From contig CAMNFR010000001.1 of assembly GCA_946537305.1 (NCBI GenBank), positions 1 to 64,000 of the forward strand: 64,000 nucleotides of DNA, in the 5' to 3' direction. Under the pieces are notes generated by a model. That model was given only the letters and a program-made list of their open reading frames with translations. It searched no databases and was not told the origin of the DNA. Below, one piece after another: positions 1-64,000 of this stretch (position 1 is the first letter of the stretch; every line of letters begins with the position of its first letter). The DNA comes from an uncultured Lachnospiraceae bacterium (GTDB taxonomy: Bacteria; Bacillota; Clostridia; Lachnospirales; Lachnospiraceae). A program made the position numbers and the translations under genes.

Positions 1-284
1 CCGTCTTTACCTTAAAAAGGATTTTGTCCGTTTTCTGAAAAACCTCAGAAAAGCTTTAACGCGCCATATGTCTGTGTCGGTCTTTGTGCAAGCACAAGCC
101 CGCCCCAGCCGCATGGCACTGCTTTTATAAAGAATTTTCAGGGTTGGAATACACTGTTTATTTGTCAAGGTTCTGTGCTGTTCCGGAGGCGTTTTGTGTA
201 CCGCTCTCGGCGACAGCTTCCATAGATTACCACTTGCCCAAGCTTTTGTCAAGCGCTTTTTTCAAGTTTTTTCAAAAGTTTTTC

Positions 285-1139
285 TCAAGGCCTTTTTCTG
301 TCACTATGAACTGTTTGTCGGGACATTTTCTGTCTCACGACTTCAAAAGCCAGAACTCCTGCCGCCACGGACGCATTCAGGGAATCAATATCACCCTTCA
401 TCGGGATAGATACGATCATATCGCAGTGCTCCCGCACCAGACGGGATACACCTTCTCCCTCATTGCCGATCACCAGTCCCAGGGGGCCGGTCAGATTAGA
501 GCGGTACATAGATTCTCCGCCCATATCGGCACAGGCAAACCACATCCCGGCTTCCTTCATCTGTTCCATGGTCTGCACCAGATTGGTGACCTTTGCCACA
601 GGCGTATAATGCAGCGCGCCGGCAGAGGCTTTCGCTACAGTGGCTGTAAGACCCACGGCACGGTTCTTGGGAATGATCACGCCGTGCGCGCCGGCCAGGT
701 TCGCCGTACGAATAATCGCACCCAGATTGTGGGGATCTTCTATTCCATCCAACAGAAAGACAAAGGGCTCTTCTCCCTTTTCCTCTGCCTTCTTCATGAT
801 ATCCTCTACAGTTGCATATTTATAGGAAGCAACACTTGCGATCACGCCCTGGTGACTGCCCGTGGCAGACATCTGATCCAGTCTCTCCTTCGGCACGAAC
901 TTGATGATGGTATCCGCCTTTTTGGCTTCCCGGAAGATGGTCCGGATGGGACCGTCCTGACAGCCGTCCAGAAGATAGACCTTATCCACTGTCAGACCGG
1001 CACGAAACGCCTCCAGGACGGAATTCCGGCCTTCCAGAGTATTCTCCCCCACAGACCTGCTGTTTTCTCCCGCAGGCTTCCTTTCATGGTCACGGTCTTT
1101 CCTGTTCCTGGTATGGTCTTTCTTATAATGATCGTTCAT
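285..1139 (-). CDS. rlmB: 23S rRNA (guanosine-2'-O)-methyltransferase RlmB / TrmH-family SpoU methylase
   Basis: ORF with SpoU motifs (EGRNSVLEA, LDGIEDPHNLGAIIRTA, VIGNEGEGVSRLV, SLNASVAAGVLAFEVVRQ); next to mrnC and cysS as in Firmicutes. Confidence 0.93.
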   Translation of the reverse strand: MNDHYKKDHTRNRKDRDHERKPAGENSRSVGENTLEGRNSVLEAFRAGLTVDKVYLLDGCQDGPIRTIFREAKKADTIIKFVPKERLDQMSATGSHQGVIASVASYKYATVEDIMKKAEEKGEEPFVFLLDGIEDPHNLGAIIRTANLAGAHGVIIPKNRAVGLTATVAKASAGALHYTPVAKVTNLVQTMEQMKEAGMWFACADMGGESMYRSNLTGPLGLVIGNEGEGVSRLVREHCDMIVSIPMKGDIDSLNASVAAGVLAFEVVRQKMSRQTVHSDRKRP

Positions 1140-1561
1140 GATGTCTCCTCTGTTTTTTCAATCCCCATTCTGATCAACCAGAACAGCCGTTCCGTCTCCT
1201 CTTGCCAGTACAGATGTCCCAGCAGACATTCCAGGCCGGTCGCCAGATGATAATCCCCGGGAGCGGCATGCTTTGCTAACGTATGCGGGTTGGCGTTTCT
1301 CCCACGACGCAGAACGGCCTCTTCCTGCGGTGTCAGCAGCTTTTCCTGCAGCAGGGCCCGTGCGATCGCTGCCTGACGGCCGGCGTTTACCAGCCGGGTC
1401 TTCTCCCGGCTGATCTCACTCGGTTTTCTCCCGGTCTGCGTCAACAGGGTCCGAATGACCAGTTCATACACGGCATCTCCCAAAAAAGCCAGAGACAGGG
1501 CCGGAAGCTCTCTTCCGTCCCTGTCCTCCAGACTGAATTCCTTTAAAATGGATTGTTTCAT
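1136..1561 (-). CDS. mrnC: Mini-ribonuclease III
   Basis: LSLAFLGDAVYELVIRTLL and RRGRNANPHTLAKHA motifs; start set to MKQSIL, whose ATG overlaps the cysS stop. Confidence 0.9.
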   Translation of the reverse strand: MKQSILKEFSLEDRDGRELPALSLAFLGDAVYELVIRTLLTQTGRKPSEISREKTRLVNAGRQAAIARALLQEKLLTPQEEAVLRRGRNANPHTLAKHAAPGDYHLATGLECLLGHLYWQEETERLFWLIRMGIEKTEETS

Positions 1562-2955
1562 GCGCGGCTCCACTTAACGCCTTCACGGGTATCCTTCAGC
1601 TGAATGCCCATTTCCGCCAGCTGGTTGCGGATCTCATCGGCACGCGCAAAATTCTTGGCCTTTCGAGCCGCCTGGCGCTCCTCGATCAGTGCTTCAATGT
1701 CCGCATCCAGGATTTCTTCCTTCTTCTCCGTGATGATACCGAATACATCGCAGAGGGTATGCATTTTTTCAGAGAAATATGCCACGGTGTCCGCCGTGCT
1801 GCTCTCAGTCACCACGGTATTTGCCAGTTTGACCATCTCAAAGAGCGCGGCAATACCATCTGCCGTGTTGAAATCATCATCCATGGCATCCTCAAACTTT
1901 TTAACCAGCGCATCGACAGCGTCCTTTGCCTCAGCAGAAAGCTCCCCGGCGGGTGCCTTTGCCTTCATCTCATCAACACGCTGCACAGCCGTCACAATGC
2001 GGTCCAGACCATTCTTGGCAGACTGCATCAGCTCGGCAGAGAAATTCAGCGGGCTGCGGTAATGCGCGCTGAGCATAAAGAAGCGCAGCACCTGAAGATC
2101 ATACTTTTCGCTGACCTCACGTACGGTAAAGAAGTTGCCCAGGGATTTGGACATTTTGGTGCCATCAATATTCAGGAAGGCATTGTGCATCCAGTAGTGT
2201 GCGAACGTTTTTCCACTGGCAGCTTCACTCTGGGCGATCTCATTTTCGTGGTGCGGGAAGACCAGATCCTCTCCGCCGCCGTGGATATCGATCTCTTCTC
2301 CCAGGTATTTCTTGCTCATCACGGAGCACTCAATGTGCCATCCGGGACGGCCCTTTCCCCAGGGAGAATCCCAGTAAGGCTCTCCCTCTTTTTTGGGCTT
2401 CCACAGCACAAAGTCCATGGGATCCTCTTTTTCATCCTCACCGGTCACCAGAAGAGTACGGTTCCCGCTCTGAAGATCATCGATATTCTTCCCGGAAAGC
2501 TTGCCGTAATCTGCAAATTTGCGCACACGGTAATAGACCGTGCCGTTCACCTCGTAGGCATAGCCTTTTTCGATCAGACCGGAGATCATTTCGATCATAC
2601 CATCGATTTCCTGGGTCGCCAGCGGATGCGTGGTGGCAGGCATGACATTCATGCCCTCCATGTCCTTTTTGCACTCGGCAATATAGCGCGTGGAGATCAC
2701 GGAGGAATCCACGCCCTCTTCCTGCGCCGCCTTGATGATCTTGTCGTCCACATCCGTGAAGTTGGAAACAAAATTGACCTCATAGCCGCGGTACGCGAAA
2801 TAACGCCGCACTGTATCGAAGAAGATCATAGGGCGGGCATTGCCGATATGGATATAGTTGTAGACCGTAGGGCCGCACACATACATGCGTACCTTTCCGG
2901 GCTCCAGAGGAACGAATTCCTCTTTTCTGTGATTCATGGTATTAAAGATTTTCAT
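1558..2955 (-). CDS. cysS: Cysteinyl-tRNA synthetase
   Basis: [42 protein letters not shown] motifs. Confidence 0.97.
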
Positions 2956-2988
2956 TGTTATACCTCGCCGTCCCTTCGGGTATATGCC

Positions 2989-4386
2989 CTAGAAACGGAA
3001 CTTATCCTCAAAATAGCTCTTCAGTTCCGCGATCGGTACTCTGACCTGCTCCATGCTGTCACGGTCACGCACGGTCACGGCGCCATCATTTTCGGAATCA
3101 AAATCGTAGGTCACGCAGAAAGGCGTACCGATCTCATCCTGTCTGCGATAGCGCTTGCCAATATTTCCTCTGTCATCATATTCGCAGTTGTAATATTTGC
3201 ACAGATCCAGATAGACCTTTTCCGCCTGCTCGCCTAGCTTTTTGGAGAGCGGCAGCACGCCGATCTTTACAGGAGCCAGGGCCGGATGGAAGTGCAGCAC
3301 GGTGCGGACATCCGGTTTCTCCTCGGTGCCGATGTTTTCTTCATCATAGGCGCTGCACAGGAAGGCCAGCGTCACACGGTCCGCGCCCAGAGAAGGCTCG
3401 ATGACATAAGGAATATACTTCTGGTTCTTGACATCATCAAAATAGGTCATATCCTGTCCGGAGACCTCCTGATGACGGCCCAGATCATAATCGGTACGAT
3501 CCGCAATGCCCCAGAGCTCGCCCCATCCGAAGGGGAAGAGGAATTCCAGATCGGTGGTGGCCTTGCTGTAGAAGCTCAGCTCTTCTTTGTCATGATCTCT
3601 GGCGCGCAGCTCCTGATCGTTCATGCCCAGGGAGCGCAGCCAGTTGATGCAGTATTCTTTCCAATAGGCAAACCATTCCAGATCGGTATCCGGCTCGCAG
3701 AAGAACTCCAGCTCCATCTGCTCGAATTCACGGGTACGGAAGGTAAAGTTGCCGGGCGTGATCTCATTCCGGAAGGATTTCCCGATCTGGGCAATGCCGA
3801 AAGGAATCTTCTTACGGGAGGTACGCTGTACATTTTTGAAGTTCACAAAAATGCCCTGCGCGGTCTCCGGGCGCAGATATACGGTATTCTTTGCATCCTC
3901 GGTGACGCCCTGGAACGTCTTGAACATCAGATTGAACTGACGGATATCGGTAAAATCGGTCTTGCCGCAGGTCGGGCAGGGCACGTTATTGTTCCGGACG
4001 AAGTCCTGCATTTTTTCAGGGCTCCAGCCATCTACAGAGCCGTCCAGCTCCATCCCGTGCTCCGCAGCATAATCCTCGATCAGTTTATCCGCGCGGAAGC
4101 GCTCATGACAGCAGCGGCAGTCCATAAGAGGATCAGAGAAACTGCCCAGATGTCCGCTGGCCACCCATGTCTGGGAATTCATAAGGATCGCGCAGTCCAC
4201 GCCCACATTGTAAGGATTTTCCTGTACGAACTTCTGCCACCAGGCCTTTTTTACGTTGTTCTTCAGCTCAACGCCCAGATTACCGTAATCCCAGGTGTTG
4301 GCCAGTCCGCCGTAGATTTCCGAACCGGGGTATACGAACCCGCGGGACTTCGCCAGAGCAACAATCTTCTCCATGGTCTTTTCCAT
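2989..4386 (-). CDS. glyQS: Glycyl-tRNA synthetase (dimeric type)
   Basis: [60 protein letters not shown] motifs. Confidence 0.96.
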
Positions 4387-4410
4387 CGTATTCTCCTCCT
4401 TGTCCGCTTC

Positions 4411-5106
4411 CTACCGGAACAGTACGACCGCATCGCCGGAAATATTGACCGTGTGTTCATCCACAATTTCTACATCTCCGGAGACGCCGGCGATCTTTCC
4501 GTTCACCACTGCCGTGGTAGTACCGGTAAGTGTCAGCACAAAATACTTTTCGTTAGTCTTTGCCTTGGTGGCATCTACCATTTCTCCCTTGGTATTGGAC
4601 AGACCGTCCAGGGATACGCCGGCCCCTACCGCAGCAGGCGCGGTCTGGATGGCCATGGCGGTAATGGTATCATCCGCCTCGTTGAACGTCAGATAATCCG
4701 TCGTACTTTCGTACGCCAGAATGAGTTCCGCTTTTCCTTCCGCCACTTCCAGCTTTTCCACACTGACCGGAAGGGTCGTCTCTTCATCCGCCTTTTCAGG
4801 GAGGCGTGCCTCCGCGGCCGCACCCTGTTCCGTATTGTAGGCGATGACAGCTTCTTCTACAAAAGCTGTCAGTTCATCCGCATTGTAGCGTTCCTCCGGA
4901 AAATCGCTGTTATCAAAGCTTTCAAACTCCGCGCTTTTTACAGATCCGTCTTTATCTGCATAGATGCCGGAGGCCGTGGGTTCGAACGCCACATCGCCGC
5001 ACCCGGCCAGAAGCGACAGCATCATTCCTGAAAGGATCAGTACGCCCCATTTATTCATATGTTTCATAGTTATTTCCTCCTGCCGCCCCTGGAGAGAGCA
5101 GCGCAT
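4411..5106 (-). CDS. Putative lipoprotein of unknown function
   Basis: Signal peptide with lipobox LSLLAGCGD; the remainder matches no family I recognise. Confidence 0.7.
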   Translation of the reverse strand: MRCSLQGRQEEITMKHMNKWGVLILSGMMLSLLAGCGDVAFEPTASGIYADKDGSVKSAEFESFDNSDFPEERYNADELTAFVEEAVIAYNTEQGAAAEARLPEKADEETTLPVSVEKLEVAEGKAELILAYESTTDYLTFNEADDTITAMAIQTAPAAVGAGVSLDGLSNTKGEMVDATKAKTNEKYFVLTLTGTTTAVVNGKIAGVSGDVEIVDEHTVNISGDAVVLFR

Positions 5107-5169
5107 ACGTACTCTATATTCTAACGTGCCGTTACAAAAACGTCAAGGAAAAACATTGTTTCATTCAAC

Positions 5170-5526
5170 CTACATTCCCCCAAAGGCACCTTCATAATAT
5201 ACCAGGCTGTCATCCGCCTGATATGCGGCTACATCATAGCGCCCATCCAGCTCCGATGCCCAGGGATGTGTCAGGATATAATACTGCGCTACACGCATAA
5301 TGCGCCGCTGCTTGCGAAAATCCACCGCCTCCTCCGGGAAACCATAATCCCTGCCGGCGCGGTATTTCACTTCTACAAAGGCAATCGTGCGGCCCCGCCG
5401 GGCAATCAGGTCGATCTCTCCCAGATGACAGTGGAAATTGCGTTCCAGGATCGTATATCCCTGGTGCTGCAGATAATCGGCCGTGCGGGTCTCATACCTG
5501 GCGCCAAGCTCCCTCTTATTGATCAT
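5170..5526 (-). CDS. YraN family protein (UPF0102)
   Basis: [49 protein letters not shown] nuclease-like fold motif; next to rnhB. Confidence 0.92.
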
Positions 5527-6167
5527 GTATTATCTCCCACAAAGTGCGTTATGAACGTCCTGCGGTGGATGGGGCACGGGCCGTATGTCTTCAGCGCTGC
5601 TATATGTTCCGCCGTGCCGTATCCTTTGTGCTTGGCGAAGCCGTAAACCGGCCAGGTCTGATCCCACTCCCGCATCAGGCGGTCCCTGGTGACCTTGGCC
5701 AGAATGCTGGCCGCGGCGATATTTACAGATTTGGCATCCCCCTTGACGATGGCTACCTGTTTAATATCTACCTCCGGTATAGTGACGGCATCATTCAGCA
5801 GCACCGCCGGCGCCGGGTCCAGCTGACGAATAGCCTCCCGCATGGCCCGGTAGGTCGCCTGCAGAATGTTCACCTCGTCGATGACCTCCGGTCCCACGAT
5901 CCCGATGCCATAGCTTACAGCGTGCTCCCGGATCTCATCGAACAGCACTTCCCGGCGTTTCTCTGTGACCTTCTTGGAATCGTTCAGATAAAAGAAATCG
6001 CGGTCCGGCGGCAAAATGACCGCAGCAGCCACCACCGGTCCCGCCAGGGGACCTCGACCGGCTTCATCTATGCCTGCCACCAAGCCGTATTCTTCATATT
6101 TATGTTCAAAAAAGCGCATGACCTCCAATCGGTCATGCTCCTGCTCAGGGGTAGGCTTCTTAGGCAT
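5523..6167 (-). CDS. rnhB: Ribonuclease HII
   Basis: [46 protein letters not shown] motifs. Confidence 0.96.
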
Positions 6168-7029
6168 TCGGCACCTCCAGGGTAATGCGGCCGAGACGGC
6201 CGGCGCGAAGATCGTCCAGGAACAGGGCGGCTGCCTTTTCCGTATCCGGTTCCCCGCCCTTCTTCAGGCAGTTTCGGTCCAGCGCGATCGCCTCCAGCAC
6301 ACGGAAGGCGTGCGGATGATCCTCTTCTCCGGGCAGTGATTCCTTCAGGAGAGGGTAGCGCTCCGGCAGCCGGTCAGGATAATGCTCTTCCAGGAAAAGG
6401 ATCCCCCAGGATGCCAGTTCCTGTCGCTGAATGATCTCATCATTCATGCTGCCCACCAGTGCCAGACGCAGCCCCACTTCTTCATCCTCGAATTTTGGCC
6501 ACAGGATCCCCGGCGTATCCAGAAGCTCCACCTGAGCGTTCAGACGGATCCACTGATTCCCCCGGGTGACGCCCGGCTTATTGCCTGTCTTTGTGCTGGC
6601 CTTGCGGGTAAACGAATTGATAAAGGTGGATTTCCCCACGTTCGGAATGCCGGCGACCATGGCGCGGATGGGGCGGTTCTTAATGCCCCGGCGGCGGTCA
6701 CGCTCGATTTTTTCCCGGCAGGCATCCATCACGGTCTGCTGTACCTTTTTCATGGCATCCCGCTTTCGACTGTCCAGACGAAGGGCGTAGATCCCCTGCT
6801 CCTGAAACCATGTTTCCCACGCGGCGTTGGCCGCTTCATCCGCCAGATCAGCCTTGTTCAAAAGCACAATGCGGAACTTCTGTCGTCCCATGGCATCTAT
6901 ATCCGGATTGCGGCTGGAGAGCGGAAGTCTTGCGTCCACCACCTCGATGATGACATCGATCAGCTTGATGCTTTCCTCCATGGCCCGCCGGGCCTTGGTC
7001 ATATGACCCGGATACCACTGTATATTCAT
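6160..7029 (-). CDS. rbgA: Ribosome biogenesis GTPase YlqF/RbgA
   Basis: [17 protein letters not shown]; circularly permuted G motifs ([26 protein letters not shown]). Confidence 0.94.
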
Positions 7030-7040
7030 AATAAAACTCC

Positions 7041-7604
7041 TTACTGTACCCCGCCGAATCGTTCCGTGGGAGCGATCCGGAACCAGACCCTGCCCAGTAT
7101 ATGCTCCTGCGGGATATTGCCCACCGCCGAAAAGCGGCTGTCCTGGCTGCTTCCGGGGTTATCTCCCAGCACAAAGAATTCATCCTCTCCCAGGGTCAGC
7201 GGCTCCTCCGCCGTGCCGCCCACGGTGAGGATATCCTCATACTCCTCCATATCCACGGGCTGCGAATCGATCAGCAGCTGGCCGCCGGTGATCTGGATGG
7301 TCTCCCCCGGCAGACCCACCACGCGCTTTAAGCTTGTCTTTCCGGTGCCGTCCGCCAGGTCGAATTCTATGATATCAAAACGTTCTACGGGCGCCAGATG
7401 CCGGGAAAAGCGGCTGACGAGCACCACATCTCCCGAATAAAGCGCCGGCTCCATGGAGCGGCCCACCACAGTATGGGGGTTCCCCCATTCTGCCACTACA
7501 AAGATCCCCAGCGCCGCCACCGCCAAAATATCCACCAGCCAGCGGATCACGATCTGCAGCGGACTGTTTTCTATATTGTCGCGATAGAATCCGAATTTAG
7601 CCAT
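7041..7604 (-). CDS. lepB: Signal peptidase I
   Basis: TVVGRSMEPALYSGDVVLVSR, SLKRVVGLPGETIQI, FVLGDNPGSSQDSR motifs. Confidence 0.94.
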   Translation of the reverse strand: MAKFGFYRDNIENSPLQIVIRWLVDILAVAALGIFVVAEWGNPHTVVGRSMEPALYSGDVVLVSRFSRHLAPVERFDIIEFDLADGTGKTSLKRVVGLPGETIQITGGQLLIDSQPVDMEEYEDILTVGGTAEEPLTLGEDEFFVLGDNPGSSQDSRFSAVGNIPQEHILGRVWFRIAPTERFGGVQ

Positions 7605-7621
7605 AAAAATATCCCCTATAA

Positions 7622-7686
7622 GGGGTCAGGCACCATGAACAACGTATGAACGGCCTGTTCATATACTGTTCATGGTGCCTGACACC
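7622..7686. repeat. REP-like palindrome (about 20-bp arms, one mismatch) between lepB and rplS
   Basis: GGGGTCAGGCACCATGAACA (7622-7641) is the reverse complement of TGTTCATGGTGCCTGACACC (7667-7686) with one mismatch; inner TATGAAC/GTTCATA. Confidence 0.85.
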
Positions 7687-7694
7687 CGATGCGA

Positions 7695-8042
7695 TCAGCG
7701 CATACGCTCTTTGACCTTGGCAGCTTTGCCGACGCGGTCTCTCAGATAGTTCAGCTTGGCTCTTCTTACCTTACCGCGGCGGACGACCTCGATCTTTTCG
7801 ATGCGGGGAGAGTGCAGCGGCCAGGTTCTTTCCACGCCGATTCCGCCGGAGAGCTTACGGACGGTGAAGGTCTCTCTGGCCCCGCCGTTCTGTCTCTTCA
7901 GAACAGTGCCTTCGAATACCTGAACACGCTCGCGGTTGCCTTCCTTGATGACGGCATATACCTTTACGGTATCGCCTACACGGAAATCAGCAATGCTTTC
8001 TTTCAGCTGGCTGTCTTCGATTTTCTTGATGATGTCGTTCAT
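7695..8042 (-). CDS. rplS: 50S ribosomal protein L19
   Basis: [35 protein letters not shown] and [24 protein letters not shown]. Confidence 0.97.
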
Positions 8043-8157
8043 GTGTATCCTCCTAAATCTTAGACGTTCTTGCCACCTTCCGTGACAGCGGACCGCCCGT
8101 AATCACACGCCCAAATATATTACCACAAAGGAAGTCACAGCGCAAGCACTTTTTTCA

Positions 8158-9201
8158 CTATTTCCCAGAGGATACATCCTGGATCAGAACATCCATATTT
8201 CCTCCGCAGACCATGCCCTCATCGTATGCTGTCTGCGCATTCATTTCTATATGCGCCACCATGCTGCTGCCGGTACCGATCATGTCTCTGGCTTTTTTCA
8301 GCATAATGGCTTCACCGCCGCCTCCGCCAATGCTTCCCAGCATGCGCCCGTCCGCATAGGCTATCATCTTGGCGCCGGCCCCACGGGGCGATGACCCTTC
8401 GGAGCGGATCACCGTAAGCACGGCCATGGGCTCCTTTGTTTCTTTGGCCAGTGCCTCCACTACCTCGTAATCCAGGTCGGACTGATGCCGAAGTCCCTTG
8501 CTTCCGCGCCCCTGACGCTTGGCGGATATCAGCTCTGCCACGATAGAGATGGCAATTTCTGCCGGCGTGATGCCGCCGATCTTCAGGCCGATCGGGGAAT
8601 GCAGACGGTCTAAGACCTCCTGCGGAAAGCCCTCCGAAAGCAGCTGATCCTTTACCACCGCCACATGTCTGCGGGAACCGATCATCCCGTAATATCCCGG
8701 CTCCACACATTCCAGCACGGCTCGAAGGCACAGGGTATCAAACCGGTGCCCGCGGGTAATCACACACACGTAGTCATCGTGTGTGGGCTTCAGCTGGCGG
8801 ATGGCCTCTTCGAACCCAGCACAGACAACTTCCTTCGCCCAGGGAAAACGCTCCTCGTTGGCAAATTCCGGGCGATCATCTACCACAGTTACGGAGAAGC
8901 CGCATCTGGCGGCAAATTCCACTACCGGCAGCGCCACATGTCCTCCGCCCAGCACGATCAGCCGTTCTTCCGGATAAAACGGTTCTGCCATCGTGGTCAT
9001 TCCATTTGCTTCTATGATCACAGGCTTTCCCTGGGATGCCACTTCCTTTTCCCACTCCTCGGAAGCCAGCGCAGGATCCCATTCCTTCACGGTCTGGATA
9101 ATCTCCATCGGCTGGTTGCTTTCCTCCGTGCGCCAGCTGGTCAGCAGCAGCACATTCTTATTATGAGACAATGCTTCATGAATTTCATGATATGCCTTCA
9201 T
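8158..9201 (-). CDS. XdhC/CoxI family molybdenum hydroxylase maturation protein
   Basis: Rossmann-like ERLIVLGGGHVALPVVEFAARCGFSVTVVDDRPEFAN, GMIGSRRHVAVVKDQL, PIGLKIGGITPAEIAISIVAEL; start chosen at MKAYHE with RBS. Confidence 0.88.
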   Translation of the reverse strand: MKAYHEIHEALSHNKNVLLLTSWRTEESNQPMEIIQTVKEWDPALASEEWEKEVASQGKPVIIEANGMTTMAEPFYPEERLIVLGGGHVALPVVEFAARCGFSVTVVDDRPEFANEERFPWAKEVVCAGFEEAIRQLKPTHDDYVCVITRGHRFDTLCLRAVLECVEPGYYGMIGSRRHVAVVKDQLLSEGFPQEVLDRLHSPIGLKIGGITPAEIAISIVAELISAKRQGRGSKGLRHQSDLDYEVVEALAKETKEPMAVLTVIRSEGSSPRGAGAKMIAYADGRMLGSIGGGGGEAIMLKKARDMIGTGSSMVAHIEMNAQTAYDEGMVCGGNMDVLIQDVSSGK

Positions 9202-9221
9202 TTGAACATCCCCCTTGATCT

Positions 9222-10244
9222 TCAACCTTTTCCAAATCCGCAGTTTGGCCAGATACATACATCACAATTCAGGCACAGTCCGCCCTGTCCCATGCGGGCC
9301 AGATCCTCCGGCGTCACCGGCACATCCGCCAGCACGCGTGGAAGGACCAGATCAAAAATGGTGCGTCTGGCATACATTACGCAGCCCGGCAGCCCCAGGA
9401 TCGGAATCCCCGCCGGCGTATAAGCCAGCAGGAACATGGCCCCCGGAAGCACCGGTGCACCATACGAGACCACATGGGCTCCGGTCGCCTTAATGGCGGC
9501 CGGCGTGGTGTCATCCGGATCTACGCTCATACCGCCCGTGCAGACGACCATATCGGCGCCTTTGCCGATCCAGTCGTTGATGGCTGCGGTGATCTTTTGC
9601 GGATCATCCCCCAGGATCACCTGCCCCAGGACCTCCGTATCATACTCCGTCAGCTTCTTTCGAATGGCCGGGCCGAATTTATCCTCTATCCTGCCAAGGA
9701 AAACCTCATTTCCGGTGGTCACGATACCCACTTTTTTATGCCGGAAGGGCTTCAGGGACAGCAACGGTTCTTTCCCCACCGTCTCCTGCGCAGCACGCAT
9801 CTTTTCTTTCTCGATGACCAGCGGGATCACACGAGTGCCGGCCAGCTTATCTCCCTTTTTGACAGGCACATTGCCGTGACGCGTGGCGATCATCATTTCG
9901 CCCAGGCGGTTGACTGCCAAAAGACGCTCGGCGTCCACCTGAAACAGCCCGTCACAGTCCGCGATCAGTTCAATTTTCCCTTCTTTGGGTTCGGTGGCCT
10001 GCATGTTCTCTCCCATGCACATATCCCGCAGAATGGCCGCAGCTTCATCCTCATGATACATGTTATCGTCCTTTTCCCAGACATACAGATGCTCCTTTCC
10101 GATAGAAAGCAGCACAGGGATATCCTCCTCTGTTACTACATGCCCTTTCCGGAACACTGCATCCTTCACCACACCGGGAATGATCTGCGTCAGGTCGTGA
10201 CACAAAACGTGCCCCACTGCATCTCTGGTATCGATCAGCTTCAT
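9222..10244 (-). CDS. Molybdopterin-binding (MoeA/MogA-like) protein with Cys-rich C-terminal tail
   Basis: IVTTGNEVFLGRIEDKFGPAIRKKL, VVCTGGMSVDPDDTTPAAI, GAPVLPGAMFLLAY; C-terminus GLCLNCDVCIWPNCGFGKG. Confidence 0.88.
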   Translation of the reverse strand: MKLIDTRDAVGHVLCHDLTQIIPGVVKDAVFRKGHVVTEEDIPVLLSIGKEHLYVWEKDDNMYHEDEAAAILRDMCMGENMQATEPKEGKIELIADCDGLFQVDAERLLAVNRLGEMMIATRHGNVPVKKGDKLAGTRVIPLVIEKEKMRAAQETVGKEPLLSLKPFRHKKVGIVTTGNEVFLGRIEDKFGPAIRKKLTEYDTEVLGQVILGDDPQKITAAINDWIGKGADMVVCTGGMSVDPDDTTPAAIKATGAHVVSYGAPVLPGAMFLLAYTPAGIPILGLPGCVMYARRTIFDLVLPRVLADVPVTPEDLARMGQGGLCLNCDVCIWPNCGFGKG

Positions 10245-10284
10245 ACTAGCCTCCTTATAATTGACCCTCTTCTGACACGCAAAA

Positions 10285-10332
10285 AGAGTACACTACCGAT
10301 ATTTTTTAAAAAAACTAACGATAGTGTACTCT
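10285..10332 (-). terminator. Probable intrinsic terminator of the large surface-protein gene
   Basis: Arms AGAGTACACTACCG / CGATAGTGTACTCT; in minus orientation followed by TTTTTGC; lies 67 bp beyond the 10399 stop. Confidence 0.65.
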
Positions 10333-10398
10333 ACCAGTCACAAAACGTCAAGGTGAAAATTTATTCACCGTAACAGAAATCCGGTTGATGAAAATTGC

Positions 10399-13300
10399 TT
10401 ACTTTTTGACCTTTACGGTCACCTTGGCAAAGACGCCGTTCTGTGAGTAAACATAAACATAGCAGGTACCCTTGCCCACGGCTTTGATCACACCCTTGCT
10501 GCTAACGGTGGCCACCTTGGTATCGGAAGATTCATATTTGATCTTCCGGCGGTTCTTCAGCTTGATCTTCTTGAAAGCGAGGGTTGTCTTTGCCTTCAGC
10601 TTGAATTTCTTGCCCTTCTTGGCCAGCGTGACCTTCTTCTTGTTTACCGTCACCTTCTTTACGTTGTTGGCCTTGCTCTTGGCTTTTCCGCCTTTGGTTG
10701 CGACGTGTGCCACCTTGGACGTGGCGATCACCTTGTCCTGGCCGTTCACTGTCTGATAGGCAGTTACATAGAATTTATAGAAGGTTCCTTTCTTCAGTGC
10801 TGCGCCGTTCGCCAGCTTTGTGACCTTCAGGGAATTGCCCGCCTGCTTGACCAGACGCGTATATTTATTGGCCTTTCCGCTGATATTTCCGTAGATCACG
10901 TAGCCGCTGGCGCCGCTCACCTTACTCCAGGTCAGGGTAATGGAGGTCTTATCCTGTTTCTTGGACTGCAGCTGCAGGGGTGCAAACCCGGAGGCAAGCG
11001 GTTCGCCGGTATCGCTTACCTTTGCCGCCGCAGCATCTGCCGCCGCCAGAGAGGTCGGATCGGACACATCGCCTTCCGGATTCTTCGGGGCCGCGGGTGT
11101 TGTGGGCGCTGTGGGTGTTGTGGGCGTTGCAGGTGTTGCAGGTGTCGTGGATCCGCCTCCGCTTATTTTCGGGATTGCCTCTGTACGTGCGGACCCACAG
11201 ACGGTGCAGGTATAGGTCTTTACACCTTCTGCCGTGGCGGTAGCTGCTTTGGTCACTTTGCCTGCATCCCAGGTATGTCCCAGCGCAGGGATCGCGATAT
11301 CCTCTTCCTGGATTTCTGTGGCAGCTGTCTTGTCCGTATACCACTTGCCGCAGAGCTCACACTGCCAGGCTTCCACAGCTCCGGGCTCTTCGCAGGTCGC
11401 CGCTTTTCCCGCCACCTTCCGGAGGTCGTGATTGATTACGATGATCCTGCAATTTCCCTCACTTGAGTCGTATCCCGAAACATGGGTCTGCCAGCTAATA
11501 CTCCAGGAATCACCATTCCGCACGTATTCCGCAGGAATCACCACCTCCTGCATGTCCTGACTGTAACCCTGCGCTCCGTACCAGGAAAGATCCTGGAATT
11601 CCGCATCATCTCCGTTATACCAGATCTGATGCGTGAAGCCCTCGGCTCCCTCCGGCGTCTTCAGGGTAACACGAATCTCATTGCCCGCACATACGAACTT
11701 CGGAATTTCGGAGACATCCATTTCCGGGGCCGTTCCCTCGGAGGTTACCGTTACCGTTACGCGGTTGCTGACCAACCATGTATTCCCATCATCCTTGCTC
11801 ACACGTGCATACAAGGTATAGTTTCCAGCCATGTTAAAGAACAGAGGGAAGAAGTCCGGATTGTCCGAATCAGCCGGGTACATCCATTCCCCTGCCTCCG
11901 GATCAATATCCATGGTATTTGTATTTTCACCGTCAAAGAATTCCAGCAGGGTACAGCCTTCCGGATACTGCACGGTAACCTCTATCGGTTCCCCCGCCGC
12001 ATAGGAAGACTTGTTGGTACTCATGATCACCTCATCGTCCGCTGCTTCCGCCGGAATTACTTGGATCTGAATATGCTTGTCGTTCTGTTCGTAGTTTACG
12101 GCATAGGCCCACAGACTTACATGGATGATTCTGCCTGCTGCAGGGAGTTTTTCTGCAGGAACGACCAACTCCAGGTCCTCCTCCGCGTCATCCCTGCGGT
12201 CGGAGAGATCAACATAGCCGCCTTCATCATCATAGCCTACATCATAGCCCAGGCGGTAGCCGATCGCAGCCGCGTTTTCCGGGAACGGAACACGAATGAT
12301 GAGATCCTCGCCTTCTTCAACGTAAGAAGGAATCTGTGAGCCGTCCAGAGAGACCTTTCCGTTTTCAGCCGTTACCGTGATCCACACGGCTTCGGAAAGC
12401 ACTTCTTCCTCGCCGAACCAGGCCTTGGCAAAGAAACGGTATCTGCCGCTTTCGTTCCAGGAACGGCTCTCAGAACATACATCTTCATCCCACTCGCCCC
12501 AGCACTTATCTTCCGAATCATTGAACAATGCAATGCGGTCCGCACCGGGTGCGGAGATGGTAAACATGACATCCTCTCCGGTCTTTGTTTCGGTCTTGCT
12601 GACCTTTAGCTCCACCGCTTCTTCCTGTGCACCTTCGGTCACCGTCAGCCGGATGCGGCTGTCAGATTCACGGTTTTCATATCCTACCGCGCCTGCTCGT
12701 CCGTTTATTACATAGGTACCAGGCTCCAGATTGGCCGTAGCAAAGGTCACATTTGTTCCGCTGCAGCGGTTCTCTACATCCTGCCAGCCATCTTCCTCGC
12801 CTTCTTTTTCGACATCCACCCAATAGTGATCTGCATGTTCGCTCTCCGTGAAGGAGACTGTCACAAAGTCACCCTGAGCCACGGTAATATCCGACGTATC
12901 AGAGAAATCGAACACACCGACGCTGCCTTCCGAAACGGCGGTAACAGAAATCGCGCCGGACGTTTTCCAGGTGTTGCCGCCATCCGTACTGACTCTGGCA
13001 AACAGGCTGTAGTTTCCGGATTCTCCAAAGTTGATATATCTCTCCCAGCTGCCGTCCTCATCCGGCTCCTCTTCCTCCCGGTAGCCGTATCCGTCAAACA
13101 GCTGCACCAGGTTCATGTCCTCCGCTTCTACACGTACTCTCACATCCTGATTGACCGGAAGCGCGCTCAGATCTGCGGGATATGTTGTAAGGGATACGGA
13201 AGCATCCGCAGCCCCCATCACAGGAATACGACGCTCCCCAAAGCCTCTGTCGTAGCCGCGGCCCCAGGCTGCCGCCCTCACGCAGAGGACCATTCCTTCT

Positions 13301-15804
13301 GTCAGGCTGCCGCCCGGAATGGATACAGTAATACTGTCATCCTCCGACGACTGGCTGAACAGTCCGTCATCCTCCTCGCCTTCTTCACCGACACGTACTT
13401 CAAATGCTTCCGCATGTTCGGGTTTCTGGACAGTAAAGGACATATCCTCTCCCGCCTGTACAGCCGACGGCAGCTCATCCGGGAAGGCCACATGGATCTC
13501 GCCCTGGGAAGTCACTGTGATCGTGACAGATTCTTCCTTATAATCATCATAGTTATCTTCATCGAAATGCGCTCTCACTAACAGGTGATAGGTGCCGGAC
13601 CTGTCGTATTCCTCTCTGGTATCCCGGAAGGAATCTCCGCTATGCCATTCCGCATGCCAGTCCATGTTGTCCTCAGGATCCCAGAACACCTCAAACCAGC
13701 TGGCGCCTGGCGCATAGCCTTCGATCAGGAATCTCTCTCCGGAGAGGATCTCTGTGGGAGTCACATTCAACATGATACCGCTTTCAGGGACCTCCGCCTC
13801 CAGCACGGTGAATTCCACGATATTATCTGACTCTCTCCCCTCAAATCCCACATTATTACACCCGGCCCACGCGCGGTATCTGCCGGGTTCCAGCGTAAGG
13901 GTAGAAAACTCTGCAGAAAGATCTTCCGTGTTGGCCAGACCGCCATCGTACCACTCCCAGCTGTCATCCTCGTCCGGATCCTCCCCGCGCAGGATCTCCA
14001 GATCGATTCCGTACCAGCGCGCATTTTCTGCCTGCGTGTAGGTCACGCCGATCGATTCTCCGCGTTTCACCTCTGTCTTATCCAGCGAGAAGGTAAAATT
14101 GCCCACACGTCCGTTGCTGGTCACGGTCACCGTCAGCGTATTCGTGGTGTGCCAGATACGCGGGTCTTCACCGCTTCCATCCCAGTCATCGTAGGTTACC
14201 TGCGCGACCAGCGTATACGTGCCGTCCCGGTTAAAGGAATGTCCATCCCGAAAATAGCCTTCCTCCAGCTGCCAGTCATCGGCACGCACCTCGCCGCCGT
14301 TCCAGTCATACCACCAGCGATCGCCGTCGAAGAAGCGGACTGCCTGAATCTTCTCATCTCCTGTGGGGTATATATAAACCTCAAAGTCTTCGTTAACCAG
14401 CACAGCTGTCTCCGAGGCCGACAGCTCAGCGGTGTCATCAGCAGCATCGAGCACGGGGATCGTCCCCCTGACTTCTGCTCCGTCATAGCCTGCTCCGTTA
14501 GCATGCAGATGAAATTCCAGGACCATGCCTCCCCTCAGCTGATCGCCTTCTATGAAAACAGCGATCTCATCTTCTCGATCATGATTATTCAGGCTCAGAA
14601 GTTCCTGATATTTGTTATTCTCGTCCTCATATCCGATATTGATTCCGAACCAATTCGCATTTTCCGGTCTCCGGAAAACAAAGGACAAGTCCTCCCCCGG
14701 ACTATGAATGAGAGGTATGTCGTCCGGCCGGGCGATCCTAATGGCCCCCATCGGAGCACTCACATTCATGGTGATCGGATCCGCATCCTGATAGGTTCCG
14801 TCTTCGAACCATGCTCTCACGACAATTTCATAGCTTCCTGAGTTCCAGTATTCTTCCCGGCTCTCCCGGAAGGATGATTCCCCCCAAAAATCTGCACGCC
14901 ATTGGTTCCCCGCCTGACAGTCCCAGAAGACCTCGAAGCCTTCCGCGTCAGGAGCATAGGCAGCGATCTCAAACTCTTCACCGGTCTGTATTTCAGTCTT
15001 TGAAAGCTTTACCAGTACGCCGCTCGCCGGCAGGACCGGCTCAGTCACGGTGATTTTTACCAGGCCGGTGGTGGAATCGCAGGTCTCATATCCTACACCA
15101 TTCGCCTTGGCCACAATATAATAATCCCCTGCCTCCAGGTTCATGGTGGACAGCATCCCTGTTCCGCCCTGCACATCGGCCAGATGATCTATCCACTCAA
15201 AATTTGCATCCTCATCCTCCGGATCTCCACTCACCAGTTTTTGAACGTCTGTCCAGTAATGATCCGCATTCGCGGAAGTACCATAGGTGATGGCAATTTC
15301 CTCCCCACGTGTTACCGTGGTCTTATCTGCGGTGAACGTAAAATCACCCACACGACCATCGCTCGTAACGGTAAGCGTCACAGGATCCAGTTCCTGCCAG
15401 GATCTGGTATCATCTTCATCGGATTCCCAGTCCTCATCCCAGGCATCGTACGTGATCTTCGCCGTCAGAGTATAGGTTCCTGCCGGTTCAAGCGATTCAG
15501 TGTAACGGAACACGCCGTCTCTGAACATCCAGTCGTTCCACTCGGGACGCACCTCACCTCCCTGCCAGGAGAACCACCACTCGTCCCGCTCTTCGTCTTC
15601 CGCTATTGTCTGATGAATCCGGAGGCCCCGGATCTCCTGCCCATCCTTCGGCGTTACGATTACCTCAAAATCCTCATTAATCTTTATGGCGGACTTGCTG
15701 ACCGTCATCGCCGCACCGCCGGCGGCAAACGCAGATCCTGCTCCCAGGATGGCCCACAGGCCCAGGATCAATATCCACAGGCACCAGTTTTGTTTTCTTT
15801 TCAT
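10399..15804 (-). CDS. Large secreted/surface protein (1801 aa) with repeated Ig-like modules, double-Cys modules, Pro/Thr linker, FN3-like module and Lys-rich BIG2-like C-terminus
   Basis: Signal peptide; recurrent TVTSxGRVGxFTF, GEDF/GEEFEI..AP..FEVFWD and REEYxxSGxYxLxVRA modules; TCEEPGAVEAWQCELCGKWY and YTCTVCGS; SKVSGASGYVIYG; VTVNKKKVTLAKKGKKFKLKAK. Confidence 0.9.
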   Translation of the reverse strand: MKRKQNWCLWILILGLWAILGAGSAFAAGGAAMTVSKSAIKINEDFEVIVTPKDGQEIRGLRIHQTIAEDEERDEWWFSWQGGEVRPEWNDWMFRDGVFRYTESLEPAGTYTLTAKITYDAWDEDWESDEDDTRSWQELDPVTLTVTSDGRVGDFTFTADKTTVTRGEEIAITYGTSANADHYWTDVQKLVSGDPEDEDANFEWIDHLADVQGGTGMLSTMNLEAGDYYIVAKANGVGYETCDSTTGLVKITVTEPVLPASGVLVKLSKTEIQTGEEFEIAAYAPDAEGFEVFWDCQAGNQWRADFWGESSFRESREEYWNSGSYEIVVRAWFEDGTYQDADPITMNVSAPMGAIRIARPDDIPLIHSPGEDLSFVFRRPENANWFGINIGYEDENNKYQELLSLNNHDREDEIAVFIEGDQLRGGMVLEFHLHANGAGYDGAEVRGTIPVLDAADDTAELSASETAVLVNEDFEVYIYPTGDEKIQAVRFFDGDRWWYDWNGGEVRADDWQLEEGYFRDGHSFNRDGTYTLVAQVTYDDWDGSGEDPRIWHTTNTLTVTVTSNGRVGNFTFSLDKTEVKRGESIGVTYTQAENARWYGIDLEILRGEDPDEDDSWEWYDGGLANTEDLSAEFSTLTLEPGRYRAWAGCNNVGFEGRESDNIVEFTVLEAEVPESGIMLNVTPTEILSGERFLIEGYAPGASWFEVFWDPEDNMDWHAEWHSGDSFRDTREEYDRSGTYHLLVRAHFDEDNYDDYKEESVTITVTSQGEIHVAFPDELPSAVQAGEDMSFTVQKPEHAEAFEVRVGEEGEEDDGLFSQSSEDDSITVSIPGGSLTEGMVLCVRAAAWGRGYDRGFGERRIPVMGAADASVSLTTYPADLSALPVNQDVRVRVEAEDMNLVQLFDGYGYREEEEPDEDGSWERYINFGESGNYSLFARVSTDGGNTWKTSGAISVTAVSEGSVGVFDFSDTSDITVAQGDFVTVSFTESEHADHYWVDVEKEGEEDGWQDVENRCSGTNVTFATANLEPGTYVINGRAGAVGYENRESDSRIRLTVTEGAQEEAVELKVSKTETKTGEDVMFTISAPGADRIALFNDSEDKCWGEWDEDVCSESRSWNESGRYRFFAKAWFGEEEVLSEAVWITVTAENGKVSLDGSQIPSYVEEGEDLIIRVPFPENAAAIGYRLGYDVGYDDEGGYVDLSDRRDDAEEDLELVVPAEKLPAAGRIIHVSLWAYAVNYEQNDKHIQIQVIPAEAADDEVIMSTNKSSYAAGEPIEVTVQYPEGCTLLEFFDGENTNTMDIDPEAGEWMYPADSDNPDFFPLFFNMAGNYTLYARVSKDDGNTWLVSNRVTVTVTSEGTAPEMDVSEIPKFVCAGNEIRVTLKTPEGAEGFTHQIWYNGDDAEFQDLSWYGAQGYSQDMQEVVIPAEYVRNGDSWSISWQTHVSGYDSSEGNCRIIVINHDLRKVAGKAATCEEPGAVEAWQCELCGKWYTDKTAATEIQEEDIAIPALGHTWDAGKVTKAATATAEGVKTYTCTVCGSARTEAIPKISGGGSTTPATPATPTTPTAPTTPAAPKNPEGDVSDPTSLAAADAAAAKVSDTGEPLASGFAPLQLQSKKQDKTSITLTWSKVSGASGYVIYGNISGKANKYTRLVKQAGNSLKVTKLANGAALKKGTFYKFYVTAYQTVNGQDKVIATSKVAHVATKGGKAKSKANNVKKVTVNKKKVTLAKKGKKFKLKAKTTLAFKKIKLKNRRKIKYESSDTKVATVSSKGVIKAVGKGTCYVYVYSQNGVFAKVTVKVKK

Positions 15805-15971
15805 ACTTATGTTCCTTTCTGATCTTTGTGTTCCTTATTCCTGATAATGTTACGGCTGCCACACAGGCCCTCTAACACGAGCCAATGGTACAAAGCGCAT
15901 ATTTTATGACATATTCTGTCATTATTTTAGCACATCGACCATAGAATTACAACAAAAAGTATAACAAAAAT

Positions 15972-16014
15972 AAAACGCCAGAAGGGATGCAGCCTGCATT
16001 CTTTCCGACGTTTT
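15972..16014 (-). terminator. Intrinsic terminator downstream of the kinase-LRR gene
   Basis: Imperfect stem AAAACGCCAGAAGGGATGCA / TGCATTCTTTCCGACGTTTT; minus strand continues TTTTATTTTTG. Confidence 0.7.
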
Positions 16015-16054
16015 CTTTTTACATTTTTTTGGCAGGATATTGCGGCAACGATGC

Positions 16055-17842
16055 TCAATTCTCATAAAGAATTTCAAACGAGACCTCTCCCAGTTCCTCC
16101 GCCATGGATCGCATTCCCTCGTTCAGGGTAACGCGCTCCAACTGCGGCAGGTCTTTTAACACCGACAGATCCTGCGTGGGAATATAAGAGAGCCGCAGCA
16201 CCTTCAGCCCGGTGTGCATTTTAAGCGGAGAAAGATCGGCGACCAGGGTGTGGGAGATTTCCAGTTCAGAAAGGCCCCTCACCTCCGAAAGATCCGTCAG
16301 ATCCTGCAGGCCCGTCCAATTAAGCTTCAGCGATCTGATGCTTTTTCCTGCCAGATACCGGTAGCTGTCTGTGGGATTGGAAATGTCCAGGAAATCAAAA
16401 TTTCCCAATTTCCCAATTACGGAAGCATCATAACTGTTAACATCACACAGATCCAGCAGGACCAGATTCGGGCATTCCATCAGCGGGGAAATATCCCGCA
16501 CCTGATTTTCGTTGATTCCCACCCATGCCAGATGATCCTTCCCGGCCAGGGCCCCGATATCTTCTATATAATTATGTTTTACCTCTATTTGTTCCAGCTT
16601 TTCCAGCTCTTCCAGCGGTGACAGATCAGATATTTCCTGACCGGCCAGACAGACCTTCTTCAGATTCGGCATTTTTCGGAGATCTTCCAATGAATGGATC
16701 TCACCGCGATCCGGCTTTCCGTCTATATACCACTGGTCTACTGCTGAAAAAAAGGCGTCCTCGTTATTGCAGATCGTATTCGTCATCACGTAGAGACCGG
16801 TAACCTGCTGCAGCATCTCCTGCGTTAGTTCCTGTTCCTCCGGGATCCCCAAACTGGCCCGGGCTGCCGCTTCTATAATGGGCTCTTCAAAGATAATCTT
16901 ATTGCTTCTCTGCAGAACGCTCCGTCCCAGAAGAAACGCCGCTGCCAGCAGCACCAGGAATCCGGCGATCCACAGCTTTTTTCTGCCCCCGGCCGGATCA
17001 GCTGCTTCCAGCGCTCTCTGCAGCCGGATGGTATCCGGATATCTGCCCGCGGGATCAAAGGCTGTACACTTTTCGATCACCTTCTCCAGCGGCGTTTCCG
17101 CATGCTCAAGAGGTTCTGCTTTTTTGCACCTCATCCAGTTCAGCAGGACCCCCAGAGCATATATATCCGAGCGTGCGTCTGTCTGACGAAATCCATACTG
17201 CTCGGGCGGCGCAAAGTCCTGTGTCCCCAGAATAACGGTATCCGACTTCCCTTCGTGCTGCACCCGGGATATTCCAAAGTCGATCAGCACCGGGACTCCG
17301 TCCGGTCTTACGACCACATTCTGCGGCTTAATATCCCGATGAATGACCGGCGGATCCTGGGAATGCAAGGCCTTCAGCTGCTTGCAGAGATGTATCCCCG
17401 TCTGGCGGATCTCTTCTGCGGAAAATTGTTTCCGGGCGGCGATATTTTCCAGCGTCTCCCCTTCTATATAATCCCGCACGCAGACCCGCATGCATTCTGT
17501 CTGGTATTCCGTTATAAAAGAAGGCAGCGGTGGTGCCTTCAGCCTCTGCAGAGTCTCCGGCTCCGTCTGGGTGAATAAAGGACTTTCGGGAAGATAACAT
17601 TTCGCCACCCGGAGCGTGCCGTCCTCCCGTTCTCTGACCAGCAGTGTTTCCGCGTCTTTATGCGATGAAAAGCATTCCAGCAGTTCAAAGCGATCCGTGA
17701 AAGCCTTCGGGTATTCGGTTTCTGCCGGTATCCCCCGAATATCCACCCCATCACGGTCCTGATTTTCATCACAGCCGGCCCGGTATGCGGTCATTACCGC
17801 CGACTTAGGATTTTCTTTGTCCTTCATAGCTGTGATCCCCAT
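16055..17842 (-). CDS. Transmembrane Ser/Thr protein kinase with C-terminal leucine-rich repeats
   Basis: VIHRDIKPQNVVVRPDGVPVLIDFGIS, GTQDFAPPEQYG, SDIYALGVLL; TM segment LWIAGFLVLLAAAFLLGRSVL; LRRs SDLSPLEELEKLEQIEVKHNYIEDIGALAG... Confidence 0.93.
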   Translation of the reverse strand: MGITAMKDKENPKSAVMTAYRAGCDENQDRDGVDIRGIPAETEYPKAFTDRFELLECFSSHKDAETLLVREREDGTLRVAKCYLPESPLFTQTEPETLQRLKAPPLPSFITEYQTECMRVCVRDYIEGETLENIAARKQFSAEEIRQTGIHLCKQLKALHSQDPPVIHRDIKPQNVVVRPDGVPVLIDFGISRVQHEGKSDTVILGTQDFAPPEQYGFRQTDARSDIYALGVLLNWMRCKKAEPLEHAETPLEKVIEKCTAFDPAGRYPDTIRLQRALEAADPAGGRKKLWIAGFLVLLAAAFLLGRSVLQRSNKIIFEEPIIEAAARASLGIPEEQELTQEMLQQVTGLYVMTNTICNNEDAFFSAVDQWYIDGKPDRGEIHSLEDLRKMPNLKKVCLAGQEISDLSPLEELEKLEQIEVKHNYIEDIGALAGKDHLAWVGINENQVRDISPLMECPNLVLLDLCDVNSYDASVIGKLGNFDFLDISNPTDSYRYLAGKSIRSLKLNWTGLQDLTDLSEVRGLSELEISHTLVADLSPLKMHTGLKVLRLSYIPTQDLSVLKDLPQLERVTLNEGMRSMAEELGEVSFEILYEN

Positions 17843-17846
17843 TTCT

Positions 17847-18281
17847 TTATAACGAACCTAGCGGAGTGACCTCATATTTTTCCATGATGATCTGCGTTTC
17901 CGTGACGGTCTTTTTGTTCTTCAGGCAGTACAGCAACACCGCGTCCCGCTTCAGGCGGGGATACAACTGGCTTCGCCCGGCTGCTCGCAGCAGCTTTTGT
18001 GCAGTTTCTACGTCCAGCTGCATACCAAACGCCAACTGCAGCACTTTCTCCCTGGAGGGACGTCTGGTGCCGTTAAAGATCTGATGTCCATAGGTGCGGT
18101 CCAGGCCGGCCTGCAGGATTACTCTTTCGGGAATCAGCCCCTTCTCATCGCACAGCTGTGCCAGGTACTCCGTGAAGGATACCTCTGACATATGCTTTTC
18201 ATTATTTTTCAGGAATGCATTCAGATGGCGGGTCCCAAGTATACGTTTCATCAGTGCTCCCGTGGTGATCTTATCATCCAT
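17847..18281 (-). CDS. Small HTH-like (XRE-type) protein paired with the kinase gene
   Basis: SFTEYLAQLCDEKGLIPERVILQAGLDRTYGHQIFNGTRRPSREKVLQLAFGMQLDVETAQKLL resembles an XRE HTH; 4-nt gap to the kinase gene. Confidence 0.75.
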   Translation of the reverse strand: MDDKITTGALMKRILGTRHLNAFLKNNEKHMSEVSFTEYLAQLCDEKGLIPERVILQAGLDRTYGHQIFNGTRRPSREKVLQLAFGMQLDVETAQKLLRAAGRSQLYPRLKRDAVLLYCLKNKKTVTETQIIMEKYEVTPLGSL

Positions 18282-18428
18282 ACGTCAGTCCTCCTGCGGC
18301 GCGATCGCCCGCTCAGAAAATATCCCTTCCTTCCCCTGTCATTTCAGTATATCCAATCCATAAGGTTTTTACAAGAATGCAGGATGCACACATTTTCAGA
18401 GCGAGACAAAACAAGCATAGCTAACGTG

Positions 18429-18466
18429 AAAAGAAGCGGGCCGGATGCAATCCCGGCCCGCTTCTT
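18429..18466 (-). terminator. Intrinsic terminator of the BMP-ABC transporter operon
   Basis: 12-bp perfect stem GAAGCGGGCCGG/CCGGCCCGCTTC followed on the minus strand by CTTTTC, right at the end of the permease gene. Confidence 0.8.
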
Positions 18467-19453
18467 TCAGCGTTCTTCTCGGAAGTAGTTTAGTCCCAGA
18501 CTGGCTGGTGGCTGATTCTCCCGCTTATTTCTCATGCTGGTGATGACCAGCACCACGATGGTTACTACATACGGCAGCATCTTGTACAGTTCCTTGATGG
18601 AAAGGTTCATGCCCGTGGGGATGTACAGATACAGGATGTACAGTCCGCCGAACAGCATGGATGCCAATACGCCGATGTTCGGCCGCCAGATGGTAAAGAT
18701 GACCAGAGCGATGGCAAGCCAGCCGCGGTCTCCGAATCCATCGTTGGACCAGACGCCGTTGGCGTAGTCCATCACATAGTACAGACCGCCGAGGCCTGCG
18801 ATAACGCAGCCAAGGCAGGTCGCAAAATACTTATAGCGCGTGATATTGATACCCGCGGCATCCGCCGTGGACGGGCTTTCGCCCACCGCCCGCAGCTGAA
18901 GGCCGACGCGCGTCTTCTTCAGCACATGGGCTGCCACCAACGCGATGATAATAGCCAGATAGGCCAGGAAGCCGTAGGAAAAGAACACCTTGCCCACCCA
19001 CCCGGTGCTCTCCGCAAAGGGAAGTGTCGTCCGGAAATAATTACTGGTGGTGGTCAGGGCAATGGAAGGCACCTCGCTGGCGGTCAGCTTCATCAAAGAG
19101 CCGCCGAAGAAATTGCCGAAACCCACGCCGAAGGTGGTCATAGCCAGACCGGTCACGTTCTGGTTGGCCCGCAGGGTAACCGTCAGGAAGCAGTACAGAA
19201 GTCCCATCAGAAGAGATCCGATCATGCAGCAGACCAGCGGAATCATGATCGCCAGGAATCCGTTGATCTGCGCCCCGGACTGTTCATACAGGAAGGACCC
19301 GATGACGCCGCTGATAGCACCTACGTACATAACACCCGGAATACCCAGGTTCAGGTTTCCGGATTTTTCAGTGATCGTCTCACCCGTGCTGCCATACAGC
19401 AGCGGAATACTTTGGGCCACCGCACGGGGGATAAAAGAAACAAGATCAAACAT
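18467..19453 (-). CDS. BMP/nucleoside-type ABC transporter permease
   Basis: AVAQSIPLLYGSTGETITEKSGNLNLGIPGVMYVGAISG; branched-chain/YufQ-like permease. Confidence 0.92.
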   Translation of the reverse strand: MFDLVSFIPRAVAQSIPLLYGSTGETITEKSGNLNLGIPGVMYVGAISGVIGSFLYEQSGAQINGFLAIMIPLVCCMIGSLLMGLLYCFLTVTLRANQNVTGLAMTTFGVGFGNFFGGSLMKLTASEVPSIALTTTSNYFRTTLPFAESTGWVGKVFFSYGFLAYLAIIIALVAAHVLKKTRVGLQLRAVGESPSTADAAGINITRYKYFATCLGCVIAGLGGLYYVMDYANGVWSNDGFGDRGWLAIALVIFTIWRPNIGVLASMLFGGLYILYLYIPTGMNLSIKELYKMLPYVVTIVVLVITSMRNKRENQPPASLGLNYFREER

Positions 19454-19455
19454 GC

Positions 19456-20568
19456 TTATTTGCCCTCCTTTGCAGTGGATTTCCGAAAGTGAATCTGATA
19501 ATTGATAAAGAACTCAGACCCGATGATAAAGAAGAGCACAATGCCCGTCAGGATATCGGAGAAGGACTGGTTCAGGCCGAACACCGTAGAGATCTCGTTG
19601 GAGCCGCGGCCAAAGAAGGCCAACAGCAGGCTGCTGAAGATCATGGCTATGGGGTTGAACTTGGCCAGCCAGGCTACCATGACAGCCGTAAAGCCGCGGC
19701 CGCCGGCAATGGTAGTAGTAATGGTGTGGTTGGTACCCGGCACCAGCAGGAATCCCGCCAGACCGCAGAGCGCTCCGGAAAGGATCAGGGTCCGGATGAT
19801 GACCTTTTCTACCTTAATACCAACGTAGCGGGCGGTTTTTTCGCTCTCGCCCACCACGGCGATCTCGTAACCCTGCTTGCTGTAGTTCATGTATACATAG
19901 ACCAACGCCGTCAGAATGGCTACGATCAGGATATTCAGGAAATACTTGGATGGACCGACCTGCGGAAGCCAGCCCGCTTCCGTGGACTGGTTGATGATAC
20001 CGATCTTTCCGGAGCCCTTCGGGACTTCCCAGATGATGATGTAATAGGCGACCAGCTGTGTGGCTACGTAGTTCATCATCAGCGTGAACAGGGTCTCGTT
20101 GGTGTTCCATTTGGCCTTGGCAATGGCCGGGATCATAGCCCATACAGCGCCCGCCGCCATGGAGCCGATCAGCATGATCAGGATCAGTGCCGCGTTCGGG
20201 ACCTTATCTCCCAGAAGGATCATGCAGGCCGCACATGCCAGGCCGCCGATCAGGATCTGTCCCTCGCCGCCCAGATTCCAGAATCGCATGCGGAAGGCAG
20301 GCGTCAGCGCCAGGGAGACGCACAGCAGAATGGCCGTCTCCTGACCCATGACCCAGGACTTTCGGGGCGTTCCGAAGGCGCCGTAGAGCATAGTCGCATA
20401 AATCTGAATGGGGTTCTCACCTGTCACCAGCATGGTAACGATGGCACAGAAAATGAAAGCCAGCACAATGCCCGTCAGCCGGATGCCCCAGGAGGCATAC
20501 CACGGCAGCACCTTCCGTTTGCTGATATGTGCCAGAGGCGTATGACTCTTTTTATTCACTTCTGCCAC
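19456..20568 (-). CDS. BMP/nucleoside-type ABC transporter permease
   Basis: Multi-TM protein with RFWNLGGEGQILIGGLAC and GRGFTAVMVAWLAKFNPI (YufP-like); overlaps the ATPase gene. Confidence 0.92.
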   Translation of the reverse strand: MAEVNKKSHTPLAHISKRKVLPWYASWGIRLTGIVLAFIFCAIVTMLVTGENPIQIYATMLYGAFGTPRKSWVMGQETAILLCVSLALTPAFRMRFWNLGGEGQILIGGLACAACMILLGDKVPNAALILIMLIGSMAAGAVWAMIPAIAKAKWNTNETLFTLMMNYVATQLVAYYIIIWEVPKGSGKIGIINQSTEAGWLPQVGPSKYFLNILIVAILTALVYVYMNYSKQGYEIAVVGESEKTARYVGIKVEKVIIRTLILSGALCGLAGFLLVPGTNHTITTTIAGGRGFTAVMVAWLAKFNPIAMIFSSLLLAFFGRGSNEISTVFGLNQSFSDILTGIVLFFIIGSEFFINYQIHFRKSTAKEGK

Positions 20569-22096
20569 CTCCCAGCTTTGTCATCATCAGTCCGATCTCT
20601 TCCTTAACAGCCCCGGGACCGTTTACAATGCCGCTCACCTGGCCTCCGCAGAGTACCAGTATGCGGTCACACAGTTCCAGAAGAACATCCAGATCCTCGC
20701 CCACGTATACCACAGCCACACCTTTTTTCTTCTGTTCATTCAGAAGATTGTAGATGGTATAGGAGGAGTTGATATCCAGTCCACGCACAGCGTAGGCTGT
20801 CAGCAGCACCGTCGGCGCGGAGGCAATCTCACGGCCCACCAGCACCTTCTGCACATTTCCGCCGGAAAGGCGTCTGACCGGCGTGGTCAGCCCCGGTGTC
20901 ACGACCTCCAGATCCTCCACGACCTTCTGCGCCAGCGCTTTGGGCGTTTTCCGATCCGTAAAACCACTGCGGCCTTTCCTGTAGGAGCGCAGCATCATGT
21001 TATCCGTCAGGTCCATGCTGCCGACCAGGCCCATGCCCAGGCGGTCCTCCGGAACAAAGGAAAGGGACACGCCCAGCCCCTGAATGGCCAGCGGATCCTT
21101 GCCGATCATCTCAACAGCCTTGCCGGAGTCATCCACATAGGAAATGCTGCCGGCCTCTACCGGCTGCAGGCCGGCAATGGCTTCCAGCAGTTCCTTCTGC
21201 CCGCTGCCGGAAATTCCGGCGATTCCCAGAATTTCTCCGCTGCGGATGGCAAAGGAAACATCTTTCAGCTTCTGAATGCCGTCCTCGCTCTTTACGGAGA
21301 GTCCTTCAATACGGATGCGGTCCTTCACATCCTTCGGTTCCGGACGGTCGATATTCAGAGAGACAGCCCGGCCGACCATCATGTTGGTCATTTCCTGGGC
21401 ATTGGTCTCCTTGGTGATCATCTCTCCCACGTACTCCCCGCGTCGCAGCACAGCCACGCGGTCACTGATATCCTCTACCTCGTGCAGCTTGTGTGTGATG
21501 ATAACGATCGCCTTGTTATCCTTTTTCATGTTGCGGAGCACGGCAAACAGCTTGTCGGTCTCCTGCGGGGTCAGCACCGCCGTAGGCTCATCCAGGATCA
21601 GGATGTCCGCGCCGCGGTACAGGACCTTTACGATCTCCACCGTCTGCTTCTGCGATACAGACATGTCATAGATCTTCTGGTCCGGGTTCACCTCAAACCC
21701 GTAGGCATCACAGATCTTTCGGATACGCTCGGAGGCCGCCGCCAGATTCAGACGGCCCTCTTCCTTCAGGCCCAGAACAATGTTTTCCGCGGCCGTCAGC
21801 ACATCCACCAGTTTAAAATGCTGATGGATCATACCGATTCCGTATTCGAAGGCCTCTCGAGGAGAGCTGATGGATACCTCCTGTCCGTCGATAAAGATCT
21901 GTCCGCTGTCAGGATAGTAAATGCCGGACAACATGTTCATGAGCGTCGTCTTTCCGCTGCCGTTTTCTCCCAGCAAAGCCAGGATCTCCCCGCGGCGGAT
22001 ATCCAGATTGACATCGTGATTGGCCACTGTTGTGCCAAACGTTTTTGTGATATTGCGCATTCTTACAGCCGCGGTATTACTGCTCAAAGGCGTCAC
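20552..22096 (-). CDS. BMP/nucleoside-type ABC transporter ATP-binding protein (two ABC domains)
   Basis: LLGENGSGKTTLMNMLSG, ILDEPTAVLTPQE, GISGSGQKELLEAIAGL, LSGGNVQKVLVGRE. Confidence 0.95.
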   Translation of the reverse strand: MTPLSSNTAAVRMRNITKTFGTTVANHDVNLDIRRGEILALLGENGSGKTTLMNMLSGIYYPDSGQIFIDGQEVSISSPREAFEYGIGMIHQHFKLVDVLTAAENIVLGLKEEGRLNLAAASERIRKICDAYGFEVNPDQKIYDMSVSQKQTVEIVKVLYRGADILILDEPTAVLTPQETDKLFAVLRNMKKDNKAIVIITHKLHEVEDISDRVAVLRRGEYVGEMITKETNAQEMTNMMVGRAVSLNIDRPEPKDVKDRIRIEGLSVKSEDGIQKLKDVSFAIRSGEILGIAGISGSGQKELLEAIAGLQPVEAGSISYVDDSGKAVEMIGKDPLAIQGLGVSLSFVPEDRLGMGLVGSMDLTDNMMLRSYRKGRSGFTDRKTPKALAQKVVEDLEVVTPGLTTPVRRLSGGNVQKVLVGREIASAPTVLLTAYAVRGLDINSSYTIYNLLNEQKKKGVAVVYVGEDLDVLLELCDRILVLCGGQVSGIVNGPGAVKEEIGLMMTKLGGGRSE

Positions 22097-22221
22097 TCCT
22101 CCTCGTTTGTAAAAGAAATACGGGCCAACCGGCTTCGCGCCGGCATGTCCTGTATTAATGGGAAAAGGAGAACCCGGGTATTGTCACTCGGGTTCTCGCT
22201 GATCTTCCGGTTGCAGTTAAA

Positions 22222-23517
22222 TTAGAACGCAGTATCCAGCAGCGTGATGCCGTCGATCTGCAGATCAAAGTAAGGCGCGGAACGATACTCGGACTCATGG
22301 AAGTAACCGTCGGAGATAACCTCGGTATCACCCTCATAGTTGGCATCGGTATCCACATCCGCCATGTAGCTTTCCAGCGTCTGGCCATCTACGGTGAAGT
22401 TGGCGGTATCGAATACATGAACGGTACCGGCTTCCAGCGCAGCCTTAACTTCATCGATCTTCTCCTGAGTGCCTTCTGCAGCAACGTTGCCGTTAACATC
22501 GGTCAGCACCACGGAACCGGTCGCCAGGTTGCCGGTCCAATCGGCATCGATGTTCTCGCCGTTCATGAAAGCAGTGATGGCTTCCTTATAGTAAGGAGCC
22601 CAGTCGATACGGGAAGATACGATAAAGGTGTTCGGGCAGGCATCGATGGTGCTGCCGTTGTAGGAAACATCCGGTACGCCGGCGTTCTCGCAGGCCGTAG
22701 GAGCGCCCATGGAGTCCGCGTGCTGGCTGATCAGAACGCAGCCGTCCTGGATCAGCTTGGTGGCGCCTTCCTTCTCCGCTGTCTCATCATACCAGGAACC
22801 GGTAAAGGTTACTTCCATGGTAACAGTCGGGCACTGGGACTTCACGCCCAGATAGAAAGAGGTGTAACCGGAGATAACCTCGGCATAGGTGAAAGCACCA
22901 ACATAGCCGATCTTAGCCTGATCTTCGGTGATGTCGCCGTTGGCGATCATCTCATTCAGCTTCAGTCCTGCAGCTACGCCGGCCAGATAACGACCCTCGT
23001 AGATGGAGGCGAAAGCGTTGTGATAGTTGTCCAGTCCCTCGGTGTGAGCCTTGGTACCGGTGGAGTGGCAGAACTGAACCTCCGGGAACTCCTTGGCGGC
23101 CTGGATCATATAATCCTCATGACCAAAGGAATCGGCGAAGATGGCCTTGCAGCCGGCGTCTACCATTTCACAGGCAACATCGTAGCACTCCTGACCCTCG
23201 GGAACGTTGGTCTGCAGCTGATACTCAATGCCCAGCTCTTCACATGCCTGCTTCGCGGCATTGATGAAGTTCAGGTCATAGGTGGAGTTTTCATCGTGCA
23301 GGCAGATGAAACCAACCTTGAAATCAGCAGCAGCAGCGGGCTCGGCAGCCTCTGTTTCAGCGGCCTCTGCAGCTTCCGTTTCAGCAGCCTCCGCAGCTTC
23401 CGTGGCATTCTCTTCCGCGGCAGCGGTGGTGGCAGGTGCGCTGCTGCCGGAACCGCATGCGGCGATCATCGACGCACACAGCAGAGCAGCCAGTAAAACA
23501 CTGATTTTCTTTCTCAT
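22222..23517 (-). CDS. BMP family ABC transporter substrate-binding lipoprotein
   Basis: Lipobox LLCASMIAACGSGSS, low-complexity EAAETEAAEAAETEAAE linker, FKVGFICLHDENSTYDLNF..., IGYVGAFTYAEVISGYTSFYLGVKSQCP. Confidence 0.93.
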   Translation of the reverse strand: MRKKISVLLAALLCASMIAACGSGSSAPATTAAAEENATEAAEAAETEAAEAAETEAAEPAAAADFKVGFICLHDENSTYDLNFINAAKQACEELGIEYQLQTNVPEGQECYDVACEMVDAGCKAIFADSFGHEDYMIQAAKEFPEVQFCHSTGTKAHTEGLDNYHNAFASIYEGRYLAGVAAGLKLNEMIANGDITEDQAKIGYVGAFTYAEVISGYTSFYLGVKSQCPTVTMEVTFTGSWYDETAEKEGATKLIQDGCVLISQHADSMGAPTACENAGVPDVSYNGSTIDACPNTFIVSSRIDWAPYYKEAITAFMNGENIDADWTGNLATGSVVLTDVNGNVAAEGTQEKIDEVKAALEAGTVHVFDTANFTVDGQTLESYMADVDTDANYEGDTEVISDGYFHESEYRSAPYFDLQIDGITLLDTAF

Positions 23518-23766
23518 GTTCTTCCTCCCTGAAAGATATAAAAACAAACAGTACTTGGACCGGCAGAATCCCCACCGACGGTCCGATCACCGCCGGAAAG
23601 AATAGCCCAGTCCAATGCAGATATTAAACAAAAGAGAAGTTTTTGTCAATGCTGATTTGCCAATTCGGCATCAGTTTTCTCACTAAGCTTGTCGCAGTTA
23701 TTCCTTTATCACAAAAATCATACAACTTCCAGGAAATGAGTTTTATATACCCCCACAAATGATTTA

Positions 23767-23804
23767 GGGCTATCCGATTTGCCTTCTGCAATCCGGATAG
23801 CCCT
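23767..23804 (-). promoter_or_regulatory. Stem-loop in the long leader between the 24.0-kb promoter and the BMP operon
   Basis: AGGGCTATCCG / CGGATAGCCCT arms; preceded in minus orientation by RBS-GTG mini-ORF (MNLKFPQR*). Confidence 0.6.
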
Positions 23805-23849
23805 ATCTCTGGGGAAATTTAAGATTCACTATATAACCTCCTTTTTTAT

Positions 23850-23993
23850 TTTGCTTCCGACCTTTCCTCGCTCAGACATTCTTCCCTTTTTCTTTCTCGT
23901 CCTCCCATCGGAGGCTGCGGATGGTAACTTATAAGCCCGTGGGTGTTGCCTAATCCCAAAAAGTCGGAATCCTTTCTTGTCTTTTTTTCCTTT
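23850..23993 (-). ncRNA. Candidate structured RNA or 5' leader, class unknown
   Basis: Minus strand: outer pairing TTCCGACTTTT...AAAGGTCGGAA, inner CCTCC-GATG-GGAGG or alternative CCATC...GATGG; downstream of a strong promoter. Confidence 0.4.
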
Positions 23994-24008
23994 CTTTTTG
24001 ATGGTTTT

Positions 24009-24037
24009 ACTTTAGCACATCTAGGACGATACGTCAA
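24009..24037 (-). promoter_or_regulatory. Sigma-A-type promoter for the structured leader/BMP operon
   Basis: Minus strand TTGACG - 17 nt - TAAAGT. Confidence 0.65.
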
Positions 24038-24243
24038 GTTGTTTTTTCATAATTTAAGAATATCTTTCGTTTTATGTGAAATTGTATAAATTATATCACT
24101 CAATTCATACAATTCCGGTGATGTCCAGGAGCTGTCCTCGAATCTCACTCTCCCTGAATCATAAACGAGGATCCGGGGAGAACCCCCCGAATCCTCGTTA
24201 TCTTGATCAGAGAAGACTCGCCCGCGAACCTTGAACTGACTGA

Positions 24244-27200
24244 TCAAAGCATCTCCAGATCAAAAAGAGAGATCTGATTGGTCCGGGGCAGATCCCCGAA
24301 CAGGCCTAGCGCGACCATGGTATCCGCCACGGTCTTACTGGTCTTGGTCCTCTGGCAGAAATCTTCCACAGAGAGGAACCTGCCGCGGGCCGCCTCGGCT
24401 ACCACTGCTTCCGCTGCTTTCTCTCCCATGCCGTCAATGCTCATAAAGCTGGGCATGATCTTTCCGTCCACAATGATGAAATCCTTTGCCTGGCTTCGAT
24501 AGAGATCAATGGGCATAAATTCATACCCGCGGGCATACATCTCCTCCACGATACGCATATCCCGCAGCGTCGCCTTTTCTTTTTCACTGAGGTTGTCTGC
24601 GTTCCGCCGGTAATTTTCCAGATGGCCCTTCAGGACGCCTACGCCCTGGCACATCATTTCGTAGTTAAAACCGGTGGCGCGGATACCAAAGAAGGCCGCG
24701 TAGTATTCCAGCGGATAAAAGACCTTGCAGTACGCAATGCGCCAGGCCATCATAACATAGGCCGCGGCATGTGCCTTGGGGAACATATACTGGATCTTCT
24801 CGCACGATCCGATGTACCAGTCCGGTACATCGTGCGCCTTCATTTCCTTCTTCCACTCGTCCCAGGTCTCTTTCGGCAGCTTCCCTTTGGCTACCTGCCC
24901 TTTTCGCACCTTCTCCATAATATTGAAGGAAAGGCTCTTGTCCAGCCCTTTGTTGATCAGGTAGACCATGATATCATCACGGGTGCAGACCGCCGTCTGA
25001 ATGGTCGCCTTCCCGGAAAGGATCAGATCCTGTGCATTCCCCAGCCACACATCCGTGCCGTGCGCCAGGCCCGCGATACGGACCAGATCCGAAAAGCAGG
25101 TAGGCTTCGCGTCGATCAGCATCTGCATGGCGAAGTCAGTACCGAATTCCGGCACGCCCAAGGCGCCCAGCTTGGTACCGCCGATATCCTCCGGCGTGAT
25201 GCCCAGGGCCGATGTATTCTGGAAGAGAGACATGACTTCCGGAGAATCCAGCGGGAACTCTCTGGCATTCAGCCCCGTCAGGTCCTCCAGCCGGCGGATC
25301 ATGGTAGGATCATCGTGTCCCAGTATATCCAGTTTCAGAAGGTTGTGGTCAATGGAGTGATAGTCAAAATGGGTGGTGATCGTAGCCGTGGTCATATCAT
25401 TGGCAGGATGCTGCACCGGCGTGAAGGAATTGATATTCTCTCCATGGGGCATAACGATGATGCCGCCCGGGTGCTGCCCGGTGGAACGGCGCACGCCCTC
25501 GCAACCCGCCGCGATACGCTCGATCTCGCAGCGCCGCCGCACCTGATGTTTTTCTTCAAAATATTTCCACACGTAGCCGTAAGCTGTCTTTTCCGCCAGG
25601 GAAGAGATGGTGCCGGCCCGGAAGGTATGGCCTTTTCCGAACAGGACCTCTGTGTACGCATGGGCACGGCTCTGGTATTCGCCGGAAAAGTTCAGATCGA
25701 TATCCGGCTCCTTATCTCCCTTGAATCCCAGGAAGGTCTCAAACGGTATATCGAAGCCGTCCTTTTTCATTTTTGTCCCGCATTTAGGACACACCTTATC
25801 CGGCATGTCGCACCCGGCGCCGCCCGCAAAAGCCCTGACCTCCGGGGAGGTAAAATCGCTGTACTTGCAGTGCGGGCACACGTAATGAGGGCTGAGAGGA
25901 TTTACCTCTGTAATACCGGACATGGTCGCCACAAACGAAGAGCCAACGGATCCTCGCGACCCCACCAGATAGCCGTCATCATTGGATTTCCACACCAGTC
26001 GCTGCGCGATGATATACATCACGGCAAACCCGTTGGAAATGATGGAATGCAGCTCGCGCTCCAGGCGCTCCTCCACGATTTCCGGCAGCGGATCGCCGTA
26101 GATCTCATGTGCTTTCTGATAGCACATGTCCCGCAGTTCCTGATCGGACCCCGGGATCACGGGCGGACACTTATCCGGCCGCACCGGCTTGATAGGCTCG
26201 CAGCAGTCCGCGATATGGTTGGGCACGGTGATGACGATCTCCTCTGCCTTTTCCTGTCCCAGATAGGAAAATTCCTCCAGCATTTCCTCCGTGGTGTGCA
26301 GATAGAGCGGCGGCTGCATATCAGCATCCTTAAAGCCCATGCCGGCCTGCAGGATGCGCCGGTAGACCTCATCCTCCGGGTTCAGGAAATGCACATCACA
26401 GGTGGCCGCCACCGGCTTGCCGTACTGTTCGCCCAGGGCCACGATGCGGCGGTTGAAGTCCCGCAGATCCTCTTCTGACTTCACGTTTTCATACAGCGGA
26501 TCCTGGCTGCGCATCATAAAGGCGTTGTTGCCGATGGGCTGCACCTCCAGATAATCATAGAAGTTCACCAGACGCTCCAGCTCCTCCTCCGAAGCATGGT
26601 TCACCAGGGCGCGGAACACCTCGCCCGCCTCACAGGCGGATCCGATCAGGATCCCTTCCCGGTACTGCGCCAGCAGGCTCTTGGGAATCCGGGGGCGTTT
26701 ATGATAATAGGTCACGTGGGATTCCGACACCAGCTTATAAAGATTGATGCGCCCGACCTCGTTCTTTGCGATCAGGATCACGTGAAAACGGGGGGCTTTC
26801 TGGATGCGTTCCAGATTCCATTCGCCGTCTGTGGTATCGTCCACCAGGTACCCCTCACAGCCGTAAAGGATCTTAATGTCCGATTTTTCGGCCGCGTGCA
26901 TGGCGTCCACGAAGGACTGGACCACGCCGTGATCGGTGATGGCAATGGCGCGGTGGCCCCACTTGATGGCCTGCTTTACAATGGCCTTCGCCTCGGACAC
27001 GCCATCCATATCGCTCATCTTGGTGTGGCAGTGCAGCTCCACGCGTTTCGCCGCCGCCTTATCCATTCGAACGCCCGTCTTGACCCCCTCGGCCTTCTTA
27101 ATGCCTGTCACCTGCAGAATGGTTACCTCATGGTCAAAGGGATCTACGGCAGCCTGGCCCTTTAGGCGCACACGGCTGCCGGGGCCAACCAGCCCCTGCA

Positions 27201-28089
27201 CCGCCTTTTTCTGGTCCGGTTTGCAGTAAAACTTCACCTGAATGGAATCGGTCCCGTCCGTGACGGCCAGCGTAAACCGGAAGTTTCCGTTCCGGGTCTC
27301 CTTTTCCTCGGATTTGAAGACATCACCTTCAATGATAACATCTCCCATGCCTTCCGTAATCTGTACAATGGGAAGTGCCGCCCCTTCAAAGTCACGCCCG
27401 TACCCTTCCTCCGGGTCCAGATAGCGCCCTTTAAAGGGCCGGTTCTTGTATTCCTTGATTCGAGCCTCCCGGGCTTTTTTCTCCTTGGAGCGTGTCGCAG
27501 CCTCCTGCGTGGCTCGGGATGCCTGCTCCACGATCTGTTCGATCTGCGCGGCCTCCACCACCAGAGGATCGCTGTGCGCGCTTTCCTGCTGTACCATGTG
27601 GCAGCGCACCGTAAGGTCGTATCCCAGACGCTCGTTAAAGATCTTTTCCAGCACGCGGCAAAGCTCCAGCGAGCGGGAGCGGTTCACAAAGGAATCCTCC
27701 ACCGTCAGGATCAGCTTTTCATTCCCCTCGGTGCGGATCTGCGCCGTGCGGAACATATGATAATCGATCAGGTGAAAACCCTTCAGTTCCAGCAGGATGC
27801 TGTCCCGATATTCCTTCAGCACCTCATCCAACGGCCGGTTCCCCACCCGATAGCTCTCCCAGATCTTTACGGTGATCGGTTTCAGGTCAAAGAACTGTTT
27901 TTTGATAGCCGCTTCCAGGACATAGATATCCCTCTTGGGAATCAGATGATCGCAGGAAATATAGATGCGCAGAGATTTGCGGTCATGCGGCATGACCAGG
28001 CGATTCACCCGGATCTCATCCAGCATGTTCATAATATGTTCTGCCGTGCGCAGTGTGGGCAGGACCTGCTGCAGCGTCTTTGTTTCCAT
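24244..28089 (-). CDS. polC: DNA polymerase III PolC-type alpha subunit, apparently without the embedded proofreading exonuclease domain
   Basis: OB domain, PHP motifs (VELHCHTKMSDMDGV, ITDHGVVQSF, GSACEAGEVFRAL), polymerase motifs (VGSRGSVGSSFVATMSGITEVNPL, PDIDLNFSGEYQ, HPGGIIVMP, DILGHDDPTMIR); 1281 aa; no DEDD exonuclease motifs. Confidence 0.95.
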   Translation of the reverse strand: METKTLQQVLPTLRTAEHIMNMLDEIRVNRLVMPHDRKSLRIYISCDHLIPKRDIYVLEAAIKKQFFDLKPITVKIWESYRVGNRPLDEVLKEYRDSILLELKGFHLIDYHMFRTAQIRTEGNEKLILTVEDSFVNRSRSLELCRVLEKIFNERLGYDLTVRCHMVQQESAHSDPLVVEAAQIEQIVEQASRATQEAATRSKEKKAREARIKEYKNRPFKGRYLDPEEGYGRDFEGAALPIVQITEGMGDVIIEGDVFKSEEKETRNGNFRFTLAVTDGTDSIQVKFYCKPDQKKAVQGLVGPGSRVRLKGQAAVDPFDHEVTILQVTGIKKAEGVKTGVRMDKAAAKRVELHCHTKMSDMDGVSEAKAIVKQAIKWGHRAIAITDHGVVQSFVDAMHAAEKSDIKILYGCEGYLVDDTTDGEWNLERIQKAPRFHVILIAKNEVGRINLYKLVSESHVTYYHKRPRIPKSLLAQYREGILIGSACEAGEVFRALVNHASEEELERLVNFYDYLEVQPIGNNAFMMRSQDPLYENVKSEEDLRDFNRRIVALGEQYGKPVAATCDVHFLNPEDEVYRRILQAGMGFKDADMQPPLYLHTTEEMLEEFSYLGQEKAEEIVITVPNHIADCCEPIKPVRPDKCPPVIPGSDQELRDMCYQKAHEIYGDPLPEIVEERLERELHSIISNGFAVMYIIAQRLVWKSNDDGYLVGSRGSVGSSFVATMSGITEVNPLSPHYVCPHCKYSDFTSPEVRAFAGGAGCDMPDKVCPKCGTKMKKDGFDIPFETFLGFKGDKEPDIDLNFSGEYQSRAHAYTEVLFGKGHTFRAGTISSLAEKTAYGYVWKYFEEKHQVRRRCEIERIAAGCEGVRRSTGQHPGGIIVMPHGENINSFTPVQHPANDMTTATITTHFDYHSIDHNLLKLDILGHDDPTMIRRLEDLTGLNAREFPLDSPEVMSLFQNTSALGITPEDIGGTKLGALGVPEFGTDFAMQMLIDAKPTCFSDLVRIAGLAHGTDVWLGNAQDLILSGKATIQTAVCTRDDIMVYLINKGLDKSLSFNIMEKVRKGQVAKGKLPKETWDEWKKEMKAHDVPDWYIGSCEKIQYMFPKAHAAAYVMMAWRIAYCKVFYPLEYYAAFFGIRATGFNYEMMCQGVGVLKGHLENYRRNADNLSEKEKATLRDMRIVEEMYARGYEFMPIDLYRSQAKDFIIVDGKIMPSFMSIDGMGEKAAEAVVAEAARGRFLSVEDFCQRTKTSKTVADTMVALGLFGDLPRTNQISLFDLEML

Positions 28090-28144
28090 AAGAGCACCTC
28101 AATGAATGACAAGAGAATCCGCCCCCGGAAGGGGCGAGTCTTGA

Positions 28145-29191
28145 TTATTGATTCCAGTGGTCGAGTTCGTATTTCAGGGCAGACAGAAGTTCAGTCTCCG
28201 GAAGCTTTCTCACCTCTTCGCCCTTGATCAGGAGGCCTACCCCCTTGCCGCCGGCGATGCCGATATCCGCTTCCCTGGCTTCTCCCGGGCCGTTGACCAC
28301 ACAGCCCATGACCGCCACCTTGATGGGCAGATCATACCCCGCCGTCAGGGTCTCCACCTGGTTCGCCAGGCCGATCAGATCGATCTGCGTGCGCCCGCAG
28401 GTAGGGCAGGACACCACCTCTATACCGCTCCTGCGAAGTCCCAGCGCCTGCAGGATCTTCTTTGCCGCCACGATCTCCTCTACCGGATCTCCGGTCAGGG
28501 AGACGCGGATGGTGTCACCGATGCCCTGCCACAAAATAGCGCCCAGGCCTACGGCAGATTTAATCGTTCCGCTCTTGACCGTGCCGGCCTCCGTGATACC
28601 TACATGCAGCGGGTGCAGCGTGCGGTCCGCGATCAGCTCATGCGCGCGGATACACATGGGAACATCAGAGGATTTAATGCTGATGACCAGATTGTCATAT
28701 CCCATGTCCTCGATCAGAGCGGCATTCCGGAGCGCGCTCTCCACAAGCCCCTCTGCGGTCACCCCGCCGTTCTTCTCCAGGATATCTTTTTCCAGGGAAC
28801 CGGAATTGACGCCCACGCGAATGGGAATATTCCGCTCCTTCGCGCAGTCCACCACGGCCCGCACCCGTTCGGCGCTCCCGATATTTCCGGGGTTGATGCG
28901 TATTTTGTCCGCCCCGTTTTCCATGGCCGCAATGGCCATGCGGTAATCAAAATGAATATCCGCCACCAGCGGAATATGGATGCGGCTCTTGATGGCCTTT
29001 ACAGCCTCCGCAGCCTCCCGGGTAGGCACCGTAGAGCGTACGATCTCGCAGCCGGCCTCCTCCAGCGCCAGGATCTGGGCCACCGTGGCCTCCACATCCT
29101 CCGTGCGCGTATTGGTCATGGATTGAATGGCGACGGGATTCCCGCCGCCAATCATCACACCGCCTATATTGACAGAATGTGTTTTTCTCAT
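28145..29191 (-). CDS. ispG: 4-hydroxy-3-methylbut-2-enyl diphosphate synthase (flavodoxin)
   Basis: [61 protein letters not shown]; start set at MRKTHSV. Confidence 0.96.
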
Positions 29192-29204
29192 GTTATCTCC
29201 TATC

Positions 29205-30491
29205 TTATGTGAACAGACGCAGCACATCGTTGAACATAACAAAGATCATTAAAAGCATCAGCAGGGCAAATCCGGCCGTGTGGACCATGCCCTCTTTTTC
29301 CGGCGGCAGCGGCTTCCCGCGAAGCGCCTCGATGATCAGGAAGACCAGCCGGCCTCCGTCCAGGGCCGGAATGGGCAGAAGGTTCAGCACGCCCAGGTTC
29401 ACGCTCAGCAGGATGGCCATATTCAGGAGGTTCATGATCACATAAAAGATCCCGTCCTGGCTGCTGCTTTCTACCGTGGTACTGATAGCGGAAACAATAC
29501 CCACCGGGCCGCTCATTTCCTTTACGCTGACCGCACCTGTCACCAGCATACGCAGGGACATCAGGGTATAGCGGACCCAGTAGCCAAGCTCCTGCCAGGC
29601 TCCTTTCAGAACGCTCAGGGCACCGCCCTTCTCCCGGAAATAGCTGGCCTCAAAGCCCAGAATATTGGCCTCGTACAGCTGAGGCGTCACCTGCGTGCTC
29701 AGTTCCTCCCCGCCGCGCCGGTAGATGATCTCGATGGGAGAACCGTCCGGGGGATTATCTGCGAAATACTGCTGGATCTGCTGTCCGGTGGTCATCGCAG
29801 TCCCGTTGATAGATACGATCACATCATCCGCCGCCAGTCCTGCTTCCGCTGCAGGGGTCCCCTCGGTGATCTCGCTCAGGATCGGCTGGTTCTCATCCGC
29901 ATAGTAGCTGATGCCCAGGCGGTAGGTGGAGTAGTGCGGATCATAGCTGACCGTCTTTTCCTCTCCATTCCGAGAATATGTCACGGTAACATCCGAGCCA
30001 TCCAGCGGATGCTGCAGCAGGTACAGTTCCACGTCCCGCCCGATATGTATGCGGCTTCCGTTGATGCTCCGGATCTCATCTCCCTGCTCAATGCCCGCCT
30101 GATCGGCCCCATAGCCTTTATATACGGTATAGACCCGGGCGGGATTACTGCCCACGCATCCGATCACGATCGCGGAAAGCAGCAGTGCGCTTACAAGATT
30201 AAACAGCGGACCGCCCGCCACCACCAGGATCCTGGCCCAGACGGATTTATTATTAAAAGCATTTTCTGCCGGATCATCCGCATCCTCACCCACCATCATG
30301 CACGAACCGCCGAAGGGGATTGCCTTCAGGGAATACTGCGTCTCCCCGCGGGTGACAGAAAAGAGCCGGGGCCCCATGCCCACGGAAAATTCTATCACGC
30401 CGATGCCATTCTTTTTGGCGAACAGGAAATGCCCCAGTTCGTGCGTGATGATCAGAAAACTAAATACCAATATGGCAATGATGATGCTCAA
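29205..30491 (-). CDS. rseP: Site-2 metalloprotease RseP
   Basis: [30 protein letters not shown] (HExxH), PDZ domains, [13 protein letters not shown]. Confidence 0.95.
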
Positions 30492-30515
30492 GATCGCTCA
30501 TCCCCCTTATTTTTC

Positions 30516-31664
30516 TTACGACCGGTGCGCCTGTTCCAGGAACGCGTAGGTCTCCTGTTCCGCCTGCAGAATGGTATCTACATCCGGATCTTCTTTTACT
30601 GTATGGGCATTCATGGCTGCCTCTATGCTGTCAGCAATATCCAGATATCCGATCTCCCGCGAAAGGAACTTCGCCACAGCCCATTCATTGGCTGCGTTGA
30701 AGACTACCGGCAGCGTTCCGCCGGTCCTTCCTGCACGGAATGCAAGCGCCAGTCCCGGGAAGTTGACCGGATCAGGCGCCTCAAAGGTGATTTCCTTCAG
30801 CGCGGTAAAATCCAGCCGGTCCCCCGCCAGGAAACGCCGTCTGGGGTAGTACAGTGCGTACTGGATGGGCAGCTTCATATCCGGCGTGCCCAACTGCGCC
30901 ATCACGGCGCCGTCTTCAAATTCCACCATGGAGTGAATAATGCTCTTCGGCTGCACCAGAACCTCGATCTTATCCAGCGGCACATCAAAAAGCCACCGGG
31001 CCTCCATGACCTCCAGGCCTTTGTTGACCATGGTGGAGGAATCGATGGTGATTTTTCTGCCCATGGACCAATTCGGATGCTTTAGGGCATCTTCCACCTG
31101 AATGTTTTTCAGTTCTTCCCGCTTTCTTCCGCGGAAAGGTCCGCCGGAAGCCGTAAGCAAAATGCGGCTGACGGAATTGCGTTCATTTCCCTGCAGGCAC
31201 TGGAAAATGGCGGAATGCTCACTGTCCACCGGCAAAATGCGCACGCCGCACTCCTTTGCCAGCGGCATAATGATATGACCGGCCGTCACCAGTGTCTCTT
31301 TATTCGCCAGTGCGATATCTTTGCCGGCACGGATGGCTGCAATGGTCGGACGAATGCCTACCATGCCCACAACGGCGGTCAGAACGATATCTGCTTCCGG
31401 AATAATGGCTGCTTCCATCAGCCCCTCCATCCCGGTGACGATACGGATCCCCAGATCTGCCGTCCGGACCTTCAGGTCCGCTGCGGCTTCCGGCGTCCAC
31501 ACGCACACAAGCTTTGGAGAAAACTCCCGCATCTGCTGTTCCAGAAGAGCCACGTTAGAACCGGCCGCCAAGGCGCACACCTTATAATCTCCGCAGGCCC
31601 GTACTACCTCCAGTGTCTGCGTACCTATGGAGCCGGTGGAGCCCAGCAATGATATATGTCTCAT
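30516..31664 (-). CDS. dxr: 1-deoxy-D-xylulose-5-phosphate reductoisomerase
   Basis: ISLLGSTGSIGTQTLEVV, ALANKETLVTAG, LPVDSEHSAIFQCLQG, LTASGGPFRG. Confidence 0.97.
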   Translation of the reverse strand: MRHISLLGSTGSIGTQTLEVVRACGDYKVCALAAGSNVALLEQQMREFSPKLVCVWTPEAAADLKVRTADLGIRIVTGMEGLMEAAIIPEADIVLTAVVGMVGIRPTIAAIRAGKDIALANKETLVTAGHIIMPLAKECGVRILPVDSEHSAIFQCLQGNERNSVSRILLTASGGPFRGRKREELKNIQVEDALKHPNWSMGRKITIDSSTMVNKGLEVMEARWLFDVPLDKIEVLVQPKSIIHSMVEFEDGAVMAQLGTPDMKLPIQYALYYPRRRFLAGDRLDFTALKEITFEAPDPVNFPGLALAFRAGRTGGTLPVVFNAANEWAVAKFLSREIGYLDIADSIEAAMNAHTVKEDPDVDTILQAEQETYAFLEQAHRS

Positions 31665-31716
31665 AATAAATTACTTCCTTTTCAGTGACGAGTGACGTTT
31701 TGACCCTTGCGTCATA

Positions 31717-32526
31717 TTATGCGAACTGACGGAGCAGCTGGATCAGATAAAAGACCAGCGGTCCGGTTATGATGACGCTGTCAAAGCGGTCCAGAATACC
31801 GCCGTGTCCGGGGATCAGTGTCCCGTAGTCTTTAATGCCGTAATGTCTTTTGATGGCCGATGCTGTCAGATCGCCCACCATGGAGATCAGACCGCCCAGC
31901 GCGCCAATGACGGCCAGGGCCAGCACCGGATTGGTAAATACCGTCAGATGCGTCCGGAATATCAGGGCGTAGATCACCCCGATCAGCGCTGCTCCGATCA
32001 CGCCGCCCACAGCCCCCTCAATGCTCTTCTTCGGGCTGAGGACAGGAGCCATCTTATGTTTTCCGAACAGCATGCCCGCACAATAGGCGCAGGTATCACA
32101 CCCCCAGGAGCTGATAAACACCAGCCATACCAGGAAGGCGCCGTTTTCCTGCATGCGGATCTGGAACATATAGGAAATCATGACCGCCACATAGACCAGA
32201 CCAAAAAAGGCCATCATCAGCTGCGGTGCATCATAGGCTGGATAGCGGATCACGAACAGACACATCCCGGCGATCAGTGCCAGCACCAGGACGGGAAACA
32301 GCCACTGAGGCTGTTTCAGATAGATCAGCACATAATAGATTCCCGCCGCCAGATAAAAGAGCATCGCCAGCGGCGTCTTTTCAAAGCCAAGGATCCGGTA
32401 CAGTTCCGACATGCCCACCAGTGATACGGCCAGTGTTCCGGCCAGCATGACCGGTCCCCCCAGCACCAGCATGACGATAGCAGCAGCCAGCATGATAATG
32501 CCGCTGCGAAGTCTCACCCAGAACAT
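31717..32526 (-). CDS. cdsA: Phosphatidate cytidylyltransferase
   Basis: CDS signature GDLTASAIKRHYGIKDYGTLIPGHGGILDRFDS. Confidence 0.96.
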   Translation of the reverse strand: MFWVRLRSGIIMLAAAIVMLVLGGPVMLAGTLAVSLVGMSELYRILGFEKTPLAMLFYLAAGIYYVLIYLKQPQWLFPVLVLALIAGMCLFVIRYPAYDAPQLMMAFFGLVYVAVMISYMFQIRMQENGAFLVWLVFISSWGCDTCAYCAGMLFGKHKMAPVLSPKKSIEGAVGGVIGAALIGVIYALIFRTHLTVFTNPVLALAVIGALGGLISMVGDLTASAIKRHYGIKDYGTLIPGHGGILDRFDSVIITGPLVFYLIQLLRQFA

Positions 32527-32529
32527 GTA

Positions 32530-33240
32530 TTATCTTCCTCCGAATCTGCGGTTTCTGGCATTGTATGCCTCTATGGCCTTCACCAGGTGCTCCTTGTGAA
32601 AATCCGGCCAATAGACGTCTGTGAAATACAACTCCGCATAGGCAAGCTGCCAAAGCAGATAGTTGGAGAGACGCTGTTCTCCGCTTGTGCGGATCATCAG
32701 ATCCGGGTCCGGCATGCCGGCGGTATCCAGCGCTGCGGATATCGTATCTTCCGTGATTTCCTCCGGCGCCAGCTCTCCGCCCGCTACGTTTGCGGCCACA
32801 CGACGCACGGCGCGGGTGATCTCATCCCGGCCGCCATAATTCAGCGCCAGCACAAAGGTCATGCCGGTGTTGCCCGAGGTGACCTCCTCCAGCATATTCA
32901 GGCCATCGATCAGATCCGCGTCAAAACGGCTGCGTTCCCCGATGCTGAGAACGCGCACATTGTTAGCCATGGCGACGTCCCGCAGGCGTCCGATATAATA
33001 ACGGAAGAGCTGCATGAGCGCACCTACCTCTTCCGCGGAGCGCTTCCAGTTTTCCGTGGAGAATCCGTAGATGGTGAAATACTCAATGCCCAGTCTGGCA
33101 GCGTCCTCTACGATCTGCTCCAGATTTTCGCAGCCCGCTTTGTGCCCCAGCTTGCGAGGCACGTGATGTTCCTTGGCCCAGCGGCCGTTCCCGTCCAGTA
33201 TGACCGCTACATGGCGCGGCATGATCAGATCTTTTTCCAT
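32530..33240 (-). CDS. uppS: Isoprenyl (undecaprenyl diphosphate) transferase
   Basis: PRHVAVILDGNGRWAKEHHVPRKLGHKAG, YGFSTENWKRS, DLMIRTSGEQRLSNYLLWQLAYAELYF. Confidence 0.97.
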   Translation of the reverse strand: MEKDLIMPRHVAVILDGNGRWAKEHHVPRKLGHKAGCENLEQIVEDAARLGIEYFTIYGFSTENWKRSAEEVGALMQLFRYYIGRLRDVAMANNVRVLSIGERSRFDADLIDGLNMLEEVTSGNTGMTFVLALNYGGRDEITRAVRRVAANVAGGELAPEEITEDTISAALDTAGMPDPDLMIRTSGEQRLSNYLLWQLAYAELYFTDVYWPDFHKEHLVKAIEAYNARNRRFGGR

Positions 33241-33260
33241 AGTTAAACTCCGTTAAGGAA

Positions 33261-33284
33261 GCGGGGCAGGTGATCCTGCCCCGT
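33261..33284. terminator. Stem-loop between frr and uppS (terminator/attenuator-like)
   Basis: CGGGGCAGG-TGAT-CCTGCCCCG perfect stem; no convincing U-tract. Confidence 0.35.
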
Positions 33285-33299
33285 GTGATTTTATATTAT

Positions 33300-33854
33300 T
33301 TATACCGTCATGATTTCCTTTGTCTTGACTTCGGTTGCTTTTTCGACCTTTTCGGTGTATTTGTCGGTCAGCTTCTGGATTTTTTCGTTGGCTGCCTTGG
33401 CGTCGTCTTCGGTAAAGTCTCCGGCTTTTTCGCCTTTTTTGATCTTATCGTTGGCATCGCGGCGGATGTTGCGGAGCGCTACCTTAGCGGCTTCGCCTTT
33501 CTTTTTCACATCCTTGGCCAGATCTTTACGGCGCTCTTCCGTCAGCTCCGGGAAGACCAGACGGATCACGCTGCCATCATTGTTGGGGTTGATGCCAATG
33601 TCGGACATATTGATGGCCTTTTCGATCTTCTTAATGAGGCTCTTGTCCCAGGGCGCGATCTGCAGAATGCGGGCTTCCGGCACCGTAATGGACGCCACCT
33701 GGCCGATGGGCGATGCAGAACCGTAGTAATCTACCGTCAGTTTGCTCAGTACCGCCGGGTTCGCACGGCCGGCGCGGATCACGGAGAGCTCCTCGCTCAG
33801 GTTGGAGAGTGTCTTTTCCATTTTTTCTTCAAATGTTAATAAGAATTCATCCAT
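33300..33854 (-). CDS. frr: Ribosome recycling factor
   Basis: LSVIRAGRANPAVLSKLTVDYYGSASPIGQVASITVPEAR. Confidence 0.97.
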   Translation of the reverse strand: MDEFLLTFEEKMEKTLSNLSEELSVIRAGRANPAVLSKLTVDYYGSASPIGQVASITVPEARILQIAPWDKSLIKKIEKAINMSDIGINPNNDGSVIRLVFPELTEERRKDLAKDVKKKGEAAKVALRNIRRDANDKIKKGEKAGDFTEDDAKAANEKIQKLTDKYTEKVEKATEVKTKEIMTV

Positions 33855-33874
33855 GATAATTAGCCTCCCTTACA

Positions 33875-34582
33875 TTATTCCACCGTCACTCTTGTTCCGG
33901 TAATATTTCCCATCAGTGCTTCAGAGATCGCGTTCTCCCCTTCCAGCCCGAACACAGCCATCGGCATATGGTTTTCCAGGCAGAGAATAGCCGCTGCCAG
34001 ATCCATAACGCCCAACCGCTGCTCCACAATGTCGGACAGGGAGATCGTATCGTACTTGACCGCATTCGGATTCAGCTTGGGATCGCTGTCATAAATGCCG
34101 TCCACAGCCTTGGCCAGCAGAATCTCATCTGCTTCCATTTCGATCGCCCGCAGTGCTACGCCGGTATCCGTGCTGAAATACGGATGGCCGGTACCGCCGC
34201 CGAAGAAAACCACCTTGCCCGCGGCAAGCGCGGCATTCGCGGCATCCTTGGAGAAGGGCGTGGTCATGGTCCCCACCGGGAAGGCAGTAAAGACCTCGGT
34301 GTCCATTCCTTCCGAGCGGAAAATCTCTGATACATACAGACAGTTCATGACCGTGGCCAGCATGCCGATCTGATCTGCTTTTACACGGTCGATCGCGTTG
34401 CTGCTGCGGCCGCGCCAGAAATTGCCGCCGCCGATCACGATCGCGATCTGGACACCGGCCGTAACGGATCTTTTTACCTGCGCAGCTACAGCTTTCACGG
34501 TAGCTTCATCAAATCCGGTCTTCTTCTCTCCTGCCAGCGCCTCGCCGGAAAGCTTCAGCAGCACTCTTCTGGGTCTTGCCAT
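33875..34582 (-). CDS. pyrH: UMP kinase
   Basis: RVLLKLSGEALAG, IVIGGGNFWRGR, DQIGMLATVMNCL, FGGGTGHPYFSTDT; start set at MARPRRV. Confidence 0.97.
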   Translation of the reverse strand: MARPRRVLLKLSGEALAGEKKTGFDEATVKAVAAQVKRSVTAGVQIAIVIGGGNFWRGRSSNAIDRVKADQIGMLATVMNCLYVSEIFRSEGMDTEVFTAFPVGTMTTPFSKDAANAALAAGKVVFFGGGTGHPYFSTDTGVALRAIEMEADEILLAKAVDGIYDSDPKLNPNAVKYDTISLSDIVEQRLGVMDLAAAILCLENHMPMAVFGLEGENAISEALMGNITGTRVTVE

Positions 34583-34687
34583 GATAAACCTCCAAAAAAA
34601 CTCATTGAAAGGAACATTCGTTTCCCTCCAATGAGTAATCATAACACAACGGTACTGAAATGTCTATCGGATTTCTGAAACCGGACT

Positions 34688-36181
34688 TTACTGAATGCCC
34701 AGGAATTCTTTTACGCTCGCCTGCATTTCGTTGATCTCACAGGTATCCTTGTGGACCACCGGCGCACTGCGGATCTCTTCCACCGCGCGGGGCACAGCGA
34801 CCCCGGATAGTTTTTCCAGTTCGTCGATCAGCGCGAAGTCTTCCACGCCGTCATATTTTGGATCAATGGCTGTCATCACGCTGTGAGTAAATTTGTACGG
34901 GCTGGCTGTGGAAGCTATGACCGTGGGCGTGGCATCCCCGGTCTCCTTCCGGTACTGACGGTAGACATGCGCGGCCACCGCCGTGTGCGGATCGATCACA
35001 TAGCCGCACTCGCGGTAGGTATCGCGGATGCTCTCTGCCGTCCCGGCTTCATCCGTATAATAACCGGCAAAATCCGACAGCTTTTCGCGGCTTTCCTCCG
35101 GAAGTGTATATACGCCGGTCTCCGCCAGGGAGCGCATAAAGGCGCTGTTCTTTTCAGCGCTCTCCCCTGCCACCAGCCAGATCAGACGTTCCAGGTTGCT
35201 GGAAATCAGAATATCCATCGAAGGAGAGCTGGTCAGCACAAATTCACGGTTGCGGTCATACGTTCCGGTGCGGAAGAAATCAAACAGGACCTTGTTCTCA
35301 TTGGATGCGCAGATCAGCTTCGCAATGGGGAGTCCCATGTTCTTCGCATAATAGGCCGCCAGAATATTGCCGAAATTACCGGTGGGAACTACCACATTGA
35401 TGGGATCGCCCTCCGAGATGGCTCCTTCCGCCAGCAGGCGCACATACGACCACACATAATACGCCACCTGAGGCACCAGCCGTCCGATATTGATCGAATT
35501 TGCCGAGGAGAACTGGAAGCCGGCCTCCGCAAGCTCTTTTTCCAAAGCACGGTCGCCGAACATCGCCTTAACGCCGTTCTGCGCATCGTCAAAGTTGCCG
35601 TGGATTCCGATCACCTTTGTATTTTTCCCTGGCTGAGTGACCATCTGACGTTTCTGAATGGGGCTGACACCGTCCTTGGGGTAAAAGACCACAATGCGTG
35701 TTCCCTCTACGCTGTCGAAACCAGCCAGCGCCGCTTTGCCCGTGTCGCCGGAGGTGGCGGTCAGAATCACAATATCGTTGGTGATGCCGTTCTTTCTGGC
35801 AGAGGTGATCATCAGATGCGGCAGAATGGAGAGGGCCATGTCCTTAAAGGCAATCGTGGAACCATGGAAAAGTTCCAGGAACCAGGCGTCGCCTTTCTGC
35901 ACCAGCGGTGCGATTTCCGGCGTATCAAATTTTTCATCATAGGCGCGGTCAATGCACGTACGCAGCTCTTCTTCCGTAAAATCCGTCAGGAATTCCTTCA
36001 TGACCAGATAGGCCACCTCCCGGTAGCCGCAGGATACCAGTTCCTTCGGGGAGACCGAAAGCCGCGGCATATGGTCGGGCACAAAAAGGCCGCCGTCGCG
36101 GGACAGTCCCTGCAGAATAGCCTGGCTGGCTGTCAAATGAAGGGAATCATCGCGGGTACTCTTGTAATAGACATTACTCAT
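34688..36181 (-). CDS. thrC: Threonine synthase
   Basis: LFHGSTIAFKDMALSILPHL, TATSGDTGKAALAGF, NSINIGRLVPQ, PTGNFGNILAAY. Confidence 0.96.
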   Translation of the reverse strand: MSNVYYKSTRDDSLHLTASQAILQGLSRDGGLFVPDHMPRLSVSPKELVSCGYREVAYLVMKEFLTDFTEEELRTCIDRAYDEKFDTPEIAPLVQKGDAWFLELFHGSTIAFKDMALSILPHLMITSARKNGITNDIVILTATSGDTGKAALAGFDSVEGTRIVVFYPKDGVSPIQKRQMVTQPGKNTKVIGIHGNFDDAQNGVKAMFGDRALEKELAEAGFQFSSANSINIGRLVPQVAYYVWSYVRLLAEGAISEGDPINVVVPTGNFGNILAAYYAKNMGLPIAKLICASNENKVLFDFFRTGTYDRNREFVLTSSPSMDILISSNLERLIWLVAGESAEKNSAFMRSLAETGVYTLPEESREKLSDFAGYYTDEAGTAESIRDTYRECGYVIDPHTAVAAHVYRQYRKETGDATPTVIASTASPYKFTHSVMTAIDPKYDGVEDFALIDELEKLSGVAVPRAVEEIRSAPVVHKDTCEINEMQASVKEFLGIQ

Positions 36182-36203
36182 ATTTTTATCCTTTATATAA
36201 ATC

Positions 36204-36412
36204 TAGCGGGGCGCTCCGCGTCCGCCGGATATCACCTGCGGAACGCTCCGCGTCCGCCGGATATCACCTACGGAACGCTCCGCGCTTCGCGCTCCCGCGT
36301 TCCTCCACAATCTTCGGATTCCGCTCGTTTGCTTTCGCAAACGGCTGCATCCTCAGATTGTGGGCGCGTCGTAAAAACATGAGAAGATACGCTCGCGTAT
36401 CTTCTCATGTTC
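36204..36412. repeat. Compound repeat region between ilvC and thrC (32-bp tandem repeats plus hairpins)
   Basis: GCTCCGCGTCCGCCGGATATCACCTxCGGAAC units start at 36213 and 36245 with a partial unit at 36277; CGTTTGC-TTTC-GCAAACG; CCACAATCT...AGATTGTGG; perfect 16-bp stem AACATGAGAAGATACG-CTCG-CGTATCTTCTCATGTT at 36376-36411. Confidence 0.8.
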
Positions 36413-36429
36413 TTTCGACGCTGGTGATA

Positions 36430-37509
<1,080 letters not shown>

Positions 37510-38037
37510 CTACTTCTCATCCGCTGCGCCGCGGGGCATGCTGGTGAGACCGGTGCGGCAGATATCCAAAATGCGGAAGTCCTTCAGCAGATTAATAAAG
37601 GCCTCCAGCTTACTCGCGTTTCCGGTCAGCTCCAGGATCAGGGAATGTTCCGCAACATCCACGATCTTGGCACGGAAAATATCCGCTACAGCGATTACCT
37701 GCGAACGCCTGGTGGCATCTGCTTCCACCTTGACCAGCACCAATTCACGGCTGACAGAAGTCTCCGCGGGAAGTTCTTTGATATCCACGACTTCCACCAA
37801 CTTGGCTACCTGCTTGCGGATCTGCTCCAGTTCCTCATCCTCTCCGCTGGACACAATCGTGATACGGGTATAATCAGGATCCATGGTAGTACCGGCACTG
37901 ATGGAATCAATATTATATCCGCGGCGGGTAAACAGACCGGATACCCGGCTTAAAACGCCGCTGTTGTTCTCTACAAGCAATGACAAAACCATGCTTCTCA
38001 TGTCACAATTTCTCCTCCCTGTCGACACTTGAAACAT
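37510..38037 (-). CDS. ilvN: Acetolactate synthase small subunit
   Basis: ACT domain SLLVENNSGVLSRVSGLFTRRGYNIDSISAG; VSRELVLVKV. Confidence 0.95.
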   Translation of the reverse strand: MFQVSTGRRNCDMRSMVLSLLVENNSGVLSRVSGLFTRRGYNIDSISAGTTMDPDYTRITIVSSGEDEELEQIRKQVAKLVEVVDIKELPAETSVSRELVLVKVEADATRRSQVIAVADIFRAKIVDVAEHSLILELTGNASKLEAFINLLKDFRILDICRTGLTSMPRGAADEK

Positions 38038-38149
38038 AGTTTAGCATAATAAAACCTCTCTTGCAAGTATTCGGCTTGCAACTTTTTATTCATTGTGGTA
38101 TTCTTTATAAAATTCTGAATCATTAACAGTACGGAAGGGAGGTGGCACT

Positions 38150-39118
38150 GTGAGCAGCAGAAAGTCCGCACCGGCTCCGGCTGCCAGACACGGCCGGATG
38201 AAGCGTCTGATGGCCTTCGGCTGGAAAGTGGCCGACAAATTCGTGTCGGATAACATTACGCTTTACAGCGCCCAGACGGCCTATTTTGTGGTGGTCTCCA
38301 TGATTCCCTTCGCTGCCGTACTGGTCCCCCTTCTCTCTCTGCTGATCCCGGACGATACGGTAGAACTGCTCAACAGCATAATACTGCTGCTTCCGGGTCA
38401 ACTGGGCGATATAGCGAACCGCGTACTGAAAACGCTCTTTCAGACGCCCAGCTCTTCCGTGATCTCCCTATATGTGTTAATTTCCCTGTGGGCTGCCTCC
38501 AAAGGAATCATGAGCCTGCAGAACGGACTGCACGGGATCTACCATGTAAAAGAGACCGAAAATTATTTTGTGCGCCGCGGGCGCTGTGTTCTCTACACAC
38601 TCGTCTTCATGGCAGCTATCCTGTTTGCCCTGGTCCTGCTGGTCATGGGCAACACCTTTGAACGCTTCCTGAGCGAGACCCTTTCCTTCTGGGGCCTGGT
38701 CGCGCGGGTCGTACTGGCTTTCCGCACGCTGATCTCCGTTGCTATATTTGTACTGGCCTTTACAGGAGGGTATAAATATCTGGCCGGAACCCGCTGCACT
38801 TTCCGGGACGCACTTCCGGGCGTCACCTTGACCACAGTAGCATGGATCGTATTTTCCGGTTTCTATAGTATCTATATCAGCCACATATCTCAGTATATTA
38901 CGCTGTACGGATCTCTCGGTGCGCTGATCTTCCTGTTCCTCTGGCTATATTTCTGTATTTTGATCCTGATGGTCGGCGCCGAGTTCAATGTCTATTATGC
39001 AGAATGGCGTCACCACCGTCAAAAACAGCGGGAACTGGAAGAGGCCTTCCGGGAGATGGAAGAAGCGCCGGCAGGCAGATTAATGAAAGAATATGTGGAT
39101 CAGGGCGGCGATCTATAA
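38150..39118 (+). CDS. YihY/virulence factor BrkB family membrane protein
   Basis: GTG start with RBS; DNITLYSAQTAYFVVVSMIPFAAVLVPLLSLL, YGSLGALIFLFLWLYFCILILMVGAEFN. Confidence 0.9.
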   Translation: MSSRKSAPAPAARHGRMKRLMAFGWKVADKFVSDNITLYSAQTAYFVVVSMIPFAAVLVPLLSLLIPDDTVELLNSIILLLPGQLGDIANRVLKTLFQTPSSSVISLYVLISLWAASKGIMSLQNGLHGIYHVKETENYFVRRGRCVLYTLVFMAAILFALVLLVMGNTFERFLSETLSFWGLVARVVLAFRTLISVAIFVLAFTGGYKYLAGTRCTFRDALPGVTLTTVAWIVFSGFYSIYISHISQYITLYGSLGALIFLFLWLYFCILILMVGAEFNVYYAEWRHHRQKQRELEEAFREMEEAPAGRLMKEYVDQGGDL

Positions 39119-39313
39119 CCGCCCTGATTCATTTTTTCTATATTGTCCCCGTCACGACTGCATTTCAAGTGTCTATCTCTTTATATTTTATTGCTATTTC
39201 TATCTTGATTTTATTCCCCGTGTTTTTTCTATACCCTAGTCACACTCTATGTTACTGCTTTTTTTCTCGTTTTATTATATATCATATATATATCTTATGC
39301 CAGTAAAATATAG

Positions 39314-39341
39314 TTGATTATTTGGTTAAAAGTGATATGAT
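39314..39341 (+). promoter_or_regulatory. Sigma-A-type promoter upstream of the coiled-coil gene
   Basis: TTGATT - 16 nt - TATGAT within an AT-rich intergenic region. Confidence 0.5.
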
Positions 39342-39403
39342 AGTTATTATCATAAAAAAGACCGGAGGCCGGAGCCCCGTTTTTCAGCAAGGAGGGTTTA
39401 TCC

Positions 39404-39838
39404 ATGACCGTAGAAGAAAGAATCGCCGCATTGGAAGCGCGCGTTGCAGAACTGGAAAGTTCCCTGAGCCGGGAACATCATCAGATTCTGGAAAATCGTG
39501 CCCGCATTGAGGGGAACATTCAGAAAATAGAAGAAAACGTATCCCACATCGAAACTGCTACTGCCCGTCTGAACCAGCAGAAAGCTGTCCTGGCAGAGCA
39601 CGGAAAACATCTTGAAAAGCACGCCGGCATTCTGGAGCGCATGGCTGTCGCCGCCCAGAAAGGTGCCAAAGGCACCATCGCTACCTACGTAGACTCTGCC
39701 GAACCGCTTCATGAAATTCCGGAGGGTGCTGCCGCAGACGGTCCCAGCCTTATGGAACGGATGACCGACGCTGCTGCCGAAGGCGCAGCTCCCATCGTCG
39801 AAGTCTGGGAAGACTACGGAAAGCCTGCCGACAAATAA
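39404..39838 (+). CDS. Small predicted coiled-coil protein of unknown function
   Basis: AGGAGG RBS; MTVEERIAALEARVAELESSLSREHHQILENRARIEGNIQKIEENVSHIETATARLNQQKAVL heptad pattern. Confidence 0.75.
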   Translation: MTVEERIAALEARVAELESSLSREHHQILENRARIEGNIQKIEENVSHIETATARLNQQKAVLAEHGKHLEKHAGILERMAVAAQKGAKGTIATYVDSAEPLHEIPEGAAADGPSLMERMTDAAAEGAAPIVEVWEDYGKPADK

Positions 39839-39901
39839 ATCTTCAAAAACACAGACCGGCACCGCGATCAGCGGCTGCCGGTCTTTTTTTTCTATTCTCA
39901 G

Positions 39902-42562
39902 CTATTCCGGAACCTTCTTCAGGTGCTCCGCTACCTCGGGGCTCACATGGTCAAGCAAGAAGGTGCGGTCATCCTCCCGTTTCCTCCCCATGTTCTCACG
40001 CATCTCTCCGGAGAGACGCGCAATGTCCTCTCGCAGATCCCGCGCGGAAAGCAGCCTGCTGCCGCTTCCCCGGATGATGATCTGTTCCAGACCGTCCGAA
40101 GTTGCCACGGTAATCTCATACCTTTTTGCATTTTCATGACTGAACCGCTCTATATACTGATCTGCCGTCTCTGCCTCCTGCGTGAACACCACGTGAATAT
40201 TCTGATGATCGAACCACTCTGTCCGATGGCCCTGTACACGGTAGGCATCAAAGACCACGATCACCTCACAGCCGCGCAGTCCCTGATAATTGCCCATGAT
40301 CTCCAACAGGCGCTCTCTGGCCGCATCCACGTTCTCCTGCGCCAGCGCGCGCAGCTCCTCCCAGGCAAAAATGATATTATAACCGTCCACCAACAGGTAT
40401 TCCGGCAGGCGTTCTCTGGGCGTAAAGGTCCGCTTTACCGGTGCCTCCGGCGCTTTTGCATATTCCCGACGGCCGACGCCTTTTCGTTCCAGTGAACGAT
40501 CTCTTCCGTTGGCATAGAAGGTACGGGCAATGATGGCATCGATCTCATCGGTCCCGATCCATTGCTCTGCCTCCGGCGGCTCATATTCAGGCACCGTATC
40601 AGCCAACTCTTTCCGTCCGCCGAATGATTCCCTGGACTCCAGATGCATATAATCCCACACTTCGTTCCAGGGAACCGGGAAGCCGGAACCATGGGTACAG
40701 AATACGGATCCCGGTGGGTTCCGAAGATCCGTCTCCGGGTCATAAGCGAACGCAGCCACGACCTCCTCCTGGTCATGGCAGGGCAGGTAGGCATGATACT
40801 GCAGCGACAGCTGTCCCTGCCCGCGGGTGTAGGCCGCCACCTCTTTCTGGTAATTGCGCAGGGTCGCCACCGGGGCAATTCCCGTCAGTACGGCCAGATC
40901 CCCGGCCGTCTCCGGCGGATCAGGCTTTCCAAAACGCGACTCGATATCTGTCATGGCGCGTCCCACCTGGGATAGCGGAAGCGTCAGTCGGAAGCGATAC
41001 CAGGGTTCCAGCAGCAGGGAATCTGCCTGCATCAATCCCTGGCGCACGGCCCGGTAGGTCGCCTGGCGAAAATCTCCGCCCTCCGTGTGCTTTACGTGTG
41101 CCCGCCCATTGATCAGCGTGATACGCATATCCGTAATGGCAGATCCTGTCAGCACACCCTTGTGCACCTTCTCCTTCAGATGGGTCAATACCAGGCGCTG
41201 CCAGTTTTTCGCCAGAATATCCTCCGAAAGATCTGTGTCAAAGACCAGGCCGCTGCCGCGCTCTCCCGGCGAAAGCAGCAGATGGACCTCTGCATAGTGG
41301 CGCAGCGGCTCGAAATGTCCCACACCCTCCACGGTATCCGTGATCGTCTCCTTATAGACAATATGCCCGTCCCCAAAAGAAACCATAATACCGAATCTTT
41401 CTTCGATCAGGCTGGCCAGAATCTCCAGCTGCACCTCTCCCATAATGCGGACAGTCAGTTCCCGCAATGTCTCATCCCAGGTGAAAGCCAGTTCCGGGAG
41501 TTCCTCCTGCAGCTGACGGAACCGGGGCAGCATCTGCCGCTCATCTGTCTCCGGCGGCAGGATCACACGGTAGGAAAGAACCGGCTCCAGAACAGGCGTG
41601 ACCCGTCCCTCCTCCGCTCCCAGTCCCTGCCCGGGAAAGGTGGCCGTAAGCCCCGTAACTGCGCAGACCATACCGGCTTCCGCCTGCTGCAGCGGTGTAA
41701 AATAATCGCCCGAATACAGCCGCAGCTGATGGATCTTTTCTTCGTATGTCTCTTCTCCCACCTGATACTTCAACAAAAATCTGGGAGAAAGCATACCTCC
41801 GGTCAGTTTCAGGTGCGTCAGCCTGGCTCCCGTCTCATCCCGGGTAATCTTATATACCCTTGCGCCAAAAGCTTCGCCCGTGGACTTGGGCCGGGCCAGT
41901 CCTGCGAAGGCCCTCAGGAATTCTTCCGTCCCATTGAAGCGCAGGGCTGCGCCAAACCAACAGGGGAACAATTTCCTTTCTGCGATCAGCCGCTGTATCT
42001 CTTCCTGTGGGATCTCGCCGGTGGAAAGATAGTTCTCCAGAAGTGCCTCGTCCAGCACCGCAATGTTTTCCAGGCATTCCTCTGAATCCGGCTGGGAGAG
42101 GTCCACTACAGCGTCGCACAGATCCTCCCGGAGATTCTTCATCAATGCCTCCCGGTCTGTACCCGGCTGGTCCATTTTATTGACAAAAAGGAAGACCGGT
42201 ACCCGGTATTGCTCCAGCAGTTTCCAGACCGTGCGCGTGTGTCCCTGCACACCGTCTGCCCCGCTGATCACCAGAATCGCTGCATCCAGCACAGAGAGAG
42301 TGCGCTCCATCTCTGCAGAAAAATCCACATGCCCGGGCGTATCCAACAGTGTGATACACGTATCTCCGTACGTAAGCTCTGCCTGCTTTGAAAAAATGGT
42401 AATGCCCCTGGCCCGTTCCCTGCTGTCCGTATCCAGAAAAGCATCCTGGGTATCCACACGGCCGGGCCGGCGTATCGCCCCGGCCGCGTACAGCAGCGCC
42501 TCGCTGAGCGTGGTCTTTCCGGCATCTACATGCGCCACGATTCCCGTGATCAAACGTTTCAT
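39902..42562 (-). CDS. Tet(M)/EF-G-like ribosome-protection GTPase fused to C-terminal NYN (YacP/Rae1-like) domain
   Basis: N-terminus MKRLITGIVAHVDAGKTTLSEALLY, ARGITIFSKQAEL, LLDTPGHVDFSAEMERTL, FVNKMDQPG; C-terminus EYLLVDGYNIIFAWEELRALAQ..., CEVIVVFDAYRV, TADQYIERFSHE, ITVATSDGLEQIIIRGSGSRLLSARDL. Confidence 0.93.
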   Translation of the reverse strand: MKRLITGIVAHVDAGKTTLSEALLYAAGAIRRPGRVDTQDAFLDTDSRERARGITIFSKQAELTYGDTCITLLDTPGHVDFSAEMERTLSVLDAAILVISGADGVQGHTRTVWKLLEQYRVPVFLFVNKMDQPGTDREALMKNLREDLCDAVVDLSQPDSEECLENIAVLDEALLENYLSTGEIPQEEIQRLIAERKLFPCWFGAALRFNGTEEFLRAFAGLARPKSTGEAFGARVYKITRDETGARLTHLKLTGGMLSPRFLLKYQVGEETYEEKIHQLRLYSGDYFTPLQQAEAGMVCAVTGLTATFPGQGLGAEEGRVTPVLEPVLSYRVILPPETDERQMLPRFRQLQEELPELAFTWDETLRELTVRIMGEVQLEILASLIEERFGIMVSFGDGHIVYKETITDTVEGVGHFEPLRHYAEVHLLLSPGERGSGLVFDTDLSEDILAKNWQRLVLTHLKEKVHKGVLTGSAITDMRITLINGRAHVKHTEGGDFRQATYRAVRQGLMQADSLLLEPWYRFRLTLPLSQVGRAMTDIESRFGKPDPPETAGDLAVLTGIAPVATLRNYQKEVAAYTRGQGQLSLQYHAYLPCHDQEEVVAAFAYDPETDLRNPPGSVFCTHGSGFPVPWNEVWDYMHLESRESFGGRKELADTVPEYEPPEAEQWIGTDEIDAIIARTFYANGRDRSLERKGVGRREYAKAPEAPVKRTFTPRERLPEYLLVDGYNIIFAWEELRALAQENVDAARERLLEIMGNYQGLRGCEVIVVFDAYRVQGHRTEWFDHQNIHVVFTQEAETADQYIERFSHENAKRYEITVATSDGLEQIIIRGSGSRLLSARDLREDIARLSGEMRENMGRKREDDRTFLLDHVSPEVAEHLKKVPE

Positions 42563-42602
42563 ACATATTCTCCTTTAACCGGCCCTGCATCGACATTTGA
42601 AT

Positions 42603-42672
42603 ATGAACCATGTTGACAAGTTCGTAAACGCTACGCGTTCTCTCACTGTCACGGCGTTCGCGCATGGTTCAT
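42603..42672. repeat. Inverted repeat/structured palindrome downstream of the SPFH gene
   Basis: ATGAACCATG (42603-42612) / CATGGTTCAT (42663-42672) enclosing AACGC-TAC-GCGTT. Confidence 0.65.
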
Positions 42673-42683
42673 TGCTTCGTGCA

Positions 42684-42716
42684 AAAATAACCGCCTCCCC
42701 GGGGGGGAGGCGGCTT
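42684..42716 (-). terminator. Intrinsic terminator of the SPFH/zinc-ribbon gene
   Basis: CCGCCTCCCC/GGGGAGGCGG stem followed on the minus strand by TTATTTTTG. Confidence 0.8.
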
Positions 42717-42728
42717 TCAGCCTCTAAA

Positions 42729-44078
42729 TTAAACCTGATCTTCATCCCCGAAGGGGTCGCCGCATTCCGGGCAGAACCTCGGCGGATTCGCCGGATCCTC
42801 CGGCACCCATCCGCACTTGTCGCAGCGGTACTGGGGAGCGCCGGCAGGCTTCTTAGCGCCGCATTCCATACAGAATTTTCCCTGGTTCACTGCGCCGCAG
42901 CTGGGGCAGGTCCACCCCGCGGGAGCTGCGGGTTTCGGGTTGCCGCACTCCATGCAGAACTTACCGGTATTTTCTGCGCCGCAGGACGGGCATTTCCAGG
43001 ATGCGCCGCCGGCCTGCATCTTCGGCGTCTGCGCCGGTGCCGCCTGGGCCGCCTGCTGCTGCTTGGCCGCATTCATGGCAAACAGATCCTGCGCTGTTAC
43101 TCCGCCGGCCTGCTGCGCCATGCCCATGCCCATAAAGGCCATAGCAGGGCCGGCATTGGGATTGGCGGCCGCTGCCTTCATGGCTTCTGCCTGTGCCCCT
43201 ACCAGCTGAGCCGCAGCCATGCCGGGATCGCGGTATACCGCTGCCTTCTGCAGCTCTTTGATGGTAGCCTCATCTTCTTCCGAAGCCTTGACGCCGGAAA
43301 CGCCGAATGATACAATCTCGATTCCCCGCAGATCTGCCCATTTGGCAGACAGCACTTCATTCAGCGCATTGGCGATCTCAAACGTGTGTCCCGGCAGCGC
43401 CGAATAGCGGATGCCCTGAGCAGATATCTTGGCAAACGCCGGCTGAAGAGCGGTCAGCAGTTCTGTGCGAAGCTGTCCGTCCAGCGAGGACTTGGTATAG
43501 CTGCCCGTCACGTTGCCGCAGACATTAGTATAGAAAAGAATAGGGTTGGTAATACGGAAGCTGTATTCGCCGAAGCATTTAATAGCCACATCCATATCCA
43601 GACCAATATTGGTATCCACCACACGGAAGGGTACCGGATTAGGCGTGCCGTATTTGTTCCCGATGATTTCTTTGATGTTCACAAAATAAACGCGCTGATC
43701 CTTGGGGACCTCCCCGCCGAAGCCCACGCGCTTCCCGATCTGAGCAAAGACCTCTTTAATATTGGAGGCCAGATCTCCGGACGCGAAAATAGAAGGCTCA
43801 CTGGAACTGTCGTACACAAATTCACCAGGCTCCGCGCACAACTCTGTTACCTTTCCCTGATCCACCAGGATCATGCACTGTCCCTCGTTTACCGCAATCA
43901 CGGATCCGTTGGAAATAATGTTATCCGCACCTCTTCTATTTGAAGAAAAACCGGATGTTTTTTTAATGCCTTTGGTCACCAGCACATCGTTGGGGAGCGT
44001 GTCACAATAAAAATATTCTTTCCACTGGTCGCCCAGTACGGTGGATGCCGCTGCCAGGCCTGCCTGAATCAAACCCAT
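42729..44078 (-). CDS. SPFH-domain protein with multiple C-terminal zinc ribbons (YdjI/'virion core protein'-like)
   Basis: SPFH-like N-terminus; repeated CPSCGAENTGKFCMECGNPKP / CPSCGAVNQGKFCMECGAKKP; last element YRCDKCGWVPEDPANPPRFCPECGDPF (rubredoxin-like). Confidence 0.88.
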   Translation of the reverse strand: MGLIQAGLAAASTVLGDQWKEYFYCDTLPNDVLVTKGIKKTSGFSSNRRGADNIISNGSVIAVNEGQCMILVDQGKVTELCAEPGEFVYDSSSEPSIFASGDLASNIKEVFAQIGKRVGFGGEVPKDQRVYFVNIKEIIGNKYGTPNPVPFRVVDTNIGLDMDVAIKCFGEYSFRITNPILFYTNVCGNVTGSYTKSSLDGQLRTELLTALQPAFAKISAQGIRYSALPGHTFEIANALNEVLSAKWADLRGIEIVSFGVSGVKASEEDEATIKELQKAAVYRDPGMAAAQLVGAQAEAMKAAAANPNAGPAMAFMGMGMAQQAGGVTAQDLFAMNAAKQQQAAQAAPAQTPKMQAGGASWKCPSCGAENTGKFCMECGNPKPAAPAGWTCPSCGAVNQGKFCMECGAKKPAGAPQYRCDKCGWVPEDPANPPRFCPECGDPFGDEDQV

Positions 44079-44164
44079 AGTCCTGCCTCCTGTTTGTAAT
44101 CATCCTAGACTGATTGTCTTTAACTTATTATCCTACATTTAGACAATTGTGTCAACATAAAAAG

Positions 44165-44245
44165 AAAAAGCCCTGCAAGGGAGAGACACCGGAAGGATAA
44201 TCTTCTGAGCGGGGATGGCGCCTCTCTCTGCAAAGCCTACTACTA
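44165..44245 (-). promoter_or_regulatory. Imperfect structured leader or terminator between the HTH gene and the SPFH gene
   Basis: Minus strand GCAGAGAGAGGCGCC...GGTGTCTCTCCCTTGCAGGGC followed by TTTTTCTTTTTA. Confidence 0.45.
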
Positions 44246-44289
44246 TTATACGACAGGCATAAGACATATACTGTCATTTACATAAATTT

Positions 44290-44532
44290 TTAAAACTTTT
44301 TCATAATAAACCCTTTTTTACTGCGGTCATACACAACATGCCGGTTATCCTGGGGCTCAAAAAGTCTCCGGTTATCCAAAAAAGCACGGATATCATCGAT
44401 ATCCCTCTGGATGGATCTTTCGTTTATGGAATAGGCCGCAGCTGCTTCGCGCTTTACGATCATCTCGCCTTCTGTCAGCCTGGTATAAAGATCCAGTACC
44501 CGAAAACATTTTCCATAGCTCTCCTCACTCAT
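44290..44532 (-). CDS. Stand-alone HTH domain, like the N-terminus of WYL-type regulators
   Basis: 80 aa: KREAAAAYSINERSIQRDIDDIRAFLDNRRL...HVVYDRSKKGFIMKKF; no WYL domain follows. Confidence 0.65.
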   Translation of the reverse strand: MSEESYGKCFRVLDLYTRLTEGEMIVKREAAAAYSINERSIQRDIDDIRAFLDNRRLFEPQDNRHVVYDRSKKGFIMKKF

Positions 44533-44760
44533 CGTCCCCCGTCCTCCTGTTCACAATATCAAATCGCCTTCTCCGCCGTTTTCGAAGGCTTCATGCCAAT
44601 GTCTTTTATTGCTATTCGCAAAAACAATCGGATTATACCACTAATCGAAATCAAAGTCAACATAGCGGAAACAGGTTGAAAGCACCTTTTTTGTATGATA
44701 TCATAAAAAAAGTGTAAAGATGTGGCTGATTTTGTCGCGCTATATTCTCAGGAGGTCGCC

Positions 44761-45300
44761 ATGCTGCATTCACTGGTCGGACATTTCTGCACCATCACCC
44801 ATCACCGCCTGCTGGTGATGAAATATTGCTTCCGCATCGGTCTGTACCGACAGGGACTTACCCATGATCTCTCCAAATACTCCCCGGCAGAGTTCATCCC
44901 CGGAGTCCGGTACTATCAGGGGAATCGGAGCCCGAACGACGCAGAACGCCGGGACCGCGGCTACTCCGCCGCCTGGCTGCATCATAAAGGCCGCAACCGC
45001 CATCACCTGGAATACTGGGTAGATTATAAGATCGGCGGTACACCGGGCCAGCTCTATGGGATTCGCATGCCGGAAAAATATGTGCTGGAAATGTTCTGCG
45101 ACCGCATTGCGGCCAGCCGTGTTTATAACAAGGAAAAATATCACGACGGCATGCCCTATGAATATTTTCTCAAAGGTCTGCCCTATACGCCTCTTCACCC
45201 GGACACAGCCCGCCATCTCGGTGCACTGCTGCGCATGTTGGCGGAGCGCGGGGAGGACGAAACCTTCCGGTACATCCGCAGACGGCGGAGAAAGAAATGA
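44761..45300 (+). CDS. DUF5662 family protein
   Basis: AGGAGG RBS; YRQGLTHDLSKYSPAEFIPGVRYYQGNRSPND...WLHHKGRNRHHLEYWVDY...GMPYEYFLKG. Confidence 0.82.
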   Translation: MLHSLVGHFCTITHHRLLVMKYCFRIGLYRQGLTHDLSKYSPAEFIPGVRYYQGNRSPNDAERRDRGYSAAWLHHKGRNRHHLEYWVDYKIGGTPGQLYGIRMPEKYVLEMFCDRIAASRVYNKEKYHDGMPYEYFLKGLPYTPLHPDTARHLGALLRMLAERGEDETFRYIRRRRRKK

Positions 45301-45331
45301 GAATTCGAGGACAAGAAGACAAAGGAGACAG

Positions 45332-45396
45332 AGGAGACAGGGGACGGACCTGTGTCTTCCCCTGGTGGGGAGACACAGGTCCGTCCCCTGTCTCCT
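45332..45396. repeat. REP-like long palindrome between convergent genes
   Basis: AGGAGACAGGGGACGGACCTGTGTCT (45332-45357) is the exact reverse complement of AGACACAGGTCCGTCCCCTGTCTCCT (45371-45396); stem extends with CCCC-TGGT-GGGG. Confidence 0.95.
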
Positions 45397-45835
45397 ATTC
45401 TTCTGCGATCACGATACCGCGATGAGGCACCGGCACAGAGAATATGATCTGTGTCTCCGTATTGCCGTATTTCTGGAGCTTTCCAATGAAAGCTTCCAGG
45501 TCCCCGGTGTTCGGAAAACCGACTTTCATGATCATAGAATAATTGCCGGATACGATATTACACTCTATTACATTCGGAATCGATTGAATGAAAGGCAGGA
45601 AGCTGGATTTATGCTTGGGTTCCATCTCCAGGTTAATAAAAGCCGTAATGTGATACCCCAGCCTCTCCAGACTGACATCCGCATGATAGCCGGAAATTAT
45701 TCCTTCTTCTTCCAGTTTCTCAATCCGGGCCGCTACCGCCGGCGAAGACAGATAAACCCTCTCCGAGAGCTGCTTCAGCGTGTACCTGGCATTTTCCTGC
45801 AATAACTTCAACAACTTGCGATCGATCTTATCCAT
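45395..45835 (-). CDS. Lrp/AsnC family transcriptional regulator
   Basis: MDKIDRKLLKLLQENARYTLKQLSERVYLSSPAVAARIEKLEEEGIISGYHADV. Confidence 0.94.
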   Translation of the reverse strand: MDKIDRKLLKLLQENARYTLKQLSERVYLSSPAVAARIEKLEEEGIISGYHADVSLERLGYHITAFINLEMEPKHKSSFLPFIQSIPNVIECNIVSGNYSMIMKVGFPNTGDLEAFIGKLQKYGNTETQIIFSVPVPHRGIVIAEE

Positions 45836-45986
45836 ATTACTTCCTCATACCGGCCTCCGCCTGCAGCAAAGGCCATTCTCCTCCACTTCCCACTGCCGCA
45901 AAATCATCGCCGCAGCTTACGATAAAGAGAATACCACAGATGATTCGTAAGTTCAACCGCATTTTTACTTTAAATTCTAAATAACA

Positions 45987-46685
45987 CTACACCAAATAGT
46001 TTCTGACCCCAAAGATTGCCGTTCCTACGCGCACCATGGTGGCGCCTTCTTCAATGGCCACCTCAAAGTCTCCGGTCATGCCCATAGAAAGCTCTGTCAT
46101 CTCCACGCCGGGCAGTTTCATTGCCTCAATGGTATCACGGAGTTCCCGCATCTGTCGGAAATATCCCCTGTTTTCCTCCGGATCGTCTACCGGCGGAGCA
46201 ATGGCCATCAGCCCGCGGATCTTCAGGTTCGGGAGTTCTGATGCCTGACGGACCAGTGCAAGGGCTTCTTCCTCTGAGATACCGGACTTGGTCTCCTCAT
46301 CCGCAATATTGACCTCGATCAGCACCGGCATCACCAGGTTCTTTTTCAGCGCCTCTTTCTGGATTTCTTCCGCCAGACGGAGGCTGGATACGGAATGAAT
46401 GAGGCAGGCCCGGCCCACGACATACTTTACTTTATTGCGCTGCAGATGCCCGATAAAGTGCCAGTTCAAAGGTTCGGTGATGGCCTCCGTCTTCGCCACC
46501 ACCTCCTGCGCATGGTTCTCCCCAAAATCCTTTACACCGATATCCATCAGGTCCCGGACCATCTCCACCGGCTTGGTCTTGCTGACCGCGATCAGCGTCA
46601 CCTCTTTCCTGGAGCGGCCCGCGCGATCACAGGCGGCAGCCACACGTTTTTCGACATCTTTATAGTTTTCCTGTACAGCACTCAT
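45987..46685 (-). CDS. YggS family pyridoxal phosphate-binding protein
   Basis: VTLIAVSKTKPVEMVRDLMDIGVKDFGENHAQE, WHFIGHLQRNKVKYVV, ELSMGMTGDFEVAIEEGATMVRVGTAIFG. Confidence 0.95.
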   Translation of the reverse strand: MSAVQENYKDVEKRVAAACDRAGRSRKEVTLIAVSKTKPVEMVRDLMDIGVKDFGENHAQEVVAKTEAITEPLNWHFIGHLQRNKVKYVVGRACLIHSVSSLRLAEEIQKEALKKNLVMPVLIEVNIADEETKSGISEEEALALVRQASELPNLKIRGLMAIAPPVDDPEENRGYFRQMRELRDTIEAMKLPGVEMTELSMGMTGDFEVAIEEGATMVRVGTAIFGVRNYLV

Positions 46686-46735
46686 GATTCTTTCCTCGGA
46701 TATTTCTCCCCAGATATTCGTTTTTCGACCACTGC

Positions 46736-47329
46736 TCAGTTCTGCTGCGGCTGCTCGCGGAAGGTGATCTCTCCGGTGGCAGCATCCATGCTCTCCACGA
46801 TGGCCAGAGATTCTACGCGAATTCCTTTTTCGCGGATCAGCTTTCCGCCATCCTGGAAACCCTTTTCGATAGCGATTCCTACGCCCTCGATGGTGGCACC
46901 GGCGCTCTGAATGATATCGATCAGACCGTTGACAGCGCAGCCGTTGGCCAGGAAATCATCGATGATCAGAATATGATCGTCCGCAGAAAGATATTTTTTG
47001 GAGACGATAACGTCGTAGATACGATTGTGTGTGAAGGACTGGACCTGGGTCACATAGGACACGCCGTCCAGGTTGATGCTCTGGGCCTTCTTGGCAAATA
47101 CCACCGGCACGCCGAATTCTATACCCACTACACTGGCGATCCCAATGCCGGACGCCTCGATGGTAAGAATCTTATTGATCGGTCTGTCCGCGAACAAACG
47201 CTTCCATTCTTTTGCCATCTCTACAAAGAGGCTGATGTCCATCTGGTGATTCAGAAAATTGTCTACCTTTAACACATTCCCCGTTTTCACGGTTCCGTCT
47301 TTGCGGATTCTTTCTTCCAGAAGCTTCAT
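46736..47329 (-). CDS. xpt: Xanthine phosphoribosyltransferase
   Basis: [55 protein letters not shown] loop; start moved in from the upstream tRNA-overlapping extension. Confidence 0.95.
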
Positions 47330-47370
47330 ACGGCCTTCCTTTCTCGTCTGAACAGTGTTTTCTGATGTGG

Positions 47371-47399
47371 AAAAGGGACCACCCGGAGGTGATCCCTTT
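47371..47399 (-). terminator. Intrinsic terminator after tRNA-Leu(AAG)
   Basis: GGGATCACC-TCCG-GGTGGTCCC-TTTT on the minus strand. Confidence 0.75.
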
Positions 47400-47400
47400 C

Positions 47401-47483
47401 TGCGGAAGATGGGACTTGAACCCACACGATCGTCGATCACATGATCCTTAGTCATGCCTGTCTGCCAATTCCAGCACTTCCGC
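47401..47483 (-). tRNA. tRNA-Leu (anticodon AAG)
   Basis: Acceptor GCGGAAG/CTTCCGC, anticodon stem CATGA/TCATG with loop CTAAGGA, long variable arm, T arm GGTTCAAGTCC. Confidence 0.93.
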
Positions 47484-47559
47484 CGACATCACAGGATTAT
47501 AGCACATACCTCCTGTTTGCGCAAGCAATTTTTTCGCAAAAATTCCATTTAAAAAGTAG

Positions 47560-47588
47560 TTGACATTTACTTTCGGATGAGGTAATAT
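47560..47588 (+). promoter_or_regulatory. Sigma-A-type promoter of the tandem tRNA-Leu genes
   Basis: TTGACA - 17 nt - TAATAT. Confidence 0.8.
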
Positions 47589-47618
47589 AAGCAAGTGCCG
47601 TGAGAACGGAGACAAATT

Positions 47619-47703
47619 GCAGACGTGGCGGAATTGGCATACGCGCATGATTCAGGTTCATGTCCATATTACTTGGGTGCGGGTTCAAGTCCCGCCGTCT
47701 GCA
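47619..47703 (+). tRNA. tRNA-Leu (anticodon CAG), copy 1
   Basis: Acceptor GCAGACG/CGTCTGC, anticodon stem CATGA/TCATG with loop TTCAGGT, long variable arm. Confidence 0.95.
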
Positions 47704-47739
47704 CTTTCTTTTCTCTTTGGCAACAACTTCATAAGGCTT

Positions 47740-47824
47740 GCAGACGTGGCGGAATTGGCATACGCGCATGATTCAGGTTCATGTCCATATTACTTGGGTG
47801 CGGGTTCAAGTCCCGCCGTCTGCA
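47740..47824 (+). tRNA. tRNA-Leu (anticodon CAG), copy 2
   Basis: Same 85-nt sequence as copy 1. Confidence 0.95.
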
Positions 47825-47826
47825 CG

Positions 47827-47863
47827 AAAAAAGTCACGCCGTGTGCGTGACTTTTTTCTTTTC
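47827..47863 (+). terminator. Intrinsic terminator of the tRNA-Leu pair, possibly bidirectional
   Basis: AAAAAAGTCACGC-CGTGT-GCGTGACTTTTTT. Confidence 0.85.
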
Positions 47864-47865
47864 TT

Positions 47866-48156
47866 TTATATTCTCGGAGCCCGGTCCCATTCTTCTTTTC
47901 TTTCCTGATACTGCTCCTTCAGCCAGAGGATGGCTGCTGTGCGGCCATCCTCCGTAAATTCAAATGTACAGGCTGTCCTGCGGGCGGCCTCCGTGGCGTC
48001 AAAGGAAAGCGGTTCCGGCCATACCCAGGCTGTCAGGGTAAAGTCCGGCTTCTCTCCGGTGCGCGCCATACGGTACCGCATTCCACAGTGATCTCCCGTA
48101 AAAATACCGCCATAGGAAAGAAAGTTCAGGGACAGGATCTGTTTTTCATCCAGCAT
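47866..48156 (-). CDS. Hypothetical protein (96 aa)
   Basis: ORF from MLDEKQILSLNFLSYGGIFTGDHCGMRYRM...; internal start preferred over the extension into metY. Confidence 0.65.
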   Translation of the reverse strand: MLDEKQILSLNFLSYGGIFTGDHCGMRYRMARTGEKPDFTLTAWVWPEPLSFDATEAARRTACTFEFTEDGRTAAILWLKEQYQERKEEWDRAPRI

Positions 48157-48187
48157 ATATGCCTCCCGTCCGATTACTTCTTCCGGA

Positions 48188-49474
48188 TCAGTCGATAGAA
48201 GCCAGCGCCTGGGCCAGATCACCGATCAGATCGTTCTTATCCTCAATACCGCAGGATACACGTACCAGCCCGGCGGGAACGCCTGCCGCCGTCAGCTGCT
48301 CTTCGTTCATCTGACGATGCGTGGAGGTGGCCGGATTCAGGCAGCAGGAGCGGGCGTCGGCCACATGGGTCTCGATCGCGAACACCTTCAGCTGCTTCAT
48401 GAATTTTTCAGCTGCCGCTCTTCCGCCGTACAGTTCAAAGCTGACCACGCCGCAGCCGCCGTTCGGCAGATATTTCTGTGCGACCTTATAGTAAGGGTCC
48501 GAAGGCAGTCCGGAATAGCTGACGTGCTTCACCTGCGGCTGCTGCTCCAGGAATTCCGCCACGGCCTGGGCGTTTTCTACGTGCCGGGGCATTCTGACAT
48601 GCAGGGATTCCAGTCCCAGGTTCAGAAGGAACGCGTTCTGCGGCGACTGAATGCTGCCGAAATCGCGCATCAGCTGTGAAGTAGCCTTGGTGATAAAGGC
48701 GCCTTCCATACCAAATTTTTCCGCATACACGATCCCATGATAGGATTCATCCGGCGTGCAGAGTCCGGGGAATTTATCCGCGTGGGCCATCCAGTCAAAA
48801 TGTCCGCCGTCCACAATAGCACCGCCCACGGCCGAACCGTGACCATCCATATATTTGGTGGTGGAGTGTGTTACAATGTCTGCCCCCCACTCGATGGGCC
48901 GGCAGTTGACCGGGGTCGGGAAGGTATTGTCCACGATCAGCGGGACGCCGTGCTTGTGAGCCGCCTTCGCGAACTTTTCGATATCCAGCACCGTCAGCGC
49001 CGGATTGGCAATGGTCTCGCCGAACACGGCCCTTGTATTATCCTGAAATGCTGCTTCCAGCTCTTCCTCCGTGCAGTCGGGGGATACGAAGGTTGTCGTG
49101 ATGCCCATCTTGGCCATGGTCACGGAAATCAAATTAAAGGTGCCTCCGTAAATACTGGAGGAGGAGACGATATGGCTGCCGCACTCACAGATATTGAACA
49201 GCGCAAAGAAGTTGGCCGCCTGTCCGGAGGAGGTCAGCATAGCGGCCGCACCGCCTTCCAGGGAAGCAATCTTGGCGGCCACGTGGTCATTCGTGGGGTT
49301 CTGCAGGCGTGTATAGAAATATCCGGATTCCTCCAGATCGAACAGCTTTCCCATGTCCTCGCTGGTGTCATACTTAAAGGTCGTGGACTGAATGATGGGA
49401 ATCTGGCGCGGTTCCCCGTTGCCGGGGGTATAGCCGGCCTGCACGCACCGGGTGTTGATTTTGAGTTCGCTCAT
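48188..49474 (-). CDS. metY: O-acetylhomoserine aminocarboxypropyltransferase / O-acetylhomoserine sulfhydrylase
   Basis: Cys/Met metabolism PLP enzyme: NTRCVQAGYTPGNGEPRQIPIIQSTTFKYD, HSTTKYMDGHGSAVGGAIVDGG. Confidence 0.93.
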   Translation of the reverse strand: MSELKINTRCVQAGYTPGNGEPRQIPIIQSTTFKYDTSEDMGKLFDLEESGYFYTRLQNPTNDHVAAKIASLEGGAAAMLTSSGQAANFFALFNICECGSHIVSSSSIYGGTFNLISVTMAKMGITTTFVSPDCTEEELEAAFQDNTRAVFGETIANPALTVLDIEKFAKAAHKHGVPLIVDNTFPTPVNCRPIEWGADIVTHSTTKYMDGHGSAVGGAIVDGGHFDWMAHADKFPGLCTPDESYHGIVYAEKFGMEGAFITKATSQLMRDFGSIQSPQNAFLLNLGLESLHVRMPRHVENAQAVAEFLEQQPQVKHVSYSGLPSDPYYKVAQKYLPNGGCGVVSFELYGGRAAAEKFMKQLKVFAIETHVADARSCCLNPATSTHRQMNEEQLTAAGVPAGLVRVSCGIEDKNDLIGDLAQALASID

Positions 49475-49494
49475 GATGATACATACCTCCTCTT

Positions 49495-51453
49495 TTATTC
49501 CTCCAGCATTGCCAGAAAGTCTTCTTCTGACAAAATGGGGATTCCCAGCTCTCTGGCCTTCCGGTTCTTGGAAGATCCTGAGAGCGGATCATTGTTGATC
49601 AGATAATCTGTGTTTTTACTGACGGATCCGGCTACCTTGCCGCCGACTGCCTCTATACGTGCCTGGGCTTCCTTCCGGTTGGCAAAAGCTGTCAGCGCGC
49701 CGGTAATCACAAAGGTCTTGCCGGCAAAGGAAGGCTTCTCAGGCGTCTCCTCGGGAGCCTCCAGCCGCAGGATCCCCAGAAGATCCGCCAGCAGCTTCCG
49801 GTGTTCTTCCTCTGCGAAATAAGACGTGATCCCTTCCGCCAGCACCGGGCCTATGCCGTCCACCGCCGTCAGTTCCTCCGCCGGAGCATCCATCAGCCGC
49901 GGCAGATCATACGAAAATGCTTTGGCAAGCACCCGGGCGTTAGCCGCCCCGATCCCCGCAATTCCCAGCCCATACAGCAGTCTGGGCAGCGTGGTATCTC
50001 TGGCTTTTTCAATGGCAGCCGTCAGTTTTTCGAAGGATTTATCCCCCAATCCCTCCATGGAAACAATCTCTTCCCGATGATCCTTCAGTCGGAAGATATC
50101 TGCCACAGAGTGCAGCAGTCCTGCAGAAATCAGCTTCTCCAGAGTTGCCTCCGAAAGCCCATCCACATTCAGGCCGTCCCGGCTGACGAACAGGGCGTAA
50201 CTCCCGATCTGCTTTGCCTGGCACAGCGGATTGGTGCAGTAGAGCGCCTTTACATCTCCGTTCTCCACGACTTTCGTCAGACCGCCGCACACCGGACAGC
50301 GGTCCGGCGGGGCTGCGGCACCGCTGCGCGTCAGGTTCTCCGCGATCTGCGGGATGATCATATTGGCTTTATAGACCGAGATGCGGTCTCCTTCCCCCAG
50401 GGCCAGCGCCTCCAGAATGCTCAGATTATGTACGCTGGCGCGGCTGACGGTCGTCCCCTCCAGCTGTACCGGTTCAAAGACCGCCACCGGATTGATCAGG
50501 CCCGTCCTGGAAGGACTCCATTCTATGTAAGACAGTGTGGTTTCCTGCTGTTCATCTGCCCACTTAAAGGCGATGGCATTGCGCGGGAACTTCGCGGTCC
50601 GGCCCAGCGATTCACCGTAGGCGATATCATCCATAAGCAGCACCAGACCGTCAGAGGGAAGATCGCTTTCTCCCACCATCCCGGCAAAGTTGACCACTAC
50701 CGCCGGCAGGGTCTGCGCATTGACCCGCTCGTAATAGACCACCTCAAAGCCCTGTCCCTTCAGCCAGACGAACTGCTGCTCCCGGGAATTGGCAAAATCT
50801 ACGCCCTCTGCCCGCACCAGGGCAAAGGCATAAAAACGCACGTTCCGGGCCGCGGTCACCGCTGCATTCAGCTGCCGCACAGAACCGCTGCACAGGTTTC
50901 GGGGATTTTTATATTGGTTCTCTACCTCCGGGATCTCGCGGTTGATACGGGTAAAATCCGAATAGCGGATGACCGCCTCCCCGCGGAGGATCAGCTCCCC
51001 CTGATAAGGGATCCGCAGCGGAATATTGGCAAAGGTCCGCGCGTTAGGTGTGATGACCTCACCGATCTCTCCGTTACCCCGGGTCACAGCCTTAAACAGT
51101 TCGCCGTCCCGGTAGGTCAGCACCACCGTCAGGCCATCCATCTTCCAGGAAAGAAGTCCTTCCTGGTCCCCCAGCCAGTCGACCAGATTTTCCACGTTTT
51201 TGGTCTTGTCCAGGGAAAGCATGGGCGCCTCGTGGGTCTCTTTGGGCAGCTCGCTCACCACTTCATATCCCACCCGCTGCGTGGGACTGCCGGCCATAAT
51301 AATGCCGGTCTCCTGTTCCAGCGCCTGCAGTTCGTCATACAGACGGTCATACTCCAGGTTGGACATGATTTCTCTGGCTTCCTGGTAGTAGGCACGGGAA
51401 GCCCGATTCAAAAGCTCCGTCAGTTCGCGGATCCGTTCTCTTTGTTCTTCCAT
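49495..51453 (-). CDS. ligA: NAD-dependent DNA ligase LigA
   Basis: KMDG adenylation motif (LLSWKMDGLTVVLTYRDGE), GLINPVAVFEPVQLEGTTVSRASVHN, Zn finger CPVCGG...CTNPLCQAK, HhH and BRCT (FAGKTFVITGAL). Confidence 0.94.
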   Translation of the reverse strand: MEEQRERIRELTELLNRASRAYYQEAREIMSNLEYDRLYDELQALEQETGIIMAGSPTQRVGYEVVSELPKETHEAPMLSLDKTKNVENLVDWLGDQEGLLSWKMDGLTVVLTYRDGELFKAVTRGNGEIGEVITPNARTFANIPLRIPYQGELILRGEAVIRYSDFTRINREIPEVENQYKNPRNLCSGSVRQLNAAVTAARNVRFYAFALVRAEGVDFANSREQQFVWLKGQGFEVVYYERVNAQTLPAVVVNFAGMVGESDLPSDGLVLLMDDIAYGESLGRTAKFPRNAIAFKWADEQQETTLSYIEWSPSRTGLINPVAVFEPVQLEGTTVSRASVHNLSILEALALGEGDRISVYKANMIIPQIAENLTRSGAAAPPDRCPVCGGLTKVVENGDVKALYCTNPLCQAKQIGSYALFVSRDGLNVDGLSEATLEKLISAGLLHSVADIFRLKDHREEIVSMEGLGDKSFEKLTAAIEKARDTTLPRLLYGLGIAGIGAANARVLAKAFSYDLPRLMDAPAEELTAVDGIGPVLAEGITSYFAEEEHRKLLADLLGILRLEAPEETPEKPSFAGKTFVITGALTAFANRKEAQARIEAVGGKVAGSVSKNTDYLINNDPLSGSSKNRKARELGIPILSEEDFLAMLEE

Positions 51454-51478
51454 TCGATTCCTTTCACCGCCTCTGCGC

Positions 51479-52210
51479 TTACTGCTCCGCCGGAGACGTT
51501 TTCTGTTCCATCCCCAGCAGCCGGTAGAGTTCCTTCAGTTCTTTTCCCTCTACCCTTTTCCAGTGCGCCAGCGGCAGGTTCCCCAGCTTGATATTCATCA
51601 CCCGGACCCGCTGCAGCGATACCACATGATAGCCAAGCGCCTCGCACATGCGCCGGATCTGACGGTTCAGGCCCTGGGTCAGCACAATACGGAAACGATC
51701 ATGCGCCAGCTTTTCCACCCGGCATTTTCGTGTTTTCGTTCCCAGTATGGGCACGCCGTTTCTCATGCGCTCCAGGAATTCCATATCGATCGCGCGGTCC
51801 ACGCGGACCACGTATTCCTTTTCATGATAGTTGGATGCTTTCAGCAGGCGCTCCATCATTTCCCCCTGATTGGTCATCAGGATCAGGCCCTCCGAGGATT
51901 TATCCAGACGTCCCACGGGATAAAGCCGCTGCGGATATCCCACAAAATCTACAATGTTGGCCGGTTCTTCTTTGGATGTGGTGCAGACCACGCCCACCGG
52001 CTTATTTACGGCCAGGATCACCGGCTCCTCTTCCCGCACAATGCGAGCGCCTTCACAGATGATCACATTATCATCCGTGACACGCATCCCGGTCTGTGCC
52101 CGCTTTCCATCCACGGTTACCTTTCCGGCCTCGATCAGGCGGTCCGCTTCCCTGCGGGAGCAGAACCCCGCCTCGCTCATATATTTATTCAGGCGAATTC
52201 CTTCCTCCAT
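51479..52210 (-). CDS. rluF: 23S rRNA pseudouridine synthase, RluF-like (RsuA family)
   Basis: S4 domain IRLNKYMSEAGFCSRREADRLIEAGKV, YPVGRLDKSSEGLILMTNQG, LTQGLNRQIRRMCEALGYHVVSLQRVRVMNI. Confidence 0.88.
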   Translation of the reverse strand: MEEGIRLNKYMSEAGFCSRREADRLIEAGKVTVDGKRAQTGMRVTDDNVIICEGARIVREEEPVILAVNKPVGVVCTTSKEEPANIVDFVGYPQRLYPVGRLDKSSEGLILMTNQGEMMERLLKASNYHEKEYVVRVDRAIDMEFLERMRNGVPILGTKTRKCRVEKLAHDRFRIVLTQGLNRQIRRMCEALGYHVVSLQRVRVMNIKLGNLPLAHWKRVEGKELKELYRLLGMEQKTSPAEQ

Positions 52211-52235
52211 CGTTCTTCCTTTCCGGCGGGAACGC

Positions 52236-53288
52236 CTATTCCGTATCTCCGCCCAGTTCCGACCGCTCTGTAATGAACATCGCATCGCCAAAGGAAAACA
52301 CGCGGTACCGTTCCCGTATGGCTTCCCGGTAGGCTGCCAGGATATGCTCTCTTCCGGCCAGTGCGGACACCAGCATCATCAGGGTGGATTTCGGAAGATG
52401 GAAATTGGTGATCAGCTCATCCACCAGGCGGAAACGGTATCCCGGATAGATAAAAATATCTGTCCAGCCGCTGCCGGCCTGCAGCGTGCCGTCCTCCGCG
52501 GCTGCGGATTCCAGCGTGCGGCAGCTGGTGGTACCCACCGCGATCACCTTTTTTCCTTCGGCTCTGGTGCGGTTCACAAGCTCCGCCGCCTCCGCGCTTA
52601 CCTCATAATATTCAGAGTGCATATGGTGATCTTCCACCGTTTCCACCTTGACCGGACGGAAGGTCCCCAGGCCCACATGCAGCGTCACTTCGGCAATGCG
52701 CACCCCCCGCGCCCGCAGCTCCTCCAGCAGTTCTTTGGTAAAATGAAGACCTGCCGTCGGTGCGGCGGCAGAGCCGTCATATTTCGCGTAGACCGTCTGA
52801 TAACGCTCCTTATCCTGCAGTTTGTGCGTAATATACGGCGGCAGCGGCATCTCTCCCAGCTCATCCAGGATCTCTTCAAAGATTCCGTCAAAATCAAAAC
52901 GAATATGACGGTTTCCATCCTCCACGATATCTGTTACGGTACCTGTCATACGGCTGCCGAACTCGATGACCGTACCGGGCTTCGCCTTCTTTCCCGGGCG
53001 CACCAGCGTCTCCCATACATTATTCTCCAACCGTTTTAAGAGCAGCACCTCAATGACCGCTCCGGTCCCCTTTCTTGTACCGAAGAGCCGCGCAGGGATG
53101 ACCCGCGTATTGTTAATGACCAGGCAGTCCCCCGGCGCGATCATGTCGCGGATTTCCCGAAAAACATGATGCGAGACCCCGCCTGTATTCTTATTCAGCA
53201 CCAGAAGCCGGGAGGACGCCCTGTCCGCAAGCGGATCCTGCGCGATCAGCTCCTCCGGCAGTTCATAATCAAAATCATTTACATTCAT
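52236..53288 (-). CDS. queA: S-adenosylmethionine:tRNA ribosyltransferase-isomerase
   Basis: [72 protein letters not shown]. Confidence 0.97.
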
Positions 53289-53365
53289 TTTTTTCTTGCT
53301 TTCAGATTGTTTCTTGTTTTCATGCGGAAAAACGGGCCGCCGCAGCGGCCCGTTACGTATCCTGT

Positions 53366-54781
53366 TTAGTTCTCCGGCTTATCTACCGACAGATACTGCT
53401 TGTAAATATAACCGGTGTTTCCACTCTGTAATACGACCTTGCACCAATTCTCGCTGTCCCCGATCACGTGCACCCACACGCCGGGATCGACCAGAACAAA
53501 GTCCTCGGTATCCTCATCCAGGCTGGGCACCTTGCGGCACTTTACCTGTGTGGTGGTGTAGCGAATATCATCCACCTCTTCAAAGGTGATATCGCTTCCC
53601 GTGGGCTGGGCGGCTTCCTCTGTATTCTCTGCGCTTTCTGCACCTTCTGCCGTTCCTCCGGCCAGTGCCTCCACATACGCCTTCAGATTCGCATCTGCCG
53701 CCAGGGCATCCTGATATTTCTGGTTGATCATCGCGGAAAGTTCCTGTACCTGATCAGAGGAAGAAATGCCGGTCATAAAGGTGCTGACAGCATCGTCAAA
53801 GTTCTCGTAGGGCAGCAGCCGCAGCGCGCCGTTTTCATCCGTGCGCACATAGGCGGGCACCATGCCCGGCGCGGGCGTGTCGATATCCTTGAACTTCATG
53901 CCGTAGGTCACATAGACCGCCGTCTCACCTTCCTTTTCTCCGTCCATCACATACGTGGTGACATCCTGATAGGACTCAATGGCCTCGCTCTGGCTCTGAA
54001 TAGCCGCCTCGTCGATGGTCACGGAAGGATCCAGGATATTGGCCAGTTGTGCCGTATCACCGGCGATGACCGCATTATAATAACTCTGTACCAACGCAGC
54101 CACTTCCGGATTGGTATCCTTTTCCCAGCTGATAGCAGGCTCTGCGGGCTCAGTCTCGGCCGGCGCCGTGGTCTCCGGTGCTTCCGTCTCCGCGGGAGCT
54201 TCGGTCTCGGCCGGCTGTGTCTGCGTCTCCTCCGCTGCGCCTCCGATGGTGGGAAGATTGAGGATTCCCTTCTTCACGGCAAAATAACCTGCTGCAGCCA
54301 GCGCTGCCAGAATGATCAGGACCATCAGTGTGGTCAGGATCTTTTTGCGGCGGCGGGCTCTCTGTCTGCGGGCCCTGCGGGCTTCACGGCTGTTTTCTCC
54401 GTCGCCCAGGGTATTGGACATCATGCGGTCTTTTTTGGTCCCGCCGGTGTATACGCCCCGGTCGGAGGTATCCCGCTGATACTTGCCGGAGTAAATATCC
54501 TCCGTGGACTCACCCTCTGCCAGGGGATCATCTACTACGCCGTCCAGCTTTTTGACCGGGCGGTCTTCTTCCGCAGCCGGTTCCTCATCTTCGCCTGCCA
54601 GGATCTCTTCCATATCTTCTACAAGAGATTTGGTAAGCTCCTGTTGTGCCAGTTCCTCTGCGTCGGCCGCTTCGGGAACTTCCTCTGTCATATCCGGAGT
54701 GGGAGTATCCGCGGCGGCATCGGTATCCGGAGCAATCTCATCCAGATCCTGTACCAGATCTTTTTCAAAATCCTTATCCAT
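53366..54781 (-). CDS. Membrane-anchored protein with acidic N-terminus, TM segment, T/E/A/P-rich linker and C-terminal SH3-like domain
   Basis: [50 protein letters not shown] linker; C-terminus [17 protein letters not shown]...[30 protein letters not shown]. Confidence 0.82.
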
Positions 54782-54946
54782 GATAGCCTCCTTGTCTTTT
54801 TTGCCTCCTGCGCAGATTTTTGATATCTGTACATCAGCATAAAATATTCCCAAACAGAATTTATTATAACAAAGTATCTCTTTTATTGTCAACAAGGATT
54901 CTATGAGGATTCCGTGAACGTTCGCGGCCATGCTTCCCGTCAGCCG

Positions 54947-55621
54947 CTAAAACTGCACTTCGTAAAGACGATCCTCCGGAATGCTATAGGCCAGAAGCCG
55001 ATCGGAAAGGATCTGATCGGGCGGCACCTCCACACGGTTTACCTCCCGCAGAAGAGCCGCCAGTTCCTCCGGCTGAGCGTACATGTCTCCCGGCACCAGC
55101 AGCACCTCATGCAGACTGGAGGGGACCACATAGAACAACGAAAGCGGGCTTTCCTTCAGGATATCCCGCAGCAGCCCCTGTACAGCAATCACGGAGGCGC
55201 CTAGGAACTGCTTCTCGTTCGTAAGCACCAGAATAGGAAGATCCGGCATAATATCATCTACGGGGACCGGGCTCATCTGCCTGATCATTTCCGTTAAGCG
55301 GATGCACAACGGCCGGCTGTTCTTGCTCAGATTCTCCGCCGCCGCCTGAAATACCTGCTGCGGTGTTTTTCCCCAGGCCTTTAGCATCTTTTCCTCAATT
55401 CGCACCACCCCTACGGCTCCGTAATCCGTCCGGGGGACCAGAACACACCGCTGCACCAGGCTCGTGCCGGGCAGCGGGACCTGCAGGCCTTTGCAGTCGC
55501 CGCCTTCTATACGTTCCGGTTCCTGCAGCATGATCTGCAGACACGCTTTCATTTCCTCCCAATCCTGCCACGCAACTTCTGCCGCATACTTTTCTGCAAG
55601 GTTTCTTTTTTCTTCTCTCAT
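54947..55621 (-). CDS. DUF5688 family protein
   Basis: MSPVPVDDIMPDLPILVLTNEKQFLGASVIAVQGLLRDI...FYVVPSSLHEVLLVPGDM. Confidence 0.75.
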   Translation of the reverse strand: MREEKRNLAEKYAAEVAWQDWEEMKACLQIMLQEPERIEGGDCKGLQVPLPGTSLVQRCVLVPRTDYGAVGVVRIEEKMLKAWGKTPQQVFQAAAENLSKNSRPLCIRLTEMIRQMSPVPVDDIMPDLPILVLTNEKQFLGASVIAVQGLLRDILKESPLSLFYVVPSSLHEVLLVPGDMYAQPEELAALLREVNRVEVPPDQILSDRLLAYSIPEDRLYEVQF

Positions 55622-55794
55622 CTTTTTCCTCTGTCAGTGCGGACAGGGGAAGTCCCGGCGATGGTGCAGGATTTCCTGCTGTCCTCCGCTGTTCCACTGC
55701 GGACTCCGCCTGCAGTCCGGCCCACCGCCGCAGATGGAGACGTCGTTGGGTCCTCAGAACCTCGTATTTTGTAGAATTCCAGAAGAAGAAAAAA

Positions 55795-55866
55795 TGCGTC
55801 TGAGAGGAATCGAACCTCCGCACGCGGCTCCGGAGGCCACTGCTCTATCCACTGAGCTACAGACGC
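55795..55866 (-). tRNA. tRNA-Arg (anticodon CCG)
   Basis: Acceptor GCGTCTG/CAGACGC, D arm GCTC/GAGC, anticodon stem GTGGC/GCCGC with loop CTCCGGA, T arm GGTTCGATTCC. Confidence 0.94.
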
Positions 55867-55925
55867 ATCGGTATTACTATACCACACCCGAAAAATATTT
55901 CAAGTGCAATTTTGTTTTTTTACTT

Positions 55926-57167
55926 TTACCAATTCGACATGGTGCTGCCCTTGCGATCCACCAGACGCGGCCGGAATCCGCCCTCTTCCAGCACCTGCAG
56001 GATCTGCATTTTGTGCTCTGTCCCAAAGGCTTCCAGCGTGATCCGCAGCTCCACCAGGTCATTGCGGTTGATGCTGAAGAACTGGTTGTGCTCCAGACTG
56101 ATGACATTCGCCTTCTGCTCTGCGATCAGACCGGCCACCTTCACCAGCTGTCCGGGCTTATCCGGCAGCAGTACGGATACCGTAAAGACACGGTCCCTGG
56201 CCATCAGGCCGTGCTGTACAACAGAAGCCATCGTAATGACATCCATATTACCTCCGCTGATCACGGACACGACCTTTTTGCCCTTGGCCTCCAGGTGCTT
56301 TAAGGCCGCGATGGTCAGAAGACCGGAGTTTTCGGCGACCAGCTTGTGGTTTTCCATGAGATCCAGGAAGGCAACGATCAGCTCTTCATCCGGGATGGTG
56401 ATGATCTCGTCAACATTCTGCTGCACATACGGGAAGATCTTCTCGCCGGGCGTCTTGACCGCGGTGCCGTCAGCGATGGTCTTTGCGGACGGAAGGGTCA
56501 CCACATGGCCCTCCTCCAGGGATGTCTTCATACAAGCTGCCGCCTCGGGTTCCACGCCGATCACCTTGATCCGGGGATTGAGCATCTTTGTAAGTGTGGA
56601 AATGCCTGTCAAAAGTCCGCCGCCGCCCACCGGCACAAGAATACAGTCGACGGTCGGGAGCTCTTTAAAGATCTCCATAGCGATCGTGCCCTGCCCGGTC
56701 GCAACATCCAGATCATCAAAGGGATGAATAAAGGTATATCCGTTCTCTTCTGCCAGCTTGTAGGCATAGGCGCAGGCATCGTCATAGACATCACCATAGA
56801 GCACGACCTCTGCGCCGTAGCTCTTGGTGCGGTTGACCTTCATCAGCGGCGTTGCCGTGGGCATCACGATGGTCGCCTTCACGCCGTAGGCCTTCGCCGC
56901 ATAGGCGACGCCCTGGGCATGGTTTCCCGCGGAGGCTGTGATCAGGCCCTTGGCCCGCTCCTCCGGGGACAGTGTGCTGATCTTATAGTATGCACCGCGG
57001 ATCTTATACGCACCGGTCTTCTGCATATTTTCCGGCTTCAGGTATACTTTATTACCGGTCAGATGACTGAAATACTCGCTGTACTGCAGCTTGGTCTCCA
57101 GCGTGACCTTCTTAACGATCTCCGCAGCCTCCTCGAACTTCTCCATGGTCATCTTATCTGTACTCAT
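55926..57167 (-). CDS. ilvA: Threonine ammonia-lyase (threonine dehydratase)
   Basis: KPENMQKTGAYKIRGAYYKI, SAGNHAQGVAYAAKAYGVKATIVMP, VPVGGGGLLTGIS, C-terminal ACT domain. Confidence 0.95.
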   Translation of the reverse strand: MSTDKMTMEKFEEAAEIVKKVTLETKLQYSEYFSHLTGNKVYLKPENMQKTGAYKIRGAYYKISTLSPEERAKGLITASAGNHAQGVAYAAKAYGVKATIVMPTATPLMKVNRTKSYGAEVVLYGDVYDDACAYAYKLAEENGYTFIHPFDDLDVATGQGTIAMEIFKELPTVDCILVPVGGGGLLTGISTLTKMLNPRIKVIGVEPEAAACMKTSLEEGHVVTLPSAKTIADGTAVKTPGEKIFPYVQQNVDEIITIPDEELIVAFLDLMENHKLVAENSGLLTIAALKHLEAKGKKVVSVISGGNMDVITMASVVQHGLMARDRVFTVSVLLPDKPGQLVKVAGLIAEQKANVISLEHNQFFSINRNDLVELRITLEAFGTEHKMQILQVLEEGGFRPRLVDRKGSTMSNW

Positions 57168-57221
57168 TTTATCTTCCCTTCTGTTGTCGGCAGCAGCCGT
57201 TCATTTTGGTCCTTGCGTCAT

Positions 57222-58148
57222 TTATTCGCTGAAGATCGCATTCACATAGGATTCGGCGTCAAATTTCTGCAGATCATCGATATGCTCTCCCACGCCAATA
57301 TATTTAACAGGAAGCCCCAGTTCCGCCTGAATGGCCACAGCAATGCCGCCCTTGGCGGTGCCGTCCATTTTGGTCAGGATAATGCCCGCCACGTCCGCGA
57401 CCTGCATGAATTCCCGGGCCTGTGCCAGGGCGTTCTGCCCGGTGGTGCCGTCCAGTACGATCAGCGTCTCCTTATAGGCCTCCGGATATTCCCGGTCGAT
57501 GATGCGGTTGATCTTCTGCAGCTCGTTCATCAGGTTCTTCTTATTGTGCAGACGCCCTGCCGTGTCGCAGATCAGAAGATCCGCGCGTCTGGCTTTGGCG
57601 GCAGCCACCGCGTCAAAAACAACAGCACCGGGGTCCGCCCCCTCGTTCTGCGCAATAATTTCCACACCGGCACGGTGCGCCCATTCTGTCAGCTGCTCAA
57701 TAGCGCCGGCACGGAAGGTATCGGCTGCGGCCAGGATTACCTTTCTGCCGCGGGATTTCTCCTGCGCGGCCAGCTTGCCGATGGAAGTCGTTTTCCCAAC
57801 GCCGTTGACGCCGACCACCAGCAGCACGGAGGTCTGATTCTCATAGTCATAGGCGTTTTCGCCGACATCCATGCGCTCCCGGATGGTATTGATCAGCAGC
57901 TCGCGGCACTCCGACGGCTTATGGATGTGTCTTTCCTTCACCTGTTCCTTCAGACTTTCCAGGATCTCATCCGTGGCGTTCACCCCGATATCCGCGGTGA
58001 TCAGGATCTCTTCCAGTTCCTCATAGAAGTCATCATCGATGTATTCCAGACCGAACACCGCGGAAAAACCGTTCGCGATGTTCGCCCGGGTCTTTGACAG
58101 GCCCGCGAACAATCTGCTGAAAAACCCCTGTTTCTTTTCTTCGCTCAT
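57222..58148 (-). CDS. ftsY: Signal recognition particle receptor FtsY
   Basis: [64 protein letters not shown]. Confidence 0.97.
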
Positions 58149-58160
58149 TTTTTATTCTCC

Positions 58161-59162
58161 TCAGGCCTCGGCTGTCTGTTCTTTTCCCGAGGCTTGTTCC
58201 TCTGCCTGCTTCCGCTTTGACCATTCCTCGCGCCGGCGGTTGTTGGCCGGAGTCCCCGCCAGATCGTACGGCGTCTCCTGATATACGTAGTAATTCAGCC
58301 AATTCGTATACAGCGTATTCGCGTGCAGGCGCCAGGTCAGCTTCGGCGTCTGAGACGGGTCATTATCCGGATAGTAGTTTTCCGGGATCATAGGATTGAT
58401 TCCGGCCTTCAGATCACGGTGGTACTCTTTATCCAGCGTCATCCGGTCATATTCCGGGTGCCCCGTAATAAAGATCCGGCTGCCGGAGCGGTTCTGCACC
58501 AGATAGGCGCCGGCCTCGTAGGATTTCGCCAGAACGATCAGGCTCGGATGATCCTGGATCTTTTCCAGCGGTACCGTCGTGTTCCGGGAGTGCGGCACCT
58601 TGAAGAAATCGTCAAAACCTCTGGTCAGGGGATAATCCCGCGTCAGCAAATGGTGCTTGTAGACCCCGGAGATCTTGCGCGGCAGCAGTTCTTTATCGAT
58701 TCCGTAATGATAATAAAGGCCCGCCTGCGCGCCCCAGCAAATATGAATGGTCGAAGTAACCGAATACCGGCTCCATTCCATGATCTTTACCAGCTCCGGC
58801 CAGTAATCCACCTCTTCAAAAGACATCACCTCCAGCGGCGCCCCGGTAATGATCATACCGTCGAAGAACCGATCCTTCACGTCGTCAAAGGTCACATAAA
58901 AGCGATTCAGGTGCGCAGACGAGGTGTTCTTGGATGTATGGGTGGACATGTGCATCAGCGTCAGTTCCACCTGCAGAGGCGTATTCGACATGGCACGCAT
59001 CAGCTGAACCTCCGTGTCCTCCTTGATCGGCATCAGGTTCAGCACCAGGATCTCCAGCGGACGGATCTGCTGGGACAGGGCGCGGTCTTCATCCATAACA
59101 AAGATCTTTTCACGTTCCAGGATCGAGCGTGCGGGAAGATCATTCTGAATTTTGATAGGCAT
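58161..59162 (-). CDS. metA: Homoserine O-acyltransferase (MetA/MetAS family)
   Basis: PIKIQNDLPARSILEREKIFVMDEDRALSQQIRPLEILVLNLMPIKEDTEVQLMR, HICWGAQAGLYYHYGI, ITGHPEYDRMTLDKEY. Confidence 0.95.
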   Translation of the reverse strand: MPIKIQNDLPARSILEREKIFVMDEDRALSQQIRPLEILVLNLMPIKEDTEVQLMRAMSNTPLQVELTLMHMSTHTSKNTSSAHLNRFYVTFDDVKDRFFDGMIITGAPLEVMSFEEVDYWPELVKIMEWSRYSVTSTIHICWGAQAGLYYHYGIDKELLPRKISGVYKHHLLTRDYPLTRGFDDFFKVPHSRNTTVPLEKIQDHPSLIVLAKSYEAGAYLVQNRSGSRIFITGHPEYDRMTLDKEYHRDLKAGINPMIPENYYPDNDPSQTPKLTWRLHANTLYTNWLNYYVYQETPYDLAGTPANNRRREEWSKRKQAEEQASGKEQTAEA

Positions 59163-59273
59163 GTCTATTTCCTCCTCGGTTCGGTACGGCTCATGTATGT
59201 TCGGCGTCTTTTTTTGCGCCGCGCATACACCTGATAACTATAGCACTTTTATGGTAATTTGTAAATTCAAGAA

Positions 59274-61406
59274 TCACGCTCGTTTTTTGCGATTTCCCGT
59301 CCCTGTACTGCTCGAATAGAATCCCCGGATCTCCTCATAAGACCGGCGGATCCGTTCACTTTCGCTGCGCGCGAGGACCGCCTGCGTACGGCGTTCAATA
59401 TAGCCCCGCAGCTTCTCCATGTACTCAGGCTCCGTGATCTGTCCCTCCGCCACCTGCGTCAGCCCTTTTTCCCAGCTGGCCGTCAGCTCCGGGTTCAGGA
59501 GGGAGCGAATGGAGCAGTCTACGGTGTCGAATACCAGCTCGCCCGTCAGGGTGGGCGTGATCACCTGCGTCTTTTTGGCCAGGGACAGATATTGGATCGT
59601 CACCAGCTTTTTCAGGATTTCGGCCCGCGTGGCAGAGGTGCCGATCCCACTCCCCTTGATCTGGGCACGCAGTTCTTCATCTTCGATCAGCTGTCCGGCA
59701 TTTTCCATGGCAAGAATCATAGATCCCGAGGTGTAGCGCTTGGGAGGAGATATCTCGCCCTCCTTGATGACGAAGCCCTGCATGGAAAGCCTGCTTCCTT
59801 TTCTGAGCGCGGAAAGGGACGCAAAAAGCGCCTCCGATCCTTCGTTTTCCGCATCATCTCCGCCCTCAGCATCGGCCTTTTTCGTCTTCCATTCGCCGGT
59901 CACCTTCATAAATCCGATATCCTTCAGCACCTTGAAATTCGAGAAAAAATGCTCCCCGTTCCGCTCGATCTCCAGCGCGATCTTCTCATAGACCGCCGGG
60001 GGATAAAAAATGCTTAAGAAACGGCGCACGATTTTCTCATAGACCTTCACATGCTGCGCGGAAAGGGAAGACAGCGCAGAAATACCCTGCCCCGTCGGAA
60101 TGATGGCGTAGTGATCCGTGATCTGTTTATCATTCGTATAACGGGAGGATCCGATCTTTTTGTAATCCCCCTTGGCGAGGATCTCTTCCGCAAGCGGGCG
60201 GACGCCGGGAATGGCCTTCAGACCCCCGATGTTCTTCCCGATTTCCTTCGCGATGGCGGAAGAAAGTACACGCGCGTCCGTTCTGGGATAGGTCACCAGC
60301 TTCTTTTCATACAGGCTCTGTACGATCTTCAGTGTTTCATCCGGCGAAATTTTCATGGTCTTTGCGCAAACATTCTGCAGCTCGGCAAGATTGAAAAGCA
60401 GCGGCGGATATTTCTTTTCCGTCTTCTTTTCCTTCTTTACCACGACTGCCTCCCATGGAGCAGGGACCGCGCGGACATCTGCCATCGCCTGCGGGACCGG
60501 ACCGGCCGGGAGGCCGGAAAGATCCCCCGCCTTCAGAAACGAGATCAGCGCCTCAGCATCCTCCCGTTTCCGGAACCCGTTCTCCTTATACAGCACCGGG
60601 TGATTTTCCAGACGGCTGCCAGGAACGGCGCGCCACTCTGCCAGGAAAAGATCCGCTGCTGCAGGCTCCGCCGCGGGGGCGCCGGCCTGTCCGCCGGGAA
60701 TCGACGTTTCCGCCAGCACCCGGTAGAAAGGGGTCTTTACAAAATTTCGGATTTCCCGCTCCCTGCGGACCACCATGCCCAACACGCAGGTCATGACCCG
60801 CCCTACGGATATCACGGTTCGGTCCTTTTTCAGGCAATTCGCGATCACATTCCCGTATTTCAAAGTCAGGAGACGGGAGAAATTGATTCCCATCAGATAA
60901 TCTTCTTTTGCCCGCAGGTATGCCGAATGCGCCAGGTTGTCATATTCGGAAAGATCCTTCGCTTCCCGGATTCCCTTTTTGATCTCCTCTTCGGTCTGGG
61001 AATCGATCCACACCCGCAGTCGCTGCTTGCCCGGGGCCCCTGCCATCTGTTCCACCAGCCGGTAGATGTATTCTCCCTCGCGCCCCGAGTCGGTGCAGAC
61101 ATAGATCCGGTCCACATCCTTCCGGTTCAGCAGCGTCTTCACGATCTGGAACTGTTTGCTGACGGAAGGGATCACTTCGTAGAGGAAGGTGTCCGGCAAA
61201 AACGGCAGGGTCTCCAGACGCCAGCGCTTCAGGGCCGGATCATAGACCTCCGGATAGCTCATCGTGATCAGATGCCCTACACACCAGGTCACCACCGACG
61301 ATTCGCTTTCCAGATAGCCGTCAGCACGGCGCATATTCTCCCCGAGGACCCTGGCGAATTCCTGCGCCACGCTCGGTTTCTCTGCGATATATAGAGATTT
61401 TGCCAT
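59274..61406 (-). CDS. topB: DNA topoisomerase III (type IA)
   Basis: KSLYIAEKPSVAQEFARVL (TOPRIM), CTDSGREGEYIYRLV, LVTYPRTDARVLS, GIGTSATRAEILKKL; start set at MAKSLYI. Confidence 0.93.
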   Translation of the reverse strand: MAKSLYIAEKPSVAQEFARVLGENMRRADGYLESESSVVTWCVGHLITMSYPEVYDPALKRWRLETLPFLPDTFLYEVIPSVSKQFQIVKTLLNRKDVDRIYVCTDSGREGEYIYRLVEQMAGAPGKQRLRVWIDSQTEEEIKKGIREAKDLSEYDNLAHSAYLRAKEDYLMGINFSRLLTLKYGNVIANCLKKDRTVISVGRVMTCVLGMVVRREREIRNFVKTPFYRVLAETSIPGGQAGAPAAEPAAADLFLAEWRAVPGSRLENHPVLYKENGFRKREDAEALISFLKAGDLSGLPAGPVPQAMADVRAVPAPWEAVVVKKEKKTEKKYPPLLFNLAELQNVCAKTMKISPDETLKIVQSLYEKKLVTYPRTDARVLSSAIAKEIGKNIGGLKAIPGVRPLAEEILAKGDYKKIGSSRYTNDKQITDHYAIIPTGQGISALSSLSAQHVKVYEKIVRRFLSIFYPPAVYEKIALEIERNGEHFFSNFKVLKDIGFMKVTGEWKTKKADAEGGDDAENEGSEALFASLSALRKGSRLSMQGFVIKEGEISPPKRYTSGSMILAMENAGQLIEDEELRAQIKGSGIGTSATRAEILKKLVTIQYLSLAKKTQVITPTLTGELVFDTVDCSIRSLLNPELTASWEKGLTQVAEGQITEPEYMEKLRGYIERRTQAVLARSESERIRRSYEEIRGFYSSSTGTGNRKKRA

Positions 61407-61478
61407 CCGTTCCTCCTTTTTTCTCTGATTGATGCCTGCGTGAACCATCCGGTACCTGAGAGTACCTCGCCCCTGAAA

Positions 61479-61506
61479 CGGGATAAGCTGCCGGCAGCTT
61501 ATCCCG
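61479..61506. repeat. Perfect 28-bp palindrome between topB and asd
   Basis: CGGGATAAGCTGCCGGCAGCTTATCCCG. Confidence 0.85.
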
Positions 61507-61565
61507 ACAGCTTATCAGTAATTTTCTATTTTTCTGTTTCAGTTCTTTTTGCTGCGGCGACAGGT

Positions 61566-62651
61566 TTATTTCTTAGTGATCTTACCCTGTGCGTACAGAA
61601 GCTCTGCGGAAAGAACCGCGCCGCCGGCTGCGCCGCGCAGCGTATTGTGGGAAAGTCCCACGAACTTCCAGTCATAGACGGTGTCCTCTCTCAGACGGCC
61701 GGCAAATACGGCCATACCGCCATCGACCTCGCGGTCCAGCTTCGGCTGCGGACGATCGTCCTCTTCAAAGTAATGAATGAACTGCTTCGGTGCATGAGGC
61801 AGGTTCAGTTCCTGCGGCAGGCCGCGGAAATTCGCCCATCTCTCCAGGATTTCTTCCTTCGTGGGCTTCTTCTTGAAGGACACGAATACAGACGCCGTGT
61901 GACCGTTGGATACGGGCACGCGCAGGCACTGGGAGGTGATGATCGGGCTGGTCGCCTTCACGATCTCTCCATTCTCAATATGTCCCCAGATCCTAAGCGG
62001 CTCCTGCTCGCTCTTTTCCTCTTCGCCGCCGATATACGGAATGACGTTGTCGATCATTTCGGGCCAGTCCTTAAAGGTCTTTCCGGCTCCGGAGATCGCC
62101 TGATAGGTAGATGCGACCACGACCGTAGGTTCGAATTCACGCAGCGCATGGATCATGGGCGTATAGCTCTGGATAGAGCAGTTCGGTTTTACAACAATAA
62201 ATCCGCGGGTCGTTCCCAGACGTTTCTGCTGGAAAGGAATGATGTCCAGATGCTCGGGATTCAGTTCCGGCACCACCATCGGCACATCCGGCGTCCAGCG
62301 GTGCGCGCTGTTGTTGGAGACCACCGGGGTCTCGGTCTTCGCGTAGGCTTCCTCGATCGCACGGATCTCTGCCTTGGACATATCCACGGCGCTGAACACA
62401 AAGTCCACCGTAGCTGCGACCTTCTCCACGTCTGCCACGTTCATAACAACGATTTTCTTGGCCCACTCAGGCATCGGAATATCCAGCTTCCAGCGGTCGC
62501 CGACTGCTTCTTCGTAGGTCTGGCCGGCGGAACGGGCGCTCGCTGCGAGCGTCACCACTTCGAACCACGGATGGTTGTCCAGCAATGTCAGGAAACGCTG
62601 ACCCACCATACCGGTAGCGCCAAGAATACCAACTTTTAATTTATCGCTCAT
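61566..62651 (-). CDS. asd: Aspartate-semialdehyde dehydrogenase
   Basis: VGILGATGMVGQRFLTLLDNHPWFEVV, FIVVKPNCSIQSYTPMIHAL; archaeal/fungal-type ASADH signatures. Confidence 0.95.
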   Translation of the reverse strand: MSDKLKVGILGATGMVGQRFLTLLDNHPWFEVVTLAASARSAGQTYEEAVGDRWKLDIPMPEWAKKIVVMNVADVEKVAATVDFVFSAVDMSKAEIRAIEEAYAKTETPVVSNNSAHRWTPDVPMVVPELNPEHLDIIPFQQKRLGTTRGFIVVKPNCSIQSYTPMIHALREFEPTVVVASTYQAISGAGKTFKDWPEMIDNVIPYIGGEEEKSEQEPLRIWGHIENGEIVKATSPIITSQCLRVPVSNGHTASVFVSFKKKPTKEEILERWANFRGLPQELNLPHAPKQFIHYFEEDDRPQPKLDREVDGGMAVFAGRLREDTVYDWKFVGLSHNTLRGAAGGAVLSAELLYAQGKITKK

Positions 62652-62800
62652 ATCGTTCTCCTCCCCTCTCCGCAGGTCCCGGTCCGGGACACAAGGTTCC
62701 GGAGTACCTCTCCTCTAGCGGTGAGATTTCTACCCATTCTACTCTACCTTTTACAGAATTTCAAGCCCCTTTCGGCCGGAAACTTTTCTTTTCCCCCTCC

Positions 62801-62829
62801 TTGACAACCCCCGCCGGATATGCTAAGAT
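62801..62829 (+). promoter_or_regulatory. Sigma-A-type promoter of tRNA-Thr
   Basis: TTGACA - 17 nt - TAAGAT. Confidence 0.75.
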
Positions 62830-62859
62830 ATCATAGCTGTCACAAAGGCAGTTTGAAAA

Positions 62860-62932
<73 letters not shown>

Positions 62933-62939
62933 TTTTTTG

Positions 62940-63122
62940 TTACTATTCACAGCCAGGCGAAAACCTGAGAACAGCCGGTTCAAGCTTGCTTGTAACCGGC
63001 TGTTAACGGGTTTTCATCTGGCGACAATGACACAGGCACAGACATAAGCGCTGAAAGCGCGACAGGCTGACGCAGTCAGACTGGTCTGTGTCTTGTCATT
63101 TCGGCAGGGCTGTGAATAGTAA
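62940..63122. repeat. 183-bp nested inverted-repeat element (MITE-like or structured RNA candidate)
   Basis: Perfect 15-bp terminal inverted repeats TTACTATTCACAGCC / GGCTGTGAATAGTAA; inner stems AACAGCCGGTT/AACCGGCTGTT and AATGACACAGGCACAGAC/GTCTGTGTCTTGTCATT. Confidence 0.85.
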
Positions 63123-63199
63123 TCTTTTTGTTATCTATATCCCCGGGGAATGCTTTCCTAATATACAAAAATGACCGGCGCGGCCAGGAGAAAAAGTAT

Positions 63200-64000
63200 A
63201 TGAACAGACCCGATTTTAAGGAGGTCGGACGGTTGATCCGCATGCTGACGGATCTCGGCACCGCTTTTGAAGGTATATATGAAAAAACGTCGCAGTTTGA
63301 GAACAGCCTCCGAGAAGCCTGTGAAGCCAGACGCATCGCATCAGCCGGGGAGTCTCTCTCCCGCATTTCTGTAGAAGAGCTTCCCTCCGCCGTGCGCCCC
63401 TCACAGATCCAGTCTCTTCGGGCGGCAGGTTTTCTTTCCCTGCGGGATCTGCATCAGGCGTCCGACGCCTCTATTCTGGAGGTCTCCGGCATAGGGGACA
63501 AAACGCTGACCGCCCTTCGGACCGCAGAAGGGGAATTTCTCCGACTCCTGGCAGAGCGGGAACGCGTAATACTGCAGCCGGATGCAGCGGAAACCACAAT
63601 AAAAGGCACCGGCGATAGCAGCCGCTGCCCTTCGGACCGTGAAATCATCACATTACTCTTCCGCCTTCTGCAGGCAGAAAAGGTGAAAGCGGATGCGCAG
63701 CCGCTGCGCGAAGAGCTCTCCTCTTCCATTCATCAGGTCATCGGGCACGTCACCATTCGCAATCGAGTGCGGTGGTTCTTTTCTACGAAGCGTACACGGG
63801 AAGAAAACATTCTTGCCATTGCGGATTTGATCGGTTTCTGCCGGAATCCGCTGTGCACTCGCGCGCTATCCCTTGTATCGGCTTTCCGCGATGCCGAATC
63901 TGCCGACGAATCGGCTGCTCTTCCGGATTTTGAACGGAACAGTGCCTCCTATTACGCACTTCTGGAACGTTTTTCCGGCACCTCCCTGCCGGAGGAGCTC
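63200..64000 (+). CDS. Partial CDS (>=267 codons, runs off the window) with a helix-hairpin-helix-like motif
   Basis: ATG at 63200; open to 64000; MNRPDFKEVGRLIRMLTDLGTAFEGIYEK...IQSLRAAGFLSLRDLHQASDASILEVSGIGDKTLTALRTAE. Absent from the ORF track because it has no stop in the window. Confidence 0.75.
   Translation, partial: MNRPDFKEVGRLIRMLTDLGTAFEGIYEKTSQFENSLREACEARRIASAGESLSRISVEELPSAVRPSQIQSLRAAGFLSLRDLHQASDASILEVSGIGDKTLTALRTAEGEFLRLLAERERVILQPDAAETTIKGTGDSSRCPSDREIITLLFRLLQAEKVKADAQPLREELSSSIHQVIGHVTIRNRVRWFFSTKRTREENILAIADLIGFCRNPLCTRALSLVSAFRDAESADESAALPDFERNSASYYALLERFSGTSLPEEL

Follow-up and report, generated by a model that had tools for sequence, protein, structure and literature searches.

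What is the nested inverted repeat that lies just downstream of a tRNA-Thr gene in an uncultured Lachnospiraceae bacterium: a non-autonomous mobile element (MITE), or a structured RNA? An initial annotation of the window, by which we mean the entire 64,000-nucleotide stretch of DNA that was analysed, offered both readings. We conclude that the element is very probably a MITE with an IS66-type partner, given its inverted ends, 8-bp target duplications, dispersal, absence at orthologous loci of relatives, and the existence of IS66-type elements with the same ends. The structured-RNA reading captured a fold that is real and covaries, but the copies provide no evidence of acting as RNAs in situ. 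The features of the locus are listed below. R1 is a covariance model built from five members of the family, with matches accepted at E <= 1e-4.

62859 to 62933, plus strand: tRNA-Thr gene, anticodon CGT, whose 3´ end together with the T-tract is the insertion target (ARAGORN; Rfam RF00005)
62931 to 62938, plus strand: left 8-bp target-site duplication, CTTTTTTT (sequence; family-wide duplication statistics)
62939 to 63123, plus strand: complete MITE, 185 nt (R1 match of 212.6 bits, R1 including the window sequence; fold)
62939 to 62954, plus strand: left terminal inverted repeat, GTTACTATTCACAGCC
62953 to 63021, plus strand: domain A, a long hairpin with a G(CTTG)C loop at its tip (sequence, fold, covariation)
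63026 to 63100, plus strand: domain B, a stem bearing two small hairpins (sequence, fold, covariation)
63047 to 63060, plus strand: small hairpin AGCGCTGAAAGCGC, with a GAA triloop (sequence, fold)
63067 to 63079, plus strand: small hairpin CTGACGCAGTCAG (sequence, fold)
63108 to 63123, plus strand: right terminal inverted repeat, GGCTGTGAATAGTAAT
63124 to 63131, plus strand: right target-site duplication, CTTTTTGT, matching at 7 of 8 positions (sequence; family-wide duplication statistics)

Every arm of the nested structure that had been named in the initial annotation is present, although its limits required adjustment. Specifically, the element extends one base further at each end than the 62940 to 63122 first assigned, and its terminal repeats, described as perfect over 15 bp, are one base longer at the left and pair at 15 of 16 positions. 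The distance to the tRNA gene is 5 nt rather than 7 because ARAGORN places the end of tRNA-Thr at 62933. As had been proposed, the element lacks coding potential, with no convincing open reading frame in its 185 nt. The predicted RNA fold is multibranched and has an energy of -107.3 kcal/mol, compared with -57.1 +/- 4.0 for shuffled sequences (z -12.7), none of 200 being equally stable. Elsewhere in the window, three tRNA-Leu genes lie within 430 bp (47401-47825), two of which, both CAG, are in tandem (ARAGORN).

A solitary, unconserved element would have spoken for neither reading, and this one is neither. The same genome carries a second full copy (contig C2, 11609-11793) that is 95% identical to the window element and is bounded by a perfect TCTATTTT duplication, and more diverged copies are located on contigs C3, C4, C5, and C73, giving 6 matches in total. 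R1 matches were found in 53 of 299 genera of Lachnospiraceae, often in multiple copies; the search scored 8 candidates per genome, and many carriers have at least 7 to 8 matches. End-sequence matches (34 forward and 41 reverse) indicate about 40 copies in genome G035, and G256 (50 and 37 matches) has at least about as many. A pattern scan of named genomes yielded at least 119 stretches, and the named carriers among the matches listed include [Clostridium] symbiosum, Blautia parvula, Schaedlerella, Catenibacillus, Eisenbergiella, and Pseudobutyrivibrio, all of which we take to be Lachnospiraceae. No match was recovered in a similarity search of plasmids, and viral contigs gave six exact 16-mer matches. 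Literature searches on the end sequences and on IS66 MITEs in Lachnospiraceae found nothing relevant; the family is large, comes from gut Lachnospiraceae, and is apparently undescribed.

The members analysed share a common plan in which a terminal stem encloses domain A, a long hairpin usually tipped by G(CTTG)C, and domain B, which carries one or two small hairpins. Families within a genome are of constant length. Shorter forms are also present, both as internal-deletion derivatives of 79-97 nt and as bare end-to-end hairpins of 34-36 bp. Most copies examined reside within AT-rich intergenic DNA. One member, at G012 C32:6517-6703 (loci L100/L074), is situated between the 3´ end of a 23S rRNA gene and two tRNA genes, and thus apparently inside an rRNA operon. 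In G170 (locus L104, 1352-1517), a TwoAYGGAY RNA (RF01731) abuts a copy of the family and overlaps it by 17 nt. A short distance downstream of the C2 copy (L007, 1610-1794) is a promoter-like TTGACT-TATAAT pair belonging to a lipoprotein-like gene, whose expression the copy could thus influence.

One sign of mobility had been overlooked in the initial annotation: the window element is directly flanked by an 8-bp direct repeat, CTTTTTTT and CTTTTTGT, with a single mismatch. Across the family, the 8-mers abutting the two ends match at 7 or more positions in 34 of 63 copies (8/8 in 25 and 7/8 in 9), whereas cross-pairing of flanks predicts 0.77. This signal is essentially confined to the exact element boundary (32 of 60 copies at shift 0, versus 0-3 of 60 once the right-hand 8-mer is displaced), and exact flanking repeats peak sharply at length 8, with 24 copies having exactly this length. 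The check for target-site duplications that had been suggested therefore reveals one of fixed length, at 7/8 in the window copy. Several copies lack a duplication, including seven of seven in G170, whose copies have CGAATTATTCAC ends and CC/GG flanks. Because the left duplication spans the 3´ end of tRNA-Thr and the T-tract, the tRNA remains whole after insertion. The idea that the element uses a tRNA 3´ flank as its target is thus borne out for the window copy, though no family-wide preference was shown.

Comparisons with relatives agree with mobility in that seven congeneric genomes retain the asd-tRNA-Thr synteny but not the element, and the element is likewise absent from the locus of the C2 copy in relatives. 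An empty site in the strict, flank-to-flank sense was not obtained because the congeneric flanks diverge right at the insertion; regardless, absence holds at both orthologous loci tested. With 6 matches in its own genome, about 40 copies in G035, and orthologous absence, the element is multicopy and dispersed among nonorthologous sites.

A MITE should share its ends with an autonomous transposon, and the ends of elements with matches to the IS66 transposase domain (PF03050) were inspected. These include a distinct clade with GTTACTGTTCA-type ends and 8-bp duplications. In G346, the transposase occupies a 2.27-kb unit with inverted ends GTTACTGTTCAGGGGGCGGGG, and the ends of its homologues from other genera are very much like these, with GTTAC preceding a stretch of the NNTTCA[CG] type. 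Both ends can be recognised in seven elements (L213, L214, L215, L216, L218, L220, and L352) and one end in three more; 8-bp duplications flank L214 (GCCGGAAT), L220 (GTATTAGA), and L352 (CAAAGCCC). L352 is an intact 2.4-kb copy in G002, which belongs to the same genus as the window, and its ends (GTTACCATTCAC) share an identical 12 bp with one end of the MITE copy on C2. Pfam confirms the assignment of the GTTAC-end clade to IS66, and with the NCBIfam IS66 equivalog model the score falls slightly short of the cut-off (161.8 versus 180). These ends are not shared by other IS66 loci of the genomes concerned. The likeness between these transposons and the MITE, about 12 bp, is confined to the outer 12-14 bp, and visual inspection of the loci examined revealed no shared interior. 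The assembly from which the window was taken is 83% complete and contains no partner transposase, and co-occurrence of the two element types over the 299 genera is no better than chance (2 of 9 IS-bearing genera, with about 1.6 expected). A search for an autonomous element with the exact 16-bp ends returned only wide pairs that enclose ordinary genes (1.6 kb on G014 C12 and 3.5 kb on G035 C15), and the G014 pair comprises two separate mini-hairpins rather than one IS.

Mobilisation in trans by the GTTAC-end IS66 clade is the most likely mechanism to judge from these sequence likenesses. An IS66-family transposase supplied in trans would most likely bind the GTTAC/GTAAC-type inverted ends, mobilise the element, and insert it into AT-rich 8-bp targets that are duplicated in the process. 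The window copy inserted into the tRNA-Thr T-tract without disrupting the tRNA.

Why, then, should a MITE have so elaborate a fold? One answer is that the locus encodes a functional multibranched RNA, or appends one to the tRNA-Thr transcript, perhaps as a divergent form of the Clostridiales-1 RNA (RF01699). Between genera, 91.8% of pair cells are standard and both sides have changed in 66 of 69 pairs, and the covariation score is 0.546, as opposed to 0.141 for shuffled controls and at most 0.078 with slid partners, although fitting the alignment to the model inflates these figures somewhat. The plus strand is the more stably folded of the two in 12 of 13 genera, and its average advantage over the minus strand is about 8 kcal/mol. 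G-U exceeds A-C by 81:34 between genera (60:33 minus one column pair). Recent copies vary less at internal paired sites than at unpaired sites (11.6% versus 19.4%, p 0.002), and the general layout and loops, the CUUG loop among them, resemble those of RF01699, in which three hairpins lie within a closing stem, but domain B of the MITE is a branched stem. These signals favor an RNA, but others do not. By a simple ORF heuristic, the orientation of copies relative to neighbouring genes is unbiased (++ 17, -- 15, -+ 13, +- 8). Among recent copies within genomes, G-U and A-C are similarly frequent (29 versus 23, p 0.49), and 13 compensated changes compare with 36 other mismatches. The covariation that had been proposed as a check is therefore found between genera, whereas pair changes in recent copies are mostly uncompensated. 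Moreover, RF01699 matches the window element at 27.8 bits, mainly through hairpin 1; this is 20 bits below the cut-off of 48, so the element is not a member of that family, and Rfam matches of the sampled members are likewise sub-threshold, none reaching any gathering score over the element. Given also that orthologous loci lack the element and that exact 8-bp duplications demonstrate its mobility, we consider a structured RNA improbable. Setting the strong fold between genera beside its decay within genomes, we conclude that spreading lineages probably keep the structure and that copies, once settled, mostly decay. A role in mobility accounts for this pattern better than does an RNA role for each copy.

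Two further explanations accept the hairpins but assign them differently. A REP-like palindrome whose single-stranded hairpins are the substrate of a mobilising HUH enzyme of the Y1 (RAYT/IS200) type could explain the hairpin architecture, the strand-specific loop vocabulary, and the 34-36-bp minimal hairpins that have the same ends. However, HUH elements are not known to leave target duplications, and the exact 8-bp duplications common in this family largely refute such a mechanism, which the presence of the same ends on DDE-type IS66 elements also opposes; its chance of being correct is very small indeed. An immobile intergenic palindrome, whether arising by chance or selected as, for example, a terminator, would suit the position after a tRNA and its T-tract, yet it is already refuted by the fold z score, the homologous copies in 53 genera, and the target duplications, leaving a probability that is practically negligible.

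The loops of the MITE hint at which molecule folds. Among distinct triloops on the plus strand, 60 of 74 are GNA, 45 of these being closed by C-G, compared with 3 of 69 in shuffles and 1 of 73 on the minus strand. The 92 tetraloops include 28 GNNA and 41 CNNG loops and no UNCG loop. Extraordinarily stable mini-hairpins of DNA follow the rule of a GNA or GNNA loop closed by a G-C pair (PMC4686876). That the MITE loops follow this rule suggests that the relevant folded molecule is single-stranded DNA, although shared loop ancestry or template-switch repair of palindromes could also give rise to the pattern. We tentatively prefer a DNA-level role in spread: the inner hairpins may have been kept because the folded single strand helps the element spread, perhaps because it binds a protein, shields an intermediate, or permits self-repair through template switching, rather than for a functional RNA from each copy. 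A stronger version holds that the multibranched fold of one strand, with its C-GNA-G mini-hairpins and C-TN-G loop, is selected as DNA and is needed for DDE (IS66) spread, which would make RF01699 a sister DNA repeat with the same loop vocabulary rather than a small RNA. This version seems unlikely.

If the MITE reading is correct, a large family of gut Lachnospiraceae gains a candidate partner in the GTTAC-end IS66 clade. It also means that a transposable DNA element can show base-pair covariation of the overwhelming kind that is commonly taken to prove a functional RNA. This calls for caution in RNA discovery based on covariation and is relevant to Clostridiales-1. The strand-specific bias toward GNA loops makes the role of DNA folding in such elements testable.

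RF01699 was among the candidate structured RNAs listed in 2010 (PMC2864571). The window's own genome has 13 copies above the cut-off, and 11 congeneric genomes have between 3 and 32 dispersed matches apiece, which marks RF01699 as a dispersed repeat and not a lone sRNA gene. The 2010 listing apparently scored it as not being a cis-regulator. Like the MITE, RF01699 has a terminal stem, a first hairpin with a G(CTTG)C loop, and small C(GAA)G hairpins, and its copies use the same loop vocabulary and are multicopy in the same genomes. Unlike the MITE, it has different second and third hairpins, and its terminal stem differs at every locus, at times running into the flanks; copies examined for target duplications showed none above control. 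One RF01699 copy lies in the window itself (36262-36429, minus strand, 125 bits), adjoined by a partial tandem repeat of its own end. Another, L097 (G003 C118:5859-6062; 57.9 bits), occupies the same tRNA-Thr 3´ flank, and its terminal stem has a right arm (AAAATAAAAGAAGC) complementary to that flank, which lacks the element in G004.

ERIC/IRU, BOX, and Correia (NEMIS) elements resemble the MITE in being short, intergenic, hairpin-forming, non-coding dispersed repeats of bacteria. By general description, they are set apart by unrelated sequence, other host groups, and other ends. The single-transposase IS66 clade with GTTAC ends (L213-L220 and L352) has in common with the MITE its terminal ~12 bp, of GTTACYRTTCAS type, and its 8-bp duplications; these elements are 2.0-2.4 kb in length and encode a transposase of ~550 amino acids, whereas the MITE carries none.
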